IMG/VR virus record: IMGVR_UViG_3300025889_000790
Span: 1-27,059 of that record
Strand: one strand, 5' to 3'
DNA: 27,059 nt
Origin: a virus
Below the pieces are notes generated by a model. That model saw only the letters and a program-made list of their open reading frames with translations, was not told the DNA's origin and did not search any database. How positions within the stretch are numbered: the first letter of the stretch is position 1; each line of letters begins with the position of its first letter. This document shows, one piece after another, positions 1 through 27,059 of this stretch. A program made the translations under genes and the position numbers.

Positions 1-1991
1 ACAGTGTCGACGAAGCCTCTAACAGGGTTGGTATAGCTTCCTGTTTCCCTGGCTTGCTTGGCTGCGGCTGTAAGGGCATCGCTGATTTGCCCTGGCGTGT
101 TCGCCGCTGTTTGGAGGAGGGTGATTGATTGCGTGTCATGATCGGCTCTCCTTTGGTTTGCCTCTCTTGCTAATTGGTTTCCTTCTTGCTCCAGGCGCTC
201 GGCGTTTCTATTAAGTGAAGCAAATGCGTTTTTATCCTGGCGCAATAATTTGACCGCTTTATCTAATACTTTGGCGCGTTCAAGATAAAACGAATCAGCG
301 ATCAGCTCGTCACCGAATAGTGATTCTTGTTCCCTGATTTCAAAGTCTGCGACCTTGATCTGACGAATTATTGCTTCAGCCTGAAATACATTGGACGGAT
401 CAGCTTTGGCTAAAATGCCTATTGCAGTCTTTTGTAACGCCTCATCCTCAATGATCTTGCCGACCAATGCACCATAGTTTGCCGGAATGACGCCGTTTAT
501 AATCGCACCAAACGCATCATCACCCAAAAGCATAAGATCCCTAGATTGCTTTACTAGGTCAGATTGAGGCGGTAATTCTCCTACGCGCTCGGGTGCTTCT
601 CTCATCACCTTTGTCGCATCAATCGCTGTGCCAGTACCCTCTGATATATTTTTTAGAGCAGCAGACACACGAGCCATTGCCGGAGTTACTCCATCCACTT
701 CCCTAAGTAGTTGCCCATAAAGACGAACATCTTGAGACGGATCTAGTGCCTTGATTCGCTTGGCAAGCCCTAAACGCTGGTGTCCGTCTGCAATGAATTT
801 TCTGCCATCAGCATATTCATAGACAGTTACTTGCCCTGATTTTTCTGGCATCCATTTAGTAACGCCCTGCAATCTTTCAGTAACACCAAACTCATCACCA
901 CCTTCTTTGAACTGAAAGGTTTTTGCATCAACCTGTATTTCGTCGGGATTAAATCGATAGACTATCCCGTCAAGATTATCAGCCTCATAGACCGTAGCCC
1001 TGGGCGCAGGATTTATTTCTGGCTTATCTGGAATTGGAGGCGGCTCCATGTTCTCAACAGCAACGGTCGCTTGTTCCATGTATCGCTGGTGAGCGGATGC
1101 AGACACTTCGTTCTTTGGGTCGCTAAGAGGATTAGCAGCCATATCCTCATCAATCGCCCTGGCCACATCCTCCATCGCCTCAGTCATTGGCGTTTTCTTG
1201 AACGCGCCACTGTTTATGATCGCGTCATAGCCTTTCTTGGCCTGCTCTGTAGTCAGCGAATAGGTCTTACCAGCAACACGGAATGCCAATGGCGTGGCGC
1301 CACCGAATAATCCACCCAACGCTACCGCCTGATAAAAGTCCTCATAGGTATAATCGTAGCCAAGGGATTCATACCAATCTTTTACGCCAGCCTGGGCAGA
1401 CGCCTCAGTACCAGCGCCGATCATGGCCTCACGGAATATCGCCGCCCTAAATGATGTTGCGCCACCACCTATGAACATTGTTTGAAATAAAAGGGGATCA
1501 GTTGCTAGGCCGCCGATAGATCCGGTAATCCTTGCAATCATGTTAGTGCCGCCTGGCGATCTAGCCGCTACCTCTTCAAATACTTCACGATTGTATTTAG
1601 CTTGATCCATGCCCTGTTGAAGCAGTTGCTCATGGGTAATCCCTGCTAGATCTTCACCCAGGACATCTTTGTTTTCCTGGATGTACTTAAATATTTTCTT
1701 TGTGTAATGCTCGTACTGGCGAATGCCATGACCTTCACTGGCAGTAGTGAACAATCCAGAGTTGAGATGATTAGCGGGATTGTAGAATCCGGCATCAGTG
1801 CGCTCATTGATCTCTTCAATAAGTGGTTGCCATTGATCATGCAGCACTGTGGCTTCGCTGTATGATTGCTCGTTGGTTCGAGCAAATTCAAAAGCTGAAC
1901 GGATATTTTCCTGGAACGTACCCAGGCCATCCGTCAAGGCTTGTTCGGGATTAAGGTCGAGCGGATCTGGTCGACGGAATAGAAAGCTCAT
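1..1991 (-). CDS. Large internal virion (ejection) protein with ParB-like domain, partial
   Basis: The frame is open from an ATG at 1991 to the window edge, giving 663 residues without the C-terminus. Its start overlaps the previous stop as TAATG. It is third in a row of virion proteins behind the tail tube genes, the position of T7 gp16, so I infer an inner-core protein ejected with the DNA. Around residues 385-420 there is a ParB/DdrB-like segment: YEYADGRKFIADGHQRLGLA, with the G-H-Q-R motif typical of that fold. Such domains are known in the 'polyvalent' proteins of phages and plasmids that enter the cell with DNA. Residues 155-260 include Gly/Ala-rich hydrophobic stretches that could meet the membrane. 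I see no lytic transglycosylase motif in the visible part. Gene identity rests on context; the ParB-like segment is read directly. Confidence 0.8.
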   Translation of the reverse strand, partial: MSFLFRRPDPLDLNPEQALTDGLGTFQENIRSAFEFARTNEQSYSEATVLHDQWQPLIEEINERTDAGFYNPANHLNSGLFTTASEGHGIRQYEHYTKKIFKYIQENKDVLGEDLAGITHEQLLQQGMDQAKYNREVFEEVAARSPGGTNMIARITGSIGGLATDPLLFQTMFIGGGATSFRAAIFREAMIGAGTEASAQAGVKDWYESLGYDYTYEDFYQAVALGGLFGGATPLAFRVAGKTYSLTTEQAKKGYDAIINSGAFKKTPMTEAMEDVARAIDEDMAANPLSDPKNEVSASAHQRYMEQATVAVENMEPPPIPDKPEINPAPRATVYEADNLDGIVYRFNPDEIQVDAKTFQFKEGGDEFGVTERLQGVTKWMPEKSGQVTVYEYADGRKFIADGHQRLGLAKRIKALDPSQDVRLYGQLLREVDGVTPAMARVSAALKNISEGTGTAIDATKVMREAPERVGELPPQSDLVKQSRDLMLLGDDAFGAIINGVIPANYGALVGKIIEDEALQKTAIGILAKADPSNVFQAEAIIRQIKVADFEIREQESLFGDELIADSFYLERAKVLDKAVKLLRQDKNAFASLNRNAERLEQEGNQLAREANQRRADHDTQSITLLQTAANTPGQISDALTAAAKQARETGSYTNPVRGFVDT

Positions 1992-4015
1992 TATCTGAGG
2001 CCATAGTATTTAAGGACATCGATAACCACAGGATTTTTGCGATCGTCAGCAATCCATCTAAATCCTGGGCTGCCAGGTTCGCCGACAGCCATGTAATAGT
2101 ACCCGTATGAATGAGCATATAGCTGCGCGTCATTCTGTATTGTCCTTACCTGACGACTAGTTACCTCAAGGCCGGTGTTCTGTAATATGTCATCAGCCGT
2201 TATCTCGTCGAGCATGTCCTCCATCTTGCCGGCATCAAGCTCTGGTGGTAACAATGTGATCGTACCGCGTACTTCTTGCAGCCCACCCTTGCCGGTCCTT
2301 GGATCATATCCAACCGCCAGGTTGATCGACTCTTCCCACAATGCAGAGTCAAATACCTCAAGCCCACGCTCAAATGCTTTCTGTGCATAAATAGCGTTAG
2401 CCACTTCTCTGGTCGCAGATTTCGCTTCAGGCTGAAAGTTAAACGCAGTTTCAGTTGCATCCTGGTACATAAAATTAGTGTTAGTCGGCGTGAAGTCTAT
2501 CGGCTTGTTACCTTCCTCGATTCTGTCAATGCCCTGCAATGCGACTCTGGCAACATCCATTTTTTTAAGTTTTACAAGCCCGCCAATGTGAGCAAGCTCT
2601 GGTTTCTTTGGCGCTATCTGAGCAAATACATCAGGGGATTTGTCAGAAAAATTAGTAACCACAGATTCGAGAACAGCCATCTTTGTAATGGAGTCGCCTT
2701 CGCTCAATACGTTAGCCATCTGATCTGATTCTGCGTCAGTCAAGTATGTTGGGGTAATCCCATAGATCCCTGCTATCTGCCTGCTTTGAGCAACACGATC
2801 AGCGACCATGCGCGGGTCATCAATGTTGAGCGGAGCCAGCTCGATATGCCCGACCCTGGCAGCATAGGCCAGCGGATCCTTCTCAATAGCAGACGTCATC
2901 TCGTTCAACAATCCTCGAGCAGCAGATGCAAGCTCTACTTCTTGCATGGTATCTAGGCCAGCCTCGCCTTGCCCCGCGACGCCTTGCTCTATTTGTAAAA
3001 GCTCTTGCTGTACTTGCAGCGGCGTCATCAGCTTCATTGGAGTTAAACGCTCATTGAGAAACTCAAAGTTATCCATCTCTTGACGTAACTCGGGATCGTA
3101 CATCTCAAACTGCGATACCTTGTTCTCCAGGTCAGCGATCTCTGCCTTGCTGGGCGTACCACCTTTAGTCAATATCCTGGTTTGTTCCTTGATATCACTC
3201 TTAACATCCCTAGCCAGACTTTGCGTTCTGCTTATCTCTGTATTGAGTTTTGTTTGCAGACTCTTCGCCATGTCCCTGGTTCCATCAGGACCAAGCTGAC
3301 GAATATCGAGCTTGTCAATGTAATCTTGTTTTTCTTCAATGCTGGTCAATCGCTCGAATGATGCAATGGCGTTTTCTTTGTAAAGATCTCGTCTCAAATT
3401 TGAAATAGCTTTTGCGATCTCTGCGTTTGAATACTGATTAGTCTCCATGAACGCAGCGATCTCGGCGATCTCATTCGCGGCCAGTTGATCATTGAATGAT
3501 TCTGAATTAGCCAGATACATTGCCGTATTCACGCGCTCTTCTAATCCAGTGGCGGCTAAAGCTCGCATCTCAGCAACGGCGCGTTTTTGATCTACTACTG
3601 AGTATTGCTCACCTTTTAGCGCAACAATCTTATTCAGATCATTCATTGCAAACGGAGCAAAGTCTGGATCTAGCCCTTCGAGAGAGGCCGCGTATCCATC
3701 AAATAAATCTTGTGCTTGAGCTTGGAACTGAGCATAAGGAAGCTCTGCCGCTTCTGCTTCATTGTAGAGTTTAGTCATCTCAACGCTGGCATTAGTCAAC
3801 AATGTATCGACTGATATCCTTTGTTGTAGCTTCCTGGCTTCCTCTTCTTCCCGCGTCCTTTTGATCTGACGCTCTTCTACTTCGCGCTCGACAAATGCGG
3901 CCATACGCCCAATCGATTCAGAGAATCGCTGACGCTCACGCAGACCAGCAAACTCAACGCGACCAGGATCAATCGCGGTTATGCCTGCTTTTTCATATCT
4001 GGGTAATCTAGCCAT
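1991..4015 (-). CDS. Internal virion protein, gp15-position
   Basis: This 674-residue protein is mostly charged and helical in character, with a likely coiled coil around residues 40-75 rich in E, R and K. I see no signal peptide and no enzyme motif. It lies between the gp14-like and gp16-position genes, the place of T7 gp15, so the likely role is an inner-core or ejection protein forming a conduit for DNA. It begins 9 bases after the previous stop and shares a TAATG with the next gene, which suggests tight translational coupling. Family assignment is from gene order and general composition; I do not recognise a named domain in it. Confidence 0.75.
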   Translation of the reverse strand: MARLPRYEKAGITAIDPGRVEFAGLRERQRFSESIGRMAAFVEREVEERQIKRTREEEEARKLQQRISVDTLLTNASVEMTKLYNEAEAAELPYAQFQAQAQDLFDGYAASLEGLDPDFAPFAMNDLNKIVALKGEQYSVVDQKRAVAEMRALAATGLEERVNTAMYLANSESFNDQLAANEIAEIAAFMETNQYSNAEIAKAISNLRRDLYKENAIASFERLTSIEEKQDYIDKLDIRQLGPDGTRDMAKSLQTKLNTEISRTQSLARDVKSDIKEQTRILTKGGTPSKAEIADLENKVSQFEMYDPELRQEMDNFEFLNERLTPMKLMTPLQVQQELLQIEQGVAGQGEAGLDTMQEVELASAARGLLNEMTSAIEKDPLAYAARVGHIELAPLNIDDPRMVADRVAQSRQIAGIYGITPTYLTDAESDQMANVLSEGDSITKMAVLESVVTNFSDKSPDVFAQIAPKKPELAHIGGLVKLKKMDVARVALQGIDRIEEGNKPIDFTPTNTNFMYQDATETAFNFQPEAKSATREVANAIYAQKAFERGLEVFDSALWEESINLAVGYDPRTGKGGLQEVRGTITLLPPELDAGKMEDMLDEITADDILQNTGLEVTSRQVRTIQNDAQLYAHSYGYYYMAVGEPGSPGFRWIADDRKNPVVIDVLKYYGLR

Positions 4016-4024
4016 GATTTATCC

Positions 4025-4570
4025 TTACGCAACTCCGACAGGGGCCGGCGTCAATAAATATCCTGTTCCACCTATTTGACCGGCTGTGCCTGGTGTCGGG
4101 CTGATTGATGCTGCCGGATCTACTCCAGTCGTGCCGCCTTTCATTGCCCCAGCCGCCGCAGTTCCAACAGTTACTAATGCGCCGATTAACCCTGATCGAT
4201 ATGCAGCCTTACCCGCTGCCTTATATTGCTTCGCTTGATATTCAGCCATGCCAGTTGCAATCAGGGCATTGTCTCTTGACTGGTTATAGTCACGCATACC
4301 TTCTTTCATTGCGTAGTTTTGTAGATTCAGTGCGCTACCTGACAAGGGATCAACACCGCCAGCAGCAGCACGAGCAACCGTAGATGCCAGGTTTTCATTC
4401 AATCGCCTCAATACCTCGATGCCTTGTTGCTTATACTGCAATGCCTGGGCGCGACCCCGCAGTTTCTCTTGAGCAGCGCGAGCATCGTATTCAGCACGAG
4501 CATAAGCACCCTGCTTCCAAGTCGAATAAGCCGATACTCCCGCGATGATAAATGGAACTACTTGCGCCAT
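4025..4570 (-). CDS. Internal virion protein, gp14-like
   Basis: The protein has 181 residues. It opens with a short hydrophobic helix (VVPFIIAGVSAYSTW) and then a long Ala/Gln/Arg-rich amphipathic helical stretch. A second Gly/Ala hydrophobic segment follows near residues 128-145 (SGLIGALVTVGTAAAGAM), with a Pro/Gly-rich tail. Two hydrophobic segments around an Ala-rich helix, directly downstream of the tail nozzle gene, are usual for T7 gp14-type inner-core proteins that enter the outer membrane during ejection. The start lies one base after the stop of the tail tubular B gene. The assignment combines composition with gene order. Confidence 0.75.
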   Translation of the reverse strand: MAQVVPFIIAGVSAYSTWKQGAYARAEYDARAAQEKLRGRAQALQYKQQGIEVLRRLNENLASTVARAAAGGVDPLSGSALNLQNYAMKEGMRDYNQSRDNALIATGMAEYQAKQYKAAGKAAYRSGLIGALVTVGTAAAGAMKGGTTGVDPAASISPTPGTAGQIGGTGYLLTPAPVGVA

Positions 4571-4571
4571 A

Positions 4572-6824
4572 TCAGTTTCCTAAACTTACCCTGTACTCCA
4601 GGCCCAACAATGTAAACTTGAGCGGAGCTGTTTGCGTTACTGTGATCTGAGATGTTTGCGAATATCCCAACATCCCTCTGACCGTCTTAGTACCTGTGAA
4701 CTCTGGAACCGGCGCATCAAGAATCCCAACACCTAATTGCCTGAATGCAACCAGTTGATTATTGATTGTCATATTTTGCGTTTCATATACCGGCGCATCA
4801 ACTTGAACAATTCTTTTCTGTAGTCCGAACACCGATCCTTGCGCCAGCCTTGGCTCAACCGGCATGGTCTTGACTTCAACGTCATAATCCATCCCAAATT
4901 CCCAGGTCGAATAAGTCCGATCAAAGTTGACGGTCGGACCCGTTTTAGTACCTGGTTCAACAATACCATCACCGATCACCTTGACGGGATGATTTACATT
5001 GGGTTGGTTCATTGCTCCTGAAGATGCAGATGTACCTGTCACCGCATAGTCAGTAAATACATTGGAATCGAACTTGAGAAGATGGCCTCTAACATTGGTC
5101 AGCCCACCATCGTCGTATTTGATAACGACATAAACGTCAGTCACAACGACCGCAACGCTTACGATCTTATAGAAGTTATTAGTATCGCCATCTGTTTGTT
5201 GGCCCAGGATGATCCGGCTCGGAGCGATCACATTCTGATCCGGCAAGATAGAGTACAGGCTGATCGTGCCATCATCACCGTTGACAATATAAACCTGCTC
5301 GGCCTCGTCGGTAGAGACCGCTCGGCGCTTCGCCATATCAATAGGATTCTTCAATAAATGCGAACTAAGCGTAGATAAAGGCAACGTGCCATAGCCGCCC
5401 TGTTCATTGCTGTATTGCATCGAAACCAATGATTGTCCCTGGCGCTGTATAAATAACGCTGATCCACCGATATTGACTACGGGAACATTAGGCTTTGATC
5501 CAATCTGGCTTTGCGGCTTGATCATGAATGTCGATGGCGTCACTGGAACACTTGGCTCTTGGATGACAACGAACTCACCACCGGACGTAAAGATCTGTAA
5601 ATCAGGGCCAGGGTTTAAATTGGTGATCTCATTAAACTCTTTGACGTTAAGCGTCGCTTCAACGCCTTCATCATCGAGACCAGTGCCCTGGTCAAAGTCA
5701 AAGTATTGCGCGACCTTAGATCCCCATACGGTATTAGGTCTCAGTGCCGTACCGCCAAGGTAAAGCCTGCCTTCATAGAATGCTGCGGTCCTGGGCCAGC
5801 CTTGAGTTGTTGACCAAGTGCTTTCATATCCTGATTCTGAATACCATTGATTTTGAGATTCTGTCGGCATGGACACGTAAATCGTATTATCCATTGTCGA
5901 TGTATCAAAAAACGGAGTAGTAACAACCGCTCTGACTGTTGTGTCACTTACATACTCAACGATCCTGGCTTGTCCCTGGGCCGATGTGCCCATGTTCCGG
6001 TTAATAATCTCACCGACACTCGATGGTCCATAGGGCTGAACTTTATATCCACTGGTATTGTCTGGCGCGGTATCCCAAGTACCGTCAATCGTAGCCACTT
6101 TTGTAGTGGCATCATAAGAATGGATATGCCTGTTTTGACCGCTGCCAGTTCCAGATGTGATTGTTACCACCATACCCGTGGGCTGATTTAGGGCTGTATA
6201 ACTTGTTGCAGCCTTTAGTGTGATCGTCGTGCTGCTTCCAGCTTGAGCTGTACCCGTATCAGTCGTTGCGCCTGATGCCGTGAGTGTAATGTTTCCATCA
6301 ACGGCAGATGGCGTAACCGCAAACTTAGGATAATGATTATGCGGATCGAACGCATAATAAGGAATGTTTATTAAAGGTAAATCTTCAAACGTCCAGCTAA
6401 CATCAGAATTTCTGATCAATCGCTTAGGGTGCATATCCTCATGAACGAGGATTAACGTATCAACGGCTTGCGTGTAATTCAGCTCTGGAACGATTGCGTC
6501 AGTAATACCTGATGCAGTGACATTGACTTGGAAAACATCATTCTTAAATACTTTGATTGTGTTGCTTTTAACCACCAGAACATAAGCATCATCCCGACTA
6601 AACTGAAACGGGATGACCCTGAAGTTTTCTGGTGCTGGGCTGTTATAGAGATCAGCAATGGTTTTTAGCCCTGGTCTGCGAGTGGCGCCGCCCTGGGGAT
6701 GAATGATGACATTCTTGGCAGATTCGAGGCCGTTCCCGTATTGCTCGAGATCGGTTCTTGCCCTCAGTAAAGGATCTAGCTCGCCTACGCTAAAGTTAGT
6801 TTGGAATTGCGTATAGCGTGGCAT
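4572..6824 (-). CDS. Tail tubular protein B (gp12-like tail nozzle)
   Basis: The protein has 750 residues. The N-terminus carries the pattern usual for the tail nozzle family of short-tailed phages: FSVGELDP, then a segment with NVIIHPQGGATRRPG and RVIPFQFS. The rest is beta-rich with many Thr, Gly and Val residues, as expected for propeller-like tail proteins. T7 gp12 is of similar size (about 790 residues) and forms the distal tube of the stubby tail. The gene starts one base downstream of the stop of tail tubular A, the same order as T7 genes 11 and 12. I am confident of the family; details of fibre attachment cannot be read from sequence. Confidence 0.9.
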   Translation of the reverse strand: MPRYTQFQTNFSVGELDPLLRARTDLEQYGNGLESAKNVIIHPQGGATRRPGLKTIADLYNSPAPENFRVIPFQFSRDDAYVLVVKSNTIKVFKNDVFQVNVTASGITDAIVPELNYTQAVDTLILVHEDMHPKRLIRNSDVSWTFEDLPLINIPYYAFDPHNHYPKFAVTPSAVDGNITLTASGATTDTGTAQAGSSTTITLKAATSYTALNQPTGMVVTITSGTGSGQNRHIHSYDATTKVATIDGTWDTAPDNTSGYKVQPYGPSSVGEIINRNMGTSAQGQARIVEYVSDTTVRAVVTTPFFDTSTMDNTIYVSMPTESQNQWYSESGYESTWSTTQGWPRTAAFYEGRLYLGGTALRPNTVWGSKVAQYFDFDQGTGLDDEGVEATLNVKEFNEITNLNPGPDLQIFTSGGEFVVIQEPSVPVTPSTFMIKPQSQIGSKPNVPVVNIGGSALFIQRQGQSLVSMQYSNEQGGYGTLPLSTLSSHLLKNPIDMAKRRAVSTDEAEQVYIVNGDDGTISLYSILPDQNVIAPSRIILGQQTDGDTNNFYKIVSVAVVVTDVYVVIKYDDGGLTNVRGHLLKFDSNVFTDYAVTGTSASSGAMNQPNVNHPVKVIGDGIVEPGTKTGPTVNFDRTYSTWEFGMDYDVEVKTMPVEPRLAQGSVFGLQKRIVQVDAPVYETQNMTINNQLVAFRQLGVGILDAPVPEFTGTKTVRGMLGYSQTSQITVTQTAPLKFTLLGLEYRVSLGN

Positions 6825-6825
6825 A

Positions 6826-7443
6826 TCACCCTCTTACGTCTATAAGCGAGTAGTCCTCAATGACTTGAGGCGGGTTGCCTCTTGAATCCACATTCATGGC
6901 TTCTCGGAATAATCCACCGCGACTATTCTCGCCAGGCGTACCGAAAGCTAATGCTGTGAAGTAATCAGTCTTACTAAGCTGATCCGTAACTATTAGACCA
7001 AGCTCTGCCGCCAACGCAGTTCTAAGCAATCGAACAAAATAAGCTGGCATTTTGTCTTCTAAAACAGTGGTCTGATAATCAATGTAAACAGTTTCAAGAT
7101 TGGTATAGAGCTGATCGCCATAGATCTCCCAACCATAACGGACTGGAGCTTGGCTGGTTGACGAATCAGCAAAGAGCGCCCTCACACCCGACAGCATATC
7201 GCCAGGTAATTGATAAGCGTATTTAAATTCGTTGTCCGGCGTGATCGCCAAACGAGCGAGCTGAGTCTTTTTGTATGACCAGCTCCACGGATACCTAGAA
7301 AGCAAAGAATCCCGAAGGTCGGGATACAGTAATTCGCAAGCGGTAGCGATGTCAGTCCCATCCGCAAACGAACTTATAGGTGCAGCTCCAAGCAATACCA
7401 GCGCATCGGAGCATATTGAAACGTCAGTATCGCCTGATGCCAT
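6826..7443 (-). CDS. Tail tubular protein A (gp11-like adaptor)
   Basis: This 205-residue protein matches the tail adaptor family that joins the portal to the nozzle. The N-terminal pattern ICSDALVLLGAAPISSF is followed by ATACELLYPDLRDSLLSRYP and WSWSYKKTQLARL; the LYPDLRD and RYPW signatures are typical. T7 gp11 is of similar length (196 residues). The ATG is preceded by a TGAGG ribosome site, just downstream of the terminator at 7464-7483. Expression therefore needs read-through from the capsid operon or a weak promoter of its own that I cannot identify. Confidence 0.88.
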   Translation of the reverse strand: MASGDTDVSICSDALVLLGAAPISSFADGTDIATACELLYPDLRDSLLSRYPWSWSYKKTQLARLAITPDNEFKYAYQLPGDMLSGVRALFADSSTSQAPVRYGWEIYGDQLYTNLETVYIDYQTTVLEDKMPAYFVRLLRTALAAELGLIVTDQLSKTDYFTALAFGTPGENSRGGLFREAMNVDSRGNPPQVIEDYSLIDVRG

Positions 7444-7455
7444 ACATGCCTCACG

Positions 7456-7483
7456 CTAAATAAGGGGCGACCGAAGCCGCCCC
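7456..7483 (-). terminator. Rho-independent terminator with UUCG loop, after capsid genes
   Basis: On the minus strand an 8-bp stem, GGGGCGGC with GUCGCCCC, closes a UUCG tetraloop (a very stable cUUCGg type) and is followed by UUAUUUAG. One pair is G-U in the minus-strand RNA but A-C in the plus-strand RNA, so the element is built for leftward transcription. The hairpin occupies 7464-7483. It lies 7 bases past the stop of the small gene after the capsid gene and 20 bases before tail tubular A. Confidence 0.8.
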
Positions 7484-7490
7484 AAATTAC

Positions 7491-7730
7491 TTAGATTGCA
7501 GCTGTCGTGATAACACCAGCAGTGTTAGTCGCAACCAGCAGTTGACCGCCATCACTAGCGTAATTCATGATGAAATCGCCAGTGGTGATCAAGCCTTCCA
7601 CACTGTCGAAATAACCAGACCCAGCAACAGTGGCCTTGTTATCAGCAGATGAAGAATAGCTATAAACGGACGGTGCGTTACCGCTCTTAGAGGCGGCAAC
7701 AGTTGACCAATTAGCTTGTGCAAATGCCAT
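7491..7730 (-). CDS. Small protein downstream of the capsid gene, possibly virion-associated
   Basis: This 79-residue protein is rich in Ser, Ala, Thr and Gly with little charge (AFAQANWSTVAASKSGNAPS at the start, VATNTAGVITTAAI at the end). That looks like a beta-rich surface or decoration protein. It sits 14 bases behind the capsid stop, has a good AGGAGG-type ribosome site, and is followed directly by the terminator, so it shares the capsid transcript and should be abundant. I do not recognise a named family. A head decoration or minor capsid role is inferred from position only. Confidence 0.7.
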   Translation of the reverse strand: MAFAQANWSTVAASKSGNAPSVYSYSSSADNKATVAGSGYFDSVEGLITTGDFIMNYASDGGQLLVATNTAGVITTAAI

Positions 7731-7744
7731 TAGTTGATACCTCC

Positions 7745-8578
7745 TTATTCAGTACAGCTGATTTTTACGATGCCTTCGTCGTCGATTGCAATCGAACCGG
7801 CAGAAAACATTGAGCTAACGAGGAATGAAGTCTTCTCAGGAATGTAGTTAACTTCAGTCTTCTGCGCCATTGATTCGGCGTAGCCCATTGAATCCTTGTG
7901 CCAGGCGAAGCAAGTACGAGTGCTAGGCTTGGGAAGACCGCCTTCGTCACGATCACCGATAGTGATAAAGCGGAAGCCCATGAACGTGTCAATCTCGCCC
8001 TGGACCAAAGCCTTAACGCTTGCGAAGTCGCTAGAAGTTACTTCAGTTTCACCCAACAATGCGTCGAGCTGGCTTGCGTGCATCAGCATATAACGATCAG
8101 AAGCAGGAACGTTTTTCTCGTTGAGCGCCTTAGCAGATGCTCGGAGCTTCTCGATGTTCATGTTTGAAGCAGCACCACCAACAGAAGTTGCAACCGTTGA
8201 AGGAGATGCAGCGGCATTGAGCGCATCGATACAAACCTGATCGATACGACGACCGATTGCCTTAGATACAACCTCAACCAGCTCACGACGCTCATCGAAG
8301 TTGATGTGCGACTGGTGGAAGATGTCGCTGTATTCAGCGGCAATGTAGTCACTCATTGTCGCAGTTACTTGCGAGTAGGTGACATTCAAAGGAGTTACAT
8401 CAGTTTGCGGAACGCGAACCGTTGCAGTGCCTTTACCAATTTTAGGGAACTTAACCGTGTTGCCCTGGACGTTCGTTCGAGACCGCATCGTCCCACGAAG
8501 AACCGACTCGGCCTGATACGCCTGTTTAACCTCTGATTCGAAGAGGGTAACAAACGCAGTCGTTACATTCTGTGCCAT
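7745..8578 (-). CDS. Major capsid protein
   Basis: The protein has 277 residues. Placement after portal and scaffold, a strong GGAGG ribosome site and a long leader support the major capsid protein. The sequence has the marks of a podoviral HK97-fold coat protein. An N-terminal helix with FVTLFESEVKQAYQAES is followed by an extended region (GNTVKFPKIGKGTATVRVPQ), then a helical spine around SDIFHQSHINFDERRELVEV and KAIGRRIDQVCIDAL. A DRYMLMHASQLDALLG segment and an A-domain-like C-terminus (GFRFITIGDR, KTSFLVSSMFSAGSI) complete it. Fold assignment is from pattern recognition. No protease gene is seen nearby and no long N-terminal delta domain is present, so the separate scaffold gene probably serves assembly. 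Confidence 0.88.
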   Translation of the reverse strand: MAQNVTTAFVTLFESEVKQAYQAESVLRGTMRSRTNVQGNTVKFPKIGKGTATVRVPQTDVTPLNVTYSQVTATMSDYIAAEYSDIFHQSHINFDERRELVEVVSKAIGRRIDQVCIDALNAAASPSTVATSVGGAASNMNIEKLRASAKALNEKNVPASDRYMLMHASQLDALLGETEVTSSDFASVKALVQGEIDTFMGFRFITIGDRDEGGLPKPSTRTCFAWHKDSMGYAESMAQKTEVNYIPEKTSFLVSSMFSAGSIAIDDEGIVKISCTE

Positions 8579-8615
8579 GACAGAACCTCCATAAAGTAAG
8601 TTTGATTAGTCGCTA

Positions 8616-8669
8616 CCGTTAGCCGAAGATCGGGCGGTTACTTGTGGAGTATGTCTCCACCACCAACGG
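8616..8669 (-). ncRNA. Candidate structured leader (three-way junction) before capsid gene
   Basis: In minus-strand RNA, 8669-8663 (CCGTTGG) can pair with 8622-8616 (CTAACGG) with one G-U pair. Inside it, 8660-8655 (GTGGAG) pairs perfectly with 8649-8644 (CTCCAC) around ACATA, and 8633-8630 (CCGA) pairs with 8626-8623 (TCGG) around TCT. Together these make a compact three-way junction that ends 38 bases before the capsid start codon, with the GGAGG ribosome site at 8586-8590 left free. A further CCGC/GCGG hairpin lies at 8688-8699. The pairings are visible; biological function is inference and chance pairing is possible. Confidence 0.4.
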
Positions 8670-8715
8670 ACTCACCGTATAGAAGGGCCGCGAGCGCGGT
8701 TAGCCATCAGGCACA

Positions 8716-8745
8716 ATCTTAACGAAAACTCAAGTATTAATACAA
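8716..8745 (-). promoter_or_regulatory. Weak candidate promoter and AT-rich palindrome before capsid gene
   Basis: Reading leftward, TTGTAT (8745-8740) lies 18 bases before TAAGAT (8721-8716), a poor -35 and a fair -10. The same stretch holds a perfect AT-rich inverted repeat at 8732-8750 (AAGTATT, 5-base spacer, AATACTT). It could be an operator, or a weak plus-strand terminator because it is followed by three more T on that strand. The 176-bp gap between scaffold and capsid genes is the widest in the virion cluster, which makes a capsid promoter plausible. Confidence 0.25.
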
Positions 8746-8754
8746 TACTTTTTG

Positions 8755-9534
8755 TTACTGCGCTTGCGCGGTCATCCACTGCCGTTCGATTTTAGTCCTC
8801 CAGGCGGTATCAGTTGTCCATCGAGGATCAGAAATTGCAGCTTCCAAATCCTCCCTGGTCATCTCTGGTGCGCTTGGTGCAGACTGAATCGGGATGTTCT
8901 CGTTAGTAATGGCTTGGTGATATTTCAGGAATGCGTTGATCGCATCGGCGCTGTTCAAACTCATCGCCATTGCTTCTCGCTCATTGTTAGTGAGCGGCGC
9001 CTTGAGCAATAAACGCTCAGCCATTTGGATCTTTTCCTGAGCACGTTCGCCCAGCTTATTCATTTCCTCCTGGTGATTAATCTCCGCAATCTCTTGCTCT
9101 TGCTGCGCTGTGCCCAAGACAGACTGAGCAAGGTCTTCAAACGCTTTCTGGCTAATTCCGTTGTCCTTCGCCCAGGCTTTGTAGATATCCATGACTTCAT
9201 CATCTGCATAAAGTCCTGCATCTTCGAGGCTAGAAAGGTCATATTCATCTGGGGCTTTGTGTTTGCCTTGCTTAAACTGCTTTTCAAGTTCAGCATAAGA
9301 TTTAGCCAGCTTCTCAACATCCGGCCCATCTTCATCCCAGAATTTTTCAGGGTAATAGTCAGGCCGTTCGAGCGGAGTGTCCTCTTCATCAGCCACCATT
9401 GGTTCTGAATCTTCATGCAACGGTATTGGAGCCTCTTGTGCTGGCTCTTCAGACTCTGCTTGAGATACGTTAAGTAATGTCGGCTCAGTCGCCTCATTTG
9501 TTGCTTCATTAGTTGATACTGCTTCATTAGCCAT
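8755..9534 (-). CDS. Capsid scaffolding protein
   Basis: This 259-residue protein is strongly acidic in its N-terminal half (repeated E, T and A, then EDSEPMVADEEDTPLERP) and helical with Q/E-rich segments in the middle. Acidic helical proteins of this size between portal and capsid genes are the standard position and look of podoviral scaffolds (T7 gp9). The segment PDYYPEKFWDEDGPDVEKLA with the following KSYAELEKQFK is a pattern I associate with this family. Its start overlaps the end of the Bbp19-like gene by 8 bases, and the long structured spacer to the capsid gene follows it. It is expected to fill the procapsid and leave during packaging. Confidence 0.8.
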   Translation of the reverse strand: MANEAVSTNEATNEATEPTLLNVSQAESEEPAQEAPIPLHEDSEPMVADEEDTPLERPDYYPEKFWDEDGPDVEKLAKSYAELEKQFKQGKHKAPDEYDLSSLEDAGLYADDEVMDIYKAWAKDNGISQKAFEDLAQSVLGTAQQEQEIAEINHQEEMNKLGERAQEKIQMAERLLLKAPLTNNEREAMAMSLNSADAINAFLKYHQAITNENIPIQSAPSAPEMTREDLEAAISDPRWTTDTAWRTKIERQWMTAQAQ

Positions 9535-9778
9535 TGTCGCTCCTTGCTACTCGTTTTTCGATCATACGAACTATCTCAGCCATCCCCGTCCTAACGTATC
9601 CATAGCTTGGATCTTCGCCAGGCGTCCAAGATGGCTGTTCGATTGTCAATGTTCTTAGATGATGGAGAACCTTTTGGCCCTCTTCACTCTTAAACACCCT
9701 GCCATATAGTATATCGATATCGCTGGCTTTGGGTGTTTCATAAAATGCTTCGCTCAACCCTTCCCATCCATCGCTCAT
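9527..9778 (-). CDS. Bbp19-like small virion-cluster protein
   Basis: The protein has 83 residues. The core GRVFKSEEGQKVLHHLR, then SWTPGEDPSYGYVRTGMAEIV and a closing MIEKRV, fits the Bbp19-type phage domain known from Bordetella phage BPP-1 and many proteobacterial phages. Those proteins share a VF..EEG..VL..L half and a GR/G-rich Arg-containing helix near the end. The gene is tied to the portal gene by an ATGA overlap and to the scaffold gene by an 8-base overlap, so it is made with head assembly proteins. Its exact role is not known to me. Confidence 0.75.
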   Translation of the reverse strand: MSDGWEGLSEAFYETPKASDIDILYGRVFKSEEGQKVLHHLRTLTIEQPSWTPGEDPSYGYVRTGMAEIVRMIEKRVARSDNG

Positions 9779-11340
9779 TGAATAGCGGCCTCCATTGCTC
9801 CCCCGTCATTAACTTGCTGTGGTATTCCAGCAGCCTCTTGCTGCATCATCATCATCTGTTGCATAAACATCATTTGCTCTTCAGGTGTGCTGAGTAGATT
9901 CTGATCGATACCGAATCGCTCCGCGATGAACTCAAGTACCCTGGGCACTGATATCGTGGCCTGGCCTTGCGGTCCCATCTGATTAGCGATCTGCATATAT
10001 TGAACCAGGTCATTAATCTCCTGGAGCTTTTGAGCTTGTGCAAGCGGAGATACCGGAACAACCTTAACCTCGACGCCATTCACCTTGAGCGGCAGATCGA
10101 TCAAGCCTTGTTGATCCATAACAAACAAGATACGGCTAACAATCGGAACCATTGTTTCAGTAATCAATCGTCCAAATGCTGCGCCCAGATTAGTTGCCAG
10201 CTCTCGAGTACGCTCGGCGACCTCAGTGGCAGATCTAGCACTCATATTATCTGGCGGCAATGTGTCATCCATCAGGATCTTTTTGATATTCATCCTGAGA
10301 TCGTTGATCACAATCTGGCTTGTATTGAAGTCACCAGCTCTCGGCAAAGGTGCAAGCGAAGCGCCCTGGGCGCCACCGTTTCTCGCAACCGCGATCACGG
10401 CCCCTGGCTGAATCTTGATATTTTGTGGATTCAATACGCCATCATCGGCAGCAGTATAAACGCCAGCGATTGATAGAGACGCATTCTTGAGCACTAATTC
10501 GAGCGTCTTGTTCAGCGTCTTAACATCGCTGATCGCTGTGACTAATGGGCCGCGGCCATAAACTTCGCCCGCGACTTTCATGTATCGTGCGACAACAAAC
10601 GGGCTAGACCGCATCTCACGATAAACGAGCTCTTGCCGTTTCTCTTTCCAAATAACGTGATAATGGTATCGGCCTGTTTCGTTATCGAAGATGATCGCGT
10701 CCATCAGATCCAGGTCTTTCTCTGGATTGCGACTGATTGCATCTTCCAGGTCCGGCGTCATCTGTGCATCAGGGAACTCGCGCTGAATGGCCTCAGCCTT
10801 GACGCGGAGCTTGCGGTAAACATTCGAGACATTCCCGTATGTGCCTTCCTCGATTGCAACAAGATACTGAGGAATAGCAGTAAATCGGATTGGCGTAGCT
10901 TCATCGCCAGGCGTGATCATCATCACACCAGTACCGACAGCCATATCTAACAAGAACTCACCCATTGCTAGGTCAAAATTCGACTGACGAATCGCATCAA
11001 ACATCCTGACGTTATAATTATCTAGGACAGCTTGCGCTTGTGTTCGTTGCTGTTGAGGAATACCAGTACCGGCTTCTAGTCGACACCATTGCTTGTAAGG
11101 GGGAAAGAGACCGGCCTGGAGTCTATTAGCAAATCTTTGAGTTGCATGGATAGCAGTCGAGTCAAATACCCGCGCCATTTTGGATTGACCTGGAACCCGT
11201 CCCTCGTAATATCCGTCATAAAGATTGCGCTGGGGTAATGCGTATTCATAACAATCCTCGTATATGGATCGCCATTGATCCTTGCGAGCTTGGGCTTTCG
11301 CCTCACGCTCCATCAGATCCTTAACATTAAGTCTAGGCAT
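9775..11340 (-). CDS. Portal (head-to-tail connector) protein
   Basis: The 521-residue protein is the T7 gp8 type connector (T7 gp8 has 536 residues). Recognisable parts are the N-terminal KDQWRSIYEDCYEYALP, the RFANRLQAGLFPPYKQW segment, and SPFVVARYMKVAGEVYGRGP with the conserved GRGP turn. DVKTLNKTLELVLKNAS and the C-terminal helical crown region with TEVAERTRELATNLG follow. It forms the dodecameric ring at one vertex through which DNA enters and leaves, and it holds the tail adaptor. The C-terminus is rich in Met and Gln (residues about 485-505). Its start overlaps the upstream gene by 8 bases and its stop overlaps the Bbp19-like start. Confidence 0.93.
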   Translation of the reverse strand: MPRLNVKDLMEREAKAQARKDQWRSIYEDCYEYALPQRNLYDGYYEGRVPGQSKMARVFDSTAIHATQRFANRLQAGLFPPYKQWCRLEAGTGIPQQQRTQAQAVLDNYNVRMFDAIRQSNFDLAMGEFLLDMAVGTGVMMITPGDEATPIRFTAIPQYLVAIEEGTYGNVSNVYRKLRVKAEAIQREFPDAQMTPDLEDAISRNPEKDLDLMDAIIFDNETGRYHYHVIWKEKRQELVYREMRSSPFVVARYMKVAGEVYGRGPLVTAISDVKTLNKTLELVLKNASLSIAGVYTAADDGVLNPQNIKIQPGAVIAVARNGGAQGASLAPLPRAGDFNTSQIVINDLRMNIKKILMDDTLPPDNMSARSATEVAERTRELATNLGAAFGRLITETMVPIVSRILFVMDQQGLIDLPLKVNGVEVKVVPVSPLAQAQKLQEINDLVQYMQIANQMGPQGQATISVPRVLEFIAERFGIDQNLLSTPEEQMMFMQQMMMMQQEAAGIPQQVNDGGAMEAAIQ

Positions 11341-11626
11341 TTTGTTTCGCCTTCAATCGTTTGCTCATTGCGGCAGACTTGGCCCTGGCATCGGCTTTTG
11401 AAGATGCGCCCCATGCTTGGAGAGACAATAGCAGTCTAGTGGGTCTGCCTTTTGAATCGCGCTCTGGACCAGGATTACCAGCCATCCTTGCAAGAAAGCT
11501 GGCTCTCCTGGGATTGTCACCAGATTTGACTGGCGGCTTGAGATCACCTCCTTGCTTGCGCTCGAAAAACTTACGGCCAGCCTCGTTGAGACCACCCTTG
11601 GGATTTTGATAACGCTTGGCGACCAT
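11333..11626 (-). CDS. DUF6321-like small basic phage protein
   Basis: The protein has 97 residues and is basic. It carries the pattern GGLNEAGRKFFERKQGGDLK followed by P-rich RRASFLARMAGNPGP and KGRPTRLLLSLQAWG. Many phages, especially marine ones, carry short proteins with this GL..AGR...F......LK.P...RR.SF.ARM.G.PGP..D.KG.PTR..L.L..W arrangement, annotated as DUF6321. Function is unknown to me. It begins within a TAATG shared with the preceding gene and overlaps the portal start by 8 bases, so it is co-translated with head proteins; a virion or assembly role is an inference. Confidence 0.7.
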   Translation of the reverse strand: MVAKRYQNPKGGLNEAGRKFFERKQGGDLKPPVKSGDNPRRASFLARMAGNPGPERDSKGRPTRLLLSLQAWGASSKADARAKSAAMSKRLKAKQNA

Positions 11627-11922
11627 TACATTCCGATCCGAACGTCTGCGGTTCCGCTTGTATACTCGCCAGTCTTAAATCCCGCTCGATAGATTACCGT
11701 TGGACCAGGATCAAATCCATAGGTCTCAATGTTGGACGTAAATGTCTCGACATCACGCCAGGTCGATCCTCGGTCCAGGCTGCGCTGAACAGTGATCGTA
11801 CCAACCCAAGTCCCTTGAATTGAGAAATTAAATTCTTTTTCGGTATAAAGCCCATCACAAAACGTATTCTGTGCGCTGAGTGACGCTTCAACCAGGCCAG
11901 TGTCTCGATCCAAAATTGCCAT
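11626..11922 (-). CDS. Small beta-rich protein with an Asp-box motif
   Basis: This 98-residue protein alternates short beta-like strands (FSIQGTWVGTITVQRS, VIYRAGFKTGEY). Residues 48-55 read SLDRGSTW, which fits the Asp-box (BNR) consensus S-x-D-x-G-x-T-W found in beta-propeller and carbohydrate-binding proteins, here as a single copy. The ribosome site GGAG overlaps the stop of the 41-residue gene upstream. Located among head genes, it is likely a minor virion protein. I do not know a characterised homologue, and a single Asp-box does not imply enzyme activity. Confidence 0.7.
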   Translation of the reverse strand: MAILDRDTGLVEASLSAQNTFCDGLYTEKEFNFSIQGTWVGTITVQRSLDRGSTWRDVETFTSNIETYGFDPGPTVIYRAGFKTGEYTSGTADVRIGM

Positions 11923-11930
11923 GCAAACTC

Positions 11931-12056
11931 CTATTTACGCTTTTCAGCTTTTTCAATTTTCTGCAAAGTCCCATAAACATAGGCTTGCTTACGCTCGCCT
12001 TTGAGACCTAAACGCTCCGCGCTCAACATCAGTTTCTTTTTAATTTTCTTGGGCAT
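11931..12056 (-). CDS. Very small basic protein (41 aa)
   Basis: The protein is 41 residues long and reads MPKKIKKKLMLSAERLGLKG onward, ending in a Lys-rich tail. The start has a textbook GGAGG ribosome site at 12061-12065, four bases before ATG, and this site directly follows the U-tract of the hairpin at 12066-12151. The stop overlaps the ribosome site of the next gene. The high Lys content and good translation signals favour a real gene. Similar tiny basic proteins occur beside portal genes in podoviruses, but I cannot assign a function. Confidence 0.65.
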   Translation of the reverse strand: MPKKIKKKLMLSAERLGLKGERKQAYVYGTLQKIEKAEKRK

Positions 12057-12065
12057 GATTCCTCC

Positions 12066-12151
12066 AAAAAAAAATGCGGCGACCTGGATTTGGGGGCGGG
12101 GACGAGGAGCGAAGTTACCCCCTGGGGATCAAGGATACGCCAGGCCGCCGC
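12066..12151 (-). terminator. Long-armed hairpin with U9 tract, probable terminator
   Basis: In minus-strand RNA the arm GCGGCGGCCTGG (12151-12140) pairs over 12 positions with CCAGGTCGCCGC (12087-12076), one pair being G-U. An A and nine U follow (12075-12066). The enclosed 52 bases can form a further G5/C5 helix (12122-12118 with 12096-12092). The G-U pair would be an A-C mismatch in the plus-strand RNA, so the element is oriented leftward. It begins 3 bases past the stop of the 75-residue gene. The U-tract is followed at once by the GGAGG site of the next gene. Confidence 0.65.
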
Positions 12152-12154
12152 AAG

Positions 12155-12382
12155 TTATCCTCCTGCGCCTAGTGTTGCGCGTCTTTCTTCCATTTGGCTT
12201 TGAACCCTCGTGGGCGATAACAGCATTCGCAAGCCGCCGGTTCGACGCGCTCGCTTACGCGCTGCGATTTGTTCTTGCAATTCCCTTTCTGCCGCCTCTG
12301 CCCTGGCCTCAGCTCGCTCTTGAGCTTCGATCATCTTGGGATCTGGCTTCGGTGCTTTAGGACGCTTGAATAATCCGCTCAT
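12155..12382 (-). CDS. Small charged helical protein (75 aa)
   Basis: This 75-residue protein begins MSGLFKRPKAPKPDP, has a long alternating E/A/R helix at residues 20-47 (AQERAEARAEAAERELQEQI) and ends in GAGG. The Lys/Pro start plus single charged helix is a layout often seen in small proteins beside podoviral terminase and portal genes. Its start overlaps the previous gene by 4 bases (ATGA). No enzymatic motif is present. Its role is unknown; a chaperone or head-joining peptide is only a guess. Confidence 0.7.
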   Translation of the reverse strand: MSGLFKRPKAPKPDPKMIEAQERAEARAEAAERELQEQIAARKRARRTGGLRMLLSPTRVQSQMEERRATLGAGG

Positions 12383-12858
12383 TCTTTAATCCTTGTCATT
12401 AGATAATAATCGGCCCCTTCAGGACCAAACCTACGCATCACAGATTCTACCTTGAATCTTAACCGCTTTGCGAAATTAAATGCTATCTCATTTTCGCATC
12501 TTACCGTAATCTGCAATCGCATCAAATCAAATTCTGTAAAAATACTGTCCAGAATGTGGCGAGCGCCGCGCAACACAGATATCGCATTGTTCTCTATGCC
12601 TTCGCCTGGAATGAGCCATGCTTCAAAATTGGTAGGCCAGAGTGGTCGGACGCCGAATACCGCTATCGGTCTACTGTATGACATAGCGGTCCATGAGAAT
12701 CCTGGTACGGCATTCTCGCCAACGTATTCGTAATAATCGGGAATTGTCTCGACGTATTCTTTCTCGAACGGCTTTAGCTCCAGAGATAGCAAGTGATGTT
12801 GCGAAAACGGCACGATCACCAAATTGTTTGCCAGCCGCAAAGTCGGGAGCTGGATCAT
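12379..12858 (-). CDS. gp13-like protein with GNAT-type fold
   Basis: The protein has 159 residues. The ending NEIAFNFAKRLRFKVESVMR followed by RRFGPEGADYYLMTRI resembles the last strands of GNAT acetyltransferases (..A..FY.K.GF......), and the middle has VFGVRPLWPTNFEAWLIPG. Podoviral gp13-type proteins (DUF2833) share this look and influence internal virion protein assembly without proven acetyltransferase activity. The clear acetyl-CoA loop (Q/RxxGxG/A) is missing: the matching region reads ISVLRGARHILDSIF. It follows the large terminase gene directly, overlapping by one base (TGATG). I favour a virion-assembly role over catalysis. Confidence 0.7.
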   Translation of the reverse strand: MIQLPTLRLANNLVIVPFSQHHLLSLELKPFEKEYVETIPDYYEYVGENAVPGFSWTAMSYSRPIAVFGVRPLWPTNFEAWLIPGEGIENNAISVLRGARHILDSIFTEFDLMRLQITVRCENEIAFNFAKRLRFKVESVMRRFGPEGADYYLMTRIKE

Positions 12859-14372
12859 CAGAAGATACTGAAATCAGTGTTGGCCGTATAAGTCCCGCCA
12901 GAGGATTGATAAGTGCCACGGCGCAAGCGCCGCTGTTCGCCGCCACCCAGCATGAGATATCCGAATGCGTCCCCAACGTGCGAGTGATCGTTTTTGACCG
13001 GCGTATCCTTGAATCGTTCCTGACCCGCGCCAAGACTTTGCCGCTTGAAGAAGTACCCACCCGACAAACTCTTACGCAGCCGCAGGCATTTTTTGTCGAC
13101 CAGTAAAGCAGGCTTGCCTGATATCAATCGACTCATCGGCGCAGCGCCAGCCTCCCTACGCACCTGGAAAGCATTGCTGTCAGTCGGCTGCGCTTTGAAG
13201 CCTATTGATCTTAGGTGATCAAAGGCTGTCACCTCGTAGATCTCATCCCGCTTGTTACCCGCCGGATCGCCCCAGATCAGAATCTCGTTCTTGTTGTATC
13301 GCTCCGCGACCCTGGCTTGCAGCTCTTGACCAAATCGCTCCAGGCCCATGTCAAACGAAACCAGCTCATCGAGCACCCGCCACGCACCGCCATTGGTTCG
13401 TTGACCAAAGACAGCCGCAGGCGTCAAACCAAAGTCCACGCCAATCTGTACGGGATAGTACGGGTCTGGCTCCAGCTCCGCGCTCATCAGTTCATCATCG
13501 TACTCGGGCCAGACGGGTCGGCCCTCCTGGACGAATGTATACATGCCTTGGGCGTAGCAACGAATCCAATCAGCATTCTTGCCACCCAATAGCTGTTGAT
13601 AGTAACCAGGGGGCAAGTTGTTCCGGTTCTCGGCGGTCGGATTAACCATCCACCATTTACCGCCAGAAAAAATAAATCCATTCGCTTCTGGGTTCTCGGG
13701 CAGATCGTCTTTAGATACAGGCAGCACACCGCCAGGTTGCCGGTGAAACACCCAAGGAAACTCTCCTTTGATCGGTTCCTTCTCGGCCAGCGTATGCCAC
13801 CAGTGATCATTGTCCGGTGGGTTCGTATCCATCCAGATGCCGTACCAGGTCGGGCCGCCATCGGCTTTTGTTGGATAACGGCCAACGCGGTGGGTCAGCC
13901 CATCGATCACGGCTTTGGGTAATTCACGCGCCTCATTGCACCAGGCGCCGGTGATTTCGAGCGATAACAGCTTGCGAACAGACTGCGGCGTATCGAGCGC
14001 CAGGAAGATCACCTCGCAATCAATACCAGCCGCATCGCCTCGAGCGGGTAATCGCAAGTGATGAGTAATGGGCGGTTGCCAGCGCATCCCTCCCCATACG
14101 CCCTCGGGAAACAACTCCTGCCATGTTTTTATTGTTGTCGTGCGTAGTTCGGGATACGTGTTTCTGACAACCACAAATCGAGTATACCGAATCCCATCAC
14201 GAGGGGAAGGCTTTTGTTTGACAGCGCGAAGCATAATTTCAGCCGCGCATCCATAAGACTTACCGGAACCAACCGGCCCCATCAATCCTCGGACAAAAGA
14301 ATCGTCGTTAATAAACCTCCAGACGGTCGGTGAGTTAGAAAAATCCAGATCCAGGCTCGGGAGATCACTCAT
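12858..14372 (-). CDS. terL: Terminase large subunit
   Basis: The packaging motor and nuclease, 504 residues. Walker A is GPVGSGKSYG at residues 32-41. A Walker B-like acidic segment is ITGAWCNEARE at 140-150, and a coupling motif lies around MDTNPPDNDHWW (181-192). The C-terminal RNase H-like nuclease shows GVDFG (D313), WGDP (D369) and HVGDAFGY (D468). The length and motifs fit a full protein, which hydrolyses ATP to pump DNA through the portal and cuts concatemers. It overlaps the small subunit gene by 8 bases. Whether packaging is by cos, pac or direct repeats cannot be told from this sequence. Confidence 0.95.
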   Translation of the reverse strand: MSDLPSLDLDFSNSPTVWRFINDDSFVRGLMGPVGSGKSYGCAAEIMLRAVKQKPSPRDGIRYTRFVVVRNTYPELRTTTIKTWQELFPEGVWGGMRWQPPITHHLRLPARGDAAGIDCEVIFLALDTPQSVRKLLSLEITGAWCNEARELPKAVIDGLTHRVGRYPTKADGGPTWYGIWMDTNPPDNDHWWHTLAEKEPIKGEFPWVFHRQPGGVLPVSKDDLPENPEANGFIFSGGKWWMVNPTAENRNNLPPGYYQQLLGGKNADWIRCYAQGMYTFVQEGRPVWPEYDDELMSAELEPDPYYPVQIGVDFGLTPAAVFGQRTNGGAWRVLDELVSFDMGLERFGQELQARVAERYNKNEILIWGDPAGNKRDEIYEVTAFDHLRSIGFKAQPTDSNAFQVRREAGAAPMSRLISGKPALLVDKKCLRLRKSLSGGYFFKRQSLGAGQERFKDTPVKNDHSHVGDAFGYLMLGGGEQRRLRRGTYQSSGGTYTANTDFSIF

Positions 14373-14823
14373 CGGCTTCCTCGTATGTCGTATATCCAGG
14401 CTCCATCAGTGCCGGATCCGGTCCCTTCATGTTGATGCCCACAATCGATGGGCGCTCCTGGTCCTTCTCGGTCTCCAGCATCCCAGCCGCTTTCGCCAGA
14501 ACGCGCAACACCGCAACCTTATCGTGCATCTCAATCGTCACATCATCGCCCCGCACGCTGATTTTCTTAATCGCTCGCAAGGCATGGTCCGGTATCTCGC
14601 TCATCGGCTTCACCGTCCCATCTAAATTCACAATATCAGTAATGTTCGCCGTACCCAGCGAGATTAATTCTTGGGCCACCGCCTCTTTGTGCTGGTGCAG
14701 CGTCTCAGATCGCCGGATTCTTTGCTGAACCTGGCGCACACCCCCAAATCTACCCAATGGCGGCAATTTATCACTGGTAGTTTTGCGCTTCGCGCCATCT
14801 TCGTTGCCGGTCTTTCTTGGCAT
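14365..14823 (-). CDS. terS: Terminase small subunit
   Basis: The protein has 152 residues and sits directly upstream of the large subunit with an 8-base overlap. Basic residues dominate the first 40 positions, and a helical part has TLHQHKEAVAQELISLGTAN. The central pattern SEIPDHALRAIKKISVRGDD followed by MHDKVAVLRVLAKAAGMLE is characteristic of phage small terminase subunits (the ..HDK..AL..LAK..GM motif). It binds the packaging start site and recruits the large subunit. The acidic, Pro-rich C-terminus may contact the motor. The start lies inside the 55-residue gene upstream. Confidence 0.85.
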   Translation of the reverse strand: MPRKTGNEDGAKRKTTSDKLPPLGRFGGVRQVQQRIRRSETLHQHKEAVAQELISLGTANITDIVNLDGTVKPMSEIPDHALRAIKKISVRGDDVTIEMHDKVAVLRVLAKAAGMLETEKDQERPSIVGINMKGPDPALMEPGYTTYEEADE

Positions 14824-14938
14824 ACTCCCGCCTTATGTCCTTGATCGTCGGTATCGGCTTCTGGGTCCAGTCTTTAAAGTCGGGATCCTTTGGGGCACTG
14901 AAGATCAGCACCCCGTTTTTGAATCCAAAAGGCCGCAT
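14771..14938 (-). CDS. Small basic protein (55 aa) nested over terS start
   Basis: The 55-residue frame starts MRPFGFKNGVLIFSAPKD and ends in a basic stretch containing KKDRQRRWREAQNYQ. Its ATG overlaps the stop of the preceding gene as TAATG, the coupling form used repeatedly in this genome, and its last 53 bases overlap the start of terS in another frame. Without it there would be a 114-bp gap in an otherwise gapless cluster. No family is recognised. The basic C-terminus suggests nucleic acid contact. Confidence 0.6.
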   Translation of the reverse strand: MRPFGFKNGVLIFSAPKDPDFKDWTQKPIPTIKDIRREYAKKDRQRRWREAQNYQ

Positions 14939-15168
14939 TAGAACGGAATATCATCATCGAAGTCGCTCGATGGCTGAGTTGTCACGCCCCTGGATCCATC
15001 GTCCTCGAACAATGACAACCAGACCTCACCCTTCTCGTTGGGCAGCGGTAGCGACTCCAGCTTAATCCGGATCTTGCCATCGCGCTCAAAGGCAACCCCA
15101 TGCTTCAGCCAGATGGGCTTATCTCGGTTCGGGACTTCCTTGGCTTGGCTTACGTTATAACGTTTCAT
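14938..15168 (-). CDS. Small protein with SSB-like acidic C-terminal tip
   Basis: I place the start at the ATG at 15168, eight bases after AGAGGAG, rather than at the GTG at 15177, which overlaps that ribosome site. The product is 76 residues. The body (NRDKPIWLKHGVAFERDGKI, then LPLPNEKGEVWLSLFED) belongs to a short family common in proteobacterial phages. The end, DFDDDIPF, is nearly identical to the C-terminal tip of bacterial single-strand binding protein, the docking peptide for RecO, exonuclease I, PriA and others. It is either a reduced SSB or a decoy. It is the first gene after the non-coding region and may head the packaging operon. Confidence 0.75.
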   Translation of the reverse strand: MKRYNVSQAKEVPNRDKPIWLKHGVAFERDGKIRIKLESLPLPNEKGEVWLSLFEDDGSRGVTTQPSSDFDDDIPF

Positions 15169-15180
15169 GTGAAACACTCC

Positions 15181-15455
15181 TCTGTTATCACTTAGTTAGT
15201 GGACCCACAATATGCCATGCGAATGCGATATCGGCAACCCTTTCATGAAAAACCGGAAAATATTGCTGAGGGGGACTGCACGTAACATGCGCGGGGGCGG
15301 GGGCGCAGGGGTGCGTGTGCGCGCGCGACTGAGAGTCGGTCGTCGATGTGAGTGAGTGCTCACTAACCTGTGCCTGGCCTGCGTCATCCGGTAGGCATGA
15401 TGCGCCTATGATGCGACTGTGACCTACAACCTATGCTCGAACATGCCCTCAGACT
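15181..15455. other. Non-coding G-rich region between replication and packaging genes
   Basis: I find no credible gene here. The stretch holds the candidate promoter above; four G-runs on the plus strand (15270-15274, 15293-15297, 15299-15303, 15308-15311) able to form a G-quadruplex; and an alternating purine-pyrimidine GC tract around 15312-15327. Two short inverted repeats are CGACT-gag-AGTCG at 15326-15338 and AGTGAG-tg-CTCACT at 15351-15364. The 8-mer ATGATGCG is repeated at 15397 and 15408, 11 bases apart. Its position suits a regulatory region, packaging site or replication-related site; none is proven. Confidence 0.5.
15209..15237 (-). promoter_or_regulatory. Candidate promoter of the packaging/virion operon
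   Basis: Leftward reading gives TTGCCG (15237-15232), a 17-base spacer and CATATT (15214-15209), each matching four of six consensus positions. A start near 15202 would leave a 34-base leader before the ATG at 15168. The palindrome CGATATCG (15226-15233) lies in the spacer and touches the -35 box, so a repressor bound there would block this promoter. The same 10-mer CCGATATCGC is found in the divergent early promoters at 17274-17283. Confidence 0.4.
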
Positions 15456-16328
15456 TCACCTGGTGCTCTGTGAGCGGCTTTTGATGCTCGCCAATAGTTG
15501 CCTAGCGGTGGCATTGGGAACGCGGCTCAGAGAGCGTTTAACGGGTTCCTCGAAGTATCCGAGTCCTCGAGCGTAGTCTCGACGCTTCTCGCGGCAGTAT
15601 TTGACGTGATCAGCCAGGATCACCCGCCATTCTGCCTCGAGCAGACCGTGACTGATCCATCGACCCATGACTTGCTCCTCTCGCTCCGAAATTGTCCGAG
15701 GCTGTCCAAGTGTGTCGCCAGCTCTCAAAAAGTGATTACAGTAACGTCTAACCATTTCCTTAAACTCCCCGTTAACTACGTTAATGTTCTCGTCTAGTGC
15801 AACCTCAGAGGTTTCAGGTCGCGCAACCTCAGAGGTTTCACCTGGGCTCGAAAAAGTTGCACCTGGTACTGATTCACCTGCAACCCTAGAGGTTTCACCT
15901 GCAACTTCTGGGGTTTCACCTGTTTTAGGGCCTATTGGGATATCGTTAAGCGATGATTCCTCTCTCATTTCGATCTGATGCTCTGGCTTTTGGTTGCTCA
16001 TAGCCTCCTCTTCGGTTCGGATTGATTCGTCATAAATGATCTTGATTGACTGCGTTTTCTGATCCTGGCTGCGCTTGCGGGCATAAACCCAATAGCCCAG
16101 CTCGCGCAGTATCCGCATCTGCTTGTTCACTGCCTGCCGACTGATCCCCAGGTCGCTCGCTATTCGGTCCTGGCTGACAAAGGTAACGCCGTTTCTGTCC
16201 ACGTAACTGCACACGACTGCCAGCACTTGGATGGCTCGCGTTCGATTGATGCGCTTATCCATCACTGCGTTAAACGGGATGATGGAATACTTCCGCAGAT
16301 CCTTTGGTCTGATATCCGGCGGCCTCAT
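15456..16328 (-). CDS. Phage replication initiator, lambda O-like
   Basis: The protein has 290 residues, close to the 299 of lambda O. Residues about 15-105 form a winged helix: RAIQVLAVVCSYVDRNGVTF, then the recognition helix region QDRIASDLGISRQAVNKQMR and the wing after LRELGYWVYARK. Residues 137-178 are a low-complexity linker of repeated ETSEVA-type units, and the DNA encoding it holds five iterons. Residues 185-290 form a second helical domain rich in Arg and Trp (RWISHGLLEAEWRVILADHV). Domain order matches lambda O: origin-binding domain, iteron-encoded linker, loader-binding domain. It should bind the origin and recruit a helicase or its loader. The start shares ATGA with the preceding gene. 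Confidence 0.7.
   Translation of the reverse strand: MRPPDIRPKDLRKYSIIPFNAVMDKRINRTRAIQVLAVVCSYVDRNGVTFVSQDRIASDLGISRQAVNKQMRILRELGYWVYARKRSQDQKTQSIKIIYDESIRTEEEAMSNQKPEHQIEMREESSLNDIPIGPKTGETPEVAGETSRVAGESVPGATFSSPGETSEVARPETSEVALDENINVVNGEFKEMVRRYCNHFLRAGDTLGQPRTISEREEQVMGRWISHGLLEAEWRVILADHVKYCREKRRDYARGLGYFEEPVKRSLSRVPNATARQLLASIKSRSQSTR
15799..15918. repeat. Five 18-bp iterons inside the initiator gene: candidate replication origin
   Basis: The unit GCAACCTCAGAGGTTTCA occurs exactly at 15799-15816 and 15823-15840. It recurs with two changes at 15880-15897 and three changes at 15901-15918, and as a degenerate copy that keeps both ends at 15859-15876. Four copies are followed by CCTG. The unit contains the perfect palindrome AACCTC-A-GAGGTT. 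Starts are 24, 36, 21 and 21 bases apart, all multiples of three, which keeps the reading frame. An AT-richer stretch follows on the C-terminal-coding side at about 15735-15798. This is the plan of the lambda origin, which also lies in the initiator gene. Confidence 0.7.
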
Positions 16329-16609
16329 CGCCAGAGTCTCTGCAACCAGTAATTGGCGCCGCCATTCAGCCGGTAGATGTTATGTCCCTTAGCTGTCACG
16401 GTCTTGATTAGCTCGCTGTCTTCGACCATATCGTCTAATACCTGGCGAGCTGTACCCCGCTTGCACTTCAGATAGCTGATGATTTCTTCTGTCGTGAAGG
16501 CGCCTTGCTGGGCCACTGCGCTGCGCTTGATCGATGCTCTGATCTGATCGAACCGCTCGACCCGCTCGGCCTTCATCGTTTCTATATGCTCATAGTCCCA
16601 CTTACTCAT
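16325..16609 (-). CDS. Small winged-helix protein
   Basis: The protein has 94 residues. After a charged first helix (TMKAERVERFDQIRASIKRS), residues about 35-90 have the look of a winged helix: GAFTTEEIISYLKCKRGTAR as helices 2 and 3 (TT.EI..YL.....TARQ.L), then a wing ending NIYRLNGG. It may regulate the early operon or help the O-like initiator, whose start it overlaps as ATGA. The ribosome site is strong (AGGAGAGGAG before the ATG). No specific homologue is recognised. It is not obviously a helicase loader, so a lambda P equivalent is not evident in this window. Confidence 0.7.
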   Translation of the reverse strand: MSKWDYEHIETMKAERVERFDQIRASIKRSAVAQQGAFTTEEIISYLKCKRGTARQVLDDMVEDSELIKTVTAKGHNIYRLNGGANYWLQRLWR

Positions 16610-16637
16610 TCGCTCCTCTCCTTTGGTTAAAGCATGG

Positions 16638-17033
16638 TTAAAAGTTTAGTTCGATCTCGACCCTCGGCTCGTCTCCGTAGGTCTTCTCGGCTGAAATCAT
16701 GTGCACCTGGCTGTCATCCACATACGCTGCACCGTTCAATCCGTCCAGGATGATCTTGATCACGTTGTCGATATCCGGCTTTTTCGGCGTGATCTCGCCG
16801 CGCCTGGCTGCCTCCTGGCGTGCCCTGGGCCAGCTTTTGGGGATCGCATATACCGCCAGTATGTCCACCTGCACGTCTCTGCCGGTCGGATCCTTGATCT
16901 TTTGTCGCGCTGCCTCGCCTACCCGCTGCTCATAATCGAGCGTCGATCTCGGCGTGTATGCTCGGCCTCGAGCGAACCTGGGCCGACCCTTGGCTTTCGG
17001 CTGTCCTGGTATCGTGATGTTGACCCTACGCAT
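16638..17033 (-). CDS. rusA: RusA-like Holliday junction resolvase
   Basis: The protein has 131 residues. RusA family signatures are clear: the N-terminal IPGQPKAKGRPRFARG, and the core KKPDIDNVIKIILDGLNG followed by AYVDDSQV. Acidic residues D87, D89, D97 and D106/D107 correspond to the metal-binding set of E. coli RusA. The enzyme cuts four-way junctions symmetrically as a dimer, resolving recombination or replication intermediates before packaging. The gene starts inside the end of the upstream regulator gene (8-base overlap). It fits with the YqaJ/RecT pair on the other early operon. Confidence 0.9.
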   Translation of the reverse strand: MRRVNITIPGQPKAKGRPRFARGRAYTPRSTLDYEQRVGEAARQKIKDPTGRDVQVDILAVYAIPKSWPRARQEAARRGEITPKKPDIDNVIKIILDGLNGAAYVDDSQVHMISAEKTYGDEPRVEIELNF

Positions 17034-17229
17034 TCCTTTGCAACCAGTCGCTAACGTCCTGACTGACTGCGGGATGGCGCAACCCTTGGCGGCACAGCTC
17101 GACCACCATCGCCGCCTTGCTGATATTTTTTTCTTGCGCCTGGGCCTGAATTTCCTCGATTAAGTCCTCTGGCATACGCAAGTAGAACGACTGTAACTTA
17201 TTGTTTTCACTGGTCTTTTGGCGTCTCAT
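17026..17229 (-). CDS. Ribbon-helix-helix (Arc/CopG-type) regulator
   Basis: I chose the ATG at 17229, giving 67 residues. A longer frame starts at 17304, but its first codons would cover both divergent promoters and precede the predicted minus-strand start near 17257. Residues 11-18 (KLQSFYLRMP region) suit the DNA-contacting beta strand. Helix A is about 20-32 (EDLIEEIQAQAQ) and helix B about 36-50 (SKAAMVVELCRQGL), the usual Arc/CopG layout. Such proteins bind palindromic operators as dimers of dimers. As the first gene next to the divergent promoters it is the obvious candidate to control them. The ribosome site is weak (GGA eight bases ahead). Confidence 0.75.
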   Translation of the reverse strand: MRRQKTSENNKLQSFYLRMPEDLIEEIQAQAQEKNISKAAMVVELCRQGLRHPAVSQDVSDWLQRNA

Positions 17230-17260
17230 AAAATAATCCAAATTTTTTTGCATCAGAGGG

Positions 17261-17289
17261 TTGACTCTATCATCCGATATCGCTAATGT
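17261..17289 (+). promoter_or_regulatory. Candidate rightward early promoter
   Basis: TTGACT (17261-17266), a 17-base spacer and TAATGT (17284-17289) give a good -35 and a weak -10. Transcription would start near 17296 and read the plus-strand early operon, whose first ATG at 17332 has an AAGGAG ribosome site. The boxes overlap those of the leftward promoter, so both cannot be occupied by polymerase together. Confidence 0.5.
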
Positions 17290-17292
17290 GAA
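17264..17292 (-). promoter_or_regulatory. Candidate leftward early promoter
   Basis: Reading leftward, TTCACA (17292-17287, five of six) is 17 bases from TAGAGT (17269-17264, four of six). The start would be near 17257, in front of the ribbon-helix-helix gene, then rusA and the initiator. Its -10 overlaps the rightward -35, and its -35 overlaps the rightward -10. Confidence 0.5.
17274..17283. promoter_or_regulatory. Candidate operator, CCGATATCGC
   Basis: The perfect 8-bp palindrome CGATATCG (17275-17282) is centred between the overlapping divergent promoters. The extended 10-mer CCGATATCGC recurs in the opposite orientation at 15225-15234, in the candidate promoter of the packaging operon. 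A dimeric regulator such as the neighbouring ribbon-helix-helix protein could use both sites. Confidence 0.4.
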
Positions 17293-17331
17293 CACCGGAA
17301 TCAAGGTTAATCACAAACAAGGAGCAACAAC

Positions 17332-17907
17332 ATGAGCGCATACTTACTGGATCCCAAAGACATTGCGATGATCGCCAACGCTGCATTTCACATGACTTGC
17401 AAGCCACGCGTGTTGACTGAGTGCTGGCACAACGCCAATGACTTGGCTCGCGACCTGGCTGACGAGAACATCCGAAGCGTCGAGTATCGATACCCAGACA
17501 TGGGGCCTTGCGCTGGGATGGCTAACGCGGACTACATCTACAAGTGTGAGGTGGTCAAAGAGATCCCATACGCGACCAACCGAGACGGCGCTAAGGGCAT
17601 GTATAACCTGCTCGCGAAGTATGAGTACAACGCCTGCGAACATCCCGAGTGGCACGACAATGACGCCAACGCGGTCAAGATGCTGATCAACGTCATGATG
17701 AAAGAGGCAGCTCGCAAGATGGCCGCCCACATCAAGGAGGAAGAGGAGCATGTCGCCGACCTGGTGAAGCGGGTCGAGGAGTTACGCGGAGTGATCGCCG
17801 AGCGTGACGAGAAGATCGCCAAGCTCAAGAAGAACCTGGTCGCCAAGAACGCCAAGCTCGAAGCGGCCAAGATTGCCCTGGAAGAGAACCTCGAGCTCTT
17901 CGCCTAA
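17332..17907 (+). CDS. Early protein of unknown function with C-terminal coiled coil
   Basis: This is the first gene of the rightward early operon, 191 residues, with an AAGGAG ribosome site seven bases before ATG. The N-terminal 110 residues form a compact domain with several Cys, Tyr and Trp residues (ANDLARDLADENIRSVEYRY, then DYIYKCEVV); I do not recognise a family. Residues about 125-188 are a Lys/Glu heptad-like helix (EEEEHVADLVKRVEELRGVI onward), a likely coiled coil. The stop codon TAA directly touches the first base of the hammerhead ribozyme, so ribozyme cleavage would leave this message with a structured 3' end 51 bases past the stop. No enzyme motif is seen. Confidence 0.8.
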   Translation: MSAYLLDPKDIAMIANAAFHMTCKPRVLTECWHNANDLARDLADENIRSVEYRYPDMGPCAGMANADYIYKCEVVKEIPYATNRDGAKGMYNLLAKYEYNACEHPEWHDNDANAVKMLINVMMKEAARKMAAHIKEEEEHVADLVKRVEELRGVIAERDEKIAKLKKNLVAKNAKLEAAKIALEENLELFA

Positions 17908-17962
17908 CCCACTGACGAGGCCAGGTGATACTGGCCGAAACGCTCCAGGAGGAGCGTCTGGG
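17908..17962 (+). ncRNA. Hammerhead ribozyme, type I
   Basis: All core positions are present. Stem I is CCCA (17908-17911) with TGGG (17959-17962). The core CTGACGA (17912-17918) follows. Stem II is GGCCAG (17919-17924) with CTGGCC (17931-17936) around GTGATA. GAA (17937-17939) precedes stem III, ACGCTCC (17940-17946) with GGAGCGT (17951-17957) around AGGA, which includes the required A15.1-U16.1 pair. C17 is 17958, so self-cleavage is predicted between 17958 and 17959. All three stems pair perfectly (4, 6 and 7 bp). The open end is at stem I, hence type I. Stem I might be extended by TTCGC (17899-17903) with GCGAA (17977-17981) across an internal loop. It is transcribed with the early operon. 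Confidence 0.9.
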
Positions 17963-17985
17963 AAATCAACCAAGGAGCGAAAGAC

Positions 17986-18318
17986 ATGGGAATTAATATT
18001 GATGTTTACAGAAGAGCGGGAACGGATTGCAGCGCCAACGGAGTGAGCGCCAGGTTTGACCGAGTTTGCGTGATGAATGTCGAAGGTCCATTCGAGCCTA
18101 CCGAGGATCATCCTGGAGTGATGTTGATCGAGGGACCAAGCTGCGGCGGCAAAGGCAACCCGATCTTAGTGCCAGTCGAGTTAATCGATAGCGGTAAGTG
18201 GTATATGTTCGGCGGTAACTTTGGGCATACCAGCGACAGCCGATTCCGTGAAGCGGTCGAGGCGATGGTTCCTGGTTTTACTGGTGCGGTTAAGTTTCAC
18301 GATCGAGTCGAAGGATAG
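17986..18318 (+). CDS. Conserved early phage protein of unknown function
   Basis: The protein has 110 residues. It begins GINIDVYRRAGTDCSANGVS, continues with RFDRVCVMNVEGPFEP and has a KWYMFGGNFGHTSDSRFREA segment near the end. Proteins with this NINVYR..DC..NG.S.RFD.V...NV.GPF.P arrangement occur in many proteobacterial phages and prophages; I know of no function. The AAGGAG ribosome site is eight bases before ATG and lies 15 bases downstream of the ribozyme, so the processed message would begin with a 27-base leader carrying this site. No membrane segment is seen. Confidence 0.8.
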   Translation: MGINIDVYRRAGTDCSANGVSARFDRVCVMNVEGPFEPTEDHPGVMLIEGPSCGGKGNPILVPVELIDSGKWYMFGGNFGHTSDSRFREAVEAMVPGFTGAVKFHDRVEG

Positions 18319-18323
18319 ACGCC

Positions 18324-18518
18324 ATGAAGCCCATTATTTTTGCAGTTTTAATGGCTATGCTGATCTTGATGGTCAGCACAATGAGCTACCAGGATGAGAT
18401 CGAAGCCGAGCGCGTGTACATCGAGAACGTATGCGCTGGCGCCTGGCCCGATTACCAAGAGCTGAAACCAGATTGTGAGGTGACTTATGATCGAAGTGGG
18501 AAGCGTGGTACAGATTGA
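18324..18518 (+). CDS. Small membrane-anchored protein
   Basis: The protein has 64 residues. After MKP, one hydrophobic helix (IIFAVLMAMLILMVSTMSY, residues 4-22) is followed by a polar part of about 40 residues with two Cys (ENVCAGAWPDYQELKPDCEV). This suggests an inner-membrane anchor or uncleaved signal with a short periplasmic domain, perhaps with one disulfide. Similar small proteins with a CxxxxWPxY..L..DC pattern are common in phages of this kind; their role is unknown to me. The start follows the previous stop by five bases, and the end overlaps the next gene by 32 bases. Confidence 0.7.
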   Translation: MKPIIFAVLMAMLILMVSTMSYQDEIEAERVYIENVCAGAWPDYQELKPDCEVTYDRSGKRGTD

Positions 18519-18684
18519 GCGAGATGAATGGGTGGTGCTGAATGTCGGCATCCCTGGTAACGATGGCATTGCGCCATGTTGGTCAATGAACCTTAACGAC
18601 AAACATTGCACCAGCCTGGCACTGAATATTGGCGGCAACTTTTCCAGACTGTTTGAAGACCCGCCCGAACAACTCACAAACTGA
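18487..18684 (+). CDS. Small early protein of unknown function
   Basis: The protein has 65 residues and begins MIEVGSVVQIERDEWVVLNV, a beta-rich start of the kind seen in small SH3-like folds. It continues with CWSMNLNDKHCTSLALNIGG and ends in an acidic, Pro-containing tail. The start lies within the preceding gene and has an AGGTGA ribosome site, so translation is probably coupled. A short G5/C5 hairpin follows the stop. I do not recognise the family. Confidence 0.65.
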   Translation: MIEVGSVVQIERDEWVVLNVGIPGNDGIAPCWSMNLNDKHCTSLALNIGGNFSRLFEDPPEQLTN

Positions 18685-18691
18685 GTCCGAG

Positions 18692-18708
18692 GGGGTGCGA
18701 AGCCCCCG
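18692..18708. other. Intergenic G5/C5 hairpin
   Basis: GGGGG (18692-18696) and CCCCC (18704-18708) enclose TGCGAAG, 7 bases after a stop codon. There is no U-tract on either strand, so it is not a standard terminator. It could slow 3' decay or act as a weak block between the small genes and the recombination genes. Confidence 0.4.
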
Positions 18709-18734
18709 CCAACTAAAACAGAGGAGCGAACCTT

Positions 18735-19736
18735 ATGGCTAAACTTAGCCCCAATACCCATTTGTCTGGAAGTGTGCTTCCGGCATTCATGGGTTACTCA
18801 CCATTCAAGACACCCCAGGAGGTGCTGGCCGAGGCAATGGCTGCGCGTGATGGCATCGAGCCTGATCCCATCGACAGCTTGCAGATTGCTATCGGCAACG
18901 CGACCGAGGACGTTATCCTGGCGCGTGGCTTACGCATGATCGGCCTGGACCCTGATCGGATCTACAACCATGAGAACGGGACCGCAGCAAAGAAACACCC
19001 CGCACTCGATCTCTGGTACTCAGACGATGGCCTGATCAAGGTTGACGAGCCGTTGACCATCCGACACCAGCCCGAGCAAGGTATCAATGTGATGACCGAA
19101 AGTGGTCAGATTGACCTGTCTGGTCTCGGCGTCCTCGAGGCCAAGTTCACCACCGTATTCGAGCGAGCCGATGACCCGCCGCTGTATCGAGGACCAATCC
19201 AACTGCAAGCCGGAATGATGTGTCATGACGCCAACTTTGGCGTACTGATCACCTGCTACGGCGCTCGCAAACTGGTCGTGCATATCTTTCCACCGCATGA
19301 AACTACGCGAGCCGCCATCACCAACGCGGTCCACGAGTTCGAGCGGCACATTAGCGCGGGCACATTCCCCGAGCCAAAGAGCGCAGATGAAGCCGCTATT
19401 GCATTCAGTGAACCAGCCGAGGATGACACCATCTGCTTACCGGAAGGTGTGATACCGGCAATCGATAGCTACCTGACAGCCAAGCGTGTGATCGATGAAT
19501 ACACCAGGGAAAAGATGGCCGCCGAGCTAGAGATCATGCGATACCTGGCGAACAGCACCAAGGGTGAAGTCTATCATCCCGATCTTGGGACCACGTACAA
19601 AGTGCGCTGGCCCGTCCGACACTCGAAAGCAAAGCCAGCCGTGTGCTGTCCTAACTGTACCTACGAGTTACATCCGGCGAAGCCCGAGAGCAGTGCTCGC
19701 CAGAAAACCATCTCAATCAAAGAGGAGCAACACTAA
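18735..19736 (+). CDS. YqaJ-family (lambda-exonuclease-like) viral recombinase
   Basis: This 333-residue protein has the order of motifs expected for the YqaJ/lambda Red exonuclease family. A substrate-entry segment GSVLPAFMGYSPFKTPQEV lies at residues 12-30, and IGNATEDVI, with E58, at 53-61. The catalytic acidic pair is in WYSDDGLI (D97/D98), the E-x-K motif is LEAKF (E135, K137), and Gln residues lie in YRGPIQLQAG (151-160). It should chew 5' ends of double-stranded DNA to expose strands for the RecT partner, whose gene follows in a TAATG overlap. Near the C-terminus, VCCPNCTYELHP adds a small Cys cluster that may bind zinc, which is not part of the usual nuclease core. Confidence 0.88.
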   Translation: MAKLSPNTHLSGSVLPAFMGYSPFKTPQEVLAEAMAARDGIEPDPIDSLQIAIGNATEDVILARGLRMIGLDPDRIYNHENGTAAKKHPALDLWYSDDGLIKVDEPLTIRHQPEQGINVMTESGQIDLSGLGVLEAKFTTVFERADDPPLYRGPIQLQAGMMCHDANFGVLITCYGARKLVVHIFPPHETTRAAITNAVHEFERHISAGTFPEPKSADEAAIAFSEPAEDDTICLPEGVIPAIDSYLTAKRVIDEYTREKMAAELEIMRYLANSTKGEVYHPDLGTTYKVRWPVRHSKAKPAVCCPNCTYELHPAKPESSARQKTISIKEEQH

Positions 19737-20713
19737 TGAGCAAGTTACCATCACTCGCACCACAGAACATGACCGAGGCAATGGAGTTCAGCAAGATGAT
19801 CAGCCAGTCCGGTATGGTTCCAGGCGCCTACAAGGGCAAGCCGCAAGATGTCCTGGTCGCAATCCAATGGGGTTACGAGCTGGGTCTCCAGCCGCTCCAG
19901 GCGTTGCAGAACATTGCCGTTATCAATGGCAAGCCGAGCGTGTACGGCGATGCTGCGCTGGCCCTGGTCAAGAATGATCCGCGCTGCGCTGGCGTTAAAG
20001 AATGGATCGATGGCGATGGCGATGACCGCGTGGCTCACTGCCTGGTCAAGCGCCGGTATGCCGAGGAGATCGAGGAGACCGAGCGCACCTTCAGTGTGAC
20101 CGATGCCAAGCGCGCGAAGCTGTGGGGCCGCCAGGGACCATGGACCCAGTACGCCGACCGGATGCTGGCAATGCGAGCGCGAGGCTTTGCTTTGCGGGAT
20201 GCGTTCCCCGATGCACTCAAGGGTGTGATCACAGCAGAAGAAGCCCAGGACTACCCAGCCGAGAAGTCAGCCCCGCGTGATGTTACGCCTACGAAACCAG
20301 CTAACCCGCTTGATAACCTGCCGCCACCACCAGCGGATGATTATGAGGAATACCAGGCGATGGACGCGGAGCCTGAAGTGATCGACGTTGAGCCGGAACC
20401 AGTGCCCGAGCCAGTGCCCGAGCCAGTTCGAGAAGCAAGCCCGAGCCGCCCCGAATGGGTGGTATACCGGCACGATGGCGAGGCGTACAAGGAGGCTGAT
20501 GGTAATAGCATCTTTGTCGATGCTTACGAAACCATGATCCAGGTCTACGGCAAGAAGATGGACAAGGAGAAGACCGACCCCGCCGAGGCAGTCGCCATGC
20601 TGTACCAGATCCGCGACCGCAACAACGCGACCGTCAAGAAGCTCCAGGCGACCGACCGAGTGCGCGTGGTCAGTGTGCTGAACAAGATGATCAGCAAGTG
20701 GGAGGGCAAGTGA
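19736..20713 (+). CDS. recT: RecT-family single-strand annealing protein
   Basis: The protein has 325 residues. The first half carries RecT hallmarks: MTEAMEFSKMISQSGMVPGA, then KPQDVLVAIQWGYELGLQPL with QALQNIAVINGKPSVYGD and the ..RAKLWGRQGPWTQYADRM.. segment near residue 130. It anneals complementary strands and works with the adjacent exonuclease. After residue about 205 comes an acidic, Pro-rich linker with tandem PEPV units (encoded by a 12-bp repeat around 20392-20428). A separate C-terminal region of about 85 residues starts at EWVVYRHDG and is not part of the RecT core I know. The gene overlaps both neighbours by one to four bases. Confidence 0.9.
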   Translation: MSKLPSLAPQNMTEAMEFSKMISQSGMVPGAYKGKPQDVLVAIQWGYELGLQPLQALQNIAVINGKPSVYGDAALALVKNDPRCAGVKEWIDGDGDDRVAHCLVKRRYAEEIEETERTFSVTDAKRAKLWGRQGPWTQYADRMLAMRARGFALRDAFPDALKGVITAEEAQDYPAEKSAPRDVTPTKPANPLDNLPPPPADDYEEYQAMDAEPEVIDVEPEPVPEPVPEPVREASPSRPEWVVYRHDGEAYKEADGNSIFVDAYETMIQVYGKKMDKEKTDPAEAVAMLYQIRDRNNATVKKLQATDRVRVVSVLNKMISKWEGK

Positions 20714-20922
20714 AACAGCCAACGCCGATTCAACAACGGATCTACGATTATATTGCCGGTCACATCGACCGGCATGGCGTACCACCGGAACAGAAAAAGA
20801 TTTGTGAGGACTTCCAATTATTTAGAACCACAGTCTCACAGCACATCGCAGCTCTCGAACGTAAGGGGTTGATAACTAGGAAAGGTAGGGGGTTTAAAAA
20901 CAATATCGGATTAGTAAAATAA
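20710..20922 (+). CDS. LexA-type winged-helix protein (DNA-binding domain only)
   Basis: I start it at the GTG at 20710, which overlaps the recT stop as GTGA and has GGGAGGG a few bases ahead. The frame upstream to 20698 would include that ribosome site. The product is 70 residues. TPIQQRIYDYIAGHIDRHGV, then a helix-turn-helix (KKICEDFQLFRTTVSQHIAA) and a wing after LERKGLITRKGRGF, match the N-terminal domain of LexA (Q..I...I......G..P....I...........V..H...L..KG.I.R). The self-cleaving peptidase domain is absent. It may be a regulator of SOS-like or early genes; its target is unknown. Confidence 0.75.
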   Translation: MKQPTPIQQRIYDYIAGHIDRHGVPPEQKKICEDFQLFRTTVSQHIAALERKGLITRKGRGFKNNIGLVK

Positions 20923-20946
20923 GTCTTTTCCAGCGGGATATCATGG

Positions 20947-22113
20947 ATGGAGATTACGCTGAGGCATCTGGAGTTTTGCTTAACAGAGCGCCAGAGGAAA
21001 ATCGTTGAGCTTTCCGCTAAGGGATTAACTCTTAGGGAGATAGCTGACGAGATTGGTGGCAATCACCAAAACATTCACAAAGCTATTCAGGCAATCAGGA
21101 AGCGAGCCGCTGGCCGAGGCTATTCTCCGAACGATGATCTAACCCATCCGACTGCGCCAGGCTTTACGACCAAACGAGTCTCGACAGCCTACGGCGAGGA
21201 TGGTTCGATCAAATTGCAATGGCACATCCAGGAGCCAGAGAAGGTCGCCCTGGAAGAGATGGTCGCGAATCTAACGGAAGGGCTAAAGGATGAACTGAGG
21301 GGAGTCCACAAATCACTGCCCAAACCTACCAAAACTGATAACGATCTGATGGCTTGCTACCTAATCGGCGATCATCACATTGGAATGTATGCCTGGGGCG
21401 AAGAAGCGGGTGAAGATTGGGACGTTGACAAGTCAGAGAAAATTCTCGAGGACGCGGTTGATCGCTTGGTCGCATCGTCTCCGAACGCCTCGATTGGTAC
21501 GCTGATAAACCTTGGGGATTTCTTCCACATTCAAGACAGCACGAGCACCACCGCTGCGAGCAAACACCTGCTCGACAGTGACGGGAGATGGGGCCGAACC
21601 ATTAGAGCGGGGACTCACCTGATTAAACGGGTAGTCCTGCGAATGCTTCAGAAGCACAAGTACGTCCAAATTGTAAACGCTAGGGGCAATCACGATCCGG
21701 ACGCTGCGCTGTTCCTCAACACCGCCATCCAAATGTATTTCGAACATGACAAACGCGTCACGGTCTTGGATAATTTCAACAAATTCGTATGGTTTACATT
21801 CGGTCAGAATTTAATCGTTACCCACCATGGGGATAAGATCAACGCGAACAGGCTTTACGAAGCGATCACACGAAACCTGAGAAAAGAGTGGGGAGAGAGT
21901 CGTCGCACGTATTGTTGGTTAGGACATATCCACCACCAGCAAAGCAAAGAAATGGGGGGAATGGTGATGGAGCATTGGAACATTCTTCCACCAACTGACG
22001 CTTGGCATAACGCGTCGGGTTATGGGGCCGATAGGTCGATGACGTGCGTGGTCTTGCATAAGGATTTCGGAGAGGTCACACGGTTAAGGGTAACAGCGGA
22101 GGCACTGGAATGA
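20947..22113 (+). CDS. Helix-turn-helix / metallophosphoesterase fusion
   Basis: The protein has 388 residues. Residues 10-52 are a helix-turn-helix of LuxR or sigma-4 type (LTERQRKIVELSAKGLTLRE, then IADEIGGNHQNIHKAI). From residue 135 the calcineurin-like phosphoesterase motifs appear in order: GDHHIG (D142, H144), NLGD (D191), RGNHD (N248, H249), THHGD (H293) and LGHIHH (H327, H329). These bind two metal ions and hydrolyse phosphodiesters. Known relatives of this phage family are annotated as DNA-repair-exonuclease-like. The pairing with a DNA-binding domain fits a DNA-end or nucleotide enzyme, but the substrate is not known. It begins 24 bases after the LexA-type gene with a poor ribosome site (GGGATATC). 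Confidence 0.88.
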   Translation: MEITLRHLEFCLTERQRKIVELSAKGLTLREIADEIGGNHQNIHKAIQAIRKRAAGRGYSPNDDLTHPTAPGFTTKRVSTAYGEDGSIKLQWHIQEPEKVALEEMVANLTEGLKDELRGVHKSLPKPTKTDNDLMACYLIGDHHIGMYAWGEEAGEDWDVDKSEKILEDAVDRLVASSPNASIGTLINLGDFFHIQDSTSTTAASKHLLDSDGRWGRTIRAGTHLIKRVVLRMLQKHKYVQIVNARGNHDPDAALFLNTAIQMYFEHDKRVTVLDNFNKFVWFTFGQNLIVTHHGDKINANRLYEAITRNLRKEWGESRRTYCWLGHIHHQQSKEMGGMVMEHWNILPPTDAWHNASGYGADRSMTCVVLHKDFGEVTRLRVTAEALE

Positions 22114-22370
22114 GCGCGTTCGACAAACAAGAAGGCGGCAACCATTACAAGATGCTACCCATCCAACCAACAGAGTACATCCTCGCCAATAACCTGGGCT
22201 GGTGCGAGTCCAATGTCATCAAGTACATTTCTAGGTGGCAGTTCAAGAACGGCCTGGAGGATCTCAAGAAGGCCAGACACTACCTGGACATACTGATCGA
22301 ACGACAAACACCCGAAGTCACTTCCGAAGAAAAACCGATTAACCTGTTGCAACAAGGCTCAAAATCTTAG
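22110..22370 (+). CDS. DUF3310 protein (gp1.7-related)
   Basis: This 86-residue protein shows the DUF3310 signature: GGNHYKMLPIQPTEYILANN, then LGWCESNVIKYISRWQFKNG and a closing helix with DLKKARHYLDILIE. The family includes the C-terminal part of T7 gp1.7, a nucleotide-kinase-associated protein, and many short stand-alone phage versions. A link to nucleotide metabolism is known for the family but not shown for this short form. The start overlaps the phosphoesterase stop (ATGA). The last 32 bases overlap the 3' end of a convergent minus-strand gene. Confidence 0.85.
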   Translation: MSAFDKQEGGNHYKMLPIQPTEYILANNLGWCESNVIKYISRWQFKNGLEDLKKARHYLDILIERQTPEVTSEEKPINLLQQGSKS

Positions 22371-22497
22371 GCTCTTCCTCGGGGATATCCTCTTCATCAC
22401 CATCATCTGGCTCGTCTTCGTATTCCTCGTGAGGCTGAAAGACCGCACAGACAACGACTTGACCAGGCTCTAAATCCTCAACCTTGATCGTCGGCAT
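22339..22497 (-). CDS. Small acidic protein (52 aa)
   Basis: The 52-residue frame begins MPTIKVEDLEPGQVVVCAVF and contains an acidic run with many E and D (residues 24-43), ending KILSLVATG. The start follows the previous stop by one base. It is the last gene of the lysis-side operon and overlaps the convergent DUF3310 gene by 32 bases. The regular start and compact spacing favour a real gene, and the acidic tail could mimic DNA. No family is recognised. Confidence 0.55.
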   Translation of the reverse strand: MPTIKVEDLEPGQVVVCAVFQPHEEYEDEPDDGDEEDIPEEEPKILSLVATG

Positions 22498-22498
22498 G

Positions 22499-22639
22499 TC
22501 ATGGCTCCAGGGGTGGGCGCTTGGCCGGTGATCTCCGCATCATTCGTTTCTTTGCCAGCTCTCGCAAGCGAGGACTCATCATCATTTGCTTAGATGGTCT
22601 GCCGACCTTTGATCCGTAAGTCCCTTTACCGTATGGCAT
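22499..22639 (-). CDS. Small basic protein, MPYGKGTYG type (46 aa)
   Basis: The 46-residue frame begins MPYGKGTYGSKVGRPSKQ, a start I know from many short phage proteins (MPYGKGTYG..GRP.K), and continues with an Arg/Lys/Met-rich tail (RELAKKRMMRRSPAKRPP). Function is unknown. It starts one base after the stop of the preceding gene and is followed almost without gap by the next, which supports its being a gene. The strongly basic character suggests contact with nucleic acid or the membrane surface. Confidence 0.65.
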   Translation of the reverse strand: MPYGKGTYGSKVGRPSKQMMMSPRLRELAKKRMMRRSPAKRPPLEP

Positions 22640-22640
22640 A

Positions 22641-22883
22641 TTACTTACCCCTTTCTCTTTGCATATTCATAATTTTTTTCTTCGTTGCTTCCCGCATGTT
22701 TTTGCTTTTCTTTTCTTCGCTCGCATATCGTTTAACTAAATCTGTTTCAAGAGGCGTCAACCGCCTTCCCTCATACATGGCCCATCCAGTTTGTTTTCCT
22801 TTTCTAGTCTCAAACTCCAATGCGTTTAATATTTCTGTATAGCTCTTCTTGTTTTTTGTTTGAAACAAATCGTTTAAAGCCAT
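22641..22883 (-). CDS. Small charged protein of unknown function (80 aa)
   Basis: The protein has 80 residues. It starts MALNDLFQTKNKKSYTEILN, has a middle part GWAMYEGRRLTPLETDLVKR and ends in a Lys-rich helix (residues 56-80). There is no membrane segment. The gene lies 23 bases past the endolysin stop and one base before the next start, so it belongs to the same leftward transcript. I do not recognise its family; it may be an accessory late protein. Confidence 0.65.
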   Translation of the reverse strand: MALNDLFQTKNKKSYTEILNALEFETRKGKQTGWAMYEGRRLTPLETDLVKRYASEEKKSKNMREATKKKIMNMQRERGK

Positions 22884-22906
22884 GACTATTCTCTTCTATC
22901 CTTAAA

Positions 22907-23257
22907 TTAATAGCACCACGTCATGGGAATTGTATCCCGAATATCTACATGGACAAATCCCTTTGCAATGCCGATACCAGTGAATCCGAGTTTGACAGCA
23001 TTAGACATAATAATATACCGCTGATTACCGCCATTAACAGCAATATCAGCCGCAATCCCCTGGGCGTGTTGCCCTGGTCCATTTGGCTTTTTAGATTCGA
23101 GGCTATGACGAGGAGACCGATAGCCGCTCGTAATAACAAAACTAAAACCGCACGCATCACGAAGTACGTCCAGCCTCTCGATAAACTCTGGCTTGATTTC
23201 ATTCTCACCCGTCTCCTGGCACGCGAACTCTTCCAGCTTGAAATACTTAAAGCTCAT
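22907..23257 (-). CDS. Endolysin, M15-type D-Ala peptidase
   Basis: This 116-residue protein is a compact peptidase M15A domain. The fold signature runs KYFKLEEFACQETGENEI, FVITSGYRSPRHS, QHAQGIAADIAV and FVHVDIR. The zinc ligands are expected to be H64 and D71 (GQHAQGIAAD) and H103 (HVD), with D105 nearby. Relatives cut peptide cross-links in the cell wall (L-Ala-D-Glu or D-Ala bonds). There is no signal peptide, so it needs a holin to reach the wall, and two holin-like genes lie just upstream in the operon. The start overlaps the 51-residue gene as ATGA. Confidence 0.88.
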   Translation of the reverse strand: MSFKYFKLEEFACQETGENEIKPEFIERLDVLRDACGFSFVITSGYRSPRHSLESKKPNGPGQHAQGIAADIAVNGGNQRYIIMSNAVKLGFTGIGIAKGFVHVDIRDTIPMTWCY

Positions 23258-23409
23258 TTCTTCTTCGCAGTCTTCGCTGATTCTCTGAACGCCTTAGCTG
23301 TGGGCGCACCTTTCTCTCCAGGCTTACGCATCTTCTCGCCGGATCCAGCAGCGATACGCTTACGCTTCATCATGATGTTGTAATATAAACCCTTGTTAGG
23401 TGATTTCAT
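23254..23409 (-). CDS. Small basic protein between holin and endolysin (51 aa)
   Basis: The protein has 51 residues and reads MKSPNKGLYYNIMMKRKRIA, then AGSGEKMRKPGEKGAPTAKA. The KRIAAGSGEKMRKPG..GAPT pattern is common in short proteins of tailed phages. The sequence is extremely basic and the function is not known to me. It shares ATGA overlaps at both ends: with the second holin-like gene upstream and the endolysin downstream. That layout marks it as an integral part of the lysis transcript rather than a chance frame. Confidence 0.7.
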   Translation of the reverse strand: MKSPNKGLYYNIMMKRKRIAAGSGEKMRKPGEKGAPTAKAFRESAKTAKKK

Positions 23410-23780
23410 TTCTTCCTCATGTTCATTAGTTTATCGGCGCCTCGTATGCCAAAGCTGGCACTCACAGCGATGAATAATAAATACTGATACCAATCCGGCA
23501 AATTAGATAAGGCGTCCATGCCTTGAGTCACGCGATCAATGACTGACCCATCATTTACAGCAATGGCATAGCCAATGAAAAAGATGGGCGCAGCCAGGAC
23601 AATCGTCCAGAACTCATCCTTCCATGAATGTGATGAAGCATCAGCCATCTTGGATTCCCAGTCAGCATCATTCTGAATGACTGCCATCTTTGCTTGATGT
23701 TTGGCTTGCTTCTCTTCTGCTTTGTTCTTCAGCCAGCCGCCTACCAAGTTTGAAACCGGACCCACCAATGATTGCCACAT
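23406..23780 (-). CDS. Holin-like protein of the 3TM (gene-transfer-release) type
   Basis: I start it at the ATG at 23780 (124 residues), with TGGGA ahead; a longer frame begins at a TTG at 23786. A charged amphipathic stretch (residues 17-50) is followed by KDEFWTIVLAAPIFFIGYAI and a later LPDWYQYLLFIAVSASFGIR, with GADKLMNMRKK at the end. The WKDE.W..V....... and LP.WYQY.L.....ASFGIRG blocks are typical of the Holin_3TMs family first described for gene transfer agents. It likely makes the membrane hole for the endolysin, although a second holin-like gene lies nearby. Its end overlaps the next start by four bases. Confidence 0.75.
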   Translation of the reverse strand: MWQSLVGPVSNLVGGWLKNKAEEKQAKHQAKMAVIQNDADWESKMADASSHSWKDEFWTIVLAAPIFFIGYAIAVNDGSVIDRVTQGMDALSNLPDWYQYLLFIAVSASFGIRGADKLMNMRKK

Positions 23781-23782
23781 AA

Positions 23783-23980
23783 TCAATCCCAGAATTTGAC
23801 GTTATCTTTAACCATCTTAGGCTCACACCAGGCCGTTATCTTGTACTGCCTGTTATTCTTATAGCCCATCTCAATGGCATTGGCGAAGAAGTTACAACGA
23901 TTCACGTTGCGGAAGTACATCATTTCGGTATCCCGCATCTCACCATTCACCATGACCATGAGCATGAATGCCATAATCAT
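23783..23980 (-). CDS. Small late protein with hydrophobic N-terminus (65 aa)
   Basis: The protein has 65 residues. The first 13 residues are hydrophobic and Met-rich (MIMAFMLMVMVNG), too short for a confident membrane span. Then come MMYFRNVNRCNFFANAIEMG and the ending KITAWCEPKMVK. Short phage proteins with a hydrophobic start, a YF.....C..FA motif and a second C near the end are common in lysis regions; their role is unknown to me. Two Cys could form a disulfide if the protein is exported. The start overlaps the preceding stop as ATGA. Confidence 0.65.
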   Translation of the reverse strand: MIMAFMLMVMVNGEMRDTEMMYFRNVNRCNFFANAIEMGYKNNRQYKITAWCEPKMVKDNVKFWD

Positions 23981-24435
23981 TTCATTCTTACATAGAGATA
24001 AAGAGCGCCCAATAAAATCGCCATGAATGAGATCCCAGAGAACAGAATTGTGCCTAACAGTTTCATGGTCTTTTGAAACTCTTTGCGCTTGGCCCTTAGT
24101 TTAGCAACCTCTTTCTCATGAGCAAGCCGTGACTCTTCCATCCTTTGTTTGATGGATCGGTAGAGATCACCCTGTCCTTGAAGGAGACAGATATCCTGAA
24201 GCTGTCGATCAAAGTTAGCCAGTTGCCGAGTGATAGATTCCATCTGCAATGCCTCTTTATAAGACATCACGCCTGCGCCTTTCTTCTCAGCCGCTTGTGC
24301 TTTCTCTGTAGCGTCTGCCCAACGGCCTATCACGGCGCTCAGATCACCTGCATGACCCGCCGATTCTTTTATAGAATTGATTGCAGAATTGACAGCCTGG
24401 ACAGCAGCTACAGCAGCACTAATCTCCGCGATCAT
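23977..24435 (-). CDS. Coiled-coil protein with C-terminal membrane anchor
   Basis: The protein has 152 residues. An Ala-rich N-terminal helix (MIAEISAAVAAVQAVNSAIN) is followed by a long charged helical region, with a coiled coil likely at about 95-122 (RMEESRLAHEKEVAKLRAKR). One C-terminal membrane helix (LLGTILFSGISFMAILLGALYLYV, residues about 126-149) ends it. Placement between a one-segment holin and the other lysis genes suggests a lysis accessory or membrane-tethering role. The anchor is C-terminal, unlike inner-membrane spanins, so I do not call it a spanin. It overlaps the upstream holin gene by 17 bases. Confidence 0.7.
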   Translation of the reverse strand: MIAEISAAVAAVQAVNSAINSIKESAGHAGDLSAVIGRWADATEKAQAAEKKGAGVMSYKEALQMESITRQLANFDRQLQDICLLQGQGDLYRSIKQRMEESRLAHEKEVAKLRAKRKEFQKTMKLLGTILFSGISFMAILLGALYLYVRMK

Positions 24436-24595
24436 TTTTGCCCACCAACGCCTGGACAGTATCAGATTCCCAGATCCGAATCCCTAACCAAACAATGGTG
24501 AGCAGGGCTGCGACATCTGGAAGCCATCCCAGATACGTTGCAACGCCCCCGCTTACGGCAACCGTATCTATCGCTGTTTTAGCTTCCTGTTCCAT
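24419..24595 (-). CDS. Holin-like protein with one membrane segment (58 aa)
   Basis: The protein has 58 residues. It begins MEQEAKTAIDTVAVSGGVAT and has a hydrophobic stretch, YLGWLPDVAALLTIVWLGIR, before a polar tail (IWESDTVQALVGKNDRGD). Short podoviral holins of the T7 gp17.5 or related type look like this: a polar helical start, a weakly hydrophobic Gly/Val segment, then LGWLP and one strong membrane helix. It comes five bases after the preceding stop with a poor ribosome site and overlaps the next gene by 17 bases, so translation is probably coupled. It may be the true holin, with the 3TM protein as partner or antagonist. Confidence 0.7.
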   Translation of the reverse strand: MEQEAKTAIDTVAVSGGVATYLGWLPDVAALLTIVWLGIRIWESDTVQALVGKNDRGD

Positions 24596-24600
24596 GATCG

Positions 24601-24864
24601 TTATTCAGCAGACTGTGCAGCTTGGTGAGCCGCGTATGCAGCCTTAGCGTCATCAGTGAATACTGCGCTGGCAATCGTTACCACGTCAGCATCTTCGCCA
24701 GACAAATCAGCATCCGGTGTCAGTACATGACGGTGGAAATTTCTTGATATTTCTTGATCGTCACGCTTGATGATCGAGGCAGTACGTACCTGTACCACTG
24801 GATAGCCAGCAGCTAGGTGTAAGACTTCGATCTTGTCGTTTAAGGTTTCTTCAGTAAGTGCCAT
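24601..24864 (-). CDS. Conserved small late protein (87 aa)
   Basis: I place the start at the ATG at 24864, five bases after AGGAGG; the frame extends to 24903 but without a ribosome site there. The protein begins MALTEETLNDKIEVLHLAAG, continues YPVVQVRTASIIKRDDQEIS and FHRHVLTPDADL, and ends Ala-rich. Short proteins with this MALT..TL.DKIEV......VQVR.A..I......I...FHRHVL.P pattern sit behind tail fibre genes in many marine and environmental phages; none I know is characterised. It could be tail-associated or a lysis-region accessory. Confidence 0.75.
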   Translation of the reverse strand: MALTEETLNDKIEVLHLAAGYPVVQVRTASIIKRDDQEISRNFHRHVLTPDADLSGEDADVVTIASAVFTDDAKAAYAAHQAAQSAE

Positions 24865-24915
24865 GTGGCCTCCTATGTTTATCGCCCTATCGGGCCTGTC
24901 CACGCACTAGGCGTA

Positions 24916-26538
24916 TTAAAGGTCTACAATTTCCCACACAAAAGAACCGCTTTCAGAAGCAGTAGATGTAACAGTTATTTGACCATCTGTTGGGCATTCG
25001 ATTGTAAGATTGTTTGATGCACCTGTTGATCCTGTTCTTGTTACCCTAAGAATACTGGTTGTTAAGACAGGCAATCCAGTAATTGCTTTTGTAGCAGATG
25101 CAGAGAAAGACGATTGACCATAAGTGACATCACGACCAAGGTTAAACTTGCCAAGTGTACTTGGGTAAACGCCGCCTGTCCCCCAGTTAGATTTTTGTAT
25201 TGGGGTTGTATTTTGCGTGACATCCAAGTCAATCTTCAGATCGGTTGGAAGTTTACTAACTCGCTGGCCTACATAGAGACCGACAGCAAAACCACGAATA
25301 ATGCCAGATACGGCAACATCAGTCACATTACCCTGCATAACTATCCCAGCATTATTTGCTGGACTTGTTGCAGTGCTGACAATCGTATTGCCTGAGATAC
25401 TACCACCTTCCATTGAGTGATTATCACCGACAACCAAAGCCGCCGTGTCAATGTCAATACCGTAACAGGTTACAGAATTATATTGGTCATTTTTGATCTC
25501 AATATAATTGTTATCAATTTTACTTTCAAAGATATCAAGAATTCTAATACCGGCAAGATTAGTGTTGAGAATTGTATTGTTACTACAGACGATGCCATAG
25601 CTTCTGCTAAAAGCCATGCCTAAATCTCTTGCGCCGTATAAGCAATTATCAGACACCGTAACATTTTTAGCATTATAAACTGCTATATATGATTGAGTTT
25701 CAGCAACATAAGGAGAATCTGCAATTTGCTCATCAAAAACATTTCCAATAATAGAAACATTTTTAATTGAGTTATAGGTCAATGGATCAGAGCTAGGAAT
25801 GTATGTAGTTACTGATCCATGGCACTGATCAAATGTATTGCTGGCAATCGTAACATTGGTTATTGTTTCGGTAATAACATTAGGCTCTAAATCGATTGGC
25901 CCAGGCATATCGGTTTTAGTCATTTTATAAAAATGATTCCCAATGATCCTGATTTGATTACCTGTTACTACGCTAATTCCATTTCGGTTAATGTTATTGC
26001 CGCTAAAGCGACAATTCGATATATCAATATCATAAGGAAGCACACTTGATTTTTGGCCGCCATAGCTCCAGCTTACATAAATACAATCCCCTTCTGGATT
26101 CTTAAAGTGGACGTTTTCAACAACCATATTTTTTGCTGATACAGCAACAAGAGTCATAATTGACTCGCTCCATTGTGCGGGATCAGTAAAGTTTTGATCT
26201 AAACAAATGTCTTTAAAAGATACGTTGTCTACCGAAACATTTGTCGGGGACACCTCTGTGCCAAGAGTAATGTTTGGGAAAAACATATTCGCATTAGTAT
26301 TATTATCGAGCCTAATAACAGAAGCATCACCATCGCCATAAATAAAATTATTACTGTTGTAGAGCAATCCCCCAGAAATTCTATATGTTCCTGCTGGGAA
26401 ATAAACGGCATCCTGCGAATTTAGTGCGGCTTGTATTGGGTCTTTGCTATCAGCAACGCCAGTTGGATCTGCGCCAAAATCAAGAACATTTGCACTTGCT
26501 CCAGATATCATTCTCTGGTGAACTTTAGTTAGTGCCAT
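24916..26538 (-). CDS. Tailspike with pectate-lyase-like beta-helix
   Basis: The protein has 540 residues. Residues 15-65 show the start of a Pectate_lyase_3 type spike: ASANVLDFGADPTGVADSKD, IQAALNSQDAVYFPAGTYRI and IYGDGDASVIRL. The middle is a long series of strand-turn units rich in Asn, Ile and Val (NVSVDNVSF.., NISNCRFSGNNINRN.., NVTIASNTFDQ.., NVSIIGNVFDE..), the rungs of a right-handed beta-helix. The C-terminal hundred residues are Ser/Thr/Gly-rich and may form a trimer cap. Such spikes bind or cut surface polysaccharide. The substrate cannot be read from sequence. The region is AT-richer than the rest of the window, often a sign of exchange among phages. Confidence 0.85.
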   Translation of the reverse strand: MALTKVHQRMISGASANVLDFGADPTGVADSKDPIQAALNSQDAVYFPAGTYRISGGLLYNSNNFIYGDGDASVIRLDNNTNANMFFPNITLGTEVSPTNVSVDNVSFKDICLDQNFTDPAQWSESIMTLVAVSAKNMVVENVHFKNPEGDCIYVSWSYGGQKSSVLPYDIDISNCRFSGNNINRNGISVVTGNQIRIIGNHFYKMTKTDMPGPIDLEPNVITETITNVTIASNTFDQCHGSVTTYIPSSDPLTYNSIKNVSIIGNVFDEQIADSPYVAETQSYIAVYNAKNVTVSDNCLYGARDLGMAFSRSYGIVCSNNTILNTNLAGIRILDIFESKIDNNYIEIKNDQYNSVTCYGIDIDTAALVVGDNHSMEGGSISGNTIVSTATSPANNAGIVMQGNVTDVAVSGIIRGFAVGLYVGQRVSKLPTDLKIDLDVTQNTTPIQKSNWGTGGVYPSTLGKFNLGRDVTYGQSSFSASATKAITGLPVLTTSILRVTRTGSTGASNNLTIECPTDGQITVTSTASESGSFVWEIVDL

Positions 26539-26550
26539 TTAAAATGCTCC

Positions 26551-27059
26551 TTATGTTGCCTGATATGAAAAGCTGAAATAAACATCTGCTGCGCCAGACG
26601 TTAAATCACTAACTAGAATATATCCGCTATCATCAATAAGATTAAATGCCGATGATCCGTTGTCGGCGAAAAATGTCACTAAATTTGATGACTTTGTTAT
26701 GGATGAAACATATACGCCGCCACTTATAAAATATGCGCTAGTTAATGGAACATCAGAGGATGGGTACGGAAGCCCTTGAATGCAGAAATTATTTCCTGCT
26801 GTTAAACCGCTTGTGTTTATGTTTATCAAAACACCAATTACGTTTACTAGATTCCCAACTTTTGTATAATTCCCAGTCGCTGTGCTGGCTGTCCCAGTAT
26901 TTCCACCAGAAAGTGCATCAGCAGCAACAGGCGTCCAAGTCCCCTCCTCGTAATCATCGAATAGCTCAGAGGTTCCAGTGCCAGCGGTAGCAGAGAAGTC
27001 GATGCCTTGGCCTGATGGGAAGGCTAGGTTGCCCGATGAATTAAATCGTGCAGCTTCAA
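26551..27059 (-). CDS. Tail fibre or structural protein, C-terminal part
   Basis: The reading frame is open from the right edge of the window to a stop at 26551, so the N-terminus is missing; 168 residues are visible. Early visible residues read FNSSGNLAFPSGQGIDFSAT and then SELFDDYEEGTWTPVA, a GIDFS...G.....LDDYEEG.W.P pattern very common near the ends of phage tail fibre and side-tail proteins. A short internal TTG-initiated frame at 26829 is only part of this gene. The remainder is Ser/Gly/Val-rich and beta-like. It lies directly upstream of the tailspike gene, so both are probably adhesion proteins on the same virion. Confidence 0.8.
   Translation of the reverse strand, partial: EAARFNSSGNLAFPSGQGIDFSATAGTGTSELFDDYEEGTWTPVAADALSGGNTGTASTATGNYTKVGNLVNVIGVLININTSGLTAGNNFCIQGLPYPSSDVPLTSAYFISGGVYVSSITKSSNLVTFFADNGSSAFNLIDDSGYILVSDLTSGAADVYFSFSYQAT

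Follow-up and report, generated by a model that had tools for sequence, protein, structure and literature searches.

Sequence evidence for a type I hammerhead ribozyme between two early phage genes and for its place in a large group of phage hammerheads

By its sequence, the DNA at positions 17908-17962 (plus strand) of the window, i.e., the whole 27,059-nucleotide stretch of viral DNA analysed here, is a complete type I hammerhead ribozyme within an early phage operon, and the RNA very probably cuts the messenger that carries it into two pieces. All of the invariant positions of the hammerhead are present (C3 U4 G5 A6 N7 G8 A9, G12 A13 A14, the A15.1-U16.1 pair, and H17), and the topology is that of type I, with three helices around the core, loops closing stems II and III, and stem I left open. 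The isolated 55-mer folds exactly as a hammerhead (-26.9 kcal/mol, z -3.56), and the core pattern has a single match in the window and none in 100 shuffles. A first-pass annotation of this DNA had claimed a complete type I hammerhead with stems of 4, 6, and 7 bp, a TAA touching its first base, a cut at 17958/17959, and a 27-base leader containing AAGGAG, and on the sequence every one of these coordinates and features holds (Table 1).

Table 1. Features of the ribozyme and of the early operon around it, in window coordinates.
Feature	Position	Strand	Basis
Probable early promoter TTGACT-17-TAATGT, with palindrome CGATATCG in the spacer	17261-17289	+	sequence; inference
191-aa early protein, directly upstream of the ribozyme	17332-17907	+	ORF; relatives in L003/L147 and L159
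Stop codon TAA abutting stem I	17905-17907	+	sequence; abutment is the rule in the group
Type I hammerhead	17908-17962	+	sequence, fold, core pattern, descriptor, relatives
Stem I, 4 bp	17908-17911 (CCCA) / 17959-17962 (TGGG)	+	sequence
Core CTGACGA	17912-17918	+	sequence
Stem II, 6 bp	GGCCAG 17919-17924 / CTGGCC 17931-17936	+	loop GTGATA
Loop II pseudoknot, 5' strand UGAU	17926-17929	+	pairs with 17965-17968; covaries
Core GAA	17937-17939	+	sequence
Stem III, 7 bp	ACGCTCC 17940-17946 / GGAGCGT 17951-17957	+	sequence
C17	17958	+	sequence
Predicted self-cleavage site, C17 / U1.1	17958/17959	+	established hammerhead chemistry
Leader on the downstream mRNA after the cut, 27 nt, with AAGGAG at 17972-17977	17959-17985	+	sequence
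Loop II pseudoknot, 3' strand AUCA	17965-17968	+	sequence; 4 nt upstream of the Shine-Dalgarno site
110-aa early protein, phrog_6045 (unknown function), directly downstream	17986-18318	+	ORF, PHROG
Genes for the YqaJ/RecE-like exonuclease and the RecT-like annealing protein	18735-20713	+	ORFs, PHROG, Pfam

The Rfam covariance search that the first-pass annotation had proposed as a check did not recover the element, i.e., the window ribozyme falls below the gathering score for every Rfam model, including RF00163, RF00008, and RF02276. Its best match, itself sub-threshold, is to the RAGATH-1 hammerhead (RF03152), at 25.2 bits, where 56.3 would be needed to reach the gathering score. The two have the same core and can be aligned over stem I and the stem III region; membership in RAGATH-1 was rejected on this score. 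At gathering score, Rfam also reports no hammerhead in 20 loci that hold clear type I examples, so the gathering threshold is hardly informative on class, and Rfam thresholds miss this group of type I phage hammerheads. A descriptor requiring the core and three stems gave zero matches in reversed control sequence, in sets of 2.64 Mb and 1.3 Mb. If the element were a chance resemblance instead of a ribozyme, the failure of every Rfam model to reach its gathering score would be expected; we give this explanation almost no credence, given the empty reversed controls, the equal blindness of Rfam where hammerheads are clear, and the compensatory changes found in relatives.

Those changes in related phages, which the first-pass annotation had suggested looking for, take the form of covarying stem pairs in a set of 146 distinct phage hammerheads. 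In each of stems I-III, the four pairs nearest the core are 97-100% canonical and come in several pair types; since the descriptor demanded at least three pairs per stem, the informative part is the variety of pair types. Stem I, for instance, is CCCA/UGGG in the window and CCUG/CAGG in L150-L156.

The tertiary contact is probably a 4-bp pseudoknot between loop II and the bases just 3' of stem I. The window's UGAU/AUCA is replaced in relatives by UGAC/GUCA, UGGU/ACCA, UUGC/GCAA, and others, and among 24 distinct cases with a 6-nt loop all four pairs are found in 11, whereas 1000 shuffles of the tail gave 3.5 on average and never more than 9. Shift 0 is the best register in the same 24 cases. 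An aligner-based alignment of 24 ribozymes misplaces loop II, and for this reason the counts were scripted at fixed register. Other loop classes (GUGAGAUUC and GGAA) have no pairing between loop II and the 3' tail and may use other contacts. The first-pass annotation had instead suggested that a distal helix (17899-17903 with 17977-17981) may supply the tertiary contact, and this part of it did not stand. The complementarity is present in the window but unconserved in the group; across 140 ribozymes, the 16 nt upstream are no more complementary to the 26 nt downstream than in shuffled pairings (45 of 100 shuffles scored at least as high), and the helix was rejected as a conserved contact on these grounds.

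Pseudoknot-free folding of transcripts of different lengths gives a probability for stem I of 0.92 when the transcript ends at 17968 and of 0.09 when it ends at 17985. In the 91-nt context fold, which considers secondary structure only, the stretch from 17895 pairs with the Shine-Dalgarno region in preference to stem I. Because stem I is mostly lost in the longer transcript, folding must either come early or get help from the pseudoknot, which the model ignores, and this suggests that the cut would be favoured before the Shine-Dalgarno region is transcribed.

The ribozyme stands in a run of rightward early genes that begins at 17332 and encodes, in order, the 191-aa protein, the ribozyme, proteins of 110 aa, 64 aa, and 65 aa, the YqaJ/RecE-like exonuclease, and the RecT-like protein. 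Where the two can be aligned, the window's terminase shares 71% identity with its counterpart in MEP301, a cultured Methylophilales phage. PHROG and Pfam scans gave no match for the 191-aa protein and phrog_6045 alone for the 110-aa protein. A consensus promoter/terminator scan of the window did not report the probable promoter at 17261-17289; TTGAC and GATATCG are retained upstream of the gene for the 191-aa homologue in L003 and L159. The palindrome in this promoter is perhaps the operator of a divergent Arc-like repressor gene (17026-17304). A hairpin, GGGGG-TGCGAAG-CCCCC, lies between the 65-aa gene and YqaJ at 18690-18708, which makes it a second intercistronic structure of the same operon, and it is also found in L148.

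Relatives of the locus (80 in all) were fetched using the YqaJ proteins of the window and of MEP301 as queries. Loci with a YqaJ identity of at least 59% have one or two type I hammerheads located 360-2573 nt upstream of YqaJ, the exceptions being L149, L157, and L166, which have little or no sequence upstream of YqaJ, and L148. No type I hammerhead was found by descriptor in YqaJ relatives at 45-52% identity. A hammerhead lies behind every 191-aa homologue found, and the downstream genes are of three different kinds. Between the window and L003, the stop codon and ribozyme are identical at 58 of 58 positions, and the upstream coding region at 496 of 600 alignment columns. The 110-aa gene also has homologues in L005-L007 and L144, none of which is preceded by a hammerhead. 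Among these relatives, the ribozyme stays with the 191-aa gene while the downstream gene varies. Neither a DNA-level homologue of the locus nor a homologue of the 191-aa protein was found in named phages.

Two of the fetched loci carry a different structure at a comparable place. In L148 (YqaJ 92%), the gene located behind the ribozyme in L003 and L147 is preceded by a plain hairpin and no hammerhead, and the upstream gene differs from that of L003/L147, so the element is dispensable once the upstream gene changes. The hairpin, GGCGGC-GTAA-GCCGCC, encloses the stop codon and lies before the MAVMING gene, at roughly 380-430; it can be seen as a natural replacement of the L003 hammerhead. L168 (49% identity) has a type II hammerhead, above the Rfam threshold, between a stop codon and a Shine-Dalgarno site, and the gene downstream of it starts MSAYL, as does the 191-aa gene. 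MEP301 itself is similar to the window in having a type I hammerhead (L142:702-753), which lies between gp02 and gp03, among the first genes of the rightward run, and upstream of YqaJ and ERF. However, its stem I and stem II sequences differ from those of the window, its upstream stop is inside loop II, and its upstream protein has no detectable relation to the 191-aa protein.

The pattern CCACTGANGAG-CGAAAC-GTCTGG occurs in at least 119 IMG/VR stretches, and in 84,980 bacterial and archaeal genomes it has 15 matches, three of which pass the hammerhead descriptor. The window ribozyme is a member of a large phage group. Among the named phages examined, i.e., those near weak BLAST hits, type I hammerheads were called by descriptor in Agrobacterium phage OLIVR1, Cellulophaga phi18:3, Xanthomonas RiverRider, and Caulobacter S2B, and type II hammerheads in the stretches read of Streptomyces phages R4 (three copies) and Spernnie (eight copies), both of which are cultured and suited to tests. 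The eight in Spernnie (L231, 41.9-45.7 kb) lie between successive genes within 3.8 kb, two of them in tandem. Caulobacter phage S2B (L230), which is cultured and annotated as Autographiviridae, carries a type I together with a type III hammerhead in one region (43067-43133 and 44983-45040), and Burkholderia phage BcepC6B (L145:37709) has, by descriptor, a minus-strand type II hammerhead near gp41/gp42. On one contig (L018:596-4550), seven type I hammerheads on one strand separate small genes nearly singly within 4 kb; on another, a Twister-P5 ribozyme (L037:1199-1253) and a type I hammerhead are about 1 kb apart. A 2023 paper describes an enrichment of hammerheads near Mu-like phage genes.

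The position of these elements relative to genes is consistent. A same-strand stop before and a same-strand start after the hammerhead are found for 143 of 154 instances, compared with 33% at random positions; a Shine-Dalgarno site is recognisable for 120 of the starts, and most starts lie 14-43 nt beyond the cut. When the set is made non-redundant by keeping one case per upstream protein cluster (n=121), 69 stops end 3-8 nt ahead of C3 (3.4% at random positions), and in 23 cases the UGA of the core CUGA itself serves as the stop. The initial search pattern fixed part of stem I and left the stop free. The 297 flanking proteins fall into 202 clusters, so the element is not tied to particular genes. 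Where a downstream gene could be matched to a family, the matches include anti-restriction, Sak4, RecE/YqaJ, and AcrIC5-like proteins. One gene directly behind a hammerhead matches the anti-CRISPR AcrIC5, and another matches an ArdC-like anti-restriction family, for which the ardA of Perreault et al. offers a comparison. No published description of the stop-codon placement rule was found in the open-access literature searched.

Separation of messages by cleavage between genes is familiar from phage T7, where RNase III cuts between the early genes and yields separate mRNAs with structured 3' ends; the T7 sites work alike, but the cutter is a host enzyme and not the RNA itself, and they are no relative of the window ribozyme. 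The first-pass annotation had read the element as ribozyme processing of a phage operon, at an operon position that it took to be undescribed. Processing remains the best reading of a sense-strand ribozyme between two early genes, but the position had been described, since Perreault et al. (2011) reported hammerheads flanking single genes in prophages and proposed processing into gene-length mRNAs (PMC3088659). The window hammerhead therefore belongs to a kind already known. Such arrays were tested and were active in vitro and in E. coli, and pseudoknots were described in all three hammerhead types (PMC3088659). Like those hammerheads, the window ribozyme lies in sense orientation between adjacent phage genes, it resembles their phage and prophage type I members in core, architecture, and a pseudoknot-type contact between stems I and II, and its group is likewise intergenic in phage gene blocks, often with several members in a row. 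What differs is the host phage group, the MEP301-like phages, which is new, and the fact that its hammerheads are missed at Rfam gathering scores. HHphage also has its ribozyme in an early polycistronic phage transcript, and the mapped 5' end of that early mRNA is at most 3 nt from the hammerhead cut (PMC3088659); in contrast to the window, it is a single case, a variant that is linked to a helicase gene in a halophilic virus and is considered there in relation to high-salt hosts (PMC3088659). The theta ribozymes of gut phages are similar in being phage-encoded self-cleaving RNAs proposed to replace host RNases, but they have an HDV-like fold and a proposed role in processing tRNA 3' trailers (PMC10879173).

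We consider it probable that the window ribozyme serves intercistronic processing, i.e., that a cis-acting and probably constitutive type I hammerhead cuts the early polycistronic transcript after its first gene. The sequence speaks for this through the anatomy of the ribozyme, the covariation of the pseudoknot, the sense orientation, the abutment of the stop codon, and the persistence of the element behind its upstream gene. From these we infer cleavage in the cell, the chemistry of the ends, and an effect on stability. The upstream product would be a one-gene message, some 0.6 kb long, that encodes the 191-aa protein, and its 3' end would consist of the stop codon followed by stems II and III, as stable hairpins, and a 2',3'-cyclic phosphate. 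Such a compact end should resist 3' exonucleases, and the expectation that RNA ends of this sort withstand decay comes from what is generally known of RNase E and 3' exonucleases. The downstream product would carry the recombination operon, with the genes for the proteins of 110, 64, and 65 aa, YqaJ, and RecT, and it would start at a new 5'-hydroxyl end, followed by a short 27-nt leader that includes the Shine-Dalgarno site. The two messages would then be free to differ in stability and translation, with no need of a host RNase.

A real rival to constitutive processing is that the cut is gated by translation, with ribosomes finishing the upstream gene keeping the ribozyme unfolded, so that cleavage would await a halt in ribosome traffic or precede the first ribosomes and would act as a translation sensor. 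The stop lies against stem I or inside the core in most cases, and both the MEP301 stop (TAA, 720-722) and the end of the L159 frame fall within loop II, which means that the core itself is translated there; it is because coding sequence extends into the ribozyme in MEP301 and L159, and in about one case in five, that gating has to be taken seriously. Nevertheless, we think it unlikely, as dense packing of phage genes would yield an identical geometry and fast hammerhead cleavage can come before ribosomes arrive. The high diversity of the flanking genes, together with the absence of the element from some relatives with conserved neighbours, could also point to a neutral or selfish RNA element that moves between phages and cleaves without benefit. 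That seems improbable for an element that keeps its core intact while its stems change by compensation, that is identical over 58 of 58 positions between diverged relatives, and that shows a strong sense bias and placement between stop and Shine-Dalgarno site.

The ribozyme might also be a regulator specific to the 110-aa gene, for example by freeing its ribosome-binding site from 17895-17903, given that the Shine-Dalgarno region pairs upstream in the 91-nt fold and that the cut would part the two paired strands. We hold this to be quite improbable, however: the ribozyme keeps its upstream gene and the downstream gene differs in L003, homologues of the 110-aa gene occur with no hammerhead in front (L005-L007 and L144), and complementarity between upstream and downstream sequence is not above chance in the group. 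A gene-specific partner in general was rejected in view of the diverse flanking genes and of the 110-aa gene being found also without a hammerhead. Many contigs have at least two same-strand hammerheads around one gene or a short block (e.g., L151-L153), and pairs of this kind could excise a segment, with its 5'-hydroxyl and 2',3'-cyclic phosphate ends then joined to form a circular RNA. For the window this is very improbable, as it has a single hammerhead, and a search by Perreault et al. for spliced or circular RNAs was negative (PMC3088659). Intercistronic processing is thus the reading that we prefer for the window. As a wider and tentative suggestion, which we regard as possible but doubtful, phages may widely use a "stop codon - hammerhead - Shine-Dalgarno" cassette, compact in build, for maturation of early mRNA independent of host RNases, with the stop codon set next to or within the ribozyme so that upstream translation would gate the cut.

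To the hammerheads already described, the present analysis adds the placement rule, the assignment of the pseudoknot, the persistence of the ribozyme behind one upstream gene, the gap in Rfam, and the natural replacement of the hammerhead by a hairpin or a type II form. The role of hammerheads in prokaryotes and phages was called an open question in a 2017 review that noted the link to bacteriophages (PMC6155905), and the consistent placement found in this survey is relevant to that question. Cultured phages for functional work can now be named, i.e., MEP301, Streptomyces phages R4 and Spernnie, and Caulobacter phage S2B, and some of the genes downstream of the hammerheads are tied to early functions, namely recombination, anti-restriction, and anti-CRISPR-like activity.
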